A DNA stretch of 64,000 bases from Bacteroidales bacterium WCE2004 (GTDB lineage Bacteria; Bacteroidota; Bacteroidia; Bacteroidales; UBA932), in the NCBI GenBank assembly GCA_900167895.1, contig FUZR01000001.1:539144-603143 (forward strand), read 5' to 3'. The translations under genes were made by a program, and so were the position numbers. Positions 1-64,000 of the stretch are shown piece by piece (the stretch's first letter is position 1; each line of letters starts with the position of its first letter). The notes beneath the pieces are model-generated. The model did not search any database and was not told the DNA's origin. It worked only from the letters and a program-made list of their open reading frames with translations.

Positions 1-504
1 CCAGAACGTCAGGTGGTCGACGTAGTACACGTCATACTCGAACTGCTTCGTGAACGTGATCGCATTCCGTCCGTTCACCTGCGCCCACCCGCTGATGCCG
101 GGCCGCACTTCGTGCCGCCGCATCTGCTCGGGCGAATACAGCGGCAGATACATCGGCAGCAGCGGCCGCGGCCCGATGAACGACATGTCCCCCTTGAGGA
201 TATTGATCAGCTGCGGCAGCTCGTCGATCGACAGGCTCCGGACAATCTTGCCCACCGGCGTGATCCGGAACTCGTCCAGGAGCAGATTCCCATCCGCATC
301 CTTCTCATCCGTCATCGTCTTGAACTTGATCACCTTGTATATCTTGCCACCCTTCCCGGGCCGCTCCTGCGTGAAGAACGCCCCCGCGCCCTTGTTGGCA
401 AAGTGCAGGAAGATGGCCACAATCACGATCAACCACCCCACCAGCACCAGCCCGATCACCGCGCCGATAATACTTAAAACTCTCTTGAAAAAATGTTTAT
501 ACAT
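1..504 (-). CDS. Undecaprenyl-phosphate sugar phosphotransferase (priming glycosyltransferase), C-terminus cut by window edge
   Basis: The bacterial sugar transferase family (WcaJ/PglC type) moves a sugar-1-phosphate from a nucleotide sugar onto undecaprenyl phosphate at the inner membrane, the first step of repeat-unit assembly. The 168 visible residues show one hydrophobic segment (about 10-33), then the family core: ERPGKGG near 47, KFKTM 60-64, a Ser-Ile-Asp-Glu-Leu-Pro segment at 91-97 carrying the Asp-Glu pair, FIGPRPLL 109-116, and RPGISGWAQVNGRN 134-147. The ATG start at 504 puts the membrane segment at the very N-terminus, as usual. Family members are about 200 residues, so roughly 30-40 are missing at the edge. 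It is the last visible gene of the polysaccharide locus, as such enzymes often are in Bacteroidales. The sugar cannot be told. Confidence 0.93.
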   Translation of the reverse strand, partial: MYKHFFKRVLSIIGAVIGLVLVGWLIVIVAIFLHFANKGAGAFFTQERPGKGGKIYKVIKFKTMTDEKDADGNLLLDEFRITPVGKIVRSLSIDELPQLINILKGDMSFIGPRPLLPMYLPLYSPEQMRRHEVRPGISGWAQVNGRNAITFTKQFEYDVYYVDHLTFW

Positions 505-542
505 ACGATTCTACGCATTACTACTTATTTCGTAATGAACTA

Positions 543-1955
543 CTACTTCTTCTTTAAATTAAACTTGCAATTAGTGAATACATTCGTAGCCTTGCTAAAA
601 TGGCCGATGGCACTGTCTTCATCTTCACCAAACTCACAATTCACGAACTCCATGTGTTTGGAATAATACTGTGCCTCTCCATTTTTTTTGTACAGAAATG
701 GGATATAACAATTCTCAAACCGCATCCAATAGGTAGCGCGAATCTTCACCTGAGAAGTAAAACGGCAATTCTTAATAGTCGTCGCCAACTTTCCATATCC
801 AGGAACAGTATTCATTGAAGAGGCCAAATCAAAGAAGTTGTTTTCAAAGACACAATTCTCCATCACCACATCACGATTACCGATCACCGGGAAAGACGCC
901 ACCTCGTCCGCTTCAAAATCAATAGCACTTTTGGGAGCAGTTCCTTTAACCTCATCCGTACCACAGCCTTCAAAATAGCACCCAGTAATCCTCACATTTC
1001 TAGCGCCAATAACGACTCCGTTTCTTCTGGCCCTTAAAATTCTTACATTTTGAATTGTGAGATTAGACGCCCAGCGGGAATTCTTTTCATGTGGATAATA
1101 CGACCCGGAATAATAAATACAATCCCCAAATGCATCGGATACCGTTATATCCTTAAAGGAGAAATCATTACAGCGAAGGCAACAGAAAACATGTCCCCAC
1201 TCTCCGAAATAATTCTTACCAAGAAATGGAGAATCATACCGATGCCAATCATTATCACCCGCAATAGTTCCAACACCATCGACTATCACTTTCTCCTTGC
1301 CATACTCCCAAAAAACAAAATATGCTCCCTGATTAGTCGGAAGCATTTTCAACGTGTTATTGACAGTCAGATGAGTATTAGATGGTATGGTAAAGATTCT
1401 AAGATAAGCGTACTCGTCATTATTGAGCTCAGAGTAATTGCGTTTTTTCTTGCCATCAACCATCTTGAATGATAGAAGATTTGCCAAATCCGTTCGCCCT
1501 TTATATGGCAATTCAAAATAATAGGTCCGTTTTTCTTCAAAGAAGATATGACACGGAATCTCATCATTCGAGAACGCCAAGATATTATGGATGATTTGGT
1601 TAGAGGCAAAATCTTCCGCATCATTAAAGGCAAACCAACCATCGTGAACTTCGGGAACGTCCCAAGTTCCGGAGATCTTGATATCAAGGCCGAAAACGGG
1701 TTGACTTCCTTTAACAGAAACTTTCGAATTCGACCCGCGCAGTTCTCCGTGATCAACACTCCCACCAGAGAAAACCAGTGTGAGACCGTCCGGAACCACG
1801 ACAGTATTCCCAAGCAAAGTATAATCACTGTTTATGACAAATGAATTCCGGGCAGAATTCAACATTTCCTGCGTCAAGACGCCATCAATACGCCCCAGAG
1901 CAAATAAAAAAGCAGGGGCCAGCATTAATGCACAAGCAATGATTAACTTTTTCAT
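543..1955 (-). CDS. Secreted right-handed beta-helix protein
   Basis: This 470-residue protein has a clear Sec signal peptide (residues 1-19, MKK then a hydrophobic core ending in FLFALG). The remainder has the repetitive Asn-, Ile- and Val-rich texture of right-handed parallel beta-helices: short strands such as LTIQNVRIL, VRITGCYFEGC, VVMENCVFENN, TTIKNCRF and MRFENCYI recur about every 22-25 residues. Proteins of this fold are often polysaccharide lyases, epimerases or binding proteins, but I see no diagnostic catalytic motif. It lies between the KAS III gene and the priming transferase, in the same orientation, and its base composition is much more AT-rich than the acyl-synthesis block beside it. 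A role in trimming or binding the exported polymer is an inference. Confidence 0.75.
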   Translation of the reverse strand: MKKLIIACALMLAPAFLFALGRIDGVLTQEMLNSARNSFVINSDYTLLGNTVVVPDGLTLVFSGGSVDHGELRGSNSKVSVKGSQPVFGLDIKISGTWDVPEVHDGWFAFNDAEDFASNQIIHNILAFSNDEIPCHIFFEEKRTYYFELPYKGRTDLANLLSFKMVDGKKKRNYSELNNDEYAYLRIFTIPSNTHLTVNNTLKMLPTNQGAYFVFWEYGKEKVIVDGVGTIAGDNDWHRYDSPFLGKNYFGEWGHVFCCLRCNDFSFKDITVSDAFGDCIYYSGSYYPHEKNSRWASNLTIQNVRILRARRNGVVIGARNVRITGCYFEGCGTDEVKGTAPKSAIDFEADEVASFPVIGNRDVVMENCVFENNFFDLASSMNTVPGYGKLATTIKNCRFTSQVKIRATYWMRFENCYIPFLYKKNGEAQYYSKHMEFVNCEFGEDEDSAIGHFSKATNVFTNCKFNLKKK

Positions 1956-1965
1956 ATTCTGCGAA

Positions 1966-3030
1966 TTAAACCTTCTTAAAATGATTCACCGGCTCCACCT
2001 TCACCCCACTCGTCCTCAACACCATCGTGCCCCAGGTGAGGCCGAGGCCGAAGGAGGAGCAGAGGAGCGTCAGGGGGCGCTTCTGCAGCTCGTCGGCGAG
2101 GTTGTAGGTCATCAGCATCGGGACGGAGGCGCCGCCGAGGTTGCCGAACTCCTGGAGGTCGTAGGGGACCTTGTCGAGCGGGAGCTTGAGCTTCTTGACG
2201 ATGCGGTCCACGATGAGCTTGTTGGCCTGGTGGATCAGGAAGTAGTCCACGTTGTCCGTCGTCAGGCCGTAGCGTTCCATCATCTGCTTGATGCTGATGG
2301 GCGGGCGGGAGATGGCGAAGGAAAACACGTCCATGCCGTTGATGAGCGTGTCCTTGGGGGCGCGGACGATGCCGTTGCCGAAGTCCTCTTCGACGAAGGA
2401 TTCGGGCGTGATCGGGTGGCGGAAGCCGCCATGCGGAGTGATGAGGGCCTCGTAGCCGGAGCCCAGGGTGTTGAACTCGATGACGATGTCCTCGGCCGTC
2501 GGGTCATACTCCAGGGCCATGGCGGTGCCGCTGTCGCCGAACAGGGGGACGCGGCTCTTGTCCTTCATCGAGCCCATGCGCAGGGCCGTGTCGCCGACCA
2601 GCAGCAGGGCGCGCTTGACGTTGCCTGCGCTCAGCAGGTTGCCCGCCACGTTGATGGCGTACATGCTGCCGCAGCAGCCCATCGGGATGTCCAGCACGAA
2701 GGTGCTGGTCGGCAGCCCGAGGCGGTGCTGCAGGATGCCCGCCGTGGGCGGCGTCTTATAGTCGCCGGTCACGGAACCGAACACCAACACGTCGATGCTC
2801 TCCTTCTCCCAGCCCAGGGCCGCGAGCAGGCGCTCGGCGGCGTCGAAGCAGAGATCGGAGGTGCACACGTCGTCCGGGCCGATGTAGCGGTTCTTGATGC
2901 CGACGGTGTTGTCGAAGATCTCCGCTTCCTCCTTCGTGAAGATGTCGAAGTCGGCGGTCTTGACCGCATGGTCGGGCACCGTGCCGGTGACGCCGCGGAC
3001 GGCTACGTTCTTGATTTCCCAGCGTGCCAT
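1966..3030 (-). CDS. 3-oxoacyl-ACP synthase III (KAS III)-like enzyme
   Basis: A 354-residue thiolase-fold condensing enzyme. The KAS III triad is readable: Cys119 in DIPMGCCG, His267 in FLIHQANKL, and Asn297 in EFGNLGGASVP. FabH enzymes condense an acyl-CoA primer with malonyl-ACP to give a 3-ketoacyl-ACP. This copy sits in a polysaccharide locus directly downstream of an acyl carrier protein gene (3-nt gap), an AMP ligase and two short-chain reductases, so it more likely makes a dedicated acyl group for the glycan than membrane lipid. The Cys-Cys context differs from the usual Ala-Cys-Ala of housekeeping FabH, which fits a specialised branch. Primer and product are unknown. Confidence 0.88.
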   Translation of the reverse strand: MARWEIKNVAVRGVTGTVPDHAVKTADFDIFTKEEAEIFDNTVGIKNRYIGPDDVCTSDLCFDAAERLLAALGWEKESIDVLVFGSVTGDYKTPPTAGILQHRLGLPTSTFVLDIPMGCCGSMYAINVAGNLLSAGNVKRALLLVGDTALRMGSMKDKSRVPLFGDSGTAMALEYDPTAEDIVIEFNTLGSGYEALITPHGGFRHPITPESFVEEDFGNGIVRAPKDTLINGMDVFSFAISRPPISIKQMMERYGLTTDNVDYFLIHQANKLIVDRIVKKLKLPLDKVPYDLQEFGNLGGASVPMLMTYNLADELQKRPLTLLCSSFGLGLTWGTMVLRTSGVKVEPVNHFKKV

Positions 3031-3033
3031 GCC

Positions 3034-3273
3034 TTACAGTTCGATGTCGTACTTGGCCAGGATGGTCTTGGCGTTGTCGTAGGAGGTGAACTCCAGGATG
3101 TCCTCCGGGTCCAGCATGATGTCGAAGCTGTCCTCCACCGCAGCGGTGAGGCTCAGCTGGCGGACGCTGTCCCAGCCCTCCACGCTCTTGTTGTCAAAAC
3201 CGGCGCCCAACGCCCCGGCATCCACCGAGAACACCTCGCAGAAGATGCCATTCAATTTCTCCAGATTGGTCAT
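3034..3273 (-). CDS. Acyl carrier protein (first of two in the cluster)
   Basis: A 79-residue acidic helical protein with the phosphopantetheine attachment site GWDSVRQL; Ser36 is the expected modified residue. It is one of two carrier proteins in this block (the other at 6168-6401) and lies 3 nt upstream of the KAS III gene and 9 nt downstream of the AMP ligase. It would hold the growing or activated acyl chain as a thioester in the cytoplasm. The tight packing of ligase, carrier protein and synthase suggests one acyl-building line. The family assignment is firm; the cargo is unknown. Confidence 0.9.
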   Translation of the reverse strand: MTNLEKLNGIFCEVFSVDAGALGAGFDNKSVEGWDSVRQLSLTAAVEDSFDIMLDPEDILEFTSYDNAKTILAKYDIEL

Positions 3274-3282
3274 ATTGTCTAC

Positions 3283-4662
3283 TTATTGATTGATCACTTT
3301 ACCGGCCTCGTTGCGCAGGATCGCGTCCACGAGGCGCACTTCTATGTTCTTGTGGAACAGGTGGGTCTTCTCCTCGATGAAGCCCGGCAGGGCCTCAACC
3401 AGAGCCGGATCCATCACCAGCACCACCAGTTTCTCATCGTCGCCCTTGCAGTAGCAGTCGGCTTTGTATTCCTGCTTGATGAGGTTCTCCACCTCGTCCA
3501 GGCCGATGCGCAGGCCGAAGATCTTCAGGAACCGCTTCAGGCGGCCGACGATGAAGTAGCAGCCGTCAGCATCGCGCCGTGCCAGGTCGCCGGTGTGCAT
3601 CACGCCGTGGTTCTCGTCGCCCTTCTGCAGGTCCTCCACGCCATAGGCGTAGCCCAGGGTCACATTCTCGCCGCGATACACCATCTCGCCCGTGGCTTCG
3701 CCCTCGAAGGTCTCGTTGCCTTCGGCGTCCACGATCGAGAGCTGCCCGCCCGGCTCGGCAAAGCCGATGCTGCAGGTCTTCTCCAGCGCCAACTCGGCCG
3801 GGAGGTAGGCCATGCGCGCCGTACACTCCGACTGGCCGTAGGTGGCGATGAACTTCTTGCCCTTGTCGCGGGCGTATTCGGCCAGCGCCCGGAACATCTC
3901 CGGCGTCAGCTTGCCGCCGCCCTGGGTGATGACCTCCAGCTTGGGCAGGTCCATGCGCGTGAAGCGCATCTTCATCAGCAGCTCGTAGCTGTAGGGCACG
4001 CCCGTGAAGCTGGTGGCCTCCTTGAGCGTGCTCCAGAACCCGCGGTCCAGCAGGGACCGGCCGGACAGGAGCAGCGTGGCGCCCGCCAGCAGGTGGCTTG
4101 CGATCACCGAGAGGCCCATCGTGTAATGCATCGGAAGGATGGCCATCGCCTTCTCCGCGCCGGTCAGCTGGAACAGCCGCCGCACGTTGTCGGCGTTGGC
4201 CTCAATGTTGCGCAGGCTGTGCCGCACCAGCTTGGGGCTGCCGGTGGAGCCGGAAGTCGGCAGCAGCAGCGCCAGGTCGGGATGCATCGCCACCGGGGCG
4301 TTGCCCGTGGCGAGCAGCACGTAGCCGTGCGCGCGGAACACTTCCGCATAGCCGAGCGTCTCCGCCATCGCCTCCGGCGCCCACAGATAGGCGGGCCGGT
4401 ACATGTCCCGGAGGTTGGTGTACAGGCTCTCCTCCGTCCGGGCGCTCAGGATGAGCGGGACGATGCCGTTGGAAAGGCACCCGACATAACCCAGCAGCGA
4501 GCCGTGGCAGTTCTCCGAGAGGAGGAACAGCAAGGCCCGCTCCGGCAGATATCGGCGGAACTCCGCGGCGAAGTCGCAGAGCTCGCCATAGGTCAAGGCT
4601 TCCCCGCTGTCGTCGATGGCGGCGATGCGGGTCCGCTCTTTCTTGTCAAGGTCTAAAAACAT
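3283..4662 (-). CDS. AMP-forming acyl/aryl ligase (ANL superfamily)
   Basis: This 459-residue adenylating enzyme activates a carboxylic acid with ATP for transfer to CoA or a carrier protein. The P-loop motif LLPTSGSTGSPK lies at about 133-144, the YGQSE motif at about 275, MHTGDLARRD and GRLKRFLKIFG near 375-395, and the C-terminal catalytic lysine in NEAGKVINQ at the very end. At 459 residues it is shorter than acetyl-CoA synthetases and close to ligases that load carrier proteins. It starts 3 nt after a short-chain reductase gene and is followed by the 3034-3273 carrier protein, the likely acceptor. The substrate cannot be read from the motifs. Confidence 0.88.
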   Translation of the reverse strand: MFLDLDKKERTRIAAIDDSGEALTYGELCDFAAEFRRYLPERALLFLLSENCHGSLLGYVGCLSNGIVPLILSARTEESLYTNLRDMYRPAYLWAPEAMAETLGYAEVFRAHGYVLLATGNAPVAMHPDLALLLPTSGSTGSPKLVRHSLRNIEANADNVRRLFQLTGAEKAMAILPMHYTMGLSVIASHLLAGATLLLSGRSLLDRGFWSTLKEATSFTGVPYSYELLMKMRFTRMDLPKLEVITQGGGKLTPEMFRALAEYARDKGKKFIATYGQSECTARMAYLPAELALEKTCSIGFAEPGGQLSIVDAEGNETFEGEATGEMVYRGENVTLGYAYGVEDLQKGDENHGVMHTGDLARRDADGCYFIVGRLKRFLKIFGLRIGLDEVENLIKQEYKADCYCKGDDEKLVVLVMDPALVEALPGFIEEKTHLFHKNIEVRLVDAILRNEAGKVINQ

Positions 4663-4665
4663 ACA

Positions 4666-5421
4666 CTATATGCTTGCGCATCCGTCCACGCCCAGGATGT
4701 GGCCGCTGATGTAGGACGCGCGGTCCGACGCCAGGAAGCTCACGGCGTTCGCCACGTCCTGCGGCGTGCCGAGGCGGCCCAGTGCGATGCGGCTGATCCG
4801 CTGGTCAATCTTGTCGCCGCTGGCCTCGTAGAGCTCCTCGAAACGCTCGGTCTTGATGATGCCCGGGGCCACCGCATTCACGCGGATCTGCTGCGGGCTC
4901 AGCTCCTTGGCCGCCGACTTGGTGATGGCGATTACCGCGCCCTTGGTGGACGAGTAGGCCACCTGGCCCGGGGAACCCACCACGCCCGTGATGGAGGCGA
5001 TGTTGACGATGCTGCCGCCTCCCGTGCGGGCCATCAGGCGCGACACGATCTGGATCATGTCGATGACGGCGAACACGTTGACGCTATACATCTTCTCCAG
5101 CAGCGGCTTGGTCACCATCCCCAGCTTCTGGTTCTGGATGATGGCGGCGTTGTTGACCACCACGTCGATGCGGCCTTCCGCCTTGTAGATGGACATCAGG
5201 CCGTTCTTGAGCGCGGCGCTGTCCGTCACGTCGAAGCAGATGGGCACCACCTTGGTGCCGTGGCGCTCCGCACACCCGCGGGCCCACTCCTCCATGTCGC
5301 CGGGCATCAGGTCGTTGATATAGACGATGGCGCCGTCGCTGGCAAACTGCTCCGCGATCACGCGCCCGATCCCCCGGCCTGCGCCGGTGATGAGGGATAC
5401 TTTGTTCTCTAAGAGTTTCAT
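4666..5421 (-). CDS. Short-chain dehydrogenase/reductase, FabG-like (1)
   Basis: A 251-residue classical SDR. The cofactor motif TGAGRGIG is at 12-19, NNAA at 90-93, and the catalytic Ser near 143, Tyr156 and Lys160 lie in IVNIASITG and YSSTKGA. The C-terminus (SGHILGVDGC) is typical of 3-ketoacyl-ACP reductases. Next to a KAS III and two carrier proteins, reduction of a 3-ketoacyl-ACP to 3-hydroxyacyl-ACP with NAD(P)H is the most economical role. It lies 3 nt downstream of a second SDR gene and 3 nt upstream of the AMP ligase. A sugar-nucleotide oxidoreductase role is possible but less likely from the FabG-like ends. Confidence 0.87.
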   Translation of the reverse strand: MKLLENKVSLITGAGRGIGRVIAEQFASDGAIVYINDLMPGDMEEWARGCAERHGTKVVPICFDVTDSAALKNGLMSIYKAEGRIDVVVNNAAIIQNQKLGMVTKPLLEKMYSVNVFAVIDMIQIVSRLMARTGGGSIVNIASITGVVGSPGQVAYSSTKGAVIAITKSAAKELSPQQIRVNAVAPGIIKTERFEELYEASGDKIDQRISRIALGRLGTPQDVANAVSFLASDRASYISGHILGVDGCASI

Positions 5422-5424
5422 TCG

Positions 5425-6168
5425 CTAATACAAGGTTTTACCGCCGTCGATAATGAGAGAATGTCCCGTCACCCAGGACGAAGCGTCCGAGAGCAGATAG
5501 ACGATGGCCAGGGCCACGTCTCGCGGTTCGCCATAGCGCTTCATCGGATAGGTCTCCATATCGCGCGCCTTGTCCTCGTCGGAGTAGGAGCGCCCGGCCA
5601 GGTTGGTATTGACCATACCCGGGTTCACGCTGTTGCAGCGGATGCGGGGCGCGCCCTCCAGGGCCACGTTGCGCACGAACACCTGCAGGGCCCCTTTCGA
5701 CGCGCCGTACATGGCGTTGCCGGGGGCTGTGGTATAGACGCCGCCTACCGACACGGTGAACACCAGCGAGGCGTTCTGGTTGAACTTCTTCTTCTTGAGC
5801 AGGCGCTGCGTGAGGTAGATGGGTGCGAAGGTGTTGATGCCCATGATGCGCTCCAGGTCCTCCTTGTTGATGAACTTGACCGGCGTGGGCTTGGTCACGC
5901 CCGCGTTGCTGACGAAGCCGTCCAGCTGCGGCAGCGCAGCCACCAGCTCGTCCAGCGCCTCCTGGCTGGTGAGGTTGGCCACCAGATACTGGTGCCCCTC
6001 CCCTTCCAGCAGGCCCAGCGTCTCCACCAGACCGGCTTCGTTGATGTCGGTCAGGATGAGCCGGGCGCCCAGTTTGGCGCACTCCACGCTCGTGGCCCGG
6101 CCGATGCCGCCGGCTGCGCCCGTGACCAGGATGGTCTTCCCCGTCAGGGCAAAAGGATTGTATTCCAT
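5425..6168 (-). CDS. Short-chain dehydrogenase/reductase, FabG-like (2)
   Basis: A 247-residue SDR with TGAAGGIG at 16-23, SNAG near 87-90, Ser140 in FTVSVGG, and the Tyr154/Lys158 pair in YGASKGA. It ends with WVTGHSLIIDGGKTLY, the usual SDR tail. It overlaps the last base of the upstream carrier protein gene (6168) and is followed after 3 nt by the other SDR, which indicates translational coupling. Two distinct reductases in one acyl block suggest two reduction steps, or one acting on the acyl chain and one on a sugar; the sequence does not decide. Confidence 0.86.
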   Translation of the reverse strand: MEYNPFALTGKTILVTGAAGGIGRATSVECAKLGARLILTDINEAGLVETLGLLEGEGHQYLVANLTSQEALDELVAALPQLDGFVSNAGVTKPTPVKFINKEDLERIMGINTFAPIYLTQRLLKKKKFNQNASLVFTVSVGGVYTTAPGNAMYGASKGALQVFVRNVALEGAPRIRCNSVNPGMVNTNLAGRSYSDEDKARDMETYPMKRYGEPRDVALAIVYLLSDASSWVTGHSLIIDGGKTLY

Positions 6169-6401
6169 TACGCTACTTTGGCCTGAACCGTGTTGAACAG
6201 ATCCTGGATGGTGACGGCCGACTTCATCTCGTTGCCGGTGAGCGCTACGCCATATTCCTCGTCGATCATGGCGATGATGGAGAGGGCGATGATGGAAGAA
6301 TATTCGTCGAGATCGTGGAAGACCGTCTCCGGGGTGAGATCCTCGGCCGGCGTGTCGTCGAACTGGTCGGCGAAATTGACAATGAATTCGTTGATGTCCA
6401 T
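6168..6401 (-). CDS. Acyl carrier protein (second), atypical attachment motif
   Basis: A 77-residue carrier protein. The helix-II region reads LDEYSSIIALSIIAMIDEEYGV. Aligned with the usual Asp-Ser-Leu, Ser36 takes the place of the phosphopantetheine serine, and the preceding Asp is replaced by Ser35. Such Trp/Tyr-Ser-Ser variants occur in carrier proteins of specialised pathways. The gene shares one base with the downstream SDR and lies 16 nt below the NeuD-like acyltransferase gene, a plausible user of the acyl group. The carrier protein fold is clear; whether the standard holo-ACP synthase modifies it is unknown. Confidence 0.82.
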   Translation of the reverse strand: MDINEFIVNFADQFDDTPAEDLTPETVFHDLDEYSSIIALSIIAMIDEEYGVALTGNEMKSAVTIQDLFNTVQAKVA

Positions 6402-6417
6402 AATGATGCTATGTGTT

Positions 6418-7050
6418 TTATATCTCTAACTTCTTGGCCGGGTTGCCGCATACGGTGGTCCCGGGTTTCACTTTCCTGATCACAAAACTCAGCGCGCCCA
6501 CGTGGGCGCCCGTCCCGACCGTCACGTTGTGGCTGATCACGGCTCCGGTGTGGATGTTAACCTCATCCTCGATCACGATCCCGCCCACGCAGGTGACGTG
6601 CGTGTCGATGCGGTTCCAGTTGCCGATGTGGGCGTCGTGCCCAATCACGGTGTAGGACTGGATCATGTTGTAATCTCCGACCACGGCGTCGTTGCCGATC
6701 ACGGAGAAGGCCCCGATGAAATTACCTTTCCCCAACTTGGCATTTTGATAGATCCGCGCCGTCTCGTGGATCAGCTCCATGAACTCGCCGCCCCGGCGGA
6801 TGATCTCTTCCATGCAGGCGCGACGGAACGCACCGCCGATGGACGACACGAACACATCGTCCGGCTGCGGCTGGTAGTCCCGGATCGTCCCGACGATCGG
6901 CGGATAGTTCTCAAACGCATCCAGCGCCGCGAGATTGTCGTCGATGAATCCCTTCACGACAAACTTCTCGCCGTATCCTACGCTCTCAAGCGCATTGCTG
7001 TATATCGTCCGGCCCATTCCGCCGGCCCCGATGATGATCAGGTTCTTCAT
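6418..7050 (-). CDS. NeuD-like sugar O-/N-acyltransferase (left-handed beta-helix)
   Basis: A 210-residue protein of the NeuD/PglD family. The N-terminal Rossmann-like part starts with LIIIGAGGMGRTIY (4-17). The C-terminal half carries imperfect hexapeptide repeats (IGNDAVVGDYNMIQ, VIGHDAHIGNWNRID, VNIHTGAVISHNVTVG) and the His typical of the active site in the SHNV segment. Family members acylate an amino or hydroxyl group of a sugar or sugar nucleotide from an acyl-CoA. Its place just upstream of the two-carrier-protein acyl set suggests it transfers the acyl group made there, though most relatives use acetyl-CoA. It overlaps the upstream glycosyltransferase gene by 4 nt. Confidence 0.87.
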   Translation of the reverse strand: MKNLIIIGAGGMGRTIYSNALESVGYGEKFVVKGFIDDNLAALDAFENYPPIVGTIRDYQPQPDDVFVSSIGGAFRRACMEEIIRRGGEFMELIHETARIYQNAKLGKGNFIGAFSVIGNDAVVGDYNMIQSYTVIGHDAHIGNWNRIDTHVTCVGGIVIEDEVNIHTGAVISHNVTVGTGAHVGALSFVIRKVKPGTTVCGNPAKKLEI

Positions 7051-8198
7051 GATTTCTTTTTTTCAATCTCCTCGATAAAAATCTTTTCCAGTTGCTTGGC
7101 AATCACCTCCCCGGAGAAGCGGCTGTGGACGTATTCCCGGATCGCCTCCGGCGAGTAGTCTCCGATGTGTTCCTCCACGCTGTCCATTGCCCTCGTCAAA
7201 CCCGTCACGTCATCCACATCGACCAGGAGGCCGCATGTGTCGTTCATGAAGTGCTCCGGGCCACCGCAAGGTGTAGCGATCGCGGGGATGCCCATGGCCA
7301 TAGCCTCGATATAGGACACGCCGAAAGTCTCGGCACGCGAAGCGAGGGCAAACGCGGAACAAGTAGCATAGACAGCGGCGATCTCCTCCCGCGGGATCCG
7401 GCCAAGGAAACGGACTCGGGACGCCACGCCTTCGGCCTGGCTCAGCTCTTTCAGCGCTTCCTTCTCCGGGCCCTCTCCGATGATGAGCAGCTCGGCCGTA
7501 GAATCCTTTATCTTGGCGAACGCCTTGATCAGCACGTCAAATCCCTTCCGAGGAATCAGGCTGCCACAAGACGCGAACCGGAACGGTTCGTTCCCGGAAG
7601 GCCGCTTCGCAAGCGGAACATCCAGGAAATACTGGTCGACCATATCATACACCACCTCCGATTCCTTCCCGAAATGCTTCTTGATCTGCTCTTGCAGACT
7701 GGGAGAGACGGCAAGTAAGCGGTCGACCAATTGATATGCATCCTTCCCGCATCGAAGAAGGCCCTTGGGCACTCGAGATTTACATAATTCACTCCAGTGT
7801 TCAATACCCACGACAGGAATTTCCGGGAAATGTTTCCGCACCACTTTAAGCGAATCTATCGTAAACAAATAATGCGCGTATATAATATCAGGCACACCAT
7901 TTTCCTTCACAATCTGCATAAACAGATGATCAAACATTCTGGCTCTGATTCTCCTTTGCAGGAAAGGGAAAACAAAAGCCTTAAGCGGAATGAGGAAATA
8001 GAGGTATGCTTTAATTTGCTCAAAAGTAGTCGTCTTGATTCCAATTTTCCGCCATAATAGACGGAATCTTCCATCAATAGCTGCTATAGTCACATTATAC
8101 CCAAGCGAAGAAAGAGCCCGGGCTTGATCCAACTCAAAACACCCCCATTGAGCGTCTTCTTTTGAGGGAATCCCGTGAGATACAATGAGAATATACAT
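7047..8198 (-). CDS. Glycosyltransferase family 4 protein
   Basis: A 383-residue GT-B fold glycosyltransferase. The C-terminal nucleotide-sugar domain shows FRFASCGSLIPRKGFDVLIKA near 228-248, LIIGEGPEKEAL near 268, and EAMAMGIPAIATPCGGPEH (about 316-334), where the E(x7)E-type motif is expected in retaining GT4 enzymes. No signal or membrane segment is seen, so it acts at the cytoplasmic face on the lipid-linked repeat unit. It is the only clear sugar-adding enzyme in the low-GC part besides the priming transferase, so further glycosyltransferases are probably outside the window. Its stop overlaps the NeuD-like start by 4 nt. Confidence 0.9.
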   Translation of the reverse strand: MYILIVSHGIPSKEDAQWGCFELDQARALSSLGYNVTIAAIDGRFRLLWRKIGIKTTTFEQIKAYLYFLIPLKAFVFPFLQRRIRARMFDHLFMQIVKENGVPDIIYAHYLFTIDSLKVVRKHFPEIPVVGIEHWSELCKSRVPKGLLRCGKDAYQLVDRLLAVSPSLQEQIKKHFGKESEVVYDMVDQYFLDVPLAKRPSGNEPFRFASCGSLIPRKGFDVLIKAFAKIKDSTAELLIIGEGPEKEALKELSQAEGVASRVRFLGRIPREEIAAVYATCSAFALASRAETFGVSYIEAMAMGIPAIATPCGGPEHFMNDTCGLLVDVDDVTGLTRAMDSVEEHIGDYSPEAIREYVHSRFSGEVIAKQLEKIFIEEIEKKKS

Positions 8199-8215
8199 CG
8201 CTAAAATGAAAAGAG

Positions 8216-9325
8216 TTACTGATTATCCGAATATGACTTCGGCCTAAGTGCTTTTGATCTTCCAGGTATGTTCTTAGAATGAATGATACAAAAGGGGAAA
8301 AACAAGAAGAATGAAAAGCCCAAGAACAGGCCAGATTCATTCGTTCCCCAAATCATCGTCACTAAAACTAATAGCAGCAACGACTTATACTCGTTATTCA
8401 CCAAAGAACTAATACGCTTGAAATAATGCGAAACAGTCAGGAACAGCACCACAAGAGAAGGAACGCCATACCTCACGATTATATCTATCGCTGAGTTATG
8501 CATGCTTTTCCCCCACCATTCTGTATTAATCCCACCAAACCAAAAAGGTGAAGGATCCATCAATTCAGTAATGACATATGACCATATAATTTCTCGCCCG
8601 GAGAAAATGTTCTGATTCATTAGTGTTGTGTCTTGTGACGCACGAAGAGCAGTATCCCCTGCCAACAGACAATAGACGAATGGATACAAAAGATATAGAA
8701 TCAGTATTATCCACAGGATTAGCATCGTCTTCGTCACTTTCTTCCTGAAAATGAATGCGAATGGCAACATCAGGAACACAAGCAAAGATGTCCGTGACTC
8801 TGTATAGAGGATTAAAAGCAAGGTGCATAAAGTGAACGCAAGAAGAAACACGTTATTCTTTCCTCTTTTATTGTTTGTATATGCACAGATAAAGATATCC
8901 AGCGAAAGAATCAGAAATGTAAATCCTACCTGATTGGGATTCAAGGTATTGCGGAAGTAAAAACTAATGGCAATATAAACTAGATAGGTCAAGAGCAGCA
9001 TCCATTGCAGGATTTGAATCTGCTTCCGAGTAAACGTGATACAATTAAAAACATACAACGAGACCGGGACCATGATTGCAACCAGCAAACCTGAAATGCC
9101 ATAATTCTGCCCCCCAATTACCATTAAAGCAATCAGAAACAGGGCGAACAAAAGCGGGATGAAGGATGAAAAATTTTTGCGCAAATGCTTGATATAAAGC
9201 ACCAACAACGGAATATATTTCAGGAAAGCTATTATCAACGACACCGATGGCGCCACGTCTTTCAACAATAGCCCCAGCAGGAAGAAAAACAATGAAATGC
9301 TGAATAATAGAAAATCCGTCTTCAC
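8216..9325 (-). CDS. O-antigen polymerase/ligase-like membrane protein (Wzy-like)
   Basis: A very hydrophobic 369-residue protein with about ten or more membrane segments and a longer polar loop in the second half (about 235-290, holding FSGREIIWSYVITEL and WWGKSMHNSAID). That loop pattern matches the large periplasmic loop of the O-antigen ligase/polymerase superfamily. Wzy joins lipid-linked repeat units on the periplasmic side. It starts with GTG (9325); no nearer in-frame ATG precedes the first membrane segment. Wzy proteins are poorly conserved, so the call rests on topology, the loop, and the company of wzx, LicD and GT genes. Confidence 0.75.
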   Translation of the reverse strand: MKTDFLLFSISLFFFLLGLLLKDVAPSVSLIIAFLKYIPLLVLYIKHLRKNFSSFIPLLFALFLIALMVIGGQNYGISGLLVAIMVPVSLYVFNCITFTRKQIQILQWMLLLTYLVYIAISFYFRNTLNPNQVGFTFLILSLDIFICAYTNNKRGKNNVFLLAFTLCTLLLILYTESRTSLLVFLMLPFAFIFRKKVTKTMLILWIILILYLLYPFVYCLLAGDTALRASQDTTLMNQNIFSGREIIWSYVITELMDPSPFWFGGINTEWWGKSMHNSAIDIIVRYGVPSLVVLFLTVSHYFKRISSLVNNEYKSLLLLVLVTMIWGTNESGLFLGFSFFLFFPFCIIHSKNIPGRSKALRPKSYSDNQ

Positions 9326-9356
9326 CTATAATATCAGCAAACAGGTTCCATAAATA

Positions 9357-10172
9357 CTAGTCACAATCCAGGATGAACACACGGCCTTTTAAATGTGATT
9401 TCCGCTTTTCCTCAGGAGGCAATGAATGATAATCCCCGTACATCTTTGTTAAATAGGAATCGGTATCATGTACGACCTTTAATTCTTTCCCTTCGAATAA
9501 AGTTGAATTCGTCGGGAACAATTCGCTCTGATCAAATAGATAGACATTATGTTGGCTCATATTCCAGCAATAACATGTCCATTTCTCTGTTGATCTTGAG
9601 TTGTACTTAGCACAAAAACGATCATAAAATCTGAAAAGCCTGCGCGTCCCCTCAACGGATAGTCGATGTGCAAAAGTCGACGCAGCACGCAAGACAAGAT
9701 TCTTCCCCGGATAATGCCTGCGGCTAAAAACACTGATAAACCACAATAACCTTGATATCTTAATCCTCATGGCCGCCAGAGTAGCATTGGCCGGGACCTT
9801 ATCATACGGGAAAATGTCAATATATATGCCTTGGAACTTCAGTTTCTCAACTTCTATATCCGGGAAGAAGGATCTCCCCAATCGGATTTTCCCAAACGGA
9901 TACATATAGTTCGGGTCCGTTTCATACGTCTGTAAATATAAATTCTCCGGCAAAGCGCTAGCGCTGATTTCCAATAATCTATTGTAATCTTTCCTCGGCA
10001 TAGCGACATCAATATCGTCATCCCAAGGGATAAAGCCCATATGCCGCACAGCGCCAATCGCAGTCCCACTGTCCAGAAAATAAACTAAATTATTATCTGA
10101 GCAAAGCTTATCAAATTTTACCAACATATCGAGTTGGATAGAATGCAATAATTCGAAAGAGGTGGACTCCAT
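9357..10172 (-). CDS. LicD family phosphotransferase
   Basis: A 271-residue LicD/fukutin-type protein. The signature is at the N-terminus: FLDSGTAIGAVRHMGFIPWD (32-51) followed by DDIDVAMPRKDY (52-63), with the Asp cluster that binds metal and the CDP substrate. LicD enzymes transfer phosphocholine, and relatives transfer other phospho-alcohols, onto glycans. A TagD-like cytidylyltransferase in the same locus (18854-19258) could supply a CDP-alcohol donor. I chose the ATG at 10172 over a TTG 15 nt upstream. The gene is AT-rich like its neighbours. Confidence 0.88.
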   Translation of the reverse strand: MESTSFELLHSIQLDMLVKFDKLCSDNNLVYFLDSGTAIGAVRHMGFIPWDDDIDVAMPRKDYNRLLEISASALPENLYLQTYETDPNYMYPFGKIRLGRSFFPDIEVEKLKFQGIYIDIFPYDKVPANATLAAMRIKISRLLWFISVFSRRHYPGKNLVLRAASTFAHRLSVEGTRRLFRFYDRFCAKYNSRSTEKWTCYCWNMSQHNVYLFDQSELFPTNSTLFEGKELKVVHDTDSYLTKMYGDYHSLPPEEKRKSHLKGRVFILDCD

Positions 10173-10353
10173 AGTCAATCTAATCAATCCCTACTAAATC
10201 TTTATCCTTAAAACTATTTCGAGTAATGAGAGCCAGAACAAGTCAATTAACCAAACAAGGGAGGTTCTCATCAAGTGGGCAAAAGCCCAAGAATAACAGA
10301 CAACAGTATTGTTTTATGCGCATGTAAAAAACGATGAAATTAATCCCGAAAAA

Positions 10354-11580
10354 CTACCGCCCAACACAACGCTTGATAATTCTTCTCACACACATTCCGT
10401 GTATCATCTTTTTAAACATCCGCTGAGGTTCAGAATCTTCCGGATCTTTAATAAAACTGATATCGCAATCCTGCAACAACCGAGAGAACGTTTGCGTGGA
10501 GATGAATCCATTGTACCAATCATCCAAACACATCCGCTCGTTCACATACTTGGCCTTCTTGGTGACGAGCGCCCCAGATTCGACTCTTTCCCCATTAAGG
10601 ACCCGGACACACATAGCAGGCAGATTTACACCGGACTTCGTATAGGCATAGCCCGACCCGCCATATCGGAAATTAATCTCACAAAAGTAAAAGCGGCCCT
10701 CGCTTTTATAGAAATCTATATCGAATAACCCCACGAATCGGGTCTCTTTCACAAAAGACTTAAACCCATCAATCAAAGACTCGTATCCCTCATTAGGAAG
10801 GATCTCTCCTTGCTTTGCCACACCATAGTGCCCACCTTGAGCAAGGGACAGAACGTGAAGAATCCCGGGAATATGCACATTCGCTCCATCTGAAATTCCC
10901 AATAGAGCATACTCTTCCTCGATTTCTTTGTACTCTTCCACCAATACGGAAATCGTTGGAGAGCGCTTGATGATTTTATCCAACGCTGCCCGCAATTGCA
11001 GTTCGTTATCACAACGCCCAACGCCTGTTTTAGCGCCAGCAATCGACTCCAGGGGTTTGGAAAAACACGGATAACATATTGTAGACGGGATCTCGTACGC
11101 GCCGTCAACAATTTCAATAACTTCTCCGCCAGCAACGTTCAATCCCACTTTTTCCGCGCCCTGCTTCTGTCGGATCTTACTCATCCACTCCACGGCCGCC
11201 CCCGGCGTATGATCAATATGGGGGAAGAGAAAATCGTTTTCAAGCCTCTTTTGATTAAGATCAATTGCAGCGGCCGAGACATCACTGTCCGGGAAAAGGA
11301 CGACTTTTCGGTCCTTATCCGTGCATTTGTCCAGGAGTAAAGTGATCAACTGCTCAGCATCGGGCATGCAGTAATAAACCTTGCTCGCGAATTTACTATA
11401 GCTGTCAATTGGTGGCGTAAAATCTGGTTTTCCCCTCTTCTTGTTGACGACCATCACGATAACGATCACCTCGTAGCCAGCACGCCCCAGAGCACGAATT
11501 ACCCCCAAACGGGAAGTATAACCGTGTCCAATGACAACGACTTTCTGCTTACCACCTTCTGTCATACTTCGAATAAACAT
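10354..11580 (-). CDS. ATP-grasp domain protein
   Basis: A 408-residue protein from the ATG at 11580 (another ATG 15 nt on is also possible). The N-terminal Rossmann-like pre-ATP-grasp domain begins KVVVIGHGYTSRLGVIRALG. The ATP-grasp part shows CFSKPLESIAGAKTGVGRC (the lysine-bearing strand and Gly-rich loop), SVLVEEYKEIEEEYALLG, and the metal-binding strand FYFCEINFRYGGSGYA near 310-325. ATP-grasp enzymes ligate a carboxylate to an amine or thiol through an acyl phosphate. In polysaccharide loci such genes may attach amino acids to the glycan, but the substrate here is unknown. Upstream and downstream gaps of 183 and 181 nt are AT-rich and hold no gene I can support. Confidence 0.8.
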   Translation of the reverse strand: MFIRSMTEGGKQKVVVIGHGYTSRLGVIRALGRAGYEVIVIVMVVNKKRGKPDFTPPIDSYSKFASKVYYCMPDAEQLITLLLDKCTDKDRKVVLFPDSDVSAAAIDLNQKRLENDFLFPHIDHTPGAAVEWMSKIRQKQGAEKVGLNVAGGEVIEIVDGAYEIPSTICYPCFSKPLESIAGAKTGVGRCDNELQLRAALDKIIKRSPTISVLVEEYKEIEEEYALLGISDGANVHIPGILHVLSLAQGGHYGVAKQGEILPNEGYESLIDGFKSFVKETRFVGLFDIDFYKSEGRFYFCEINFRYGGSGYAYTKSGVNLPAMCVRVLNGERVESGALVTKKAKYVNERMCLDDWYNGFISTQTFSRLLQDCDISFIKDPEDSEPQRMFKKMIHGMCVRRIIKRCVGR

Positions 11581-11763
11581 TACTTCTGCTCTTCCAACAA
11601 TGCTTCTATACCTTTTTCGTAACCTCACTGTTCTACAACAAGCACAGAATAGAAGCAATCAGCGCTATTCAAATCGGTCTCGGCACAAGAGAAAACCCGA
11701 CTCCCTGCGAAATCTGCTCCATTTTAACAAAATAGCGATCTGACACAAAACGCACTTAGAGGG

Positions 11764-12393
11764 CTAAACATTTAGGATAATTCGCGTGCCTCGACAGAGG
11801 AATGACACAATTCGCGAGCGTTCAACATTACCCCGCTTATATCGAATTGTAGTTATGAGCTTTGACAACTTGAACTTCCGCCCGATCAGTTTCTCCGAGA
11901 AAGGGCAACCATTCATCCATTTAAAGAATATGGCATTCCAATGATCGGGGAGCACCTTGATCGATACCGGAAGATAACCCTGGGCTCTATTAATCTCTAT
12001 TACGTGAGAATTATTGAGATGCGTGTCAAACGATAGTTTATCAAGCCCTTTTTCTCTTGCAATTTCTTCCCTCTTCTCACAAAGAAGTTTATAAATACCT
12101 CTACCACAATACGCGGGGAGAATAGAATCAAAGCACAAATAACCATAATTCCCTTTGTTGTACCAAGTCTTCCCTTCTTTCTTAAGAAGAGCGGCTGTCC
12201 CAACAACTTTCTTCCCATCCATAGCAACCAGCATTACGCCCTTTTCACCAATCTCTTTCTTTATCTCCTCTCCAGGCAATGTTGGTTTCCTCATAATAAT
12301 GCCCTTTGCTCGATTTTCGGCATGAGCCTCATACAAAACGTTATGAATTTCGTCCCACGACACCCATTCGGGCTTTTCTACAACTTGAACCAT
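11764..12393 (-). CDS. GNAT family N-acetyltransferase
   Basis: A 209-residue protein with the GNAT core. The strand VMLVAMDGKKVVGTAALLK is followed by the acetyl-CoA pyrophosphate loop in LPAYCGRGIYKLLCEKREEIA (about 95-115), then SFDTHLNNSHVIEINRAQGY, a usual motif-B region. In a polysaccharide locus it could acetylate an amino sugar or an amino acid substituent, which would fit the adjacent ATP-grasp and CapA-like genes. The start overlaps the end of the CapA-like gene by 16 nt, so the two are probably co-translated. The basic C-terminal tail (KRGNVERSRIVSFLCRG) has no family match I know. Confidence 0.75.
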   Translation of the reverse strand: MVQVVEKPEWVSWDEIHNVLYEAHAENRAKGIIMRKPTLPGEEIKKEIGEKGVMLVAMDGKKVVGTAALLKKEGKTWYNKGNYGYLCFDSILPAYCGRGIYKLLCEKREEIAREKGLDKLSFDTHLNNSHVIEINRAQGYLPVSIKVLPDHWNAIFFKWMNGCPFSEKLIGRKFKLSKLITTIRYKRGNVERSRIVSFLCRGTRIILNV

Positions 12394-13562
12394 AACGACT
12401 TATTCGCTTTAAAATTCTCCCGAATATAATTCCACACATAGAACATGTCTTCTTTACGCCGCTCTCCTTGAGTGACGTCAAGATTCCTTAACACCTGTTC
12501 ATAAGTGTATGTGCTTTCGGGGAATCTTACAGTACCAGGGAATAATCTATTGAGAATCCTCCGAAAAGGGAATCCCCCTTTTGCCGCAATAAGATACTTG
12601 TTCTTTATCTCATTAAACTTTAACTTCTGGTATTCGCTTATGATGTACTCTTCATCCTTTACATGTTGACTTCGTTCGTTAAAGGCAGTGAAGTCCTGGA
12701 GAGAGTCATATTTAATAACACTATCTTCAATATTCACGATATGATTCTTTACCGTGAACTTATTATCCGTAATCGTTATCTCGCTAACTAGTCCTTGTTT
12801 AGTTATAGCTGGGAACATCTTTTGACGAGCAAATAAGAAATTACCTTGCCCATGCAGCAGATATGAGCCTTTATACCATTCTTCACACCCGATACAATGC
12901 GTATGTTGGGCGACTATATAGTCAGCGCCACACTCAGCCATCCGATAGAAGCGGGTGTGGGTTTGCGGCGTAGGATACGGCAGATACTCGGCTCCTCCAT
13001 GATAAATCACTATCAAGAAGTCGTGCTCTTTTTTAAGTTCTTTAATCTCATTAAGAACTATCCACTCATCGTACACATTCGCTCCAAGGCTATCTTTGGA
13101 CGGCTGGTTGAAGAAGGTCTCCGAAACATTGTAGATACAGACTCTTTTCCCTTTTAACGAAAGCGAGAGATATTTCTTGAGCCTAATGTCGGCATCAGCG
13201 CCATCATTTACCAACCCAACATAAGAAATTCCCGCCTCATCCAAGGCCTCCAACGTATCAACACACCCTCTCTGCAAGTAATCCGTAATATGATTATTCG
13301 CAAGCGCGACTGCGGACAGGCCAAGATTCTTTATACCAGCTACAGTTCCTTTCGGCGCCTTTATCTTTGGCCCTTCTTTCCTTTGGGCCACGTTCGAATC
13401 CGTTAAAACGCCCTCGATATTGGCTATAGAGAAATCCGCATTGCGAAACAAACCACAAACGACACTCCCAAATAAACCATCTGCATCCCCTTCGACGAAC
13501 AAATCATTGTTCTCCTCGGAAGGGAACAAATCACCCGCAATTATTATCTTTATTGGGTCCAT
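12378..13562 (-). CDS. CapA family protein (metallophosphoesterase fold)
   Basis: A 394-residue CapA/PgsA-type protein. The metallophosphoesterase-like motifs are visible: GDLFPSEENND at 10-20, ANIEGVLTD near 46-54, ALANNHITDY near 87-96, VIYHGGAEYLPYP near 162-174, and IVAQHTHCIGCEEWY near 193. PgsA is part of the poly-gamma-glutamate machinery of Bacillus; in Gram-negative loci the family has broader, poorly defined roles in envelope polymers. No signal peptide is seen at this start (MDPIKIIIAGD), so it is probably cytoplasmic. It overlaps the GNAT gene. Confidence 0.85.
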   Translation of the reverse strand: MDPIKIIIAGDLFPSEENNDLFVEGDADGLFGSVVCGLFRNADFSIANIEGVLTDSNVAQRKEGPKIKAPKGTVAGIKNLGLSAVALANNHITDYLQRGCVDTLEALDEAGISYVGLVNDGADADIRLKKYLSLSLKGKRVCIYNVSETFFNQPSKDSLGANVYDEWIVLNEIKELKKEHDFLIVIYHGGAEYLPYPTPQTHTRFYRMAECGADYIVAQHTHCIGCEEWYKGSYLLHGQGNFLFARQKMFPAITKQGLVSEITITDNKFTVKNHIVNIEDSVIKYDSLQDFTAFNERSQHVKDEEYIISEYQKLKFNEIKNKYLIAAKGGFPFRRILNRLFPGTVRFPESTYTYEQVLRNLDVTQGERRKEDMFYVWNYIRENFKANKSLWFKL

Positions 13563-13579
13563 GCTGTTTTCAAAAAGTA

Positions 13580-15055
13580 TTATACCGTGACTCGTTTATG
13601 CTTGACCTTCTTCACCATCGAAGATATGATACCTTTGAAGTATTCATATGCCTCAGGCCTAAAAATGAAGGACCAACCAAGATATATGAGACAAAAAACC
13701 GAGAATCTGACCAGCCCGTCCAAGTACAAAGACAAGTGAAGGGCAGAACTAATCCCGTATGCACCTAAAGCAGCCAAAGCTGACAACACGGCAACGGGCA
13801 TAATACTCAGAAGATGATCGGTCCACTTAAAACCGATGTACTTCGAGACAAGACCAATATTGACAAAGAAAGAAAACCAGGTATTCAAGACACATCCGAC
13901 CAAAAGTCCTTTCATGCCCCAAATCACCAGGCCGCCAACCACAAATCCTATTCCGACGGTTCTTTTTATTACCGTCCAGATAAACATGACTTTGCTTTTC
14001 CCTATGGCAGCTATCGATTGTGTGTTGACGGATTGAAGGCTATAGGCCAACCCCGCTATACAAAGAATCTGGAAATACGGGACACTCTGCAACCACCTGT
14101 CGGAATACAATAACAAAAAAATAGGTTTAGCACAAAGTAGAAGTACAAACATCAACGGGAAAGAGACATAAGAAAGCGTCATGGTTATACGCTTGATCAT
14201 ATTTCCCAATTGCATCTTATCATCCTGAGCTTCCGCGTACAGTGGATATGTGACTTGTGTCATGACACTACTGATGGAGGTGCTCGCCAACTTTTCAGTA
14301 CTCTGCGCCTTGGAATAATAACCCATCAAAGACGGATTGTAGACTTTTCCTATCAAGAGTCCTTGTATCTGCTGACTAAACTGGTTCAACAAGCTAGAAA
14401 GGAACATATAGAACCCGAAACCAAATAACTCCTTGAAAGATGCCTTTGAAAAAGCCCAAATCGGACGCCATTTAATATAAAACCAGAAGACAATCGCTGG
14501 AATCGAAGCTGTCAAGAGGTTTTGTGCAACCAAGGCCCAAACGCCAAAACCACGATATGCCATTAAGATGGTTATAGCCAGACTGATGACGGCCGTAGCA
14601 ATCGTCACGATAGAAAGAACCTTGAAATTCAGTTTCTTTTGTAACTGATTGCGTTGAATAATATTGAAAGCATAGACAAAGAGGACGAGGCCCTGTACTC
14701 GAAGAACATCGCTTAGTAAGTCAATCTTATAGAAACGAGCAATTGCCGGCGCAGAGAAGTACAAAGTAGCATACATCACAAACGCCATCCCGATATTCCA
14801 AAAGAAAATCGTCGAATAGTCTACCTGCGTTGGATTTTTCTTCTGGATCAAAGCCGACCCGAATCCTCCGTCAATAAACGCTTCCGCCAGCACCATGAAG
14901 ATGGACAGCATGCCGATGCAGCCATAATCGTGGGGTGTCAGCAGTCGGGCCAGGATGATGCCCGATATAAACTGGATCCCCATTGTAGAATACTTCTGCA
15001 ATGCAGACCAGATCATTCCATTTACAGCTTTCTGTTTTAAACTCTTCTCTGCCAT
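13580..15055 (-). CDS. Polysaccharide flippase (Wzx, MOP superfamily)
   Basis: A 491-residue protein with about 12-14 membrane segments and the N-terminal family signature: KAVNGMIWSALQKYSTMGIQ, then GIILARLLTPHDYGCIGM with the conserved Leu-Thr-Pro-x-Asp-Tyr-Gly. Wzx exporters flip undecaprenyl-linked repeat units to the periplasm. With the Wzy-like gene at 8216-9325 and the priming transferase at the window edge it marks a Wzx/Wzy-dependent pathway. The last segment is followed by a basic tail (KKVKHKRVTV), as expected for a cytoplasmic C-terminus. It follows the Lit-like peptidase gene after 86 nt. Confidence 0.93.
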   Translation of the reverse strand: MAEKSLKQKAVNGMIWSALQKYSTMGIQFISGIILARLLTPHDYGCIGMLSIFMVLAEAFIDGGFGSALIQKKNPTQVDYSTIFFWNIGMAFVMYATLYFSAPAIARFYKIDLLSDVLRVQGLVLFVYAFNIIQRNQLQKKLNFKVLSIVTIATAVISLAITILMAYRGFGVWALVAQNLLTASIPAIVFWFYIKWRPIWAFSKASFKELFGFGFYMFLSSLLNQFSQQIQGLLIGKVYNPSLMGYYSKAQSTEKLASTSISSVMTQVTYPLYAEAQDDKMQLGNMIKRITMTLSYVSFPLMFVLLLCAKPIFLLLYSDRWLQSVPYFQILCIAGLAYSLQSVNTQSIAAIGKSKVMFIWTVIKRTVGIGFVVGGLVIWGMKGLLVGCVLNTWFSFFVNIGLVSKYIGFKWTDHLLSIMPVAVLSALAALGAYGISSALHLSLYLDGLVRFSVFCLIYLGWSFIFRPEAYEYFKGIISSMVKKVKHKRVTV

Positions 15056-15141
15056 TCTCTCACTTCATAGATGTAACGCGCATACTTAATCGTATCTCCG
15101 TCACATTCCCAGGTCTGTTATCAGTTATACTCATTAGAATA

Positions 15142-16098
15142 CTACGCTTCAACTCGCCCTATCGAGGAAAGGAAAGATCTTTGTCTTGCTAAAGAATCCT
15201 CATAGGACAATGACAGCACAGGGAAATTCTCAACATGAAATGTTGTGGCCCACGCTGCGAGAAGAATTGTAATCATCTCTGTATATGAGTTTTTTTCTGA
15301 TTTAAGAATATCATAGAATGAGAACAATCTGTCATCCTCCCGAGGGTGAGGGAAGTTTTCATCAGGTGTCAACCCTGGATTAAAAAACAGAAGAGAGGTC
15401 AGCGCACAAATGCACCCCATCATAGCCGTGTTGCGCTGCTTTCCTTCCAAGTCATTCGATAAAGCCCAAAAGGCATTATGATCAGCTTCTATTTCTTCCT
15501 GTACCGTTCCTTTCTTCATCAAATCTTGGCCAAGAATGACGTGTGAGGCTTCATGTAATAATGTAAAAACAATCCCATAGACACAGAGACTATTAGCACT
15601 TATAGCAATTGGCGAATTATAATCAACGGCCCGAAGGATGTCATCAAATTCTTGCTGCGTCAAAGGATTGGCTGTTAAAAGCGGGCGCGCAATATCAATC
15701 AAACCCGAACAATACTTAACTGCCGACTCAAAGTCTGGGATATCACGAAGATAGCAATTACGCGAATTATCATCTTCAAGAGAATTCCGAAATGACACCC
15801 TTTCATCTTCAGTCAGCCCTTTAAACTTACTTTCCATCGCAATACTTTCGTGCACAATCAAACCAATATGGCACATTAGTAGAAGAAACTGGCAATAGGC
15901 CAAAGATAAATATACCTGCCCTTGCGGAGAGACAGAGGCTATCTCTGTATATGCTCCATCCCGATCTATCAATTGAATGTCATTCTTTAGACCATTTTCT
16001 ATCCCCCTATATAGGTCAACGGTCTGGGCTTCCGCTAATCTCTTTTGGACCGAATTCAGAAGAGCCTCGACCGGGAATGGATACAACGTCTTACTCAA
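15142..16098 (-). CDS. Lit-like HExxH peptidase (phage-exclusion type, peptidase U49-like)
   Basis: A 318-residue protein starting with TTG at 16098; a stop lies three codons upstream and no ATG occurs before residue 75. The zinc-peptidase motif HEASH is at 182-186 in VFTLLHEASHVILGQD, and a downstream EIEAD (202-206) offers the third ligand Glu204, the spacing seen in Lit-type (U49) peptidases. E. coli Lit cleaves EF-Tu during T4 infection and stops protein synthesis. Here the gene follows a PHP-ATPase and a 77-residue protein in the same direction, so it may be the effector of a three-gene system. The target is unknown, and assignment to Lit rests on motif and layout only. Confidence 0.65.
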   Translation of the reverse strand: MSKTLYPFPVEALLNSVQKRLAEAQTVDLYRGIENGLKNDIQLIDRDGAYTEIASVSPQGQVYLSLAYCQFLLLMCHIGLIVHESIAMESKFKGLTEDERVSFRNSLEDDNSRNCYLRDIPDFESAVKYCSGLIDIARPLLTANPLTQQEFDDILRAVDYNSPIAISANSLCVYGIVFTLLHEASHVILGQDLMKKGTVQEEIEADHNAFWALSNDLEGKQRNTAMMGCICALTSLLFFNPGLTPDENFPHPREDDRLFSFYDILKSEKNSYTEMITILLAAWATTFHVENFPVLSLSYEDSLARQRSFLSSIGRVEA

Positions 16099-16190
16099 AA
16101 TTCTTTATTTGATAAACACTTTTTCGACAACAGTAGTTACCCCATCAAAATACTTTTCGCATTACTCATGCAGACCATTATCCCAACAAA

Positions 16191-16424
16191 TCACACCTCT
16201 TCTATCTTCATACCGGAATCTACCGCTGTTTTAATCCTACTAAGCAATTCCTTCACCTTACAGACTTCCTCGTCATCAAGGTTCTCAAATACTGGTTCAT
16301 CAATCTCATTATTCTCTAAAAGTTGCCTTAGCATTTCAACGTAATCAAAACTCGTCCTTATTGTCCCTTTTTGAATATCAAGGACAATCTCTCCCTGCTC
16401 GTCTTTTTTAAAAAACAGCTTCAT
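16191..16424 (-). CDS. Small protein of unknown function in the PHP-ATPase/Lit-like cassette
   Basis: A 77-residue acidic protein I do not recognise. It begins KLFFKKDEQGEIVLDIQKG, which reads as paired beta strands, then a likely helix (FDYVEMLRQLLENNEIDE) and a second (EVCKVKELLSRIKTAV). Its ATG shares the last A of the upstream PHP-ATPase stop codon (TAATG), which indicates translational coupling and a 1:1 partner. The Lit-like peptidase follows 92 nt later. Candidate roles are adaptor, inhibitor of the peptidase, or sensor; nothing in the sequence decides between them. Confidence 0.7.
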   Translation of the reverse strand: MKLFFKKDEQGEIVLDIQKGTIRTSFDYVEMLRQLLENNEIDEPVFENLDDEEVCKVKELLSRIKTAVDSGMKIEEV

Positions 16425-18748
16425 TAATCCGTGAATTTTTTTAGGTTATACTTCTTCACCCGTTTCTTAATCGATGGTTTCCCCCCATCCGTAACTTTGG
16501 CAATCAAATCCAAAACAGGAATACCATCAAGACTACCTTCAAGAGAAGATGATTTAATGGTTATCATTCCATTCTCGTTTTTGCAATAAACTATGTTTTG
16601 TGCATCTGCCAACATTGGGATTGTAGCGTTATGTGATACGAGAATAATCTGTTTATGTGTTTTGGTCTTCTTTATAGCGCTAACAAGCCCTTCATTTATG
16701 TATGCGCTAGCAAGATTGTCTTCAGGTTGGTCAATAATAACCGGAACCATGTCTTTGTCGTAATCTAATACTAAATCAAGCAACACACTAGTCTTCCAAC
16801 CCGCACTCAAATCCTCAAAATCCCTATTGTCTCGAGTTTTTATCTTATAGAGTGTTCTATTCAACTTTGAGAACTTCTCAACTACCTTCTCGACAAACTC
16901 ATTGTAAGAAGTAATCTTGGGTGCCCTTTGCCTAAACTTAGAAAGGAACAATGAATCTGCTGTGATATTTGCAAAGCAAGATATTGCATCCGGTGTTTTC
17001 AGACATTCATTAAACGTTTCTAGCACCTTTTCTTTCGATAGATTGAAATGATTCTCAAGATACAAATGATGCCCCATAGATTCTATTTCCCTGGTTTCCA
17101 CCGTAATCGAATATGTAGAAATAGAATTCAGGATATCCTTGAATTGAAGCTGAAGCCTAATATACTTCGCTATGCTACCAAGCAGAAAATCTATGTTCGA
17201 ATTTTTTTGCTGATTCTCATAACTCTGCTCGCGGAGACAACCCTCATAGGACTCTTTAGCGGACCTAATTGTCTGATAAACGACCTCTTCAATTTCACTT
17301 ATAGAGAACAACCGTTTGAGTTCATTTTCTATCTCATTAATAGCCGCCTCATGTTCTGATGCGAAAGCATTCTGTTCAAATAAACGGCGAATATCTTCCA
17401 TCGCCGCTTGATGGCTCTCATACTTCCTCCTATCGTAACGAACACTTGAGCGCAACGCTGGTTGAGGCAGTAACCCACTTATAATATTCTTTTTTACTTC
17501 TCCTTTGATTATCAATCGGCCTACACTTGGGATCTTTCGAAGCGCCTCTTCAAGTTTCTCGATTTCTTCTACACAGCACATTAGATGTGTCACATCTTCT
17601 CGCAGCTTCGTTATGCCATCTCCTACTTTCCTCTTGAGTTCGGCATCCTCGGGGAAAACATTTCGTATTATTTCAATATTATCTATCCCCTTTTCAGAAT
17701 CCGGATCTATGATTTTTATAATATAATTCTGTGGAAGAAAATGTGGACGTGTAGAAGAAGGATTATAGACATCGATATTAGCCACACCGAATTTATTATA
17801 AGGTGAGTCCTCAAAAGAAATATCGCACAATTTCCTATAGATTGAGTCAACTAATAAGGTCTTACCACTTGAGGATCCCCCAATAATAACATTTAAACCA
17901 GGTGTTAAACGAATGTCTATATCTATACCATCACTCTTCAAATGAACACTCTTAATAAATTCAGACCAGGAATCCGGCTTTTCATTGGAATAGAAGAAAC
18001 GTGTTTTCTCGGAAAGAGACAATCGAAGCCCATCAAAAGTAGGCTCAGCAAACATCCACGTAGGAAGAAACGGGCTCGTGGACGGACGCTTCGCTTCCGG
18101 ATACTTCTTAGGGTCATAATTATCCGAACAAGTGACGAGATTCACAAATTCCGCTATACCTAATCGTTTAAAATACGCTACAGTCTCTTCCAAGCCCGAA
18201 TTACTCCTAGCTGTAAAGCCATCAAACTGATTATAATATACGCTTCGCATCAGCGTCGTATCAAACTTTGTACCGGCGGGAATAGAATCATTAAATGTCG
18301 AATGGGATTGCCCGCCATGAGGGAGTAAGATAAATTCGAAACTATCAAAAGCGTTAATTACATCACCTATAGATGGAATACTACTATCCATCTTACAAAC
18401 TTGTTTTCTCGGATAAAGGTTATCTAAAACAGCATTAATCTCATCAATGGTGCTCTCATTGATAGCACACTTAAAAATAATATGGCAATGATAAGCAGGG
18501 GCTTCTGGATAATTCTTTATATGTAACTCAGCACCTATCAGTAAATGAATATTCGAATTTGCATTTGCTAGAAGCGAAAGATATGCCGCTTTATTGACAG
18601 TATTATGATCGGTTAAAGAAATAAGAGCGTTACTTCCTTTCGCCATTCGCTCAACACCAGACAACAATACTCTAGTATCGTAGGACCCATTGAGCTCATC
18701 CGGGTTCTCCGAAGTATGGATATGAATATCAATATAAACAGGATCCAT
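16424..18748 (-). CDS. PHP-domain / ABC-type ATPase fusion protein
   Basis: A 774-residue two-domain protein. The N-terminal PHP (polymerase and histidinol phosphatase) domain keeps its metal motifs: HIH 9-11, TDHN 46-49, GAELH 72-76, HCH 87-89, LPHGG 142-146 and CSDN near 207-210, so phosphoesterase or nuclease activity is plausible. From about 280 there is an SMC/ABC-type ATPase: Walker A GGSSSGKT at 290-297, a central helical insertion (about 380-600), signature LSAGWKTS, Walker B VIIDQPEDN, and the switch histidine in ILVSHNA. This architecture occurs in proteins linked to phage defence. It is translationally coupled to the 77-residue gene and followed by a Lit-like peptidase. Its AT-rich sequence contrasts with the core genome. 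Confidence 0.85.
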   Translation of the reverse strand: MDPVYIDIHIHTSENPDELNGSYDTRVLLSGVERMAKGSNALISLTDHNTVNKAAYLSLLANANSNIHLLIGAELHIKNYPEAPAYHCHIIFKCAINESTIDEINAVLDNLYPRKQVCKMDSSIPSIGDVINAFDSFEFILLPHGGQSHSTFNDSIPAGTKFDTTLMRSVYYNQFDGFTARSNSGLEETVAYFKRLGIAEFVNLVTCSDNYDPKKYPEAKRPSTSPFLPTWMFAEPTFDGLRLSLSEKTRFFYSNEKPDSWSEFIKSVHLKSDGIDIDIRLTPGLNVIIGGSSSGKTLLVDSIYRKLCDISFEDSPYNKFGVANIDVYNPSSTRPHFLPQNYIIKIIDPDSEKGIDNIEIIRNVFPEDAELKRKVGDGITKLREDVTHLMCCVEEIEKLEEALRKIPSVGRLIIKGEVKKNIISGLLPQPALRSSVRYDRRKYESHQAAMEDIRRLFEQNAFASEHEAAINEIENELKRLFSISEIEEVVYQTIRSAKESYEGCLREQSYENQQKNSNIDFLLGSIAKYIRLQLQFKDILNSISTYSITVETREIESMGHHLYLENHFNLSKEKVLETFNECLKTPDAISCFANITADSLFLSKFRQRAPKITSYNEFVEKVVEKFSKLNRTLYKIKTRDNRDFEDLSAGWKTSVLLDLVLDYDKDMVPVIIDQPEDNLASAYINEGLVSAIKKTKTHKQIILVSHNATIPMLADAQNIVYCKNENGMITIKSSSLEGSLDGIPVLDLIAKVTDGGKPSIKKRVKKYNLKKFTD

Positions 18749-18853
18749 TTAGAGGAAATAAATAAAACTGTATATTAAGAACTAATACGGCAGAGTTCCA
18801 CTAAGGGGACCAATATTCCTATCGTCTAATAGGGCTCGTCTTCTGTTTCATTC

Positions 18854-19258
18854 TTACTTCTCCCTCGAATACTGCCGCAGCATCGTGGAGGAGATGCCTT
18901 CGGTGCGGGTCAGCACCTTAACCACCTTGCCGTGCTCGGCGCACCACTGCTCGGCGCGCTGGAAGCCGGCGTGAACCTGGTCTTCGCCGCGCGCCAGAAT
19001 GTCGAAGTCAATCTTCTGGATGTCGATATCGACGTCTTTGTAGACCACCACCTCATCGACGTATTTGATGGTGCTGACCATGTAGACGCGCTCCTCGGTC
19101 GTGTACACCATCTTGGTGCCCGGCTTGTATTTGAGGATGTAATCGCCGTCCTGCACGGCCACGACGAGCCGGTCGCCCAGCTCTTTCGCCCGCTTGAAAA
19201 GTAATATATGACCTATGTGGAGCATATCGTATACTCCAAACGTAAGGACTGTCTTCAT
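18854..19258 (-). CDS. TagD-like cytidylyltransferase
   Basis: A 134-residue nucleotidyltransferase of the glycerol-3-phosphate cytidylyltransferase class. HIGH is at 14-17 in DMLHIGHILLF, and the end carries RTEGISSTMLRQ, the usual ISST-type motif. It would make a CDP-alcohol such as CDP-glycerol from CTP. The middle (ARGEDQVHAGFQRAEQWC) differs from classical TagD, so the alcohol is uncertain. It lies between the two defence-like cassettes and is more GC-rich than either, so it seems to be original polysaccharide-locus material left between inserts. LicD in the same locus is a logical user of its product. Confidence 0.86.
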   Translation of the reverse strand: MKTVLTFGVYDMLHIGHILLFKRAKELGDRLVVAVQDGDYILKYKPGTKMVYTTEERVYMVSTIKYVDEVVVYKDVDIDIQKIDFDILARGEDQVHAGFQRAEQWCAEHGKVVKVLTRTEGISSTMLRQYSREK

Positions 19259-19293
19259 TGTTAGTCAATTATGGTTGGACGCATTTCAAAAAT

Positions 19294-19412
19294 GCCGCCA
19301 GAGGAACCAACATCTTCTGGCAAGTTTCCTGGTAAGTTTTCGGCTAATTTTGCCGGGAATCCTCGAGACTTTCCGCTCCAACCGGTATACGGACAGCAGT
19401 CTCAGCCCGCGG
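19294..19412. repeat. Degenerate direct repeat, copy A
   Basis: It begins GCCGCCAGAGG, as copy B at 19501 does. Short blocks match in the same order in both: CAAC, a CTTC/CTTCC block, GGCRAGTTT, AAGTTTT, GACT, CGCTC, CGGACA and CCGC. Similarity is clear in the first 50 bp and patchy afterwards. Read on the minus strand, one frame gives similar peptides in the two copies (NLPEDVGSSGGIF and NSPEGVEPSGGVF), so it may derive from a duplicated coding end. Confidence 0.55.
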
Positions 19413-19500
19413 AGAATAATTGGCATTGGCTTTATTATTTGTTCATCATGGGCGGCTGTATTACCACTGCCGCATCTCTTGCATTCTAAAACTTAAACAC

Positions 19501-19624
19501 GCCGCCAGAGGGCTCAACCCCTTCCGGCGAGTTTCTCACGCAAGTTTTCTGGTTATTCTCGACTCCCCTCCCGACTCCTCGCTCAATACGCTACGCGGAC
19601 AAGATCCTCGGTCCGCAGGGATTA
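19501..19624. repeat. Degenerate direct repeat, copy B
   Basis: Second copy of the repeat at 19294, starting GCCGCCAGAGG and about 207 bp downstream of the first. Both copies are preceded by a short CATTTC/CATTCT plus A-run segment. Divergence suggests an old duplication. Confidence 0.55.
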
Positions 19625-19801
19625 AAGCAATAATTTCTTTTCCCGGGATTCTCTTAATGAATCCGACAATTAATCAGCACTCTTCGTTCCATATGAAGAT
19701 GAGCTTCTTCCCCTTCACAAGGATTCTCGCCTCTTGTCCCGAAATAGAGTCAACGATGTTGTCACACATTTATCATTGTCCATAAGGAATAATAGCGATG
19801 A

Positions 19802-20497
19802 TCATATAATGCACTTTACATGATCATCACCATAATTATTAGTCACCTGCAATGACATGGTTAGTTTCCTATTTGCAAGCGCTTCATTCAGCGGCATTCC
19901 CCACAGATCTGTCACATCACCAAGGGTCACATCTATAGTGTGTTTCTCGATAAGTCTGCGCAGGAATTTCCCTTCAAAAGAAGTGTTAGGAACAACTTCT
20001 GCTTTGCCTAAAAAATTATAAACACCATCTCTCTGGTTCGCGTCTTCAAAGCATTGACACGCTGCGATGAAATGCACCGATACTGTGTCTATGGAATAAC
20101 CTTTACACATTGACAGCATAGCATGCAGTTTAAGATACGAATGAACCATCTGTTCAAATGCTTCCGCTAAGTGTCGAGAACTAAACCGAGATTTTAATTC
20201 GGCAAGAATTATGCTATCATGTGTATTGTCAGACGCAAATACAATACCATCGCAGTCGTGGTCTTTTAACATACTACTACGCGTACTTGTTATATCTTTC
20301 ATCCCCTTCACCAATCTAAAATTAAAGGCTGTGAAAATAACACCGTTCTGCTCAACACGAAGTTGTGTCATTGGCACTGGAGAGCTCTTTGCGTCCTGCT
20401 CATTTATCACAAAGAAGCCATTTTCAGTCTGCATACCTGCAAAGGTCGGCCTAGAGGCCAGATCATACAACTTAGAAAAAGAGGTTATAAGACTCAT
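19802..20497 (-). CDS. Putative PD-(D/E)XK-type nuclease partnered with an ATPase
   Basis: A 231-residue protein of no family I can name. The segment 80-120 resembles a PD-(D/E)XK nuclease core: Asp83 in DCDGIVFAS, then Glu100-x-Lys102 in ILAELKSRF, followed by a helix with Gln (EAFEQMVHSYLKL). That strand-hairpin-strand-helix order is the usual one, but this is a motif-level call. The gene starts inside the stop codon of the upstream ATPase (ATGA at 20494-20497), so the two are co-translated. An ATPase plus nuclease pair in an AT-rich insert suggests an anti-phage or anti-plasmid role, by inference. Confidence 0.6.
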   Translation of the reverse strand: MSLITSFSKLYDLASRPTFAGMQTENGFFVINEQDAKSSPVPMTQLRVEQNGVIFTAFNFRLVKGMKDITSTRSSMLKDHDCDGIVFASDNTHDSIILAELKSRFSSRHLAEAFEQMVHSYLKLHAMLSMCKGYSIDTVSVHFIAACQCFEDANQRDGVYNFLGKAEVVPNTSFEGKFLRRLIEKHTIDVTLGDVTDLWGMPLNEALANRKLTMSLQVTNNYGDDHVKCII

Positions 20498-21768
20498 CGA
20501 TCTAACGCGGTTTCTAAAATGTCTCGGACTCTCATACCTTCTCGCACAGCATGGTTAAATGAGGAGAATGGGACGCCATTCTTCACATCTTGAAGGACAA
20601 CGCGAGAAGCCCCATCAGGCTGGCGAAGTAATAAATATGCGACCAAATCCTCTTCGTTTATACTAAAACCAGGGTTAATACCTGTCTCCGCCTGTAATTG
20701 GGCTATCTCGCTTGATTGGTGAGAATTCACAAAACGCTGAAACATAATCAGTTCATTAATGCGTTGCAAAAAATAATCACTGTGCGTTGTGAGATGGACA
20801 TGTGCCCCTACTTTACGTAAATAGCCAACAACGTCGGCCATCATGCGTTGCTTCTCTGGGTGAAGATGAGCCTCTGGTTCCTCGATGAGGATGGCTGTTC
20901 GACTAATATCCCAGCGACTGGCCAAGATCTGCAAAGGCGCAATTTCACGCACAGAAGCGGCAGCCGCAGAGATTGGCATACTTATCCCATTAGTTAAATA
21001 AACGTACCGATTATTCTCTTTTTTTACTTCACCTTCTATGATGGAGCGCAAACTGGCCAGTAAGGGTTCCGCTTTTGTATTAGGATTAGGCTGTACATTA
21101 CTAAGATCAACCACATCCGCAATGAAATCCTTATACATGCCGGAATTAGCAAGAACATTTTCACTGAGAACTGGTCCACGAGATGGGGGTAGATTAAAAG
21201 TACCGAGCAAAGCTTGTATGCTTCCAAAAAGACACAGACGAAGATAAGCGGCAAGAAGAATAGCATAAGGTGTAGTATCATTAATTGCGGAATGACTAGC
21301 ACGATAGCCAATATCACCGATACTCAAGATGATATCAACATCTTCGTTATTCACCAACCCCGTTATTTCTTCTCTATATTTTAAAACAATCCTGTCCGGG
21401 ACCGAGGCCGGAAGAGCAACACGAATCTTCCCTTCCAAAGTCTCGTTGTTCAGCATAAAACGCAGATAATACACTGCATCTTTTCCCATCCAGTCCTCAA
21501 TTTCTTTTTTTGTGATGGTTAAGGCCACACCTTCATCGTGAAAACCCTTTGCCATCTCCTTATAATCGTATTTCAAAAACTCGAACAGGTTTTGAAGTCG
21601 AGGATCACGATCAGGGAGGATGAGAATCTCATAGAAATAGTGCGCCAACAGAGCAAGGTAGCTCTTACCCATTCCTGACTCTCCGGAGAAAATCATAAAA
21701 GGAGCAATCTCTATAACTGAGTCTGTAACACGTCCCAGTTTCTGAATTTCCACTTTGATTCGTTCCAT
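20494..21768 (-). CDS. AAA/ABC-type ATPase of a two-gene cassette
   Basis: A 424-residue ATPase of the OLD/RecF-like (AAA_15/AAA_21) kind. Walker A GESGMGKS is at 29-36, Walker B with the double Glu in LIEEPEAHLHPEKQ at 294-307, and the switch histidine in LTTHSDYFL at 326-334. There is no long coiled coil; the insert between Walker A and B is about 250 residues. No Toprim nuclease domain is fused, unlike true OLD proteins; instead the next gene, overlapping by 4 nt, encodes a putative PD-(D/E)XK protein. This matches the general plan of ATPase-nuclease defence pairs such as Septu or Gabija, without being either as far as I can see. Confidence 0.82.
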   Translation of the reverse strand: MERIKVEIQKLGRVTDSVIEIAPFMIFSGESGMGKSYLALLAHYFYEILILPDRDPRLQNLFEFLKYDYKEMAKGFHDEGVALTITKKEIEDWMGKDAVYYLRFMLNNETLEGKIRVALPASVPDRIVLKYREEITGLVNNEDVDIILSIGDIGYRASHSAINDTTPYAILLAAYLRLCLFGSIQALLGTFNLPPSRGPVLSENVLANSGMYKDFIADVVDLSNVQPNPNTKAEPLLASLRSIIEGEVKKENNRYVYLTNGISMPISAAAASVREIAPLQILASRWDISRTAILIEEPEAHLHPEKQRMMADVVGYLRKVGAHVHLTTHSDYFLQRINELIMFQRFVNSHQSSEIAQLQAETGINPGFSINEEDLVAYLLLRQPDGASRVVLQDVKNGVPFSSFNHAVREGMRVRDILETALDR

Positions 21769-21931
21769 ATAAAATTAAATATATATTATTTCAAAAAACA
21801 TCCTTCCTTCCCATTATTTGAATCTCCTGGTTGAAGACCATTTCTCTCATTTTGAAAGATAGTTGGTACATATATCCCACATAAAAGTGGCCAGAAGAGA
21901 CTAATTCATAAAAGTCTGAACGAAAGGAAGC

Positions 21932-22744
21932 TTATTTCTTCACCCGGAACTTGAACCGCAACCCGAAGTTGACCCAGCGGAAGTTCTGGAGTTCGAACAT
22001 GGCCTCGAAGTGGTCGTGCCAGACGGAGGCGGTGAGGCCGAGGTTGACGGTGCGGGCGTCGTATTCGGCGATGAGGTCCAGGCGGTCCAGGATGCCCTGG
22101 TGCTGGAGCCAGACGGGCTGCCAGTTGACGCCCACGCAGGGGGCGTTGAGGCGGTAGTCCTTGCGGCGGTTGAACTGGTAGCCGGCGTGGGCGCCCAGGG
22201 TGCCCCAGGGGGTTGCGAAGTGCTTGGTCAGCACGACGAAGTTGCGGTTGAAGAAGCCGTTGCCCTTGGTCACGTCGGCTTCGAGGTATTCGCCGCCGCC
22301 GGCGCCGGTGGTCGGGTCGGAGATGCCGACCACGAGGGCCGGCAACCAGCTGACGCCGAAGTCACCTTCGCGCAGCAGGGCGACGCGGCCGGTGAAGTGG
22401 CGGTCCTGGTTGCGCATGATCGTCTGGCGGTAGGTCTTGTTGGGGCGGGGGTCCCATTTGCCGTTGAAGATCGTGCAGACGTAGCCGATCTCCACGCGAT
22501 TCCAGAAGGACACGTAGATGCCGTACTGGAAGGTGTCGTAGTTCCAACCGCTCCGGGGCAGGGCGTTCTTGTTGAGGTAGTTGTTGGTGATCATGACCGT
22601 GCCGTCCGGCTGCATGTCGGCCGTGGGCATCTGCAGCAGGCCGGTGCTGCAGTCGGCGAACTGGGCCCGGGCCGCCGACATCGTCAGCAGCAGGGCCGCG
22701 CAGGCCACGAGGCAACGTCTCAGTATGTTGGTTGTTGTTTTCAA
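21932..22744 (-). CDS. YjbH-like outer membrane protein of the polysaccharide locus
   Basis: A 270-residue protein with a Sec signal peptide (cleavage likely after SAARAQ). The first mature residues (DCSTGLLQMPTADMQPDG) match the start of YjbH-domain proteins, and the rest alternates like beta-barrel strands, ending FGLRFKFRVKK with aromatic residues in the last strand. YjbH proteins accompany exopolysaccharide export genes and may help passage through the outer membrane. The start is TTG (22744); the signal peptide needs it, and no ATG precedes the hydrophobic core. It lies 38 nt downstream of ugd and is the last GC-rich gene before the AT-rich insert. Confidence 0.72.
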   Translation of the reverse strand: MKTTTNILRRCLVACAALLLTMSAARAQFADCSTGLLQMPTADMQPDGTVMITNNYLNKNALPRSGWNYDTFQYGIYVSFWNRVEIGYVCTIFNGKWDPRPNKTYRQTIMRNQDRHFTGRVALLREGDFGVSWLPALVVGISDPTTGAGGGEYLEADVTKGNGFFNRNFVVLTKHFATPWGTLGAHAGYQFNRRKDYRLNAPCVGVNWQPVWLQHQGILDRLDLIAEYDARTVNLGLTASVWHDHFEAMFELQNFRWVNFGLRFKFRVKK

Positions 22745-22782
22745 ATCTTTATCAGGTGGTCAAAAATTTTGACCACCTCATT

Positions 22783-24084
22783 CTAGTCGCGCTTGAAGAG
22801 GTCGCGGGTGTAGACCTTGTCGGCGACGTCGTCGAGGGCGGGGTCGTAGCGGTTGGCGATGATGGCGGCGGAGCGGGCCTTGAAGGCGGCGAGGTCGTTG
22901 ACGACCGAGCTGCCGAAGAAGGTGCTGCCGTCGGGCAGGGACGGCTCGTAAACGATGACCGTGGCGCCCTTGGCCTTGATGCGTTTCATGATGCCCTGGA
23001 TGGCGCTCTGGCGGAAGTTGTCGGAGCCGGATTTCATCGTGAGGCGGTAGACGCCGATCACGACTTCGTGCTCCTTGGAGGTATCGAAGTCGCTGTTGGC
23101 GCTGTAGTAGCCGGCGCGCTCGAGGACGCGGTCGGCGATGTAGTCCTTGCGGGTGCGGTTGCTCTCGACGATGGCCTTGATGAGGTTCTCGGGCACGTCG
23201 TTGAAGTTGGCGAGCAGCTGCTTGGTGTCCTTCGGGAGGCAGTAGCCGCCGTAGCCGAAGGAGGGGTTGTTGTAGTGGGTGCCGATGCGGGGGTCGAGGC
23301 ACACGCCCTCGATGATGGCGCGTGTGTCGAGGCCCTTCATCTCGGCGTAGGTGTCGAGTTCGTTGAAGTAGCTGACGCGCAAGGCCAGGTAGGTGTTGGC
23401 GAAGAGCTTGACGGCCTCGGCCTCGGTCGTGCCCATAAACAGGACGGGGATGTCCTGCTTGATGGCGCCTTCTTGCAGCAGTTTTGCAAATCTGCCGGCC
23501 GCTGCCCCCAACTCAGACGAAAAATATTTTTCGTGCAGTTGCCCGAAAAACCATTTTCCGTCTTCGTCACACGCCCCCGCACTGGCGGCCGGGGTATCAT
23601 ATCCCACGATGATGCGGGAGGGGTAGAGGTTGTCGTAGAGGGCCTTGCTCTCGCGGAGGAACTCCGGCGAGAAGAGGAAGCGCCCGGCGGGGTACTTCTG
23701 CTGCAGGGAGCGGGTGTAGCCCACGGGGACGGTGCTCTTGATGACCATCACGGCTTCCGGGTTGACGCGCAGGACCAACTCGACGACCTCCTCCACGTGG
23801 GTGGTGTCGAAGAAGTTCTGCTTGGGGTCGTAGTTGGTCGGGGCGGCGATGACGACGAAGTCGGCGTCGCGGTAGGCGGCCGCGCCGTCGAGCGTGGCGG
23901 TGAGCCGCAGCGGCCTGGTGGCGAGGTACTCCTCGATCTCCTTGTCCTGGATGGGGCTGATTCGGCGGTTGATCTTGTCGACCTTGTCCGGGATCACGTC
24001 CACGGCCACGACGTCGTTGTGCTGCGCGAGGAGCGTAGCGAGGCTGAGGCCCACATAGCCGGTGCCGGCGACTGCGATTTTCAT
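22783..24084 (-). CDS. ugd: UDP-glucose 6-dehydrogenase / nucleotide-sugar dehydrogenase
   Basis: A 433-residue enzyme oxidising a UDP-sugar at C6 to the uronic acid with two NAD. The N-terminal NAD fold starts [20 protein letters not shown]; the substrate-binding KSTVPVGYT, the FSPEFLRES segment, and the catalytic cysteine in [13 protein letters not shown] are all present. I set the start at the ATG at 24084; an open frame continues upstream but is antiterminator coding sequence in another frame. The overlap ATGA with the upxY-type gene (24081-24084) shows coupling. The C-terminal NVYDP-like region is also present ([10 protein letters not shown]). It supplies UDP-glucuronate or a similar acid for the polymer. 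Confidence 0.95.
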
Positions 24085-24626
24085 ATCTTCTCCAGGAAAT
24101 CGGGGTGGATGTAGCTGACCGCGACCACGGCGACGCCGGTCACGGACACGATGAGCTTGCGGTCTTTCTTGATCCGCTTGATGTAGCCTTCGGCGCCCGC
24201 GTAGATGCCGCCGGTCACGCGTACGCGGTCGCCCGTGCGGTATTCCGGCGCGTCGGCACCGAAGTATTTGACGCCCCGGCCCGCGTCGGCCGAGGTCACC
24301 AGGATGAACGAGCGCATCTCGCTGTCGGGGATGGCGCCCGGCTTGGAAGAATCCGGCTCCGCGTAGTACATGAAGTCGGCGTTGTGCGCGTGCTTGAACT
24401 TCACCAGCCAATCCTCCGTGCAGCGCACGAAGAGCAGCGAAGGGATGAGCTGCTTCTCGACATAGCTCAGCTGTCCCCGCTCGTACTGCTCAACGGTCTG
24501 CATGGGGGTATAGGTCTCGACGTCCTCCGGGAAGAGAGAACGGAGATATATGACCCTGTTGTAGAACACCTTGAGGGCGTACCAGTGGAGTCCTTCGGGA
24601 GATGGTTGGATGAGATGGTCAGTCAC
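24081..24626 (-). CDS. UpxY family transcription antiterminator (NusG-like)
   Basis: A 181-residue NusG paralogue of the Bacteroidales UpxY/capsule type. The NGN domain starts [10 protein letters not shown] with typical [24 protein letters not shown], and a C-terminal KOW-like part reads [27 protein letters not shown]. In Bacteroides fragilis the equivalent proteins bind the leader of their own capsule operon and let RNA polymerase read through. It is the first gene of the minus-strand locus, preceded by a promoter box and a 160-nt leader with three hairpins, the expected setting. It starts with GTG at 24626. No UpxZ-like inhibitor gene follows; ugd does. Confidence 0.9.
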
Positions 24627-24788
24627 GAGCGGGATATTTCTTCCACTCCCCGGCGCTCCTGACGCGGAGTGCCGGGCTAGAATCGGATCCGTGGCGGCTT
24701 TCTGCTCCGCCGGACAGTCGCGCTCCTATCCAAGAGCCGGTGCTGCGATCCTGCATATCCGGTCCAATCCAGGACCTGGATATTGTTA
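24627..24788 (-). promoter_or_regulatory. Hairpin-rich leader of the polysaccharide operon
   Basis: About 160 nt between the promoter box and the antiterminator start. Three stable hairpins can be drawn: 24755-24783 (ATATCC/GGATAT outside, GGTCC/GGACC inside), 24693-24711 (GGCGG/CCGCC) and 24649-24676 (CCCGGC and CTCC paired with GGAG and GCCGGG). NusG-like UpxY proteins act in such leaders, so this is the probable site of regulated termination. The first hairpin lies at the predicted RNA 5' end. Confidence 0.55.
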
Positions 24789-24796
24789 CAAATATA
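24789..24796 (-). promoter_or_regulatory. Promoter -7 box (TATATTTG) for the polysaccharide locus
   Basis: A perfect match to the Bacteroidetes TAnnTTTG -7 element on the minus strand, in an AT-rich stretch between the C11 peptidase gene and the antiterminator gene. It is the only strong box upstream of the locus, so it probably drives the whole operon. Confidence 0.6.
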
Positions 24797-24821
24797 TGTA
24801 AAAAATGGCGTACGACCAAAT

Positions 24822-26057
24822 CTATTCGACCAGCCGGACCGCCCGGTTCCATGCGAGCGAGCGGTAGTAGTCGTTGAGAGCGGGGCGGCCGGACTCGGGG
24901 ATGTAGACCGACAGGCCGCAGCAACGCTCGAGCGGAAGGTCGAAGAACATGGGGGTCTCGGCGTGGTACGGGACCGCCGCGGCGAGGGCCGCGCCCAGGC
25001 GGTCCAGCTCTGCCGGCGTGGCACCCAGCTGCACGCAGAGGTCGCGGAGGTCGTAGAAGAAGCGGAGCGAGGAGGAGCCGTAGTAGTAGCGCTGGACGGA
25101 TTCGCGGAGGGCGGGGTCGGCGAGCGCGGCGCGATGCGCGTCGACGATGGCGCCGAAGGCGCCGGCGAGCGCATCCAGCCCGGCGCTCTCCACCAGGGTG
25201 ACGGTGCCGGCGCGATGGTTGCCGGACTGCGCGTCGTAGTACTGGAAATACTCCCGGCAATAGGTCCGGAGGTCCGGGTCGCCGCCGGCGAACATGTCCC
25301 AGGACAGGGTCGAATAGACCATGCCGGCGGTCAGGATCTCCGCGGGGGACACGACGAAACGGTCGCAGACGTCCTTGAGCTCATAGGCCAGCTCGACGGC
25401 GCCGGACAGGCAGTTGTCGAGGATGAGGTAGTCGAGGTGCATCGGGATCGCCCCGGCGAAGTCTTCCAGCGGGATCCATGTCGTGCTGGACGACGAGCCG
25501 AGGTACTGGTTGCCGATGGCCTTGGTCTCCGGCCAGGGCTGCGCGGGCTGCGCCAGCGCCTTGCGGCGCGCCAGGCGCGACGCCTCGGAGTTGTAGTTGT
25601 AGCCCGGCGGGAGCCAGCCGGTGCCGTGCGAGGACACGAGCAGGCCGTAGCGGCGCGCCGGGAAGCGAGCCTTCACGTCTTCGAGCACCTGCCGCATGGA
25701 CTCCTTGGAGGCGCTCACGTCCATGTTGTCATACACCTTCAGGGTGTCCGTCACGGGCTTGCCGTCCGAGCCGCGGTAGAAGCGCATCAGCACGGGTTCG
25801 TTGTAGGTCTTGTAGTCGCCGGACACGCTGGTGTTGTGGCTGAACACGACGATGGCCTTGTCGTAGGACAGGCCGGGCAGGACGTCGCTGCGCAGCTGGT
25901 CGAGGTTGGTCCTGAGGTTGCCGCTCAGGTTGTTGTAGCCCATCCCGTAGTAGATGAGGACCTGGTCGAAGGTCCCGGTGAAGGGGCGGTCGATGCCGTT
26001 GCAGCCGACCAGGAGGACGGCTGCGAGCAGGATAAGGTATGACTTGATCCGGTGCAT
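24822..26057 (-). CDS. Clostripain-like (C11) cysteine peptidase lipoprotein
   Basis: A 411-residue exported protein. The signal peptide ends in a lipobox (LLVGC, Cys19), so it should be lipid-anchored. The caspase-like core has the C11 dyad: His144 in LLVSSHGTGWLPPG and Cys216 in LDYLILDNCLSGAVE, each after a hydrophobic strand as expected. C11 peptidases cut after Arg or Lys and act in the periplasm or on the surface; in Bacteroides one family member activates a toxin. The gene stands alone between the polysaccharide operon and the divergent rfb genes. Its promoter box ends 5 nt before the ATG. Confidence 0.9.
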   Translation of the reverse strand: MHRIKSYLILLAAVLLVGCNGIDRPFTGTFDQVLIYYGMGYNNLSGNLRTNLDQLRSDVLPGLSYDKAIVVFSHNTSVSGDYKTYNEPVLMRFYRGSDGKPVTDTLKVYDNMDVSASKESMRQVLEDVKARFPARRYGLLVSSHGTGWLPPGYNYNSEASRLARRKALAQPAQPWPETKAIGNQYLGSSSSTTWIPLEDFAGAIPMHLDYLILDNCLSGAVELAYELKDVCDRFVVSPAEILTAGMVYSTLSWDMFAGGDPDLRTYCREYFQYYDAQSGNHRAGTVTLVESAGLDALAGAFGAIVDAHRAALADPALRESVQRYYYGSSSLRFFYDLRDLCVQLGATPAELDRLGAALAAAVPYHAETPMFFDLPLERCCGLSVYIPESGRPALNDYYRSLAWNRAVRLVE

Positions 26058-26062
26058 GGGCG

Positions 26063-26070
26063 CAAATATA
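26063..26070 (-). promoter_or_regulatory. TATATTTG -7 box for the C11 peptidase gene
   Basis: A perfect TAnnTTTG on the minus strand with only 5 nt to the start codon at 26057, so transcription would begin at or next to the ATG. Confidence 0.55.
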
Positions 26071-26082
26071 ACAAAAAACTCC

Positions 26083-26090
26083 TATCTTTG
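26083..26090 (+). promoter_or_regulatory. TATCTTTG -7 box for rfbA
   Basis: A perfect TAnnTTTG on the plus strand, 21 nt upstream of the rfbA start, back-to-back with the C11 promoter. Confidence 0.6.
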
Positions 26091-26111
26091 TTTTGATATA
26101 ATCCACCTGAT

Positions 26112-26993
26112 ATGAAAGGCATCGTCCTCGCCGGAGGCACCGGCACCCGGCTCTACCCCATCACCAAGGGCGTCAGCAAGCAGCTGCTCCCGATCTTCGA
26201 CAAGCCGATGGTCTATTATCCCATCAGCGTGCTGATGCTCGCGGGCATCCGCGACATCCTGATTATCAGCACGCCGCAGGACCTCCCCGGGTTCCGGCGG
26301 CTGCTCGGCGACGGGTCGGACTACGGCGTGCGCTTCGAGTACGCCGAGCAGCCCTCCCCCGACGGGTTGGCGCAGGCCTTCATCATCGGCCGGGAGTTCA
26401 TCGGCGACGACTGCGCCTGCCTCGTGCTGGGAGACAACGTCTTCCACGGCGCCGGCCTGACGGAGATGCTCAAGGAGGCCGTCCGGTCCGCCGAGGCGGA
26501 CGGGAAGGCCACCGTCTTCGGCTACCGCGTGGACGACCCGGAGCGCTATGGCGTGGCGGAGTTCGACGCCGACGGCAACTGCCTCTCGATCGAGGAGAAG
26601 CCGGCGCATCCGAAGAGCAACTACGCCGTGGTGGGGTTGTATTTCTATCCCAACAAGGTGGTGGACATCGCCCGGCGGATCAAGCCTTCCGCCCGCGGGG
26701 AGCTGGAGATCACGACGGTCAACCAGGAGTTCCTGCAGGCCGGCGAACTGAAGGTGCAGACCTTCGGCAGCGGCTTCGCGTGGCTGGACACGGGCACGCA
26801 CGACAGCCTCGCCGAAGCCTCCATCTTCGTGGAGGTGATCGAGAAGCGGCAGGGTCTCAAGATCGCCTGCCTCGAGGAGATCGCCTACCAGCAGGGCTGG
26901 ATCAGTGCCGCGCGCCTGCGCGAGCTGGCGCAGCCGATGCTGAAGAACCAGTACGGGCAGTATCTGCTCAAATGTATTGAGAAACGCGTATGA
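26112..26993 (+). CDS. rfbA: Glucose-1-phosphate thymidylyltransferase
   Basis: A 293-residue RmlA that makes dTDP-glucose from dTTP and glucose-1-phosphate, the first step of dTDP-L-rhamnose synthesis. The N-terminal nucleotide-binding loop [20 protein letters not shown] (7-26) and [17 protein letters not shown] follow the family exactly; [28 protein letters not shown] and [10 protein letters not shown] are also present. The length is normal. It heads a three-gene plus-strand operon; its stop overlaps the rfbC start (ATGA at 26990-26993). rfbB is not in the window. Confidence 0.97.
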
Positions 26994-27577
26994 ACGTCCT
27001 CCCTACCGCCATTCCCGGCGTCCTGATCCTGGAGCCGCGCGTCTTCAGCGACGCGCGCGGCTATTTCTTCGAGAGTTTCTCGCAGCGCGAGTTCGACGAG
27101 AAGGTCGTCCCGCTCCTGGGGCACGCCGTCGCTTTCGTGCAGGACAACGAGTCGATGTCCAGCTACGGCGTGGTGCGCGGCCTGCACTATCAGCGGCCGC
27201 CCTTCACGCAGAGCAAGCTGGTGCGGTGCGTGCGCGGCTGCGTGCTGGATGTGGCGGTGGACATCCGCAAGGGTTCCCCGACCTTCGGGCAGCATGTCGC
27301 GGTGGAGCTGTCGGAGGAGAATCACCGGCAGTTCTTCATCCCGAAGGGCTTCGCTCACGGGTTCGCGGTGCTGAGCGAGACGGCGGTGTTCCAATATAAG
27401 TGTGACGAGTTCTATCATCCGGAGGCGGACGCCGGCATCCAGCTGCTGGACCCGGCGCTCGGCATCGACTGGCGGATCCCCTGGGACCGCGCCGTGATGA
27501 GCGAGAAGGACCGCGTCCGCGCCGCGCTGCAGGACTCGCCGCTCGATTTCGATTACAACGTTGACCTTTATCGCTGA
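26990..27577 (+). CDS. rfbC: dTDP-4-dehydrorhamnose 3,5-epimerase
   Basis: A 195-residue RmlC cupin that epimerises C3 and C5 of dTDP-4-keto-6-deoxyglucose. The active-site motifs are present: [13 protein letters not shown] near the start, [20 protein letters not shown] (the catalytic His in RGLHYQ), [20 protein letters not shown], and [15 protein letters not shown]. It also has the late tyrosine region [20 protein letters not shown]. The length is standard. It follows rfbA with a 4-nt overlap, and the next start codon (27579) lies 1 nt after its stop. Confidence 0.97.
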
Positions 27578-27578
27578 T

Positions 27579-28670
27579 ATGAATATCCTTGTCACCGGCG
27601 CCAACGGCCAGCTCGGCAACTCGCTGCGCCTCGCCGCCTGTCAGTCTCCTTTCCGTTTCGTCTTCACCGACATCGCCGACGCCTCCGAAGAGTCCGTCGC
27701 GATGCTGCGGCGCCTCGGCGGCGCTGGCGTGGACACGTCCACGCGCCGCCTCGACATCACCGACCTGGAGGCCGTCCGCGCGCTCGTGCGCGAGGAGCGG
27801 ATCGGGGCGGTGGTCAACTGCGCCGCCTTCACCAACGTGGACGCCGCGGAGACGCAGCCCGAGCTCGCGGAGCGGCTCAACGCCCAGGCTCCGGAGAATC
27901 TCGCCGTCGCGATGAAGGAGGCCGGCGGCCTGCTGGTCCACATCAGCACGGACTACGTCTTCGGCAAGGAGCCGTACAACCGGCCGTGCCGCGAGGATCA
28001 GGCCGGCACGCCGACAGGCGTCTACGGCCTGACCAAGCTGCACGGCGAGCAGGCCATCCGCAGCGTCGGCTGCGACCACGTGATCCTGCGCACCGCCTGG
28101 CTCTACAGCGAATTCGGCAAGAACTTCGTCCGGACGATGCTCCACCTCACCGCCACCAAACCCCAGCTCAAGGTCGTCTTCGACCAGACCGGCACCCCGA
28201 CCTACGCCGGCGACCTCGCCGCCGCCATCCTCGCCATCCTCGGCGACTACTCCTCCTGGCATTCATCTTCCGCCTCCCCCACCGCCGCCCCCTATCCCCG
28301 CTCCGGCACCTACCACTACAGCAACGAAGGCGTCTGCTCCTGGTTCGACTTCACCAAGACCATCGCCGCCCTCGCCGACGAACTCACCGTCCAGACCAGC
28401 CCCAGCACCACCTCCCTTCCCGGCAACGCCCCCCAGCCCGGCTCCTGCATCACCGCCCAGCTCGGCTCCAGCATCACCCCCCAGCCCGGCCTCGAGCGAG
28501 TATCCCGTTCCGCCTGCGACATCCAGCCCTGCCACTCCGAGGAGTACCCCAGCCCCGTCAAGCGCCCGGCCTACTCCGTCCTCGACAAGACCAAGATCAA
28601 GGCCACCTTCGGCCTCTCCATCCCCTACTGGACCGACAGCCTCCGCCGCTGCCTCACCGCCCTCCTCTAG
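27579..28670 (+). CDS. rfbD: dTDP-4-dehydrorhamnose reductase with low-complexity insertions
   Basis: A 363-residue RmlD (usual length about 285-300) that reduces the 4-keto sugar to dTDP-L-rhamnose. Core motifs are intact: NILVTGANGQLGNSL at the start, CAAFTNVDAAE, HISTDYVFGK, and the Tyr149-x3-Lys153 pair in VYGLTKLHGE, then WLYSEFGKNFV and the C-terminal KRPAYSVLDKTKIKATFG. The extra length is in two Ser/Thr/Pro/Gln-rich insertions, about residues 224-241 and 270-312; the second includes the near-repeated units QPGSCITAQ and LGSSITPQPG. Because conserved sequence resumes in frame, the protein is probably functional. I chose the ATG at 27579, which starts directly at the NAD motif. Confidence 0.93.
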   Translation: MNILVTGANGQLGNSLRLAACQSPFRFVFTDIADASEESVAMLRRLGGAGVDTSTRRLDITDLEAVRALVREERIGAVVNCAAFTNVDAAETQPELAERLNAQAPENLAVAMKEAGGLLVHISTDYVFGKEPYNRPCREDQAGTPTGVYGLTKLHGEQAIRSVGCDHVILRTAWLYSEFGKNFVRTMLHLTATKPQLKVVFDQTGTPTYAGDLAAAILAILGDYSSWHSSSASPTAAPYPRSGTYHYSNEGVCSWFDFTKTIAALADELTVQTSPSTTSLPGNAPQPGSCITAQLGSSITPQPGLERVSRSACDIQPCHSEEYPSPVKRPAYSVLDKTKIKATFGLSIPYWTDSLRRCLTALL

Positions 28671-28797
28671 TCCCCCCTCCAGCCGCCCTCCAGCCGCCCA
28701 TCACACCTCCCCCATCTCCCCCCCACCAACCGGGCATCTCCTTGCTTTCTTCCGCAGAGGTGTTTTGCGTAATATACTGATAGTTAGTCATATGCAG

Positions 28798-28839
28798 GAA
28801 TTGACGGGCCCGTTTTTTAGCCCGTCAAATCACGTAAAC
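28798..28839 (+). repeat. 42-bp dispersed element with hairpin, copy 1
   Basis: Contains TTGACGGGC paired with GCCCGTCAA around a T-rich loop, which looks like a terminator for rfbD transcripts. About 70% of positions match 42159-42200 downstream of the DJ-1 family gene, in the same orientation, so it may be a recurrent intergenic element. Confidence 0.45.
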
Positions 28840-28988
28840 TATTGACAATAAGCGAATAGCGAAAAACAGGCAGTGGGGTGATTATATTGATGGGCTGTCA
28901 CAAAGGGGCTACAGAATGCGTGCGCTGGAATATTCGTTGATCTTCCACACTCTAAGACAATTCCCCTGTTCCAGAATCATTGACGCGC

Positions 28989-29135
28989 ACACCCGCGACA
29001 GCCTCCCCTCCCATCAATCCCACCCATCACCTCCACCCATCACCCTCCCATCACCCCCATCACCACGCCCATCAACCCATCCCGTCACCTCTCTCTCATC
29101 AACCCTTCCTCTCCCCCATCACCAACCCATCTCAA
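28989..29135. repeat. Low-complexity CCCATCACC-type tract
   Basis: About 145 bp almost free of G on the plus strand, built from irregular copies of CCCATCACC, CTCCCATCA and similar units. It lies just before the 109-bp repeat. The reverse-complement type (GGTGATGGAGGA) lies beside the other copy at 42.4-42.5 kb. It is irregular, with no unique spacers, so it is not a CRISPR array. Confidence 0.7.
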
Positions 29136-29152
29136 GCCCTCGTCTCCCCGCC

Positions 29153-29261
29153 GCGCCCCGTTTTTGCATATTGCTGATTGTCAGTCATTTCCAACTTTGC
29201 TTTGGGGAAAATTCCCCTAAGCAAAATCACAATCTCCTCACCGACAAACACTTACAAAAAC
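29153..29261 (+). repeat. 109-bp dispersed repeat with central palindrome, copy 1
   Basis: Aligns without gaps to the reverse complement of 42298-42406 over exactly 109 bp with about 19 mismatches by eye. The ends GCGCCCCGTTTTTG and ACAAACACTTACAAAAAC are identical in both. The centre is a near-perfect palindrome (TTTGCTTTGGGGAAA against its partner ending CCCCTAAGCAAA). Confidence 0.8.
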
Positions 29262-29526
29262 GACCCTTCCAGAAGATGCCCGATCAGGTCGGGCAGGAAG
29301 GATTGAGTCGGATACGACGGGCGACGGTGGATCGGGCAGGACCTGGCACCACCGCCGGACATCGCGTCCGGCGGTTACGGGCGATGTCCGCCCCGAGAGC
29401 GAAAGGGGCTCCCAATAGAGCGCATCGAAGTCGGCATCAGCCGACCGGCCCGGTCCCGTGACTTTGCGCAAGCAAAGTTGGAAAGGGACTTGAGGGGCGC
29501 AAGGGGTCGCAGGGGGCGGAGCCCCC
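29188..29526. other. Hairpin-dense block, candidate structured RNA or non-autonomous element
   Basis: A 15-bp exact inverted pair (29188-29202 with 29470-29484) encloses several perfect hairpins: 29265-29301 (CCTTCC and TGCCCGA with TCGGGCA and GGAAGG), 29351-29375 (10-bp stem), 29390-29409 (5-bp), 29430-29445 (6-bp) and 29461-29478 (7-bp stem with a GCAA tetraloop). A further GGGGGC/GCCCCC hairpin lies at 29512-29526. No protein is supported on either strand. Structure alone does not prove an RNA. Confidence 0.45.
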
Positions 29527-29537
29527 TTCATAGATAG

Positions 29538-29631
29538 ACGCCCGTTGCCGGCAAGCAAGGTAGCTGCCCGGAAGAGAGAAGACCACGCCCGTTGCCGGCA
29601 AGAGCGGTAGCTGCCCGGAAGCGAGAGATAC
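29538..29631. repeat. 47-bp tandem repeat, two copies
   Basis: Units start at 29538 and 29585 with ACGCCCGTTGCCGGCAAG, then a short variable part and GGTAGCTGCCCGGAAG. A related segment with CGGCAGCTGCCCGGAA is found on the minus strand near 42240-42262, beside the second 109-bp repeat. Confidence 0.7.
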
Positions 29632-29749
29632 AATGAAGAACGCCCCCGGGGTGCGGGGGCGTTGGGGTATGTGTATATTGTGGGGGTTGGTTTTGTGTCT
29701 GAAGCAGTCCGGCGGGGCCCGGGGAGCGACCGGGAAGGATAGAGGAGGG

Positions 29750-29777
29750 GGCTCTTTGCTTGATAAAGCAAAGAGCC
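29750..29777. other. Perfect 12-bp-stem hairpin
   Basis: GGCTCTTTGCTT and AAGCAAAGAGCC flank a GATA loop. No T-run follows on either side, so it is not a standard intrinsic terminator. It reuses the TTTGCTT word of the 109-bp repeat. Confidence 0.6.
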
Positions 29778-29878
29778 GGCAACCTCACGGCTCACCGACT
29801 CTTAGACGTGTACTAAAACCTAAACCTACAACATAGATGCAGGGGGTTTTAAAAACGTTGCAAGAAAAACGGAAAAAA

Positions 29879-30055
29879 TTATTTCTTCGCCTCAGCAACA
29901 GAAACTTTGCGGAACTCCTTGAGATCCTTCATCAGATCCAGAGCAGCCTTGCGGGCGCGAGCACCAGCAGCCTTGTTGCCTTTGACGACCTGAGCTTCAG
30001 CGTTAGCCTTGAAGAGCTCGATGTTCTCTTCGATTTTCTTAACAAGATTTTTCAT
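29879..30055 (-). CDS. Histone H1-like small basic protein
   Basis: A 58-residue protein (MKNLVKKIEENIELFK at the start) matching the short histone H1-like proteins of Bacteroidetes. A helix with many charges is followed by the hallmark GNKAAGARARKAALDLMKDL and the tail EFRKVSVAEAKK. These are thought to bind DNA non-specifically. It is a monocistronic gene in an AT-rich setting between the 1.2-kb non-coding region and pth. The codons favour highly expressed forms (AAG, GAG, GCT), fitting an abundant protein. Confidence 0.9.
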   Translation of the reverse strand: MKNLVKKIEENIELFKANAEAQVVKGNKAAGARARKAALDLMKDLKEFRKVSVAEAKK

Positions 30056-30143
30056 GATGATGGATTTAATGGTGTTATTATTATTGTTAATATGGTAACT
30101 GCTTAATTGAGGGCAAGATAAAAAAGAAAAGATTAAAAAACAA

Positions 30144-30163
30144 GCGTTTTTTGAAAAAATGCG
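30144..30163 (-). terminator. Probable terminator of the L25-pth operon
   Basis: On the minus strand GCGCATTTTTT pairs with AAAAAACGC just past the pth stop, followed by further T-rich sequence. Confidence 0.45.
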
Positions 30164-30166
30164 CCC

Positions 30167-30805
30167 TCAGTCAACATTATTTGAAGTTTTTGGGCGGATA
30201 TTGACCTGATTCATGGCCTGTCCGATGCCCACGAACGCCCATGTGCGGGCGCCCGCAATGATCTTCTTCGCGATCTCCGGGATCGCCTCGCGCTGGGCGT
30301 CGTCGAACTCGCCCAGCACGAAATCGACCTGCCGCCCCTGGGCGAATTCGTGGCCGACGCCGACGCGGAGGCGGGCCCAGGACTGGCTCTCGAGCATCTC
30401 CTGGATGTTCTTGAGGCCGTTGTGGCCGCCGTCGCTGCCGGAGGCGCGCAGGCGCAGGGTGCCGAAAGGCAGGTTGATGTCGTCGCAGATTACCAAAATG
30501 TGGTCCAGCTCCAGGCCCAGCTTCTGCTGCCAGTAACGCACGGCGTTGCCGGACAGGTTCATGTAGGTGGAGGGCTTGAGGAGGTGGAATTCGCGTCCCT
30601 TGTCGTGGACGACGGCCTGGTCGCCGTAGCGGCCGGGCTCGAAAACGACATTGGATGCCTGGGCCCAGGCATCCAATATCATAAAGCCGATGTTGTGTCG
30701 CGTGGCGGCGTATTCGGCACCGATGTTGCCGAGTCCGACCACCAGATAACACTTCTCTGCCACGGCGGGGTCGGGTTTACTCCTCCGAAGCAGCCGCAGT
30801 AACAT
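30167..30805 (-). CDS. pth: Peptidyl-tRNA hydrolase
   Basis: A 212-residue enzyme that frees tRNA from stalled peptidyl-tRNA. The family motifs are plain: LVVGLGNIGAEYAATRHNIGF with Asn and the catalytic His, the LLKPSTYMNLSGNAV segment, HILVICDDINLPFGTLRLR, and SDGGHNGLKNI. It overlaps the end of the L25 gene by 29 nt if the ATG at 30805 is used; a GTG at 30763 starting VAEKCYLVVGLGN would avoid the overlap and give a protein nearer the usual length. I keep the ATG but the GTG is a real alternative. Pairing with rplY is common in bacteria. Confidence 0.95.
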   Translation of the reverse strand: MLLRLLRRSKPDPAVAEKCYLVVGLGNIGAEYAATRHNIGFMILDAWAQASNVVFEPGRYGDQAVVHDKGREFHLLKPSTYMNLSGNAVRYWQQKLGLELDHILVICDDINLPFGTLRLRASGSDGGHNGLKNIQEMLESQSWARLRVGVGHEFAQGRQVDFVLGEFDDAQREAIPEIAKKIIAGARTWAFVGIGQAMNQVNIRPKTSNNVD

Positions 30806-31355
30806 TGCGCGTGGTCTTGACGCCGCAGATGATCGTGTCCTTGTCGGAGACGATGGTGACGTTCTTCACCTGCACGTCAGAAGCCTTGATGCGCTTGTCC
30901 AGACCGAGGCTGGTGATGTCGATGGTCAGCTCGTCAGGCAGGTCCTTCAGGAGGGCGCTGATCTTGAGGCTGCGGACGTTCTGGTAGAACTTACCACCCT
31001 GCTGCACACCCTTGGCGTGGCCCTCGATCACGAGAGGAACGCTGATGGTGACGGGCTTCTTGTCGCCGACGGCGAGGAAGTCGACATGCAGGCACTCGTC
31101 CGTGACGGGATGCCACTGCAGCTCGTGCAGGACACAGGTCTGGCCCTTCTTGGCGCCATCGAGGAAGAGGTCCACGATGTAAGAGTTGGGCGTGTCGGTG
31201 AGAGCCTTGAGCTCCTTGGCGTTAACGGTGAAGAGGATGTTCTCCATCCCAAGTCCGTACAGATTGCACGGGACGAGACCCTCGCGGCGGAAAGCCTTGA
31301 TGACGGCCTTGTTGCCGACCTGGCGGGTCGTGCCTTTCAGTTCAAAATGCTTCAT
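30777..31355 (-). CDS. rplY: 50S ribosomal protein L25/general stress protein Ctc
   Basis: A 192-residue two-domain L25 (CTC form) binding 5S rRNA. The N-terminal domain has the usual RRE-like GLVPCNLYG segment, then LHELQWHPVTDECLHVDFL (the conserved His-Val-Asp-Phe motif), and the C-terminal TL5-like domain includes VPLVIEGHAKGVQQGGKFYQ. The acidic tail AASEE is typical. It is transcribed with pth. A promoter box (31442-31449) and an 86-nt leader with a small AAAACCG/CGGTTTT hairpin precede it. Confidence 0.95.
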   Translation of the reverse strand: MKHFELKGTTRQVGNKAVIKAFRREGLVPCNLYGLGMENILFTVNAKELKALTDTPNSYIVDLFLDGAKKGQTCVLHELQWHPVTDECLHVDFLAVGDKKPVTISVPLVIEGHAKGVQQGGKFYQNVRSLKISALLKDLPDELTIDITSLGLDKRIKASDVQVKNVTIVSDKDTIICGVKTTRNVTAAASEE

Positions 31356-31441
31356 TGCTTTTGTTTAAAATGTGTTACTCAACTCGGGTCAGGGCCCGAA
31401 TCCCATTGCACCAAAACCGTAAGCCGGTTTTAAATAGCGCG

Positions 31442-31449
31442 CAAAGATA
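31442..31449 (-). promoter_or_regulatory. TATCTTTG -7 box for rplY-pth
   Basis: A perfect TAnnTTTG on the minus strand about 86 nt upstream of the L25 start. The leader between holds a 7-bp-stem hairpin (AAAACCG/CGGTTTT, about 31413-31431) that could be an autoregulatory site. Confidence 0.5.
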
Positions 31450-31520
31450 GTCATTTTTCGCCAAACTGCAAGACATTCAGCGTCTTTGGTTATTTGCGGC
31501 ATTTTGCGTACCTTGGTGGT

Positions 31521-33149
31521 ATGCATTTGCTGACGCTGCTCTCCATATTCCGGATGGTCGTGCTGCCGGTCCAGTTCCAGGACCGGGAGCTGGGCACCAC
31601 GCGCGAGCAGCAGCAAGCGCTGGTGCAGCAGGCCCAGGAGTATTTCAACCGGCAGTTTGCCGGGACCGGGACGACCTTCGTCTTCGAGCTGGCCCCGGCG
31701 GCCACGCTCCAGCATCCGGTCGCCTGGTACGGCACCAATTATCCCGACCGCAAGGACATCCGGCTCGCGGATGCCGTGCGGGAGGCCTGCCTGCTGCTCA
31801 AGGACCAGGTGGACTTCGCCGCGACGGACAACGACGGCGACGGCCTGATCGACATCGTCTTCCTGCTCTACGCCGGGCCGGGCGAGCACGTCAGCGGCCA
31901 GGAGAGCGACATCTACCCGCAGCAGGGCTGGATGCCCGCCGACGGGCCCGCCCTGCTGCTGGGCGGCAAGGGCGTCCGCAGTTTCGCCGTGGCGCCGGAG
32001 GGCGAGCCGGGCGTGTGGTGCCACGAATTCGCCCACGCGCTCGGGCTGCCCGACTTCTACGACACCGACGGCGCGGAGAGCGGCGGCGAATGCCCCGGCC
32101 TCTGGGACACGTCGCTGATGGACAACGGCTGCCGCGCAGCGGAATTTCCCGAATTCGGGGCGCTCGAGTTCCACCTGCTCGGCCTGGGCCGCGAGGAGGC
32201 GCTGGCGGTGGGCCCGCAGCTCCTGCAACCCCTCGCGTCCGGCCGCCGCTACCTCCGGGCAGGGACGGACCGGGAGGGCGAATATTTCCTGTTTGAAGCG
32301 CGCGCGGGCAAGCTCTATGTCTATCACGTCGACCTGTCGGACAATGCCGCCGGCTACTCGGCGCGGCAGGAGAAGGAGCTGACGGCGCGCGAGCGCTGGG
32401 CCTCCGGCGAGATCAACAACAACCCGGAGCACCCCTGCGCGCGGCTGGTCGCCGCCGACCCGTCGGCGACCGACGCGGCCGGGGTCCCCTTCCCAAACGG
32501 CGCCGCCACGAGCTTCGGCTCCGACACGCCTGCGGCGTTCCGCGCCTGGAGCGGCGCCGCGTCCGGGCTGGCCCTCACGGGCATCCGCCCGGCCGCCGAC
32601 GGCGCCGTGGCCTTCGAGGTGATCCGCCCGGTCACGGTCGAGGACCTGGTGGTCTACCAGGACGCCGCGCTCGTCCGCTGGTCGGTCTCCCCCGCCCTGA
32701 CCGTCCGGAGCTATGAAGTGTCCTGGACGGACGGCGTCACGACCGGCCGCGCCGAGTTGCCCGGCAGCGCCGTGAGCTATACGGTCGAGGGCCTGCAGCC
32801 CCTGACGGAATACACCTTCAACGTGCAGGCGCGCTGCTCCGACAGCGGCCGCTACTCCGCCGGCGGGCGCTTCACCACGAAGGTCCTGCGCAGCGGCACC
32901 TATCCTTATATCTATCTGGGCGGCGCCACGCGCAACCTCGACGGCAGCTTCCCGTCGGGCACCCGCATTCCGCTGCGCGTCTTCAACGCCAGCGGCGTGC
33001 AGGAGGTCCGCTGGACCCTGGACGGCCAGCCCGTCACGACGGACGCCAACGGCTGGTTCACGCTGCGCCGCAGCGGCGTGCTGGTGGCCCGGATCCTGTA
33101 TCTGGACGGCACGTCCGAAACCCTCCTCAAAGAAATCTCCGTGCAATGA
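31521..33149 (+). CDS. M6 family metalloprotease-like protein with fibronectin type III domain
   Basis: A 542-residue protein. The catalytic motif HEFAHALGLPD (168-178) is the HExxHxxGxxD of M6 (immune inhibitor A) proteases; the preceding DNDGDGLIDIVFLLYAG and later CPGLWDTSLMDNG (Met-turn region) fit too. A C-terminal fibronectin type III domain covers roughly 375-455 (ALVRWSVSPALTVRSYEVSW and TEYTFNVQARCSDSGRYS). Only about ten residues precede the catalytic domain (VVLPVQFQD), so there is no long prodomain and the signal peptide is weak at best. A 4-nt overlap joins it to the next lipoprotein gene. Confidence 0.85.
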   Translation: MHLLTLLSIFRMVVLPVQFQDRELGTTREQQQALVQQAQEYFNRQFAGTGTTFVFELAPAATLQHPVAWYGTNYPDRKDIRLADAVREACLLLKDQVDFAATDNDGDGLIDIVFLLYAGPGEHVSGQESDIYPQQGWMPADGPALLLGGKGVRSFAVAPEGEPGVWCHEFAHALGLPDFYDTDGAESGGECPGLWDTSLMDNGCRAAEFPEFGALEFHLLGLGREEALAVGPQLLQPLASGRRYLRAGTDREGEYFLFEARAGKLYVYHVDLSDNAAGYSARQEKELTARERWASGEINNNPEHPCARLVAADPSATDAAGVPFPNGAATSFGSDTPAAFRAWSGAASGLALTGIRPAADGAVAFEVIRPVTVEDLVVYQDAALVRWSVSPALTVRSYEVSWTDGVTTGRAELPGSAVSYTVEGLQPLTEYTFNVQARCSDSGRYSAGGRFTTKVLRSGTYPYIYLGGATRNLDGSFPSGTRIPLRVFNASGVQEVRWTLDGQPVTTDANGWFTLRRSGVLVARILYLDGTSETLLKEISVQ

Positions 33150-33562
33150 AACCCCTCCGCCATATCCTTCCGCTCCTGCTGCTGACGCTGCTCCCGCTGC
33201 TGGCGGGCTGCAACGACGAGCGGCTGTGCAGCGCGTTCTGCGAGCGCGAGCACATCCGCCTGCAGGTCGGCAGCTCGACCGTGTTCGCCTATGAGCCCAA
33301 CACCTGCCAGCTGTCGTTCAGCCGCGACCGGCGGACGTTCCGCGCGTGCAACGACGCCATGTCCGACTTCTTCGTGGTCGAAATGTCGGACATCCCCGCG
33401 CAGCTGGGACAGCGCCTGACGGCCAACGTGACCTGGACCACCGAGCGGGAGGTATTGACCAGAAAAAACCTCACCCTCGAAGTCGCACGACTCGAGGGTG
33501 ATGAATTCTGGCTATGGAGCACCGCCGGCCGGATCGGCGTGACGGTGCGTATCCTTGAATAG
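33146..33562 (+). CDS. Small lipoprotein of unknown function, coupled to the M6 protease gene
   Basis: A 138-residue protein with a lipoprotein signal peptide (long Leu-rich core, LLAGC with Cys22). The mature part has three more cysteines soon after (LCSAFCEREH) and then beta-rich sequence with no family I recognise. The overlap with the protease gene (ATGA at 33146-33149) suggests it works with it, perhaps as inhibitor, anchor or folding partner; that is inference from order only. It ends 2 nt before the convergent tpiA gene. Confidence 0.75.
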   Translation: MKPLRHILPLLLLTLLPLLAGCNDERLCSAFCEREHIRLQVGSSTVFAYEPNTCQLSFSRDRRTFRACNDAMSDFFVVEMSDIPAQLGQRLTANVTWTTEREVLTRKNLTLEVARLEGDEFWLWSTAGRIGVTVRILE

Positions 33563-33564
33563 TC

Positions 33565-34320
33565 TTAGAACGACAGGGCGATCTGGATGAAGTCGTCGGC
33601 CTTGAGGGCGGCGCCACCGATCAGACCACCGTCGATGTCCGGCTGGGCGAAGAGCTCCTTGGCGTTGGACGGCTTGCAGGAACCGCCGTAGAGGATGGTC
33701 ACGTCGTCGGCGACGGCCTGGCCGAACTTGGCGGCGAGGTCCTTGCGGATGTGGGCGTGGATCTCCTCGGCCTGCTCGGCGGTAGCGGTCTTGCCGGTGC
33801 CGATGGCCCAGACGGGCTCGTAGGCCACGATGATCTTCTTCATGTCCTCGGCGGAGAAGTTGTAGAGGACGTTCTTGATCTGGGCGGAGCACACGTCGAA
33901 GTGCTTGCCGGCCTCACGCTCGGCAAGGTTCTCGCCGACGCAGAGGATGACGCCGAGACCGGCCTCGAGGGCGAGCTTGGTCTTCTCGACCAGCTTCTCG
34001 TCGGTCTCGCCGTAGTACTGACGGCGCTCGGAGTGGCCCAGGATGGTCCACTGGCAGCCAACGGCCTTCAGCATGTCCACGGAGATCTCGCCGGTGTAGG
34101 CGCCGCTCTTGTGGTCGGCGCAGTTCTGGGCGGAGAGCTCCACCTTGGTGCCCTCGAGCTGCTTGCCGCAGCAGCAGAGGTGGGTGAACGGCGGGGCGAT
34201 GATGAGGCCGACGCCGGCCGGGATTTCGGCGGCGCGGGCAGCCACAGCCTTCGCCAGCTCGATACCATCAGGTCTGGTCGTATTCATCTTCCAGTTGCCT
34301 GCAACGATTTTCTTTCTCAT
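33565..34320 (-). CDS. tpiA: Triosephosphate isomerase
   Basis: A 251-residue TIM barrel interconverting dihydroxyacetone phosphate and glyceraldehyde-3-phosphate. Active-site parts are complete: NWKMN with the Lys at 9-13, the catalytic His in ILGHSERRQYYGE, the catalytic Glu in AYEPVWAIGTGKTA including the mobile loop, and the phosphate-binding YGGS and GGLIGGAAL. It is monocistronic and divergent from tyrS. The gap between them contains a long imperfect inverted repeat. Confidence 0.98.
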   Translation of the reverse strand: MRKKIVAGNWKMNTTRPDGIELAKAVAARAAEIPAGVGLIIAPPFTHLCCCGKQLEGTKVELSAQNCADHKSGAYTGEISVDMLKAVGCQWTILGHSERRQYYGETDEKLVEKTKLALEAGLGVILCVGENLAEREAGKHFDVCSAQIKNVLYNFSAEDMKKIIVAYEPVWAIGTGKTATAEQAEEIHAHIRKDLAAKFGQAVADDVTILYGGSCKPSNAKELFAQPDIDGGLIGGAALKADDFIQIALSF

Positions 34321-34351
34321 ATCAGTATTAATAAGTTATTGCTTTCCCGCC

Positions 34352-34466
34352 TCAGCCAGCTGCTCCTGCAAAACTTCGCTTCGCTCATCCCTCCCACGAC
34401 TTCGTCGCGGGCCCCTCCCATTTACGAGGCCATGGGTGGCCACGGTTTTGCAGGAGCACTGGCTGA
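34352..34466. repeat. 115-bp structured inverted repeat between tpiA and tyrS
   Basis: Arms 34352-34374 and 34445-34466 (TCAGCCAG.TGCTCCTGCAAAAC and its complement) match over 22 bp with one extra base in the left arm. Inside are a CCCACGAC/GTCGCGGG hairpin and GGCCA/TGGCC. It lies where both divergent promoters should be, upstream of the tyrS box. Confidence 0.7.
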
Positions 34467-34493
34467 AGGCGTGCAAATTTACGAAATATTAAC

Positions 34494-34501
34494 TAATTTT
34501 G
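34494..34501 (+). promoter_or_regulatory. TAATTTTG -7 box for tyrS
   Basis: A perfect TAnnTTTG 22 nt upstream of the tyrS start codon. Confidence 0.6.
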
Positions 34502-34523
34502 CAGTCTTAATTGTGTCGAATCG

Positions 34524-35813
<1,290 letters not shown>

Positions 35814-35816
35814 TAT

Positions 35817-36164
35817 ATGGACAAACCGGCATCTACGAGACAACTGAAGGTCGCGCGCGAAGTGCAGCGCGACCTCTCCGAGATTATCCGCAGCCGGGGG
35901 ATGGCCGCTTTCGGCGGCGCCATGGTCACCGTCAGCGAGGTGCGCATCAGCCCCGACCTGAGCGTGGCGAAGGTGTTCGTGAGCATCTTCCCGTCCGACC
36001 GTGCGGAGCAGGTGATGAAGCTCCTCAACGAGGAGAAGCGCACGCTGCGCGGCGAGCTGGGCCGTCAGGTCGGCTCCCAGCTGCGCATCGTGCCGGAGAT
36101 CGATTTCTATCTGGATTCCACGCTCGACTACGTGGAGCACATCGAGGAGCTCCTCAAGAAATAG
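35817..36164 (+). CDS. rbfA: Ribosome-binding factor A
   Basis: A 115-residue KH-like protein that helps mature the 5' end of 16S rRNA in the 30S subunit. Conserved parts include KVAREVQRDLSEIIRS, VTVSEVRISPDLSVAKVFVS, LRGELGRQVGSQLRIVPEI and FYLDSTLDYVEHIEELL. Length is typical. It follows tyrS by 3 nt, and the next gene starts 12 nt after its stop. Confidence 0.96.
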   Translation: MDKPASTRQLKVAREVQRDLSEIIRSRGMAAFGGAMVTVSEVRISPDLSVAKVFVSIFPSDRAEQVMKLLNEEKRTLRGELGRQVGSQLRIVPEIDFYLDSTLDYVEHIEELLKK

Positions 36165-36176
36165 GCGCTCCCCTCC

Positions 36177-37379
36177 GTGAAGCCCGACCTTTATATCGCG
36201 CGGCGCTACCTGGTGGCCAGGAAGTCACTGGGCGTGATCCACGCGATTTCGGTCATCAGCGCCATCGGCATGGCCGTGGGCACGGCCGCGCTGATCATCA
36301 TCCTGTCCGTCTACAACGGATTCGACAAGATCATCAAGCAGAGCCTGTCCGACCTGGCGCCGGACGTGCTCGTCACGCCCGCGCAGGGCAAGTATTTCGT
36401 GCCCGAAGGGCCGGCCTTCGAGGCGCTGCTGGCCGACGCGCGCGTGGCGCAGGCCTACAACGTAGTGGAGGAGCAGGTGTTCGCCGGCTATGCCGGGCGG
36501 CAGGAACTGGCCCGCGCCAAGGGCGTGGACGCCGTCTACGAGGCGGACTCGCAGCTGGCGGACTATGTGGTCGAAGGGACATTCGCGCTGCACGACGGCG
36601 ACGTGCCTCAGGCGGCCGTGGGCGTCGCGCTGGCGCGCAAACTGGGCCTGCGGACGCGTTTCCTCGACCCGCTGGTGCTGTATTATCCCCGCCGGGGGGC
36701 CCGCATTCCGCTGACCGGGCCGGCGGCGGCCCTGGGCAGCGTGAAGCTCGCCCCCGCGGCCCTGCTGAGCGTCAACGCCACCGCGGACGACGAGCTGGTC
36801 CTCCTCCCCATCGCGCAGATGCGCGGCCTGCTCGGCCTGTCGGCCGACGAGGTCAGCGGCCTGGAGCTGCGCCTGACGGCCGCGCCCGACAGCCGGACCC
36901 TCCGCTCCTTCCAGGAGCTCCTGGGCCCGGACTACGTGGTGCGCGACCGCATCCGGCAGCAGCCTGCGCTATACAAGATGATGCGCTACGAGAAGCTGGC
37001 CATCTATCTGATCCTTCTCTTCGTGGTGCTGATCATCGCTTCCAACATCTTCGGATCCCTGTCGATGCTGTCCATCGCCAAGCGCGAGGACATGGAGACG
37101 CTGCGCGCCCTGGGCGCCAACGAGCGCCTCATCCGGCGCATCTTCGTGTTCGAGGGCTGGCTGGTGTCGCTCTGCGGCCTGGCCGCCGGCGTGGTCGCCG
37201 GCGTGGCCCTGACGCTGGTCCAGCAGCATTTCGGCATCATAAAAATGCCCGGAGGGTTCTTCCTCCAGGCATATCCTGTGGTCCTGCAGGTCAGCGACCT
37301 GCTCTGGACGGTCCTCGGCGTAGGGGCCGTAGGATTCCTTATTACTCTACTCGCAGCGCCTGCTCGAGATCCGCGATAA
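36177..37379 (+). CDS. LolC/LolE-like lipoprotein-releasing ABC transporter permease
   Basis: A 400-residue inner-membrane protein of the FtsX/LolCE type. The N-terminal IARRYLVARKSLGVIHAISV and a first membrane helix (about 24-44) precede a large periplasmic domain (about 45-265). Three helices at the C-terminus follow, with SIAKREDMETLRALGANERLIRRIFVFEGW, the cytoplasmic coupling helix between them. Family members with a LolD ATPase extract outer-membrane lipoproteins. The start is GTG. The last 38 nt overlap the 3' end of the convergent metY-like gene, so the final residues (AAPARDPR) may be recent. Confidence 0.9.
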   Translation: MKPDLYIARRYLVARKSLGVIHAISVISAIGMAVGTAALIIILSVYNGFDKIIKQSLSDLAPDVLVTPAQGKYFVPEGPAFEALLADARVAQAYNVVEEQVFAGYAGRQELARAKGVDAVYEADSQLADYVVEGTFALHDGDVPQAAVGVALARKLGLRTRFLDPLVLYYPRRGARIPLTGPAAALGSVKLAPAALLSVNATADDELVLLPIAQMRGLLGLSADEVSGLELRLTAAPDSRTLRSFQELLGPDYVVRDRIRQQPALYKMMRYEKLAIYLILLFVVLIIASNIFGSLSMLSIAKREDMETLRALGANERLIRRIFVFEGWLVSLCGLAAGVVAGVALTLVQQHFGIIKMPGGFFLQAYPVVLQVSDLLWTVLGVGAVGFLITLLAAPARDPR

Positions 37380-38625
37380 TGTCGCGCGGATCCTCGAGGC
37401 CGATGCTCAGGCGCATCAGACCCGGGTCAACGCCCGCCTCGCGCAGCTGCTCGTCGGAGAGCTGCCGGTGCGTGTGGGACGCCGGGTGCAGGATGCACGA
37501 ATGGCAGTCTGCCACGTGGGTCTCGATGGTGATCAGCTGGAGGTGGTCCATGAAGCGCTTGGCGCGCTCGCGGTCGCCCTTGAGCGCGAGCGCCATCACG
37601 CCGCAGGTGCCCTCCGGCATGTATTTCTGCGCCAGCGCGTAGTCGGAATCGTCTTTCAGGCCCGGGTAGTGGATCCATTCCACGGCCGGATGGTCGTGGA
37701 GGTATTCCGCCACCTTTTGCGCGGATGCGCAAATGTGCTTCATGCGCACGGCGAGCGTCTGGATGCCGAGGTTGAGGTAGAAGGCGTTCTGCGGGCTCTG
37801 GATGGAGCCCAGGTCGCGCATCAGCTGGCTGGTGGCCTTGGTGATGTAGGCCAGCTTGCCGAATTTCTTGGTATAGGTCAGTCCGTGGTAGGACTCGTCC
37901 GGCGTGGTCAGGCCCGGGAACTTGTCGGCGTGGGCCTCCCAGTCGAAGTTGCCGCTGTCGATGATGGCGCCGCCGACCGTGGTGCCGTGGCCGTCGAGGT
38001 ATTTGGTGGTGGAGTGGGTGACGATGTCGGCACCGAACTCGATGGGCCGGAGGTTGACCGGCGTCGGGAAGGTATTGTCCACGATGAGGGGCACGCCGTG
38101 CTTGTGGGCGATGCGCGCGAGGCGCTCGATGTCGAGCACGCGGACGCCCGGGTTGGTGAGCGTCTCGCCGAAGAGGAGCTTGGTGTTGGGGCGGAAGGCC
38201 GCCTCGATCTCCTCGTCGGAGGCGTTCTGGTCGATGAAGGTGACCTCGATGCCCATCTTGGGGAAGGTGACGCCGAAGAGGTTGTAGGTGCCGCCGTAGA
38301 TCGCCGAGGTGGTGATCATGTGGCAGCCGGCCTCGCAGATGTTGAAGCAGGCGAAGAAGTTGGCGGCCTGGCCGGAGGAGGTCAGCATGCCCGCCACGCC
38401 GCCTTCCAGCGCCGCCAGACGCGCGGCCACGCGGTCGTTGGTCGGGTTCTGCAGGCGGGTGTAGAAATAGCCGGAAGCCTCGAGGTCGAAGAGGCGTCCC
38501 ATCTCGTCGCTGGTGGTGTACTTGAAGGTGGTACTCTGGATGATCGGCATCTGCCGGGGTTCGCCATTGGCGGGGCTGTAGCCCGCATGGACGCAAAGCG
38601 TGGAGGGATGAAGCTTCTTTTCCAT
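37342..38625 (-). CDS. metY: O-acetylhomoserine sulfhydrylase / Cys-Met metabolism PLP enzyme
   Basis: A 427-residue PLP-dependent enzyme of the cystathionine gamma-synthase family. The N-terminus (TLCVHAGYSPANGEPRQMP), YTRLQNPTNDRVAARLAALEGG, SGQAANFF, VDNTFPTPVNLRPIEFGAD and the PLP-lysine motif HSTTKYLDGHGTTVGG all agree best with the MetY branch, which makes homocysteine from O-acetylhomoserine and sulfide. The true start is the ATG at 38625. The 3' end overlaps the LolC-like gene on the other strand by 38 nt. Confidence 0.92.
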   Translation of the reverse strand: MEKKLHPSTLCVHAGYSPANGEPRQMPIIQSTTFKYTTSDEMGRLFDLEASGYFYTRLQNPTNDRVAARLAALEGGVAGMLTSSGQAANFFACFNICEAGCHMITTSAIYGGTYNLFGVTFPKMGIEVTFIDQNASDEEIEAAFRPNTKLLFGETLTNPGVRVLDIERLARIAHKHGVPLIVDNTFPTPVNLRPIEFGADIVTHSTTKYLDGHGTTVGGAIIDSGNFDWEAHADKFPGLTTPDESYHGLTYTKKFGKLAYITKATSQLMRDLGSIQSPQNAFYLNLGIQTLAVRMKHICASAQKVAEYLHDHPAVEWIHYPGLKDDSDYALAQKYMPEGTCGVMALALKGDRERAKRFMDHLQLITIETHVADCHSCILHPASHTHRQLSDEQLREAGVDPGLMRLSIGLEDPRDIIADLEQALRVE

Positions 38626-38651
38626 TACACTGATAAAACTAACCGTAGCAA

Positions 38652-38659
38652 CAAATATA
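38652..38659 (-). promoter_or_regulatory. TATATTTG -7 box for the metY-like gene
   Basis: A perfect TAnnTTTG on the minus strand 26 nt upstream of the start, facing the manA promoter. Confidence 0.55.
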
Positions 38660-38670
38660 CACAATTTTTG

Positions 38671-38678
38671 TAATTTTG
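38671..38678 (+). promoter_or_regulatory. TAATTTTG -7 box for manA
   Basis: A perfect TAnnTTTG with 6 nt to the ATG at 38685, so the transcript should start at or next to the start codon. Confidence 0.55.
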
Positions 38679-38684
38679 TCCCGT

Positions 38685-39698
38685 ATGTCAGAAGAGAAGA
38701 AACTTTACCCTTTCAAGTTCTGCACCCTGCAGGACGATTACCCCTGGGGCAGCGAGGAGTTCAAGCTCGCGGACCTGGGCTATCGCGATTCGCTGGTCCG
38801 CGAGGGCTGGCTGGCCGGCAACAGCATGTCGGAGGTGATGGACACCTACCTCGACCGCGTGGTCGGCGACAATGTGTATGACTACTACGGGCGGCAGTTC
38901 CCCGTGTGCGTGCGCCTCGTGCGCTGCAAGGGGCGGATGCCGCTCCGCGTGCACCCCGACGACGAGGTGGCCGCGCAGCGATATGATTTCCTGGGCAAGG
39001 AGAAGGTCTGGTACGTGGTGCGCGCCGGGCTCGACGCCCGCCTGCTGGTGGGCTTCCGCCGCGACACCGACGCCGCGGAATTCTATCCCAAGTGCCTGGA
39101 CGGCACGGCGGAGGAGCTCCTCAACACCGTCGCCCCCTACGCCGGCCAGTGGCTGCACATCCCGGCCGGCACGCCGCATGCGGCGCTGGGCGACGTGGAG
39201 ATCCTCGAGATCGCCGAGTCCTCGCCGATGGATTTCTGCCTGTGCGGCTGGGGCGAGGAGGTGCATCCCGACGAGTTCGACACTTCGCTGACGCTCGTGG
39301 ACGCGCTCGATTTCATCAATTACAAGAAATATTCCCCCGCCGCGGTCCGTCCGGCCGCCGGCTCGGCGCCGGATTCGGAGCGGCTCGTGGACCTGCCCCA
39401 GATGCGCCTGGACCGCATCGCGCTCAAGGCGCCGATCGAGATCACGCGCGAGGGCGGGCCGTTCCTGCTGTACACCTGCGTGCGCGGCAGCGCGGTCCTG
39501 CGTCTCCCGCTCGCCGGCGGCAAGACGCTCGATTATACAATGAAAAACGGCGAGACGATACTCGTTCCCGCCGAATGTCTGGAGTTCCAGCTCGTGCCGG
39601 AGACGTCCAATGCGCTCCTGCTCGAGACTTCGATCGTGCGCGCCGACGCGGATCCGTATATCGATCCGTCGGCCGAGCCGACCCTGCCGGAGGACTAG
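38685..39698 (+). CDS. manA: Mannose-6-phosphate isomerase, class I
   Basis: A 337-residue cupin enzyme interconverting mannose-6-phosphate and fructose-6-phosphate. Motifs include WGSEEFKLADLGY near the start, the metal-site region MPLRVHPDDEVAA and GKEKVWYVV, and the second half of the site in HIPAGTPHAALGDVEILEIAESS. The C-terminal cupin (LYTCVRGSAVLRLPLAGGKTL, ILVPAECLEFQL) is complete. I start it at the ATG at 38685, directly after the promoter box. It supplies mannose-type sugars for glycans. Its stop codon overlaps that of the convergent lipoprotein gene. Confidence 0.92.
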   Translation: MSEEKKLYPFKFCTLQDDYPWGSEEFKLADLGYRDSLVREGWLAGNSMSEVMDTYLDRVVGDNVYDYYGRQFPVCVRLVRCKGRMPLRVHPDDEVAAQRYDFLGKEKVWYVVRAGLDARLLVGFRRDTDAAEFYPKCLDGTAEELLNTVAPYAGQWLHIPAGTPHAALGDVEILEIAESSPMDFCLCGWGEEVHPDEFDTSLTLVDALDFINYKKYSPAAVRPAAGSAPDSERLVDLPQMRLDRIALKAPIEITREGGPFLLYTCVRGSAVLRLPLAGGKTLDYTMKNGETILVPAECLEFQLVPETSNALLLETSIVRADADPYIDPSAEPTLPED

Positions 39699-40531
39699 TC
39701 CATCGGCGAGAGCACGAAGGTCACGGAGCCGGAAGAAGTGGAGTTCTCGATGGTCGCGGAGACCGTCAGGATGCATTTGCCGTCCATGTATTCGACGGTC
39801 GCCTTCGGCGAGAGGAACGTGAATCCCATCTTGTCGTCATCCCACGTGTAGGTGATGTTGCTGCCCGTGAGCGTGAACTCGCTCACGTCGGCGGAATTGT
39901 CCGAATAGACGAAGAGCATCTTCTCCGTGCCCGTGAAGGAGATCGACTGGAGCTTCATGCCCGGTTCGATGTCGTCGGGGACGTCGTGTCCGTTGTCCCG
40001 GATGAATTTCGCGATCTCATAGAAGTTGCAGCCCTGGAAGTCGGCGCTGGCCGTCGTCCAGCCCCTGACGGTGACGCGGGTCCGGTCGACGGTCCAGCCG
40101 CGATAGAGCTGGTTGCCGCCGCTGGACTTCGTGAAGTCGGCGGACATCTTCTCGGCGGTGCCGCCGGTCGGCGAGCAGACGAGTTCGACCCGGCCGGAGG
40201 CGCTGTTGTTGAACTGGATCGTGCCGTAGCCGTTGAGCGTGTAGACCTCGCCGTTGACGGTGTAGTCGCCTGTTCGGTAGCTGAGCTCGCTGCCGGAGCG
40301 GACGCCGATGGCGTAGAGGCCGCTCTCCGTGAGCTCGATGCTCGCCAGGGCGGACGCCGGCGTGGCTTCTGCCTTAGTGGGGGTCGGATTGCTGCAGGGG
40401 ATCAGCTGACCGGCATACTGGACGAAACGCGGATCCTCGAAACGCGTCTCGCCGTTGCCGTTGTTTTTGTTGCATGCGGAAAGCAGGGGCAACAGGGCCA
40501 CCATCGTGGCGGCAAGCAATATCTTTCTCAT
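39695..40531 (-). CDS. Lipoprotein of unknown function
   Basis: A 278-residue protein with a lipoprotein signal peptide (MRKILLAATMVALLPLLSAC, Cys20) and a polar Asn-rich linker. The mature part is beta-rich with Ser/Thr/Gly-heavy segments (YTLNGYGTIQFNN, TLTGSNITYTWDDD, ATIENSTSSGSVTF), like many Bacteroidales surface or periplasmic lipoproteins. I do not recognise a family. The gene lies 13 nt downstream of an outer membrane barrel gene, and the two probably form an operon from the box at 41348-41355. Confidence 0.75.
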   Translation of the reverse strand: MRKILLAATMVALLPLLSACNKNNGNGETRFEDPRFVQYAGQLIPCSNPTPTKAEATPASALASIELTESGLYAIGVRSGSELSYRTGDYTVNGEVYTLNGYGTIQFNNSASGRVELVCSPTGGTAEKMSADFTKSSGGNQLYRGWTVDRTRVTVRGWTTASADFQGCNFYEIAKFIRDNGHDVPDDIEPGMKLQSISFTGTEKMLFVYSDNSADVSEFTLTGSNITYTWDDDKMGFTFLSPKATVEYMDGKCILTVSATIENSTSSGSVTFVLSPMD

Positions 40532-40544
40532 ATCTGCAATCGGA

Positions 40545-41309
40545 TTAGAAAAGTCTGACATTGAGGCGGAACGAGAGGGTCGGCCAGAAGGCGGCGTATT
40601 TGGCGACTTCGTCCATGACGTCGCCGATCGCCTCGACATGCTCCCGGGTCAGCTGCACCTTCTCGGTGCGGCCGGTGACGCTTTCGCCCTCGGCCCAGAG
40701 GCCGGCCTTGCCCTGGTACTGGACGCCCAGGTCGAAGCAGAAGGACACGCGACGGTCGCGATCGACGGCGCGGCCGAAGCCGATGCCGACGTAGGGCTTG
40801 ACGGCGAAGGTCTTGCCGCCGAGGCCCGGCGCGGCGAGCTTGGTGGCGAGGACGCCGTTCTTGGCCTTGACCACATAGCCGTCCACGTCGATACCCATGG
40901 TCTCGTAGTCAGAAGGCATGTCAGCCAGCTTGCCGCTGAGGAAGGCGGGAGCGCCCATGTAAGCGCCCACGGTGAAGTGGAAGCCCTTCGTGGCGGAAGG
41001 GTAGATATTGAAGAGGAGGCGGGCGTCGTTCATGCCGAATCCCATCTTCATGGGGACAGGAACGTCGTTGCTGCTGGGGTTGGCAGGGTGCTCGGGCACG
41101 CGGATTCCATGGAGGGTATAGCCGACGAGGCCGACGCCGGCGCCATAACCGGCGCGGATGTCGACGTGGTTGCCGAGGGGGGCGGCCAACTCGATGCCGA
41201 GGCCGTCAGTGCCGGCGCCAAGGCCGATGGAGAGGTGGTCGAAGACCTGAGCTCCGGCGTTGACCGACAGGATAAGGGCGGCCAAAGAAAGGATAATAGT
41301 CTTTTTCAT
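40545..41309 (-). CDS. Outer membrane beta-barrel protein
   Basis: A 254-residue protein with a signal peptide (cut likely after VNAGAQ). Repeated amphipathic strands follow (LSIGLGAGTDGLGIELAAPLG, VDIRAGYGAGVGLVGYTLHG, FHFTVGAYMGAP, FAVKPYVGIGFGRAV), and the last strand ends TLSFRLNVRLF with a C-terminal Phe, the outer membrane sorting signal. It looks like a small 8-10 strand barrel; function unknown. The ATG at 41309 fits the signal peptide and lies 38 nt after its promoter box. Confidence 0.85.
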   Translation of the reverse strand: MKKTIILSLAALILSVNAGAQVFDHLSIGLGAGTDGLGIELAAPLGNHVDIRAGYGAGVGLVGYTLHGIRVPEHPANPSSNDVPVPMKMGFGMNDARLLFNIYPSATKGFHFTVGAYMGAPAFLSGKLADMPSDYETMGIDVDGYVVKAKNGVLATKLAAPGLGGKTFAVKPYVGIGFGRAVDRDRRVSFCFDLGVQYQGKAGLWAEGESVTGRTEKVQLTREHVEAIGDVMDEVAKYAAFWPTLSFRLNVRLF

Positions 41310-41347
41310 ACCAAAAATCGATTGGTGATCAGTGTCATTATATCTGT

Positions 41348-41355
41348 CAAAGGTA
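41348..41355 (-). promoter_or_regulatory. TACCTTTG -7 box for the barrel-lipoprotein pair
   Basis: A perfect TAnnTTTG on the minus strand, 38 nt upstream of the barrel gene start. Confidence 0.5.
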
Positions 41356-41387
41356 GCAATCTTTTCTTTCATTCTTGATTTTTTCTT

Positions 41388-41395
41388 TACTTTTG
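41388..41395 (+). promoter_or_regulatory. TACTTTTG -7 box for the DJ-1 family gene
   Basis: A perfect TAnnTTTG with 5 nt to the ATG at 41401. Confidence 0.55.
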
Positions 41396-41400
41396 CAGAT

Positions 41401-41979
41401 ATGAAAGGTGTGAATATCTTTTTGGCAGACGGCTTCGAGGATGTCGAGGCCCTCGCCACCAACGACGTCCTCCGCCGGGGCGGCGTCGCCACGCAGCTGG
41501 TCGCCCTGACCGACGATCCCCAGGTCGAATCTTCCCACGGTGTCCTGATCACCGCCGACGCTTTCCTGCCGGAGCTGGATGCCCGGCACGAGGGCACGAC
41601 AGCTGCGGACGTGATGATATTCCCGGGCGGCATGCCCGGCTCCCGGCACCTCGCCGCCTGCACGCCGCTCATCCGGCTGATGCAGGAGCACTATGCCGCC
41701 GGCGGCACGGTAGCGGCCATCTGCGCCGCCCCGGGCCTCGTGCTCAGCCAGCTCGGACCGGACGTCCTCGCCGGCGCCGCCTTCACCTGTTTCGACGGCT
41801 TCCAGGACGCGCTCATCGCGCAGGGCGCCCGCTTCACCCCCGCCCCCGCCGTCCGCGCCGGGCGCATCGTGACGGGCCGCTCGGCCGGCCACGCCGTCGC
41901 CTTCGGCCTGGAGATCCTCCGCGGCCTCCAGGGCGACGCCGCCGCCGACAAGGTGCGCCACGCCCTCTACCTCGACTAG
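41401..41979 (+). CDS. DJ-1/PfpI family protein (YajL/ThiJ-like)
   Basis: A 192-residue protein of the DJ-1 superfamily. The conserved acidic residue in LADGFEDVEALA (Glu13), the FPGGMPGS turn, and the nucleophile-elbow cysteine Cys108 in VAAICAAPGLVLS are present, as is the later GRSAGHAVAFGLEIL. Bacterial members protect against oxidative or carbonyl stress; a deglycase activity has been claimed and disputed. The start at 41401 gives the standard length and lies right after the promoter box. It is a single gene followed by a C-rich tract. Confidence 0.93.
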   Translation: MKGVNIFLADGFEDVEALATNDVLRRGGVATQLVALTDDPQVESSHGVLITADAFLPELDARHEGTTAADVMIFPGGMPGSRHLAACTPLIRLMQEHYAAGGTVAAICAAPGLVLSQLGPDVLAGAAFTCFDGFQDALIAQGARFTPAPAVRAGRIVTGRSAGHAVAFGLEILRGLQGDAAADKVRHALYLD

Positions 41980-42158
41980 CCCCCAGCCCCCGCCCCCAGT
42001 CCCAGCCTCCGCTCCCACCTCCGGGCCCAATCCCACCTCCGGTCCCTCTCCCGGGCACGTTTACCCCTTATTTTGTGCCCGGCGGTGGTGCCAAGTCCTG
42101 CCTGGCTTCACCAGGCTCGTCCGTTTTTCATAAACATCACATCATCAATACCTTGCGC

Positions 42159-42200
42159 GAACTGACTGGTTCATTTTTTACCCCGTCACTTTCCTTAAGC
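42159..42200 (+). repeat. 42-bp dispersed element, copy 2
   Basis: Matches 28798-28839 at about 30 of 42 positions, same orientation, with the shared core TTTTTTA.CCCGTCA. The hairpin is weaker here than in copy 1. Confidence 0.4.
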
Positions 42201-42297
42201 ACCTATCCTCAAACAACTTACGAAAAACACCCACCAACCCTTTCCGGGCAGCTGCCGCTTTTCCCAGCCTCTTTCTTCCACATAATGGGAACGGGCT

Positions 42298-42406
42298 GTT
42301 TTTGTAAGTGTTTGTTAGTGTGAATGTTGTGGTTTTGCTTAGGGGAAATTTCCCCAAAGCAAAATTAGAAGCACCTGAAAACCAACAACATACAAAAACG
42401 GGGCGC
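42298..42406 (-). repeat. 109-bp dispersed repeat with central palindrome, copy 2 (inverted)
   Basis: The reverse complement aligns without gaps to 29153-29261 at about 90 of 109 positions; the two ends and the palindrome arms are the best-conserved parts. Confidence 0.8.
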
Positions 42407-42409
42407 AGC

Positions 42410-42530
42410 GAGGACAGTGGAAACGGAGATGACAGTGGGGATGGTGGAGATGGTGGGGACAGCGAGGACGATGGAGGAGGTGATGGAGGAGGTGATGGAG
42501 GAGGTGATGGAGGGATGGGCGCTAGAAGGG
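42410..42530. repeat. Low-complexity GGTGATGGAGGA-type tract
   Basis: Purine-rich irregular repeats (GATGGTGGAGATGGTGG, then three units of GGAGGTGATGGA). It is the reverse complement type of the tract at 28989-29135 and has the same position relative to the 109-bp repeat. Confidence 0.7.
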
Positions 42531-42775
42531 AGGAGGGATTAGGTTGTGTTGCCCAACCGAGCGTGAACTACAATGAATTAAATATCAACAAATTGAGCTA
42601 TTACCCCTGCCGTAATTCGGGCAGGGACAAAGTCTTAAAAGACAGTATATCAGCGAGTTCCGGCCCACGCGTCCTGAGACCACAAAAAGACAAATTACCC
42701 ATACAAGAGACATCCAGCCAACATATATGCCACGATGCTCGTTTTTTGTTATTGGCTAAATATCAACACTTTACA

Positions 42776-42811
42776 AGATTACACGTGGTCAGTTTTAACC
42801 ACGTGTAATCT
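42776..42811. other. Perfect 14-bp-stem palindrome near the glmS 3' end
   Basis: AGATTACACGTGGT and its exact complement flank an 8-nt loop (CAGTTTTA). It lies about 105 bp downstream of the glmS stop. No T-run follows in the glmS direction, so a protein-binding or cruciform site is as likely as a terminator. Confidence 0.6.
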
Positions 42812-42915
42812 CACATCACGCTGACATACTGCGAGTTAGCTAAAACAGCTCAACAGGTGGGGCCGGGCAGGCGGGGCGAGGCGACCGGGGAGGCAGGGCC
42901 AGTCGGCCGGCGAGG

Positions 42916-44760
42916 CTACTCGACGGTGACGGACTTGGCGAGGTTGCGGGGCTGGTCCACGTCGCGGCCCTTGGCGATGGCGATGTGGTAGGCCAGGAGC
43001 TGCAGCGGAATGATCGACAGGATCGGCTCGAAGCATTCTTCCGTGTCGGGGATCTCGAAGGACCAGTCGGAGAGGGCCTTGACGTCCACGTCGCCTTCCG
43101 TGACCACGGAGATGATGCGGCCCTTGCGGGCCTTGACCTCCTGGATGTTGCTGAGGATCTTCTCGTAGTTGCCCCGGCGCGGGGCGATGACGACCACCGG
43201 CATCTCTTCGTCGATGAGGGCGATCGGGCCGTGCTTCATCTCGGCGGCCGGGTAGCCCTCGGCGTGGATGTAGGAGATCTCCTTGAGCTTAAGGGCGCCT
43301 TCCAGGGCCACCGGATAGTTGTAGCCGCGGCCCAGGTAGAGGAAGTTGCGCGTGTAGGTGAAGATCTTGGCCAGCGCGGCGATCTGCTCGTCATGCTCCA
43401 GGATCTTGGAAATCTTGTCGGGGATGCGCTGGAGCTCGGTGACGAGCTGGGTGCGGCGCTCCGGCGTGACGGTGCCGAGCTGCTCGGCGAGGCTCATCGC
43501 GATGAGGAAAAGGGTCGTGACCTGGGCCGTAAAGGCCTTGGTGGACGCGACGCCGATCTCCGGGCCGATGTGCGTGTAGCAGCCGGTATCCGTGGCGCGG
43601 GCGATGGAGGAGCCGACCACGTTGCAGATGCCGAACAGGAAGGCGCCGGCCTCGCGGGCCAGGTTGACGGCCGCGAGCGTGTCGGCCGTCTCGCCGGACT
43701 GCGAGATGGCGATGACGACGTCCGTCGGGAAGATGACCGGACGGCGGTAGCGGAACTCGGAAGCGTATTCGACCTCGACGGGCTTGCGCGTCAGCTCTTC
43801 GATCATGTATTTGCCGATCAGGCCGGCGTGCCAGGAAGTGCCGCAGGCGCAGATGACGATGCGGCCGGCGCCCAGCAGGCGCTCGCGGTTGTCGATGACG
43901 CCCGAGAGCTTGACCTCGCCGAGCTCGGGATGCAGGCGGCCCTTCATCGAGGCGCGCAGGGTGCGCGGCTGCTCGAAGATCTCCTTGAGCATGAAATGCG
44001 GGAAGCCGCCCTTCTCGATCTCGCTGAGGCTCATCTCCAGCTCGCGGACCTGCGCCGGCTGTTCGACGCTGCTCAGGTCCGTGATGCGGAGCTCCTGCCC
44101 GCGCTGGATGTAGGCGATCTGCTCTTCGCCCAGGTAGACCACCTTGTTGGTGTATTCGATGATCGGGGACGCGTCGGAGCCGACGAAGAACTCATTCTCC
44201 CCCACGCCGATGATGAGCGGGCTGCCCTTGCGGGCGGCGATGAGCTTGTCGGGCTGATTCTTGTCCATGATGACGAGCGCATAGGCGCCGACGACGTTGT
44301 TGAGCGCCATCGGGACGGCTTCGTCGAAGCTGGCCCCGGTGGAGTCCATCATATACTGGATCAGCTGGATGACGACTTCGGTGTCGGTCTCGCTCTGGAA
44401 GTGGTAGCCCTTGCGGGTGAGCTCCGTCTTGAGGGCGCGGTAGTTCTCGATGATGCCGTTGTGGATCAGCGCGAGGTTGTGGTTCTCGGAGCAATGGGGG
44501 TGCGAATTGACGTCACTCGGCTCGCCGTGCGTCGCCCAGCGGGTGTGCGCGATGCCGATGCTGCCGGACACGTCCTTGCCGGCCGCGGCCTGTTCCAGGT
44601 CCTTTACCTTTCCTTTGGTCTTGTAGATGGCGAGCTCGCCGCCGTCGCCGACAAGCGCCACGCCGGCGCTGTCGTAGCCCCGGTACTCAAGCCGGGTAAG
44701 CCCTTTGATCAGGATAGGATAGGCCTGACGGCCCCCTACGTATCCTACGATACCACACAT
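42916..44760 (-). CDS. glmS: Glutamine-fructose-6-phosphate aminotransferase (isomerizing)
   Basis: A 614-residue enzyme making glucosamine-6-phosphate, the entry to amino sugars for peptidoglycan and surface glycans. The glutaminase domain starts MCGIVGYVGGRQAYPIL with the Cys2 nucleophile and has HTRWATHGEPSDVNSHPH and HNGIIENY. Two SIS domains follow (CGTSWHAGLIGKYMIEEL and AISQSGETADTLAAV; LGRGYNYPVALEGALKLKEI and EGYPAAEMKHGPIALID). The end AKSVTVE is the canonical C-terminal sequence. No glmS ribozyme-like leader is evident upstream. It follows the S4-domain gene by 24 nt. Confidence 0.98.
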   Translation of the reverse strand: MCGIVGYVGGRQAYPILIKGLTRLEYRGYDSAGVALVGDGGELAIYKTKGKVKDLEQAAAGKDVSGSIGIAHTRWATHGEPSDVNSHPHCSENHNLALIHNGIIENYRALKTELTRKGYHFQSETDTEVVIQLIQYMMDSTGASFDEAVPMALNNVVGAYALVIMDKNQPDKLIAARKGSPLIIGVGENEFFVGSDASPIIEYTNKVVYLGEEQIAYIQRGQELRITDLSSVEQPAQVRELEMSLSEIEKGGFPHFMLKEIFEQPRTLRASMKGRLHPELGEVKLSGVIDNRERLLGAGRIVICACGTSWHAGLIGKYMIEELTRKPVEVEYASEFRYRRPVIFPTDVVIAISQSGETADTLAAVNLAREAGAFLFGICNVVGSSIARATDTGCYTHIGPEIGVASTKAFTAQVTTLFLIAMSLAEQLGTVTPERRTQLVTELQRIPDKISKILEHDEQIAALAKIFTYTRNFLYLGRGYNYPVALEGALKLKEISYIHAEGYPAAEMKHGPIALIDEEMPVVVIAPRRGNYEKILSNIQEVKARKGRIISVVTEGDVDVKALSDWSFEIPDTEECFEPILSIIPLQLLAYHIAIAKGRDVDQPRNLAKSVTVE

Positions 44761-44784
44761 ATAAATAGCTGATTGATTAGCGGA

Positions 44785-45171
44785 TTAGTCGAATTCCATC
44801 GCGTCCATCAGCTCGTCGAGCTGACGGCGGTCGCGCTTGGTGGGGCGTCCCGCCCCCCTGTCGCGCTGCATGGTGATGGTCTCGCGCGGGGCGAAGACCT
44901 TGAGGCGCTCGCTCTCCGGCGTCAGGTCCTCGGCGAAGTCGGGGACGAGCTGCGCGCCCATCCGGCTCTCCGCGAGCTTCAGGACGCGGTAGGAGTAGAG
45001 CGCGGAGCCCTTGCGGACCTCCAGCACGTCGCCGGGTTTGACGGCCTTGGACGGCTTGGCGTTGACGCCGCCGATCTTGACTTTGTTGCCGTTGCAGGCG
45101 TCGGTGGCGTCGCTCCGGGTCTTGAAAACCCGGATGGCCCAGAGGTATTTGTCGAGCCGGACGCTGTCCAT
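44785..45171 (-). CDS. S4-domain RNA-binding protein (Hsp15-like)
   Basis: A 128-residue protein with an N-terminal S4 domain (VRLDKYLWAIRVFKTRSDATDACNGN in its first 35 residues, then VKPGDVLEVRKG), followed by a basic Arg-rich tail (RDRGAGRPTKRDRRQL). It resembles Hsp15, which binds 50S subunits carrying stalled nascent chains. The C-terminus has an acidic Asp/Glu-Met end (DELMDAMEFD). It sits between the zinc peptidase gene (3-nt gap) and glmS on the minus strand. Confidence 0.88.
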   Translation of the reverse strand: MDSVRLDKYLWAIRVFKTRSDATDACNGNKVKIGGVNAKPSKAVKPGDVLEVRKGSALYSYRVLKLAESRMGAQLVPDFAEDLTPESERLKVFAPRETITMQRDRGAGRPTKRDRRQLDELMDAMEFD

Positions 45172-45174
45172 CGC

Positions 45175-45846
45175 TTATCGGCGGTTGCCCAGGGAAATGT
45201 AATAGAACAGGGTCGCAAGCGAGCCCAGCGCCGCGATGACATAGGTATAGGCGGCCCACTTCAGGGCATCCACGGCCATCGGGCGCGTGCCGGCGTCCAC
45301 GACGCCCGCGCCCTCCATCCACTGCACGGCCCGCTGGCTGGCGTTGATCTCGACCGGGAGTGTGACGAAGCTGAAGAAGGTCGTCATCGCGAAGAGCGCG
45401 ATGCCGATCCAGAGCAGCGTCGGGAAGACATTGAGCAGGAGCACGCCCGCAAGCAGGACCCACTGGACCGTGTTGTTGGCGAAGGTCACGACGGGGACGA
45501 GCGCGGAGCGCACGCGCAGCGGGGCGTAGCCCTGCGCGTGCTGCAGCGCGTGGCCCGTCTCGTGCGCCGCAATGGCGCAGGCCGCGACGGAAGCGCTGGC
45601 GTAGACGCCTTCGCTGAGGTTGATGGTCCTATCCTGGGGATTATAATGGTCGGTCAGCCGGCCCGCGACGGACTGCACCTTGACGTCGTCGATGCCGTTC
45701 TGCGCGAGCATCAGGCGGGCGACATCCGCACCGGTGAGGCCATGGGGCGAAGGGACTGCACTGTATTTCTCGAACTTGCTGTTCAGGACCCGCTGGATGA
45801 TGAACGAGGCCAGCATCACGGGGATTATGATGATCCAAATACTCAT
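45175..45846 (-). CDS. Membrane zinc metallopeptidase (YugP family)
   Basis: A 223-residue membrane protein. The first residues form a membrane segment (IWIIIIPVMLASFII). The zinc motif HETGH occurs in IAAHETGHALQHAQGYAPL at about residue 95, preceded by DHYNPQDRTINLSEGVY, a hallmark of this family. Three more hydrophobic segments follow, the last near the C-terminus. Family members are thought to be integral-membrane proteases of unknown substrate. The length is close to the usual 225-230. Confidence 0.92.
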   Translation of the reverse strand: MSIWIIIIPVMLASFIIQRVLNSKFEKYSAVPSPHGLTGADVARLMLAQNGIDDVKVQSVAGRLTDHYNPQDRTINLSEGVYASASVAACAIAAHETGHALQHAQGYAPLRVRSALVPVVTFANNTVQWVLLAGVLLLNVFPTLLWIGIALFAMTTFFSFVTLPVEINASQRAVQWMEGAGVVDAGTRPMAVDALKWAAYTYVIAALGSLATLFYYISLGNRR

Positions 45847-45917
45847 CGTGAATTCGTGTTAAAGCGTTCCGCTTCTGCGAAGATAAGCATTTGCCGCGAA
45901 TTGTGCGCCTGCGGCCG

Positions 45918-45952
45918 CAAAAAAAGAGAGGTCCTCTAGTCGAGGGCCTCTC
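45918..45952 (-). terminator. Intrinsic terminator of rng
   Basis: On the minus strand GAGAGGCCCTC pairs with GAGGACCTCTC and is followed by seven T. The left arm lies in the last rng codons and the stop (TAG at 45936-45938). Confidence 0.75.
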
Positions 45953-47495
45953 CTTTCTCATTCACGATTTCATACTGCAGGATGGTGTGATCGGACATTT
46001 CGACCACGTCCAGCTTACATTTGTACTTGCGTCTCCACTTGCGGAGGAAGGAGTTCCATCCGCGCGTCAGGTAGGCCCCGAGGATGGGGCTGACCCGGAC
46101 GGTCATAGTCTTTTGTCCCTTCTCGACGAGGTCGGCGATCTTGCGCTCGATCTCTTCGTCGGCCACCACGGTGGAGGTGATCCTTCCGGTGCCGTGGCAG
46201 AGCGGGCATTTCTCGGTCGTGTTGATCTCGGTCACCGGACGGATCCGCTGACGCGTGAGTTGCATCAGACCGAACTTGGTCAGAGGCAGCACGTTGTGCT
46301 TGGCCCGGTCAGTCGCCATCAAGTCTCGCATGTACTTGAACAGGTCGTTGCGATGCTCCGGCTTGGCCATGTCGATGAAGTCGACGATGACGATGCCGCC
46401 CATATCGCGCAGACGCAGCTGGCGGGCGATTTCTTCCGCGGCGAGCTTGTTGACCTCGAAGGTGTTCTCCTCCTGGTCGGTCGTCTTGGCCCTGATGCCG
46501 CTGTTGACGTCGATGACGCCCAATGCCTCCGTGGTCTCGATGACCAGATACGCACCTTGCTTCATCGGTACCACCTTGCCGAAGGAGCTCTTGATCTGGC
46601 GGGTCACCTCGAAATGGTCGAAGATGGGTTCCCGGCCCTCGTAGAGCTTGACGATCTTCTCCTGTTCGGGAGAGATCAGCGAAATGTACTTGCGCGTCTC
46701 TTCGTACACCTTCCGGTCGTTGACGTGGATGTTGGTGAACGAGTCGTTGAGCAGATCGCGCAGGACGGTCGTGGTCTTGGAGTACTCGGTGAAGAGGAGT
46801 TTCACCCCCTTGGATGCTGCAATCTTCTTCCAGGAACCTTCCCACTTCTCGATGAGAAGCCGCAGCTCGGCCACCAGGACGGCGGCCGTCTTGCCTTCCG
46901 CGGCGGTCCGGATGATGGCGCCGTAGTTCTTGGGAAGGATGTTCCGGACGAGGGTCTCGAGCCTCTTTTTCTCCTCCTTGGAGGAAATTTTCTGAGAGAC
47001 GCTCACCTTCTCGGCGAAGGGGAGCAGTACAATGTTGCGCCCTGCCAATGAAATCTCCGCAGTCAACCGGGATCCCTTGGTCGATATCGGCTCCTTGGTG
47101 ATCTGGCAGACGATCATCTGCCCGGGCTTGAGGTGATCCTCGATCCGCCCCTCCTTCGCGAGGGCGGGGCCGATCTTCGTACCCGCGTAGAGCTTGCCCA
47201 ACTCCTTGTTGGGATTGCTTTCGCGCACGAAAGTGTCGAAAGCGTTGAAATACAAGCCCAGGTCAAGGTAGTGGATGAACGCCTCCTTGCTGTCGCCGAT
47301 ATCCACGAAGGCGGCATTCAGCGCAGGGAGGATCTTCTTGACCTTGCCAAGGAAGACGTCCCCGACCGAATAGCTCTGACCCTGGTTCGATTCCTGGTTC
47401 AGCTCGATCAGCCGGTGATTCTCCAGCAGAGCGATCCGCACCTCGGAGGACGATACGTCCACCACCAGGTCCTTTTCTGTCTTCGCGGTTTCCAT
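45936..47495 (-). CDS. rng: Ribonuclease G/E family endoribonuclease
   Basis: A 519-residue Rne/Rng nuclease for rRNA and mRNA processing. An S1 domain (SVGDVFLGKVKKILPALNAAFVDIG) lies near the N-terminus. The catalytic DNase I-like region has VIDVNSGIRAK and IVIVDFIDM with the metal-binding Asp residues, and the zinc-link cysteines are in KCPLCHGTGRI. It lacks the long C-terminal degradosome scaffold of E. coli RNase E, so it is RNase G-sized. The COX24-like and HU genes lie upstream on the same strand, separated by a terminator. Confidence 0.96.
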   Translation of the reverse strand: METAKTEKDLVVDVSSSEVRIALLENHRLIELNQESNQGQSYSVGDVFLGKVKKILPALNAAFVDIGDSKEAFIHYLDLGLYFNAFDTFVRESNPNKELGKLYAGTKIGPALAKEGRIEDHLKPGQMIVCQITKEPISTKGSRLTAEISLAGRNIVLLPFAEKVSVSQKISSKEEKKRLETLVRNILPKNYGAIIRTAAEGKTAAVLVAELRLLIEKWEGSWKKIAASKGVKLLFTEYSKTTTVLRDLLNDSFTNIHVNDRKVYEETRKYISLISPEQEKIVKLYEGREPIFDHFEVTRQIKSSFGKVVPMKQGAYLVIETTEALGVIDVNSGIRAKTTDQEENTFEVNKLAAEEIARQLRLRDMGGIVIVDFIDMAKPEHRNDLFKYMRDLMATDRAKHNVLPLTKFGLMQLTRQRIRPVTEINTTEKCPLCHGTGRITSTVVADEEIERKIADLVEKGQKTMTVRVSPILGAYLTRGWNSFLRKWRRKYKCKLDVVEMSDHTILQYEIVNEKGEALD

Positions 47496-47518
47496 TGTCT
47501 TGGGTGTTCTTGAATTAA

Positions 47519-47550
47519 GAAAAAGCCCGCCGGATCTCCCGTCAGGCTTT
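47519..47550 (-). terminator. Intrinsic terminator after the COX24-like gene
   Basis: On the minus strand AAAGCCTGACGG pairs with CCGGCGGGCTTT (one mismatch) and is followed by T-rich sequence; it lies between the 29-residue gene and rng. Confidence 0.7.
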
Positions 47551-47556
47551 CCTCGA

Positions 47557-47646
47557 CTACTTCTTCTTGTGCCGGTTCAGACGCAAGCGCTTCTTACGCT
47601 TGTGCGTGGCCATCTTGTGTCTCTTATGCTTCTTTCCGTTAGGCAT
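47557..47646 (-). CDS. Small basic AURKAIP1/COX24-domain protein
   Basis: A 29-residue, Lys/Arg/His-rich protein (MPNGKKHKRHKMATHKRKKR at the start, ending RLNRHKKK). It matches the short COX24-domain proteins common in Bacteroidetes, which are probably ribosome-associated by resemblance to mitochondrial small-subunit proteins. The gene lies 3 nt downstream of the HU gene and is followed by a good terminator, so the pair is likely co-transcribed. Confidence 0.85.
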   Translation of the reverse strand: MPNGKKHKRHKMATHKRKKRLRLNRHKKK

Positions 47647-47649
47647 AAT

Positions 47650-47946
47650 TTATTTGGATTTAGGTTTGACGCTTTCCTTAACCGCAGCGGCGAAAGACTT
47701 GGACGGCTTGAAGGCAGGGATGCAGTGGGCCGGGATGGTCATCGTGGTCTTGCGGGTGATGTTGCGGGCAGCCTTCTGGGCGCGCTCCTTGTTGATGAAG
47801 GAACCAAAGCCGCGAAGGTACACGTTGTTGTCCTTGATCAGGGAAGCCTTGATGCTCTCCATAGTGGCCTCGACCACCGTCTGGACGGTCACTTTCTCGA
47901 TGCCGGTGGCTTTCGCCACTTCGTTCACGATTTCTGCTTTAGTCAT
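47650..47946 (-). CDS. HU family DNA-binding protein
   Basis: A 98-residue HU/IHF-type histone-like protein. The helical dimer part (MTKAEIVNEVAKATGIEKVT) and the beta-arm region (LRGFGSFINKERAQKAARNI then TIPAHCIPAFKPSKSF) are standard; the Pro in the arm region, which kinks DNA, is kept. It ends with a Lys-rich tail. A promoter box lies 44 nt upstream. It would compact and bend the chromosome. Confidence 0.95.
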   Translation of the reverse strand: MTKAEIVNEVAKATGIEKVTVQTVVEATMESIKASLIKDNNVYLRGFGSFINKERAQKAARNITRKTTMTIPAHCIPAFKPSKSFAAAVKESVKPKSK

Positions 47947-47990
47947 TGTAAAAAATTTATAGTTATATTATTGTCAATTTTTTGGGAGTG

Positions 47991-47998
47991 CAAAAATA
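47991..47998 (-). promoter_or_regulatory. TATTTTTG -7 box for HU and the COX24-like gene
   Basis: A perfect TAnnTTTG on the minus strand with a 44-nt AT-rich leader to the HU start. Confidence 0.55.
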
Positions 47999-48113
47999 GA
48001 GTTATTTTTTTATTATTCAAAATGATATTTGCATATTTTGGCAGTGGCACGGAGATTGACTATATTCGCAGACACAATACGAAACGTGACAAAACTGACA
48101 ATTTGGCATATTT

Positions 48114-50516
48114 ATGAGACAAGATAAAGAATTCACCCTCCCCGCTGGCGCAGAAGTCAGCATCATCCCCGTCATGCAGGGAGAAGGCCTGCTGAAATTC
48201 GACGAAGCCGAACTGCCGGAAATCCTGCCCGTCCTGGCCCTCCGCAACGCGGTGCTGTTCCCGGGTGCGGTGTTCCCGATCACGATCGGACGCGAGAAGT
48301 CCGTCCGCCTGATCCAGGAGGCCGAGAAGGAAGGTTTCTTCCTCGGCGCCGTCCCGCAGAACGACGTGATGGTCGAAGAACCGCAGGAAGAGGACCTGTG
48401 CCGCTACGGCTCCGTCTGCAAGGTCCTCAAGACCCTTGAGATGCCGGACGGCACGATCACGGCCATCCTGCAGGCTTTCAAGCGCCTGCAGCTGGACGCC
48501 GTGCTCGGCTACGAACCTTATATCACCGCCCGCGTGCATTATCTTCCCGACATCCTGGCGGAAGACCAGCACGGCACGGACATCAAGGCCATCAGCGAAT
48601 CGCTGAAGGAGAAGGCCATCCATATCCTGCGCGCCAGCAACATCGGCACGCGCGAGACCGTCGGCGCCCTCAAGGCGATCGACGACTTCCGCTTCCTGGT
48701 CAACTTCATCGCCACGACCATCGAGGTCGAGAACTTCGACTCGAAGATCCAGCTGCTCGAATATGACGACGTCAAGGTGCGCGCGCTCAAGCTGCTCTCC
48801 ATCCTGGACGTGCAGATCGAGCTGATGAAGATTAAGCAGGAGATCAACCAGAAGGTCAAGAGCGAGATCGACCAGCAGCAGCGCGAATATTACCTCAACA
48901 ACCAGCTCCGCACCATCCAGGAGGAGCTCGGCATGGACGACGCGGAAGAGTTCGACAAGTTCCGCGAGAAGGCCGCCAAGAAGAAGTGGCCCAAGGCCAT
49001 CGCCGAGGCCTTCAACAAGGAGCTCGCCAAGCTGGAGAAGCACAACCCGAATTCCCCGGACTACAGCGTCCAGTACAACTATCTGGAGTTCATGCTCGAA
49101 CTCCCCTGGGACGAGATGAGCCAGGACAACCTTGACCTCCAGCACGCCCAGAAGGTCCTCGACGGGGACCACTACGGACTGGAGACGGTCAAGGACCGCA
49201 TCATCGAGTACCTCGCCGTGCTGAAGCTGAAGGGCAACATGAAGTCGCCGATCCTCTGCCTCTACGGCCCTCCGGGCGTGGGCAAGACCTCCCTCGGCAA
49301 GTCCATCGCCAAAGCGCTGGGCCGCAAGTACGTGCGCATCGCCCTGGGCGGCATGCACGACGAGGCCGAGCTGCGCGGCCACCGCAAGACGTATGTGGGC
49401 GCCCTCCCGGGCCGTATCCTCAACGGCATCGCCCGGGCCGGCACCTCCAACCCGGTGATCGTGCTCGACGAGGTGGACAAGCTCGCCTCCGACTTCAAGG
49501 GCGACCCGTCCGCCGCCCTGCTGGAAGCGCTCGACCCTGAGCAGAACTCCACCTTCCACGACAACTATCTCGACCTGGACTACGACCTCAGCAACGTCCT
49601 GTTCATCACCACGGCCAACAGCACCGCGCCCATCCAGCCGGCTCTGCTCGACCGTATGGAGCTGATCAACGTCACGGGCTACCTGGCCGAGGAGAAGATG
49701 GAGATCGCCAAGAAGTTCCTCGTGCCCAAGCAGCTCGAGGAGCACGGCATCGCCAAGAACGCGCTGAAGATCGACAAGACGGCCCTGGCCGCCATCATCG
49801 ACGAATATACCCACGAATCCGGCGTGCGCGGCCTGGAGAAGCAGATCGCCAAGCTCGCCCGCGTCACGGCCAAGAAGATCGCCCTGGAGCAGGAGTATCC
49901 GACGACCATCAAGAAGGAGCACCTCAAGGAGTATCTCGGCCTGCCGACCAACTTCCACGACCTGCAGAAGGGCAACGAAGCCCCCGGCGTGGTCACGGGC
50001 CTCGCCTGGACCCAGATGGGCGGCGAGATCCTGTTCGTGGAGAGCTCCGTATCCGGCGGCAAGGGCGTGATGACGATGACCGGCAACCTGGGCGACGTGA
50101 TGAAGGAGTCGGCGACCATCGCCTACCAGTTCATCAAGGCCCACCCGGAGCTCGCCAAGATGACTTCCGAGCAGTTCGGCGCCAAGGACCTGCACGTGCA
50201 CGTGCCTGAGGGGGCGACCCCGAAGGACGGCCCCTCCGCGGGTATCACGATGGTGAGCTCGATGGTGTCCGCGCTGCGCGGCGAGGCCATCCGCCACGGC
50301 ATCGCGATGACGGGCGAGATGACGCTGCGCGGCCGCGTGCTGCCTGTCGGCGGCATCAAGGAGAAGATCCTCGCCGCCAAGCGCGCGGGCGTCCACACGA
50401 TCGTCATCTCCGAGGAGAACCGCAAGGACATCGAAGACATCAAGGAGATCTACGTCCGCGGCCTCGAGTTCCACTACGTCAAGACCATCCAGGACGTGAT
50501 CAGCTTCATCTTCTGA
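48114..50516 (+). CDS. lon: ATP-dependent protease Lon
   Basis: An 800-residue LonA. The N-terminal substrate domain (LPVLALRNAVLFPGAVFPI) is followed by a long coiled helix. The AAA module has Walker A GPPGVGKTSLGKS near 379-391 and Walker B VIVLDEVDKL, and the C-terminal serine-lysine protease has PKDGPSAGITM with the catalytic Ser and the Lys in GGIKEKILAAKRAG. It degrades misfolded and regulatory proteins. The gene is single; downstream lie the palindromes of the RAYT unit. Confidence 0.98.
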   Translation: MRQDKEFTLPAGAEVSIIPVMQGEGLLKFDEAELPEILPVLALRNAVLFPGAVFPITIGREKSVRLIQEAEKEGFFLGAVPQNDVMVEEPQEEDLCRYGSVCKVLKTLEMPDGTITAILQAFKRLQLDAVLGYEPYITARVHYLPDILAEDQHGTDIKAISESLKEKAIHILRASNIGTRETVGALKAIDDFRFLVNFIATTIEVENFDSKIQLLEYDDVKVRALKLLSILDVQIELMKIKQEINQKVKSEIDQQQREYYLNNQLRTIQEELGMDDAEEFDKFREKAAKKKWPKAIAEAFNKELAKLEKHNPNSPDYSVQYNYLEFMLELPWDEMSQDNLDLQHAQKVLDGDHYGLETVKDRIIEYLAVLKLKGNMKSPILCLYGPPGVGKTSLGKSIAKALGRKYVRIALGGMHDEAELRGHRKTYVGALPGRILNGIARAGTSNPVIVLDEVDKLASDFKGDPSAALLEALDPEQNSTFHDNYLDLDYDLSNVLFITTANSTAPIQPALLDRMELINVTGYLAEEKMEIAKKFLVPKQLEEHGIAKNALKIDKTALAAIIDEYTHESGVRGLEKQIAKLARVTAKKIALEQEYPTTIKKEHLKEYLGLPTNFHDLQKGNEAPGVVTGLAWTQMGGEILFVESSVSGGKGVMTMTGNLGDVMKESATIAYQFIKAHPELAKMTSEQFGAKDLHVHVPEGATPKDGPSAGITMVSSMVSALRGEAIRHGIAMTGEMTLRGRVLPVGGIKEKILAAKRAGVHTIVISEENRKDIEDIKEIYVRGLEFHYVKTIQDVISFIF

Positions 50517-50536
50517 TCCGACACACCGTCACTGAT

Positions 50537-50628
50537 CTGTCGCCAGGGGCAAATGGATACGTTTTCGCCCCTGGCGACAGTTTTTTCTGTGCGCCAGGGG
50601 CAAAACAGGCCCTCTCCGCCCCTGGCAG
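50537..50628. repeat. Left REP-like palindrome pair of the RAYT unit
   Basis: Two hairpins with the same core stem (GCCAGGGGC/GCCCCTGGC) and 16-nt loops. The first (50537-50580) is extended to a perfect 14-bp stem, the second is at 50593-50626. A GACAGTTTTTTCTGTGC linker joins them. The 62 nt at 50567-50628 are identical to 51760-51821 on the other side of the transposase gene. Confidence 0.85.
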
Positions 50629-50777
50629 GATTAAGAATCATACAAAAAGAAGGGATAAAACCATTATTTGTATGATTCATCCCTGATGACACCCGGTGCA
50701 TCCAGCTGGTAGTCAGGCAGATGACAAACGGCCCGAAACTAATCGTTTAACCGGCCGTTCAAACGGTTCCGTTTCCG

Positions 50778-50785
50778 TAGCTTTG
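50778..50785 (+). promoter_or_regulatory. TAGCTTTG -7 box for the RAYT gene
   Basis: A perfect TAnnTTTG with 5 nt to the start codon, so the transposase mRNA may be leaderless and weakly translated. Confidence 0.5.
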
Positions 50786-50790
50786 TCCCT

Positions 50791-51750
50791 ATGAAAAACT
50801 TAATGCATTTCCCAGACCGGCCACTGTCCTTTGCCGAGCGCGAACGGCAGTGCGAAGCGCTGTTCCATTCCCGCGGACCATTCTTTCATCTATGCACGCC
50901 GGGAGACGGCACGCTGACCCTGTTTGAAACGGAAGAGGATTTCCGTTTCGCAATGAATCTGATTGCGCTGGTCACGCACCTGACACCGGATTTCAACATC
51001 ATCACTTTCGAAGTGATGGATTCCCACCTGCACACGGTCGGCGAAGGGCCTTCCCTTGCTGCGCAAAACTGGTTCGGGCAGCTGCGGAAGCGCTTGTTCC
51101 GCTTCTATCAGTCCACCGGACGGGTCCGGGACCTGAAAGACTTCCGACCCAACATCATCCCGATCGACAATTTATCCTTTCTGCGGAATTCCATCGCCTA
51201 CGTCAACAGGAACGGATATCTAGTACGGCCGGACTGTACGCCCTATTCTTACCCCTGGGGCGCAAACCGGTTCTATTTCAATCCTGACGCACGGCTTCGC
51301 CAAGACGGAACTTTCGGCGATTTGTCGTATGATGAAAAAAGGCGCCTGTTCCGCAGCGGGACCGTCGAGTATCCGGATTCGCATATCCTCGTTGACGGCC
51401 ATGTGTCGCCGGCAAGCTATTGCGACCTCTCCCTGGGGGAAGGGTTATTCAGGGACGCACGACATTACAACTCTTTGGTATCCAGAAGCGTGGAAGGTTT
51501 CCAGGACATTGCGAAGTTGCTGGGCGACCAGTACTTTTGCACGGATGACGAGATGTTCACCATCGTGCGCCAGATCAGCAAAGACAAGTACAGGGCGTCA
51601 CGCCCAGCCCTGCTTCCGCCCGACCACAAGAAAGAAATGGCCAGGATCATGTATCACGATTACCACGCCAGTGTCCACCAGATACGGCGGATGCTTCGGG
51701 TTGCGGAGAACGATATCCGATTTCTACTTGGTCTGCCAGGGGCAATTTGA
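50791..51750 (+). CDS. REP-associated tyrosine transposase (RAYT, TnpA_REP/Y1 HUH family)
   Basis: A 319-residue single-strand DNA transposase-like protein. The HUH metal motif is HLH at 79-81 in FEVMDSHLHTV. The catalytic Tyr is probably Tyr137 in LRNSIAYVNRNGYLV, the equivalent of the YIHxNP segment of RAYTs, followed by YPWGANRFYF where others have W-SSY. The C-terminal part ends in a likely DNA-binding helix pair (HASVHQIRRMLRVAENDIRFLLG). At 319 residues it is larger than E. coli TnpA-REP. Near-identical palindrome pairs flank it, and the last codons and stop lie inside the right-hand palindrome. RAYTs are usually single-copy domesticated enzymes that spread REP sequences. Confidence 0.85.
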   Translation: MKNLMHFPDRPLSFAERERQCEALFHSRGPFFHLCTPGDGTLTLFETEEDFRFAMNLIALVTHLTPDFNIITFEVMDSHLHTVGEGPSLAAQNWFGQLRKRLFRFYQSTGRVRDLKDFRPNIIPIDNLSFLRNSIAYVNRNGYLVRPDCTPYSYPWGANRFYFNPDARLRQDGTFGDLSYDEKRRLFRSGTVEYPDSHILVDGHVSPASYCDLSLGEGLFRDARHYNSLVSRSVEGFQDIAKLLGDQYFCTDDEMFTIVRQISKDKYRASRPALLPPDHKKEMARIMYHDYHASVHQIRRMLRVAENDIRFLLGLPGAI

Positions 51751-51821
51751 TATGATTCTGCCCCTGGCGACAGTTTTTTCTGTGCGCCAGGGGCAAAACA
51801 GGCCCTCTCCGCCCCTGGCAG
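51735..51821. repeat. Right REP-like palindrome pair of the RAYT unit
   Basis: The first hairpin (51735-51768, 9-bp core stem, 16-nt loop) begins inside the transposase reading frame and supplies its last residues (LPGAI) and TGA. The second hairpin is identical to the left one. Confidence 0.85.
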
Positions 51822-51853
51822 CACTGGCAGAGGGATGAGGGAGCCGCGCGGGC

Positions 51854-52522
51854 CTAGAGCTTCCAGTCGATCGGGGGCTGGCCGTGGGCGACGAGGTAGT
51901 CGTTGCAGCGGGAGAAGTGCCGGCAACCGAAGAAGGCGCCGCGGGCAAGCGGCGAAGGGTGCGCCGCCTCGAGTACGAGGTGGCGCGCTCCGTCTATGAG
52001 CGGCGCCTTGCTCCGGGCGTAGTTGCCCCAGAGCAGGAACACGACGCCGTCGCGGCGCTCGGAGATCGTGCGGATGACGGCGTCGGTGAAGGTCTGCCAG
52101 CCCAGGGTGCTGTGCGAGGTCGGCTCGCCGGCGCGCACGGTCAGCACGGCGTTGAGCAGCAGTACGCCCTGGCGGGCCCACGGCGTGAGGTCGGGGCTGC
52201 CGGACATGCGCACGCCCAGGTCTGTCTCGATCTCCTTGAAGATGTTCTTGAGCGAAGGCGGCGCGGGGACACCCGCCGGCACGCTGAACGACAGGCCCAT
52301 GGCCTGCCCGTAGCCGTGGTAGGGGTCCTGGCCCAGGATCACGACCTTGGTCTGCTCCAGCGGGCAGAGGTCGAACGCGCGGAAGATCTGCCCTCCGGGA
52401 GGGAAGATGGTCCGGCCCGCCGCCTTCTCGGCGTGCAGCTGCTGCACGAGGGCGGCGAAATAGGGTTGGTCAAATTCGGACTGGAGCGCGTCGCGCCAGG
52501 AAGGTTCGATTTTTACTGTCAT
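51854..52522 (-). CDS. ung: Uracil-DNA glycosylase, family 1
   Basis: A 222-residue UNG removing uracil from DNA. The water-activating motif VVILGQDPYHGYGQAMGLSF with the catalytic Asp, the FLLWGNYARSKAPL region, and the HPSPLARGAFFGCRHFS leucine-loop motif with the catalytic His are present. Two adjacent ATGs exist (52525 and 52522); the second gives MTVKIEPSW, nearest to relatives, and lies 4 nt after a promoter box. It is divergent from coaD and ends close to the RAYT unit. Confidence 0.97.
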   Translation of the reverse strand: MTVKIEPSWRDALQSEFDQPYFAALVQQLHAEKAAGRTIFPPGGQIFRAFDLCPLEQTKVVILGQDPYHGYGQAMGLSFSVPAGVPAPPSLKNIFKEIETDLGVRMSGSPDLTPWARQGVLLLNAVLTVRAGEPTSHSTLGWQTFTDAVIRTISERRDGVVFLLWGNYARSKAPLIDGARHLVLEAAHPSPLARGAFFGCRHFSRCNDYLVAHGQPPIDWKL

Positions 52523-52526
52523 CATC

Positions 52527-52534
52527 CAAATATA
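52527..52534 (-). promoter_or_regulatory. TATATTTG -7 box for ung
   Basis: A perfect TAnnTTTG on the minus strand ending 4 nt before the ATG at 52522; its position argues for that start and a leaderless mRNA. Confidence 0.55.
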
Positions 52535-52547
52535 CGCATTTTTTGCC

Positions 52548-52555
52548 TATATTTG
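52548..52555 (+). promoter_or_regulatory. TATATTTG -7 box for coaD
   Basis: A perfect TAnnTTTG with 6 nt to the ATG at 52562, back-to-back with the ung promoter. Confidence 0.55.
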
Positions 52556-52561
52556 TTTGTT

Positions 52562-53035
52562 ATGAACAGGATAGCATTATTCCCGGGGTCGTTCGATCCG
52601 TTCACCGCGGGGCATCTCAATATCCTCGGCCGGGCGCTCACGATGTTCGACGTAGTCGTCGTCGCCGTGGGTATCAACCAGGACAAGCGCGGCTTCTTCT
52701 CCAACGAGCAGAAGCTCGACATCGTCCACCAGGCCACGGACGTCTTCGGCGACCGCGTACGCGTGATCTCCTACGACTGCCTGACCATCGAGATCTGCCG
52801 CCAGCTGGGCATCCGCCACATCGTGCGTGGCATCCGCAACATGATGGACTTCGACAACGAGAAGGCCATCGCGGACGCCAACCGCCGGCTTGCGCCCGAA
52901 ATCGAGACGATTATCATCCCGACGGCGCAGGAATACGCCCACATCTCTTCGTCCGCCGTGCGCGACCTGCTGCGCCACCACGGCGACACCAGCCAGTTCC
53001 TCCCCGAGGGGGTCATCCTTCCCGAAGTGAAATGA
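52562..53035 (+). CDS. coaD: Phosphopantetheine adenylyltransferase
   Basis: A 157-residue enzyme making dephospho-CoA from ATP and 4'-phosphopantetheine. The nucleotidyltransferase motif FPGSFDPFTAGHLNIL (7-22), the RGIRNMMDFDNEKAIADANR stretch and the C-terminal ISSSAVRDLLRH (the ISST-like site) are present. I start at the ATG directly before MNRIALFPGSF; the open frame upstream is antisense to ung. Its stop overlaps the next start (53032-53035). Confidence 0.97.
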   Translation: MNRIALFPGSFDPFTAGHLNILGRALTMFDVVVVAVGINQDKRGFFSNEQKLDIVHQATDVFGDRVRVISYDCLTIEICRQLGIRHIVRGIRNMMDFDNEKAIADANRRLAPEIETIIIPTAQEYAHISSSAVRDLLRHHGDTSQFLPEGVILPEVK

Positions 53036-53859
53036 GAAGACTGCTGCCCATCCTGCTGACGCTTCTGTGCTGCTGCGGCGTGCGCGCCGCGGCCCAGGAC
53101 ACGCAGGCGGACAGCACGGCCCGCTTCGCCCCGCTGGACAGCCTGCTGACGCAGTTCTACGGCGCACTGCTGCCCGCCGACACCGACGAGAAGAACGCCG
53201 AATTCGACTCCCTGATCGCCTCCTGCACAGATTCGCTGACGCGCCAGCACGTCGCGCTCGCCATCTTCGACCACTACCGCTTCAGCCGCGTGATGGGCGA
53301 GGAGGCCGTGGCCGTGCACATCTTCGACGAATGGATCGCGCCGGGCAAGGTCAAGACGCGCGGCGAGTTCGAGATGTTCGAAGCGGAACGCTTCGCCCTC
53401 GAGAACCGCAGCACGCTGATCGGCAAGCCCGCGCCGCAGATCACGCTGCGCAAGCCCTGCGGCGGCAGGCGCACCATCCCGCGCACCGACCGCGCCTCCG
53501 TGCTCTTCTTCTACTCCCCCACCTGCGCCAAGTGCCGCCTGGAGACGCACGCCCTGCCCGGCGTGCTCGCGGAGGTCCAGTTCCCGATGGACTTCTACGC
53601 CATCGACGTGGACACCGACCGGCGGGCCTTCCGCGCCTTCCGCAAGGCGCTCCGGACGACCAACAAGAACGTCCGGATGGTCCACCTCTGGGACCCGGAC
53701 AACGAATCGACGCTGCTGCTCGACTACGGCGTGTTCTCCACGCCCAAGGTGTTCGTGGTCTGGGAGGGCGAGATCCTCGGGCGTCGCCTGGAGATGGCCA
53801 ACCTGCTCGAAATCATCCAATATATCAATATGCTCTATGGCCAGGAAAAAGAAGACTAA
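53032..53859 (+). CDS. Secreted thioredoxin-like protein (DUF5106-type layout)
   Basis: A 275-residue exported protein with a signal peptide ending near RAAAQ. The first half is helical (about 30-125). The C-terminal half is a thioredoxin-like domain: IGKPAPQITLRKP, then the redox motif CAKC in FFYSPTCAKCRLETHALP near 167-170, and the cis-Pro region VFSTPKVFVVWEGEILGRRL. In Bacteroidales such TlpA/ResA-like proteins act in the periplasm. It is translationally coupled to coaD at its start and overlaps the next small gene by 23 nt. Confidence 0.86.
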   Translation: MRRLLPILLTLLCCCGVRAAAQDTQADSTARFAPLDSLLTQFYGALLPADTDEKNAEFDSLIASCTDSLTRQHVALAIFDHYRFSRVMGEEAVAVHIFDEWIAPGKVKTRGEFEMFEAERFALENRSTLIGKPAPQITLRKPCGGRRTIPRTDRASVLFFYSPTCAKCRLETHALPGVLAEVQFPMDFYAIDVDTDRRAFRAFRKALRTTNKNVRMVHLWDPDNESTLLLDYGVFSTPKVFVVWEGEILGRRLEMANLLEIIQYINMLYGQEKED

Positions 53860-54079
53860 CAAGAAGTTCTCCGGCGTAGACCCCGCCTATCTCGACAAGC
53901 AGCGGGCCTCCCTCCGGCGCACCCACCGCAAGTCCGTGCTCTTCAACGCACAGGAGCTTGCAGCCATCGACACGTATTGCAAGCGTTTCAAGGTGTCCTC
54001 GCGCTCGGCACTGATCCGTCAGGCCGTGATGGAGCGCGTGCTCACCGGCCTGGAGGAGAGTCATCCGAAATTGTTCTAG
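53837..54079 (+). CDS. Small basic protein with ribbon-helix-helix-like segment
   Basis: An 80-residue basic protein. After a Lys-rich start (MARKKKTNKKF), the segment SVLFNAQELAAIDTYCKRFK followed by SSRSALIRQAVMERVL looks like a strand and two helices of the ribbon-helix-helix (MetJ/Arc-like) fold. A related arrangement is seen in conserved small Bacteroidales proteins of unknown function. It overlaps the thioredoxin-like gene by 23 nt and is convergent with lnt. DNA binding is inference. Confidence 0.75.
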   Translation: MARKKKTNKKFSGVDPAYLDKQRASLRRTHRKSVLFNAQELAAIDTYCKRFKVSSRSALIRQAVMERVLTGLEESHPKLF

Positions 54080-54082
54080 CGC

Positions 54083-55699
54083 CTAGCGGCGAACGAAGAG
54101 CCGCACCACCAGCAGCGCAGCCAGCAGCAGAAACATCAGCGTGCACACGCGCCCGACCAGGTCGCCGTGCCGCACGAACAGCGTCTCGGCGGAGTTCAGG
54201 TTCACCTGCCCCGCGAGGGATCCGCGCGTCCACCAGCCGGTCTGGGAGAGGACCTCTCCCCGCTGGTCGATGAAGGCGGAGATGCCGGTGTTGCCGCAGC
54301 GGGCGATGTCGCGCCGCAGCTCGATCGCCCGCAGGCGGGCGTAGCTGAGGTGCTGGCGGTAGCCCGGCGTGTCGCCCCACCAGGCGTCGTTGGTGATGAC
54401 GGTCATGAACCTGGCCCCGGCCTTGACGTAGCCGGTGCAGAATTCGGGATAGATGGATTCATAGCAGACGGCGCAGCCCAGCGGGATGCGCTGTTCGCCG
54501 AAGTGCAGCAGGGAGATGTGGTCCTGCCCGACGGAGCGGCCGATCAAGCCGGAGACGCCCATCTTCCTGGAGAGCCAGTCGTCCAGCGGGACGAAGATCT
54601 TCGGCCAGGGCGTCATCTCCACGCCGATGACCAGCTTGCTCTTGTGGTAATGCTCGAAGGGACCCTCGGCGCGCGCCATCAGGGCGCTGTTGTGCGAGAC
54701 GATCCAGCCCGAGCCGTAGGGGCGAGAAAGGATCGAGGGCGCCGCGTGGGTGTCGTAGATGTCGTAGGTGCTGGCGCCGAAGAGCATCTCGGCGCCGGGA
54801 TGCTCCGCCAGGAAGCCGCGGATGGTCCGCTGGGTCGGGGACTCCTCCGCGCGGGAAAGCACGATGTCGCCCGTGAAGGTCTCGGGCGCGAGCAGCAGCA
54901 CGGGGCGCTCCAGGCTGTCGGGCAGCGCGCGGGAGAATTCTTCCAGCAGGATCGCGTTCTGCTGCGCCTGCGTGAGCGACTGGAATTTCTGGTAAGGGTC
55001 GAGATTGGGCTGGCCGACGATCACGTCGACCGTGCCCTCGGAGCGCTCCTCATAAGCGTCGTAGATGAGTTTGGAGCCCACCATCGGACCGGCCACGACG
55101 GCGACGGCGCCGAGCAGCGCGCAGAAGCGCGCGATGCCGCGCCAGCGCTCCCAGTGGCGGTCGCACACGGCGACGAGCAGCCCGTAGACGGTCAGGTTGA
55201 CCACCCAGATCCAGAGCGAGCCGCCCAGGGTCCCGGTGTACTCATACCACTGGACCAGGCGCGTGCTCTGCGCGAAAGCGCCGCCGAGCGTGAGCCAGGG
55301 CCAGGAGAAATCGACGTCGAAGTAGCGGCGCTCGAAGGCGAGCCACATCACGGCCAGGAAGATATAGGGCAGCGAGCCCTGCATCTTCTTGCGCGCGAGG
55401 CGGAACAGGAGCCAGATCAGGAGCATCTGCAGCGCGTTCGCGACGATGGCGAAGATGCCGCCGCCCACGGTGGCGTTGCACACCCAGAAGGTCGTGGCGG
55501 CGTTCCACGCCACGAAGGTGAAGAAGGGGAAAATCCAGGACGCGCGGACCTTGCACTGCTCCGCCACGGCGTCCGCGATCAGCAGCGGAACAAAGGCGAC
55601 CAGGGCCAGCACGCCGGTATGCGGCACCAGCCAGGGAAGGCTCAACAGGACCGCGGAGAGCGCGGAAAGGAGCCACAGGAGAATCCGGGTTCTTCTCAT
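54083..55699 (-). CDS. lnt: Apolipoprotein N-acyltransferase
   Basis: A 538-residue inner-membrane enzyme adding the third acyl chain to lipoproteins. The N-terminal half has several membrane helices with WLALGGAFA-like family sequence (FSWPWLTLGGAFAQSTRLVQ). The nitrilase domain carries the triad: Glu in LLAPETFTGD, Lys in HYHKSKLVIGVE, and Cys in LGCAVCYESIYPEF. One membrane helix closes the C-terminus. Its start overlaps the stop of the pseudouridine synthase gene (ATGA at 55696-55699), so it is part of a four-gene run with that gene, the PASTA gene and the exporter. Confidence 0.96.
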   Translation of the reverse strand: MRRTRILLWLLSALSAVLLSLPWLVPHTGVLALVAFVPLLIADAVAEQCKVRASWIFPFFTFVAWNAATTFWVCNATVGGGIFAIVANALQMLLIWLLFRLARKKMQGSLPYIFLAVMWLAFERRYFDVDFSWPWLTLGGAFAQSTRLVQWYEYTGTLGGSLWIWVVNLTVYGLLVAVCDRHWERWRGIARFCALLGAVAVVAGPMVGSKLIYDAYEERSEGTVDVIVGQPNLDPYQKFQSLTQAQQNAILLEEFSRALPDSLERPVLLLAPETFTGDIVLSRAEESPTQRTIRGFLAEHPGAEMLFGASTYDIYDTHAAPSILSRPYGSGWIVSHNSALMARAEGPFEHYHKSKLVIGVEMTPWPKIFVPLDDWLSRKMGVSGLIGRSVGQDHISLLHFGEQRIPLGCAVCYESIYPEFCTGYVKAGARFMTVITNDAWWGDTPGYRQHLSYARLRAIELRRDIARCGNTGISAFIDQRGEVLSQTGWWTRGSLAGQVNLNSAETLFVRHGDLVGRVCTLMFLLLAALLVVRLFVRR

Positions 55700-56721
55700 T
55701 CTTCGGGCATCTGGCCGCTATATTTGCGCCACTTGTCCAGGAGGGCGGCCATGTCCTCCGGGAGCTCGGAGCCGAACTGCAGCCATTCTCCCGTGCGCGG
55801 ATGCACGAAGCCCAGCGTCCGGGCGTGCAGCGCCTGCCGGGGGCAGATCGCGAAGCAGTTCTGGATAAACTGACGGTACTTGGCGTAGATGGTCCCCTTG
55901 CGGATCTCCGCGCCTCCGTAGCGTTCGTCGTTGAAGATGGGATGGCCCAGCTGGGACATGTGGACGCGGATCTGGTGCGTGCGTCCCGTCTCCAGCTTGC
56001 ACTCGACCAGGGTCACGAAACCGAAGCGCTCCAGCACCTTCCAGTGCGTGACGGCGCGCTTGCCGCGCTCTTCGTCCTCGACGGAACGGAAGCGCAGGCG
56101 GTCGGCGGGATCGCGGCCGATGAAGCTCTCCACCGTGCCCTCGTCCTGGGGCATATCGCCCCACACGATGGCGTTGTAGCGGCGGTCGATGCTGTGATCG
56201 AAGAACTGTCTGGCCAGCTTGAGCTGGGACTCTTCGTTCTTGGCCACGGCCAGCAGGCCGCTGGTGTCCTTGTCGATGCGGTGTACCAGGATGCCCATCC
56301 GCTCGTCCAGCGCATCCGCGTCCTGGCTGATGCCCAGGTGGTGCGAGAGGGCGTTGATGAGCGTGCCCTCGTAGTGGCCGTGGCCGGGATGGACCACCAT
56401 GCCGGCGGGCTTGTTGACCACCAGCACGTCATCATCTTCAAAGACGATATTGAGGGGGATGTCCTGCGGGATGATCTCCAGCCCGCGGCGCCGGTAGGGC
56501 ATCACGAAGCGGATCACGTCGCCCGGACGGACGATATAGTTGGCCTTGACGGGACTCTCCCCCACCCGCACGTAGCCTTCCTTGAAGGCCTGCTGGATGC
56601 GGTTGCGGGACGTGTCCTCGAGGTGGGTGGACATATACTTGTCGATCCGGACGGGCGCCTGCCCCGGATCCACTTCCAGACGGAAGTGCTCGAACATCTC
56701 CTGCGGCTCCTGCGTCATCAT
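55696..56721 (-). CDS. RluA family pseudouridine synthase
   Basis: A 341-residue RluC/RluD-type enzyme. An N-terminal S4 domain (VRIDKYMSTHLEDTSRNRIQ, then VKANYIVRPGDVI) is followed by the catalytic part: NKPAGMVVHPGHGHYEGTL, the catalytic Asp in LVHRIDKDTSGLLAVAKN, and the C-terminal KLETGRTHQIRVHMSQLGHP. It modifies uridines in 23S rRNA; which site is uncertain. ATG codons at 56721 and 56718 are both possible. It overlaps the PASTA gene upstream by 4 nt and lnt downstream by 4 nt. Confidence 0.95.
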   Translation of the reverse strand: MMTQEPQEMFEHFRLEVDPGQAPVRIDKYMSTHLEDTSRNRIQQAFKEGYVRVGESPVKANYIVRPGDVIRFVMPYRRRGLEIIPQDIPLNIVFEDDDVLVVNKPAGMVVHPGHGHYEGTLINALSHHLGISQDADALDERMGILVHRIDKDTSGLLAVAKNEESQLKLARQFFDHSIDRRYNAIVWGDMPQDEGTVESFIGRDPADRLRFRSVEDEERGKRAVTHWKVLERFGFVTLVECKLETGRTHQIRVHMSQLGHPIFNDERYGGAEIRKGTIYAKYRQFIQNCFAICPRQALHARTLGFVHPRTGEWLQFGSELPEDMAALLDKWRKYSGQMPEE

Positions 56722-57506
56722 TTGCCGGGGGCGGGAAGCTTGGCGGGATCGGTGGTCAGGGACATCGTGATCTCGGAGCCCATGCGCACCTTCTCGGAGG
56801 CGGCGGGGCGCTGCTGATACACGAAGGCGCTCACGGAATCGGCGTAGGTCTTGACCGTCGCGTCGAAATGCAGCCGGCCGACGTTGAGCGAGCTCTCGAG
56901 CGCCTGGTCGACGGCCGGGAGGTACTGCTTGCCGATGAGTTTCGGGGCGTAGGTCATGTTGTCGTTGGGGTTGAGGCCCAGCACCAGGTTGATGGTGGTG
57001 CCGCTGGCCAGGCGCGTGCCCGGCTTGATGTCCACGCCGCCGCGCTGCTGGCGCAGCACGTTGTTGGTGGCGATGTCGCGCGTGTAGATCAGGCGGCCCA
57101 GCGTCAGGCCCGCCCGGGCGAGCTCGCCCTTGGCCTGGCGCAGCGAGAAGCCGACCAGCGAGGGCATCATGACCTCCTTGGGGACCGTGGTGTTGGTGGT
57201 CAGGCGGATCCGGCGGCCGCGCTTGACCTGCGCGCCGGCGGCGGGCGTCTGCAGATAGACGACGCCCGGCTTGAGGCGCTTGACATAGACGGAGTCGGCC
57301 AGGACGATCCGCACCCCCGCGTCCGAAGCGGCCTTGCGGGCCTCGCTCCAGGTCAGGTTGGTGAAATCAGGCACGGCGATCTGTCTGTTGTGCTGCGTGC
57401 CCAGGCTGAGCAGGACACTCACGAGCAGCACCAGGCCCGCCACGAAAACGATGGCGAGCAGGATGTTCTTGACAATCCAGTTGTTGAGAATCGTTTTGAT
57501 ATCCAT
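56718..57506 (-). CDS. Membrane-anchored PASTA-domain protein
   Basis: A 262-residue protein with one N-terminal membrane helix (about 12-34) and three PASTA repeats: about 42-107 (VPDFTNLTWSEARKAASDAG), 110-182 (MPSLVGFSLRQAKGELARAG) and 186-255 (APKLIGKQYLPAVDQALESS). There is no kinase domain, unlike PknB of Gram-positives. PASTA domains bind peptidoglycan or division proteins, so a periplasmic envelope role is likely. In many Bacteroidetes such a gene sits beside the RluA-type synthase, as here. Confidence 0.93.
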   Translation of the reverse strand: MDIKTILNNWIVKNILLAIVFVAGLVLLVSVLLSLGTQHNRQIAVPDFTNLTWSEARKAASDAGVRIVLADSVYVKRLKPGVVYLQTPAAGAQVKRGRRIRLTTNTTVPKEVMMPSLVGFSLRQAKGELARAGLTLGRLIYTRDIATNNVLRQQRGGVDIKPGTRLASGTTINLVLGLNPNDNMTYAPKLIGKQYLPAVDQALESSLNVGRLHFDATVKTYADSVSAFVYQQRPAASEKVRMGSEITMSLTTDPAKLPAPGK

Positions 57507-57512
57507 ATTATG

Positions 57513-58133
57513 TCAGTTTCCTAAAATCATGATCAGGCCGCGTACGATCAGTACGACGGCAAAAATGCACACCAGGCCGCCCGCGACCCGGCTTACGATG
57601 CGGAGCGTCTTCTCGTTGATCCGCAGGAAACGGGCAAGCAGCCAGGTGACCAGGGTCCAGTACAGGAATTCGCCCAGGCCGACCATCGGGATCAGGATCC
57701 AGATCGGCGTCCGGGACATTCCGCCGCCCAGGTGGAAGCCCGTGAGCAGGGCCAGCATCGTGGCCAGCGCCGCCGGATTGGACAGGGTGCTGGTGAAGGC
57801 CTGCAGGGTGCAGGATTTGCCGGACACCTGCCGCTTGTCGGCGGGCAGCGACAGGGAGACTTCGCGGAAGCACATCCCGACGCCGATCAGGCCGATGATG
57901 GCACCGCCGACCAGCAGGAAAATCCCTTCGTGGTCGAGGACGAACCGCTTGATCAGCTCGAGGGTCAGCAGGCCGACGCCGGCATAGACCATGTCCCCCA
58001 TCGCGGCGCCCAGGCCGACCATCAGGCCGGTCTTGCGCCCGTGGCACAGGGTCCGCTGGACCACCATCACCAGGATGGGGCCGAAAGGCACGGCGGCGAT
58101 CACGCCGACCAGCAATGCTCTCAAAATCTCCAT
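57513..58133 (-). CDS. LysE/RhtB-type translocator
   Basis: A 206-residue membrane protein with about six hydrophobic segments. The N-terminal segment VIAAVPFGPILVMVVQRTLCHGRKTGLMVGLGAAMGD is the LysE family signature (Pro-x-Gly-Pro and Gly-x-x-x-Gly-Asp). Such proteins export amino acids. The substrate is unknown. It begins the operon of the PASTA, pseudouridine synthase and lnt genes, with only 6 nt to the PASTA start, and has a promoter box 8 nt upstream. Confidence 0.88.
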   Translation of the reverse strand: MEILRALLVGVIAAVPFGPILVMVVQRTLCHGRKTGLMVGLGAAMGDMVYAGVGLLTLELIKRFVLDHEGIFLLVGGAIIGLIGVGMCFREVSLSLPADKRQVSGKSCTLQAFTSTLSNPAALATMLALLTGFHLGGGMSRTPIWILIPMVGLGEFLYWTLVTWLLARFLRINEKTLRIVSRVAGGLVCIFAVVLIVRGLIMILGN

Positions 58134-58141
58134 ATATCCTA

Positions 58142-58149
58142 CAAAGATA
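58142..58149 (-). promoter_or_regulatory. TATCTTTG -7 box for the exporter-PASTA-rlu-lnt operon
   Basis: A perfect TAnnTTTG on the minus strand with 8 nt to the ATG at 58133. Confidence 0.55.
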
Positions 58150-58162
58150 ATAAATAAAAAGA

Positions 58163-58192
58163 AAAGCGGCCCGCTTTCCGGCAGGCCGCTTT
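58163..58192 (-). terminator. Intrinsic terminator of the large outer membrane protein gene
   Basis: On the minus strand AAAGCGGCC pairs with GGCCGCTTT around a 12-nt loop, followed by T-rich sequence; it lies 19 nt past the 58211 stop. Confidence 0.75.
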
Positions 58193-58210
58193 CTCTATGC
58201 GGAATATGGA

Positions 58211-61200
58211 TTACATCATCATCGGACCGCCCATCATCGGGCCGCCCATCGGCATACCGCCGCCGCGACCGCCACGGCCGCCACGGCCGCCCGGCATGCC
58301 GCCCATCCGGCCGCGTCCCTGTCCACGGCCCATGGAGCCGAAGTTGTAGGAGAACGAGAGGATGATGTAACGGCCGAGCGTCTTGCTGGTGGCTTCGACG
58401 TGACGGTTGTTGGAGTCGGTGACACGCAGGTTGCGGGACTGGCCCAGGAGGTCGGCCACATAGAGCGAGAGGTTGGCGGAGCCAAGCGTCTTGCTGATGG
58501 TCGCGTTGATGATCATCTGAGGATCCTGCGGCGTGGTGAAACCATTGTACCAGCGGTAGTTGGCGTTGGCGGTCAGGGAGATGCCCGGCGCCATCCAGTT
58601 CCAGGTCAGTTCGGCCGTGGCCATGTTGGTCCAGGTCGTGGTATTCTTGGAATCTATACCGGCCGCCGCCATCCGCTCCTCATATTCTTTGACCAGCGAC
58701 TCGTCGCCCTTGTGGCGGTACTGGGTGTGGTTCATGTTGGTGCTCGCGCCGATGGAGGCCTGCAGCGAGGTACCGCGGTAGGTCAGGCGGAGACGCTCGT
58801 TGACCGAGTAGTTGTCGGTGTAGTGCTCCACGACGTGCGCCTTGTAGAAGGCAGGATCGGCAAACTTGCCGACGATCTCGTTGATGAAATCGTAGAAGTC
58901 GCTCTCATAATACTTGGACATGTCCACGTTGCTGCCCTCGAAGGAGAAGGACTGGTTCCAGTTGGCGCCCGTGTTGTTGTTGATCGAGAAGGCGGAGCCG
59001 CGGCCCAGCGGGGTGTTGCTGAACATGTTGAATCCGGCGTTCTTCGTGGTCGGGGCGTTGAACGGAATCGAGTAGGAGACACCCTTCTCGTCGCGGATGG
59101 ACATGTTGGCGATCGGGTTCTGGGTGAAGCCGCCGTTCACACGGATGTTGAACGAGGAGAAGGTGAGCCGGTTGGTGCTCCGGTACTCAGCATTGATGTT
59201 GTGCTGGAAGTACGGGGTCAGGGAAGGGTTACCCAGCGTCTGGTTCAGCACGTTGGACGGATCCGGCGTCGGCTGGAGCTGCTGGATGGACGGCTGGCTG
59301 GAGGTACCGCGGTAGAAGAACCGGATGGTCTTGTCGTCGGTGAAGTTGTAGAACATCATCACCTGCGGGGAGAAGTTCCAGCGGTTGTCTTCGTATTCCT
59401 GCGGCACATAGGCGCCGGAGGCCATGTTGTAGGTCTTCGTGCTGTTGAAGGTATACTGCGGCATGGCGGAGAAGCCGGCCTGCAGGTGCAGCTGGTCGTT
59501 CTGGAAGAGGACGTTGGCGCCGATCTCGTGACGCCGGTTGAGGTTCACGGTACCGTTGGAATACCGGGGATCGAAGGCGCGGTCGTTGAAGAGGTCGTAG
59601 GAATTCTTCTCGGAGATAGACTTGCTCCAGTTGTAGGAGTAGTTGCCCTCGAGGTAGAAGTAGTTGCCGAGCGGCTCGGTATAGGTCAGCCGCGTGTTGA
59701 CCGAGTAGTTCTGCTGGTCCTGGAGGACATTCTGGTTCAGCTGGGTCCCGCCCGTCTTCACACCGTCGGTATAGAAGTTGGTCACGCTGTTGTTGATGGC
59801 ATCCATGTCGTTCTTCGACAGGTTGAAGTTGACGTTGGCCGTGAGGGTACGGCCCGGGATGCCGAGACGCTGGCGGAACAGGAAGAAGCCCTGCGCGCTG
59901 AAGTTCTTGTTGACGCCGGTATTGTTCTCCTCGGAGTCGTTGCGCTTGATGTTGTATTTTTTGCTCCCGTCTTTGTCCAGGAAGTTCTCGGTCTCGTTGT
60001 GCTGCGTATAGTCGCCGCCGCCGAAGCGGATGCTCGGCTGGAAGAGGATCGACGTGTTCTCGGAGAACTTGTGCTCCAGACGGAGGCCGATGTTGTGGCC
60101 GTAGGAGTTGTTGACGCCGTTGGCGTAGCGGTTCTCCTTGTTGTTGCCCATGCTGGTCTCGAAGGATTCGGTCGAGGTGTTGGACTCGGAAAGGCTGTTG
60201 CTGTTGTTGTAGTTGTAGTTGCCGCCGAGCTCCATCCGGTCGTCGAAGAAGTTGGACGCGGCGTTCAGGCCGCCCATGTAGTTGGTGCTGATGCCGCCCA
60301 TGCCCATCATGCCGCCCATGCCGCCCATCATGCCACCCATCATGCCGCCCATCATGTTGCCGGAGAAGTTGGTGGCGCCCATGACGTTGGCGTTGTTGGC
60401 GTTGGCGATGAGGGAGATCTGCGTGTTGTCAGAGAAGCGGCCCAGGAAGGCGTTGCCGCTGAAGCGCCAGTCGTTGAGGTCGTTGTTCTTGGACGGCACG
60501 TCGTGGCCGACACCTGCGGTGACGCGGCCGACGATGCCCTGCATCATGCCCTGAGGCACGGTGAGGTCGATGACCGTCTCCTCCTGTCCGTCGTCGATGC
60601 CGGTAAACTCGGCCTGCTCGGACTTCTTGCGGATGACCTTGAGCTTCTTGACCAGCTTGGCGGGGATGTTCTGCGAGGCGATCTGGGGATCGTCGAGGAA
60701 GAACGTCTTGCCCTGCACCGTGATCTTGCTCACGGACTGTCCGTTGACCGTGATCGTACCGTTGTCGGCGACCTCGATGCCCGGCATCTTCTTGAGGAGG
60801 TCGACCAGGTTGTCGTTGTCGGTCGTGAGGAAGGACGAGGCGTTGTACTCGATCGTATCTTTCTTGACGATCACCGCGTTGCCGATGGCGGAAACCTCCG
60901 CCGACTCGAGCAGTTCGCGGTCGAGCTTCATCTTGATCTTACCGAGATCGATGTCCTTGGAATCCATCTTGACCTGGGCGGAATAGGGCAGATAGCCCAG
61001 CAGCTCCGCCACGATGGCGTAAGATCCGTTCCTGACGGATTCGAGAGTAAAAGTACCCTTGTCGTCAGACAGGATGTACTTCGCGGGTTTGGACTGGCCA
61101 TCCCGCGTCAGGGAGATCGTCGCAAAGCCAAGCGGCTCGCCGGTCGACTCGTCGACCAGGACTCCCTTGACGTTCTGGGCGGACAGGCCAAGCCCCAGCA

Positions 61201-61240
61201 TCATCCCTGCTGAAAGCAGGAACAGTTTCGCAAAATTCAT
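58211..61240 (-). CDS. Large outer membrane beta-barrel protein, TonB-receptor-like, with Met/Gly-rich segments
   Basis: A 1009-residue outer membrane protein. A signal peptide (cut after GLSAQ) is followed by a carboxypeptidase-regulatory-like domain (VKGVLVDESTGEPLGFATI), then a plug-like part (MPGIEVADNGTITVNGQSV), then a long barrel of the outer membrane beta-barrel family, as in TonB-dependent transporters without an adjoining SusD. Two features stand out: a Met/Gly-rich stretch near 290-330 (GGMMGGMMGGMGG) and a Gly/Arg/Met-rich C-terminal tail of about 40 residues ending GGPMMM after the last barrel strand (YIILSFSYNFG). It is a single gene with its own terminator. Substrate unknown. 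Confidence 0.9.
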   Translation of the reverse strand: MNFAKLFLLSAGMMLGLGLSAQNVKGVLVDESTGEPLGFATISLTRDGQSKPAKYILSDDKGTFTLESVRNGSYAIVAELLGYLPYSAQVKMDSKDIDLGKIKMKLDRELLESAEVSAIGNAVIVKKDTIEYNASSFLTTDNDNLVDLLKKMPGIEVADNGTITVNGQSVSKITVQGKTFFLDDPQIASQNIPAKLVKKLKVIRKKSEQAEFTGIDDGQEETVIDLTVPQGMMQGIVGRVTAGVGHDVPSKNNDLNDWRFSGNAFLGRFSDNTQISLIANANNANVMGATNFSGNMMGGMMGGMMGGMGGMMGMGGISTNYMGGLNAASNFFDDRMELGGNYNYNNSNSLSESNTSTESFETSMGNNKENRYANGVNNSYGHNIGLRLEHKFSENTSILFQPSIRFGGGDYTQHNETENFLDKDGSKKYNIKRNDSEENNTGVNKNFSAQGFFLFRQRLGIPGRTLTANVNFNLSKNDMDAINNSVTNFYTDGVKTGGTQLNQNVLQDQQNYSVNTRLTYTEPLGNYFYLEGNYSYNWSKSISEKNSYDLFNDRAFDPRYSNGTVNLNRRHEIGANVLFQNDQLHLQAGFSAMPQYTFNSTKTYNMASGAYVPQEYEDNRWNFSPQVMMFYNFTDDKTIRFFYRGTSSQPSIQQLQPTPDPSNVLNQTLGNPSLTPYFQHNINAEYRSTNRLTFSSFNIRVNGGFTQNPIANMSIRDEKGVSYSIPFNAPTTKNAGFNMFSNTPLGRGSAFSINNNTGANWNQSFSFEGSNVDMSKYYESDFYDFINEIVGKFADPAFYKAHVVEHYTDNYSVNERLRLTYRGTSLQASIGASTNMNHTQYRHKGDESLVKEYEERMAAAGIDSKNTTTWTNMATAELTWNWMAPGISLTANANYRWYNGFTTPQDPQMIINATISKTLGSANLSLYVADLLGQSRNLRVTDSNNRHVEATSKTLGRYIILSFSYNFGSMGRGQGRGRMGGMPGGRGGRGGRGGGMPMGGPMMGGPMMM

Positions 61241-61244
61241 ACAA

Positions 61245-61805
61245 TCACTTTTTTACACGCTCCGGATTGGACGCGACAAACTTCTCCCAACTACTGGCCG
61301 CCTGCACGGATGCAAGCGGGCTGGTTAATTGGTAGAAATGACACATTGCGATGGCAAGTGCATCTGTGGCGTCGAGATATTTGCTATCAATTTTAATGCC
61401 AAGAGTACGCTGTACGATCAGGGAAACCTGCTCTTTTGAAGCGGCCCCGTTGCCGCAGATGGCCATCTTGGCTTTTCGGGGGGCGTACTCGTAGACTTTG
61501 ACCCCCCGGTCCAGGCCGGCGATCATCGCCGCACCCTGGGCCCTGCCCAGCTTGAGGATCACCTGGGCGTTCTTGCCGTAGAAGGGAGATTCGACCGCCA
61601 GGTCGTCGGGACGGTGCAGGTCGCACAGCGCCCCCACCTTCTCGTGGATGACCTCCAGCTTCTCGTAGGCGGATTCTATCTTGCGCAGGTCCACCACGCC
61701 CATGTCGAGGTAGTGCGGATGGCCTGCCGCATCCACGCGCACGACCCCGAAACCCAAAATGTTGGTTCCGGGGTCGATGCCGAGGATGACTCTTTCTTTA
61801 GTCAA
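61245..61805 (-). CDS. ruvC: Crossover junction endodeoxyribonuclease RuvC
   Basis: A 186-residue Holliday-junction resolvase. The four acidic catalytic residues can be placed: Asp in ILGIDPGTNILGFG, Glu in LAVESPFYGKNAQ, and the Asp pair in YLDATDALAIAMCH. KLGRAQGAAMIAG and APRKAKMAICGNGAASKEQV are standard. The start is TTG at 61805, overlapping the last 8 nt of serS; no better start fits the N-terminal strand. Length is typical. Confidence 0.95.
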   Translation of the reverse strand: MTKERVILGIDPGTNILGFGVVRVDAAGHPHYLDMGVVDLRKIESAYEKLEVIHEKVGALCDLHRPDDLAVESPFYGKNAQVILKLGRAQGAAMIAGLDRGVKVYEYAPRKAKMAICGNGAASKEQVSLIVQRTLGIKIDSKYLDATDALAIAMCHFYQLTSPLASVQAASSWEKFVASNPERVKK

Positions 61806-63069
61806 TTTTGTCGAAACCTGTGTAGGGACGGAGGATCTCAGGGATCACGATACCCTCCGGCGTCTGATTGTCCTCGAGGAGGGCGGCCACGACGCGCGGA
61901 AGTGCCAGGGAGCTGCCATTGAGCGTATGCGCGAGCTGGGTCTTTCCATCAGCGTCGCGGTAGCGCAGGTGCAGGCGGTTGGCCTGGTAGGTTTCGAAGT
62001 TGGAGACGGAAGAGATCTCCAGCCAGCGGCCCTGGGCCGCAGACCAGAGTTCGAAGTCGTAGGTGATGGCGGAGGTGAAGCTCATGTCGCCGCCGCAAAG
62101 CCGCAGGATGCGGTATTTGAGGCCGAGCTTGTTGACGAGGGACTCCACGTGGGCGACCATGTCGTCCAGCGCCTTGTAGGAATCCTCCGGCTTCTCCACG
62201 CGCACGATCTCGACCTTGTCGAACTGGTGCAGGCGGTTCAGGCCGCGGACGTCCTTGCCGTAGGAGCCGGCCTCGCGGCGGAAGCACGGCGTGTAGGCCG
62301 TCAGGCGCTGCGGGATCTCGTTCTCCGCCAGGATGACGTCGCGGAAGATGTTGGTCACGGGCACTTCGGCCGTCGGGACCATATAGAAATCATCCACCTC
62401 GGCGTGGTACATCTGGCCCTCCTTGTCGGGGAGCTGGCCCGTGCCGAAGCCGGAATCGCGGTTGACCATCACGGGAGGTTCGACCTCCTTGTAGCCGGCC
62501 GCGGTGTTGCAGTCGAGGAAGAAGTTGATCAGCGCACGCTGCAGCTTGGCACCCTTGCCCTTGTAGACGGGGAAGCCGGCGCCGGTGATCTTGACTCCGA
62601 GGTCGAAGTCGATGATGTCGTATTTCTTGGCGAGCTCCCAGTGCGGCAGGGCGCCCTCGGGGAGGTTGACCTCCGGGCCGCCCATCTTGACAACCTCGTT
62701 GTCTTCAGCGCCCTTGCCCGGCTTGACCAGGCTGCAAGGAGTGTTGGGCATCAGCACGAGCTGCGCCTCCAGCTCGGCGGCGGCCTCGTCCATCTGGGCA
62801 AGGAGTTCAGCCGAGCGGGCCTTGAGCGCCGCGACCTCGGCCTTGGCGGCCTCGGCGGCGTCGCGCTGCCCCTGCTTCATCAGGCCGCCGATCTCGGCCG
62901 CCTTCTGCTTCTGCTGGGCAAGCAGCGCATCGCTCTCCGTCTGGAGGCTGCGGCGGCGCGCGTCGAGCTCGAGCACCTTGTCTACGATCGGCTGCGCGTC
63001 GAAATTCTTGATTTTCAATTTCTCGATGACGGCTTTCGGGTCATCGCGAAGCATCTTGAGCGTCAACAT
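61798..63069 (-). CDS. serS: Seryl-tRNA synthetase
   Basis: A 423-residue class II synthetase. The N-terminal coiled-coil arm that grips tRNA-Ser spans about 30-105 (Lys/Glu/Ala-rich, LLAQQKQKAAEIGGLM). Motif 2 is TPCFRREAGSYGKDVRGLNRLHQFDKVE and motif 3 LNGSSLALPRVVAALLEDNQ; TAEVPVTN is the serine-site loop. Length is normal. It lies downstream of rpmA past a terminator-like hairpin and overlaps ruvC by 8 nt. Confidence 0.98.
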   Translation of the reverse strand: MLTLKMLRDDPKAVIEKLKIKNFDAQPIVDKVLELDARRRSLQTESDALLAQQKQKAAEIGGLMKQGQRDAAEAAKAEVAALKARSAELLAQMDEAAAELEAQLVLMPNTPCSLVKPGKGAEDNEVVKMGGPEVNLPEGALPHWELAKKYDIIDFDLGVKITGAGFPVYKGKGAKLQRALINFFLDCNTAAGYKEVEPPVMVNRDSGFGTGQLPDKEGQMYHAEVDDFYMVPTAEVPVTNIFRDVILAENEIPQRLTAYTPCFRREAGSYGKDVRGLNRLHQFDKVEIVRVEKPEDSYKALDDMVAHVESLVNKLGLKYRILRLCGGDMSFTSAITYDFELWSAAQGRWLEISSVSNFETYQANRLHLRYRDADGKTQLAHTLNGSSLALPRVVAALLEDNQTPEGIVIPEILRPYTGFDKID

Positions 63070-63084
63070 AATCTTCTTCTATTA

Positions 63085-63122
63085 AAAAAGGACCCACACC
63101 TGTCTCGAAGTGCAAGTCCTTT
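63085..63122 (-). terminator. Terminator after rplU-rpmA
   Basis: On the minus strand AAAGGACTTGCAC pairs through a 13-bp stem (with G-T pairs) to GTGTGGGTCCTTT, followed by six T. It lies between rpmA and serS and may attenuate or end transcription. Confidence 0.7.
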
Positions 63123-63145
63123 GATTCAACTCGAATCCCCCGAGA

Positions 63146-63406
63146 CTAGTTCTCAAAAGGGATCACCGACACGTAGGATTTGTTCTCTCTCTTGCGGGTG
63201 AACTTCACGGTGCCGTCGATCAGGGCGTACAGCGTGTGATCCTTGCCCATGCCCACGTTGCGGTCCGGATTGTGGACCGTGCCGCGCTGGCGGACGATGA
63301 TATTGCCGGCTTTCACGACCTCGCCGCCGAATTTCTTGAGACCCAGGCGCTTGCTCTGCGACTCACGACCGTTCTTGGAACTGGATTGACCTTTCTTGTG
63401 TGCCAT
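63146..63406 (-). CDS. rpmA: 50S ribosomal protein L27
   Basis: An 86-residue L27 reaching the peptidyl-transferase centre. The start [20 protein letters not shown] and [21 protein letters not shown] are canonical, with [18 protein letters not shown] following. It has no N-terminal extension of the Firmicutes kind that needs cleavage. It lies 5 nt downstream of rplU. Confidence 0.98.
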
Positions 63407-63411
63407 AACTC

Positions 63412-63723
63412 TTAAGCGATTTCGTTGATCTTGATCTTGGAAAGTTTCTGACGGTGGCCGTTGAGCTTCTGGAAGCCCTTGCGGCGGATCTTCTTGAAGA
63501 CAATCACCTTGTCAGCCTTGACTTCATCGTCGAGGACGGTGGCCTTGACCACAGCACCCTCAACATAGGGAGCGCCCACCTTGACAGCCGCGTCGTCCGC
63601 GACGAGGAGGACCTTCTTGAACTCCACATCAGCACCCTTGGCATCGGCGAGCCGCTGCACAAAGATTTCGTTGCCAGCCTCAACTTTAAACTGCTGGCCT
63701 GCAATGTCTACGATTGCGTACAT
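63412..63723 (-). CDS. rplU: 50S ribosomal protein L21
   Basis: A 103-residue L21. [20 protein letters not shown] at the start and the C-terminal [20 protein letters not shown] with [10 protein letters not shown] match the family. It heads the rplU-rpmA unit. The upstream 100 nt (63724-63830) include a CTGCC/GGCAG hairpin near 63758-63771 and a TAATTTCG box-like sequence near 63820, one base off the consensus, so a leader with some regulation is possible. Confidence 0.98.
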
Positions 63724-63934
63724 CTTAAAACTTATTAAAAGTTTCGGCCGTAAGCGTCTGCCGGAAGGCAGCTCTTTATCAATGGCTTAACGGTCATCAA
63801 ATCTATTTTGGGCTGCGAAATTACACAAAAAACTCCGATCTGCCAAATATTTCTCGCTTTTTACGTGCGCGCGCAGCAAAAAAGAACGCGCGGCCGCAGG
63901 GGCCACGCGTGTATCTCAAAAGGTGAAAGCAGGA

Positions 63935-64000
63935 TTACTCCTCCTCCAGACGCAGGTGCTGGACATAGATAGCCTTCTGCTTCGCAATGCGGCGGACTTC
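63935..64000 (-). CDS. C-terminal end of an unidentified gene, cut by the window edge
   Basis: Only 21 codons and a TAA stop are visible on the minus strand; the peptide is EVRRIAKQKAIYVQHLRLEE plus a final Glu. The charged, helical end suggests a real coding end, and a GC-rich hairpin (ACGCG and GGCC paired with GGCC and CGCGT, about 63886-63910) follows it as a likely terminator. The family cannot be told from so little. Confidence 0.5.
   Translation of the reverse strand, partial: EVRRIAKQKAIYVQHLRLEEE

Follow-up and report, generated by a model that had tools for sequence, protein, structure and literature searches.

A PHP-ATPase and a small acidic partner encoded in a Bacteroidales glycan locus form a conserved pair that looks like a two-part defence system

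The window analyzed here is the whole stretch of 64,000 nucleotides from Bacteroidales bacterium WCE2004 (contig FUZR01000001.1, positions 539,144 to 603,143). Three adjacent ORFs, which an original prediction made from the sequence had described as a three-gene defence cassette, are real and all lie on the minus strand. The ORF at 16424–18748 encodes a protein of 774 residues (PHP-ATPase), in which a PHP phosphoesterase domain is fused to an SMC/Rad50-type ATPase head. It is followed by an ORF for a small acidic partner of 77 residues (16191–16424), the second gene of the pair discussed below, and by an ORF for a Lit-like HExxH peptidase of 318 residues with a TTG start (15142–16098), a neighbour outside the conserved unit. 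The ATG of the small gene and the ATPase stop overlap by one base in a TAATG junction, in contrast to the gap of 92 bases between the small gene and the peptidase gene. A cytidylyltransferase-like gene (18854–19258, Pfam 6.9e-20) lies upstream of the three genes, and a polysaccharide flippase-type gene and a capsule-synthesis-type gene, both found by the Pfam search, lie downstream. The GC content of this glycan locus (7–22 kb of the window) is 42.8%, compared with 62.4% for 22–63 kb. The values for individual genes are 43.4% (flippase), 42.2% (peptidase), 38.4% (ATPase), and 37.6% (small gene), the last two being slightly below the rest of the locus. Since the whole of 7–22 kb is at 42.8%, low GC is a property of the glycan locus beyond these genes alone; the AT-richness ascribed to an inserted cassette is real but not special to it.

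The PHP domain occupies residues 1–257 of the large protein (17978–18748, minus strand), and the SMC/Rad50-like head with a coiled-coil insert occupies residues 262–774 (16427–17965, minus strand). The conserved residues of the PHP domain are D7, H9, H11, D47, H48, E74, H76, H87, H89, H144, H149, and D209. The head contains GGSSSGKT (Walker A), IIIDQPEDNL (Walker B), and H706. The PHP motif residues, Walker A, and the DQPEDN box are invariant across 42 aligned family proteins, one of which is a truncated frame without the first PHP motifs. Residue 211 differs from expectation. The usual last PHP motif is D-x-H, and its His corresponds to position 211 here. This position is Tyr in the window protein (18116–18118, minus strand) and is Tyr, never His, in all 42 aligned proteins, suggesting that the enzymatic activity may be altered or lost. 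The original statement that all metal motifs are present is therefore not quite right, most PHP motif residues being invariant but this last His being replaced.

The fusion itself is supported by structure prediction. The predicted structure and its fold matches give a PHP fold joined to an SMC/Rad50-type ATPase head, and the SMC-type head with its coiled coil, Walker A, and Walker B is present in the model. EndoQ, a DNA enzyme, has the highest Z (14.7) among the PHP rows listed in the fold search, and the PHP domain of RNase AM is also found among the matches. The predictions are of single chains, each protein being folded alone, and the pTM of the ATPase model (0.48) makes the relative placement of the domains uncertain. 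The Pfam PHP profile matches 10 of 25 family members, the window copy not being among them.

Three aligned ATPases served as the query for a scan of a collection holding one genome for each of 84,980 species, which gave 48 related loci from other genomes; L045 and L063 belong to the source genomes of two of the three query ATPases. The ATPase frame was recovered by phmmer in 46 of these loci, the other two giving one match of only 44 residues and one at 28% identity. The end of the ATPase gene is missing in four of the 46 (L046, L061, and L075 stop at a contig end, and L074 is broken), leaving 42 informative loci. In all 42, the small gene adjoins the ATPase gene with an E value of 2e-17 or better, as judged with a profile built from the window's protein, which its own members match by construction. 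With the window's small sequence alone as a query, 36 of the 42 loci are matched at E up to 1; 35 of these matches are below 0.001 and the 36th (L059) is at 0.0048, whereas the other six genes were recruited through the profile only. The start of the small gene lies −17 to +9 bases from the ATPase stop in 41 loci when the start codon closest to that stop is chosen, and the exception is L071, where the ATPase frame terminates early. The coupled 77-residue protein and its TAATG junction, as originally noticed, are thus borne out and recur beside the ATPase. The 42 informative loci encode 38 distinct small proteins. Judged by record title, most of the 46 loci with an ATPase frame are from Bacteroidota, and the others are from Patescibacteria (two), Cloacimonadota, Fusobacteria, Anaerolineaceae, Bacilli, Erysipelotrichaceae, Coriobacteriaceae, Spirochaetia, Sulfuricurvum, and Desulfobacula.

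The two proteins also diverge together. The distances between ATPases and those between small proteins are correlated with a Mantel r of 0.887 (n = 38 pairs), a value that is also raised by common ancestry of the hosts; none of 5000 permutations reaches it, the highest being 0.19. Among 295 genomes of the order, strong matches to the small family (E < 1e-20) are found only in the own genome and in G185, which are also the two genomes of the order with a close ATPase. Weak matches (2.6e-4 to 0.0087), mostly within longer frames, are found in 11 other genomes. Some relative of the ATPase is present in 18 of the 295, and only two of these relatives are full-length at more than 50% identity. A third full-length relative (27% identity) is found in G176, where a gene for 117 residues lies at the position of the small gene; its relationship to the small family could not be demonstrated. 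These observations indicate that the ATPase and the small gene are almost certainly a real unit, and the small protein is best read as an obligate, co-translated subunit of the large protein.

The small proteins are mostly acidic: of 39 aligned members, 38 carry a net negative charge, which is −3 or lower in 37. The window's member is predicted to adopt a β-β-β-α-β-α fold (pLDDT 84.2, pTM 0.66), and a search for a solved structural relative found none. Pfam matches across the 39 members are scattered, with at most three members for any one family. The small partner matches no catalogued family. PADLOC gives a weak AbiTi match to it (0.0017), which was set aside as evidence.

The large protein resembles three curated families, Ppl, TrlF, and Spaf_1101, and the same three are matched by the other 24 family members scanned. 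By score, the best profile is TrlF (NCBIfam NF045780; 212.4 bits, 1.7e-62), which all 25 family members match, but the window protein is below the 350-bit cut-off. The best TrlF E value among the 25 is 2.9e-64, corresponding by inference to about the same score as that of the window protein. TrlF-type loci also differ in their neighbours: an AlbA_2-like ATP-binding protein is next in 11 of 21, as named by eye, and the small gene is next in none of the 21. In L021, the sole TrlF-like protein aligned over the PHP part, part of the second PHP motif is lost. The match to Spaf_1101 (NCBIfam NF045781) extends over residues 42–768, but its 114.3 bits are far below the cut-off of 475. Mre11-Rad50 (SbcCD) is different in that its phosphoesterase is the separate Mre11, whereas here it is an N-terminally fused PHP fold.

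The closest known system is Ppl (NCBIfam NF042955, PADLOC PDLC02208), an anti-phage protein of E. coli that was reportedly first described in a 2020 paper. In both proteins, the PHP domain is at the N-terminus and an SMC-like ATPase comes after it, and they have a C-terminal ATPase stretch in common, best over residues 634–765 (6.4e-22). However, the window protein scores 77.3 bits against a Ppl family cut-off of 1000, and it has 774 residues against the 882 positions of the Ppl model. Ppl is described in one 2026 paper (PMC12904381) as an NTP-restrained ssDNA 3′-5′ exonuclease working as a single-gene system, whereas here a dedicated small partner accompanies the large protein in 42 of 42 loci. 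Another 2026 paper (PMC13152194) states that no clear mechanism of Ppl has been described. The window pair belongs to a separate subfamily, a variant of the Ppl/TrlF kind that has a mostly acidic small protein of its own as partner. In the open-licence literature, searched by titles and abstract openings, no description of a PHP-ATPase with a small partner was found, which is weak evidence of absence.

The distribution of the pair is patchy. It occurs in 1 of 61 genomes of the genus and in 2 of 395 genomes drawn from the phylum. No close member of the ATPase family was found in viral contigs, and the ATPase matches in plasmids (528 records) and phages (6 records) are all partial, with less than 80% of the query covered in each. 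The genes around the pair were compared with controls using PADLOC. Neighbours are up to two genes of at least 100 residues per side of the pair, with four near-duplicate loci and one protein of at least 1100 residues left out, and the 130 controls were drawn at random from 174 genes in 17 stretches in 17 of the same genomes. At 1e-20, 199 PADLOC families are matched for the 130 neighbours and 4 for the 130 controls; the former figure is the number of models matched, not of defence genes among the neighbours, and exceeds the gene number because many models match one protein. When every thirteenth neighbour is taken, 3 of 10 match at 1e-10 (a type II restriction enzyme, PtuA, and a type I methylase). 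In a sample picked by eye, mostly of the genes adjoining the pair and hence biased, 8 of 10 match. Restriction, AbiL-type, Septu PtuA, and reverse-transcriptase defence genes are among the neighbours. The ATPase gene is regularly followed by the tiny partner gene, often near anti-virus genes, and the pair therefore looks like an undescribed two-part defence system. We regard a defence function of the pair as likely. The defence setting originally proposed for this locus is retained for the PHP-ATPase with its coupled small partner, and not for a cassette of three genes.

The peptidase carries the HExxH sequence HEASH at residues 182–186 (15541–15555, minus strand), whose first His, Glu, and last His are conserved in the relative L081. 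It matches the PADLOC Lit profile at 2.6e-9, and the match spans HExxH and the surrounding stretch. Its scores are below curated cut-offs (33.3 bits against 274 for NCBIfam Lit, and 16.2 against 23.9 for Pfam U49), indicating a distant relative of Lit. The likeness to Lit that had been pointed out thus stands, whereas membership by the curated cut-offs does not, and cutting of EF-Tu is not inferable from so distant a match. Relatives are rare: the own genome is the only one of 295 in the order with one (single-sequence query), and 3 of 395 genomes of the class, including the own genome, have one (two-row profile search). None was found in viral contigs, plasmids, or phages. In Bacteroides muris, the Lit-like gene sits inside a different defence-like operon, away from the pair, overlapping on one side an AbiLii-like gene that comes after an AbiLi-like ATPase gene, and on the other side a PD-Lambda-3_B-like gene. 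The relative in G904 is among apparently unrelated genes, and that in G684 is broken, with OLD- and UvrD-like genes as in Gabija (identified by eye) a few genes away. These placements suggest that the peptidase resembles a module found near varied ATPase operons or alone.

That a sensor ATPase, a small adaptor, and an effector peptidase constitute one defence system, as first proposed, would agree with the adjacency of the three genes on one strand in this genome and with the defence-like sequence or context of all three. A failure of the three genes to co-occur elsewhere was named there as a refutation, and this is what is seen as far as the search reached. The peptidase is present in none of the 48 related loci at E up to 1, whereas the small partner is present in every informative one; among the 46 carrier genomes, a relative (34% identity over residues 168–295) is found in one, on a different contig, so that no adjacent case is seen, and the relatives occur in unrelated settings. 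The hypothesis of a trio was set aside for these reasons and is now highly improbable; in the suggested relay, in which the ATPase senses, the small protein restrains, and the peptidase kills, the last step is unsupported. An intermediate explanation makes the peptidase an add-on effector specific to this lineage and working with the pair here; Lit-like peptidases would attach downstream of SMC- or OLD-type ATPase defence operons and use these as sensors. This is more plausible but still unlikely. The gene follows the small gene on the same strand after 92 bases, and the arrangement in Bacteroides muris after an AbiLi-like ATPase is similar, but the peptidase is absent from the 48 pair loci and only two such placements were seen, the G904 relative standing among apparently unrelated genes and the G684 one being broken. 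The peptidase is probably a separate gene, a local neighbour that came to lie next to the pair here. The locus illustrates that same-strand neighbours can mimic one system although two of three genes alone are linked.

Two other explanations concern the pair itself. The SMC/RecN/Rad50-like head would suit an accessory to host DNA repair rather than a defence protein; the rare and patchy occurrence of the pair (two close copies in the 295 genomes of the order, and the low counts in the genus and the phylum draw) and the defence genes among its neighbours make this very improbable. The PHP domain might instead act on nucleotides or RNA and so change the transcripts of an infected cell or its nucleotide pool, with the small protein as an adaptor. 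In favour of this, phosphatases and RNases are found among PHP folds, the fold search also matched the PHP domain of RNase AM, and TrlF, not Ppl, is the nearest curated family by score. This is the most credible of the alternatives and still rather doubtful, since EndoQ tops the listed PHP rows, the head is of the DNA-handling SMC/Rad50 type, and Ppl is described as an ssDNA exonuclease (PMC12904381).

We lean towards reading the two-gene unit as a gated nuclease that attacks phage DNA and has the small protein as an obligate subunit, and lean to a similar degree towards DNA as its target. The large protein, whose PHP phosphoesterase would be metal-dependent, would be the nuclease, and we infer that the pair is a relative of Ppl in which some of the restraint or DNA loading has been shifted to the dedicated subunit. 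The proposed trigger is borrowed from Ppl. In a healthy cell, the ATPase, with nucleotide bound, and the small subunit would together keep the PHP site shut. On infection, nucleotide depletion or exposed DNA ends might serve as the trigger, upon which the ATPase head would engage DNA and the restraint would be lifted, and the released PHP domain would then degrade DNA. That the small subunit restrains rather than activates is only slightly better than even, and the pattern of conservation fits either role. More speculatively, and with little expectation that it holds in full, the small proteins could be a new family of gating subunits that shut a PHP-SMC nuclease while nucleotides are plentiful, and those members with a C-terminal LF or LPF tail could dock the nuclease on the replication clamp or the single-strand-binding protein, where it would monitor DNA ends at phage replication forks. 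The subfamily extends over several phyla with the partner present in all informative loci seen, and offers a direct way of studying how such enzymes are prevented from attacking host DNA.

A second candidate pair is found in the window at 19802–21768. Its partner protein resembles PD-T4-4_B at 0.025 only, and its ATPase is like PD-T4-4_A at 9.7e-26 (PADLOC).

A variation in the PHP metal site of the PHP-ATPase should be noted. Residue 211 (18116–18118) is Tyr at the position where the last PHP metal histidine is usual, and Tyr occupies this position in all 42 aligned family members. As for partners, a gene for an AlbA_2/Schlafen-like ATP-binding protein was found by eye directly after the ATPase gene in 11 of the 21 general TrlF-type loci (L004, L006, L007, L011, L016–L018, and L020–L023). 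Judged in this way, the TrlF-type branch of the same superfamily looks to have its own, different constant partner.

The C-terminal residue is Phe in nine of the 39 small partners (loci L055–L060, L062, L070, and L076), and many of these nine appear to be close kin. Several of them end in LF or LPF preceded by acidic residues (e.g. SLF and LPF), and the small protein of the window has no Phe tail. The 117-aa gene product encoded after the ATPase of G176, a genome of the same order (L003:1130–1483), ends in NLPF; no kinship to the small partners was found. The LF, LPF, and NLPF endings are reminiscent of clamp-binding or SSB tail motifs.

A second candidate defence pair lies in the same locus as the PHP-ATPase pair (19802–21768, minus strand). 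The larger gene encodes a 424-aa ATPase that is PD-T4-4_A-like (PADLOC, E 9.7e-26), and the overlapping 231-aa gene gives a weak PD-T4-4_B match (PADLOC, 0.025).

In Bacteroides muris, the ATPase (L074:8001–9941) is broken and sits directly after a type I restriction gene, and the contig end is occupied, by eye, by a transposase-like frame. An operon of this species (L081:5995–9435, minus strand) comprises AbiLi-like, AbiLii-like, Lit-like peptidase, and PD-Lambda-3_B-like genes, with the peptidase gene flanked by 13- and 4-base overlaps with its neighbours. At a locus in a different genome, G684 (L086:6320–13695), a few genes separate a broken Lit-like gene from OLD-like and UvrD-like genes, which by eye look like Gabija.
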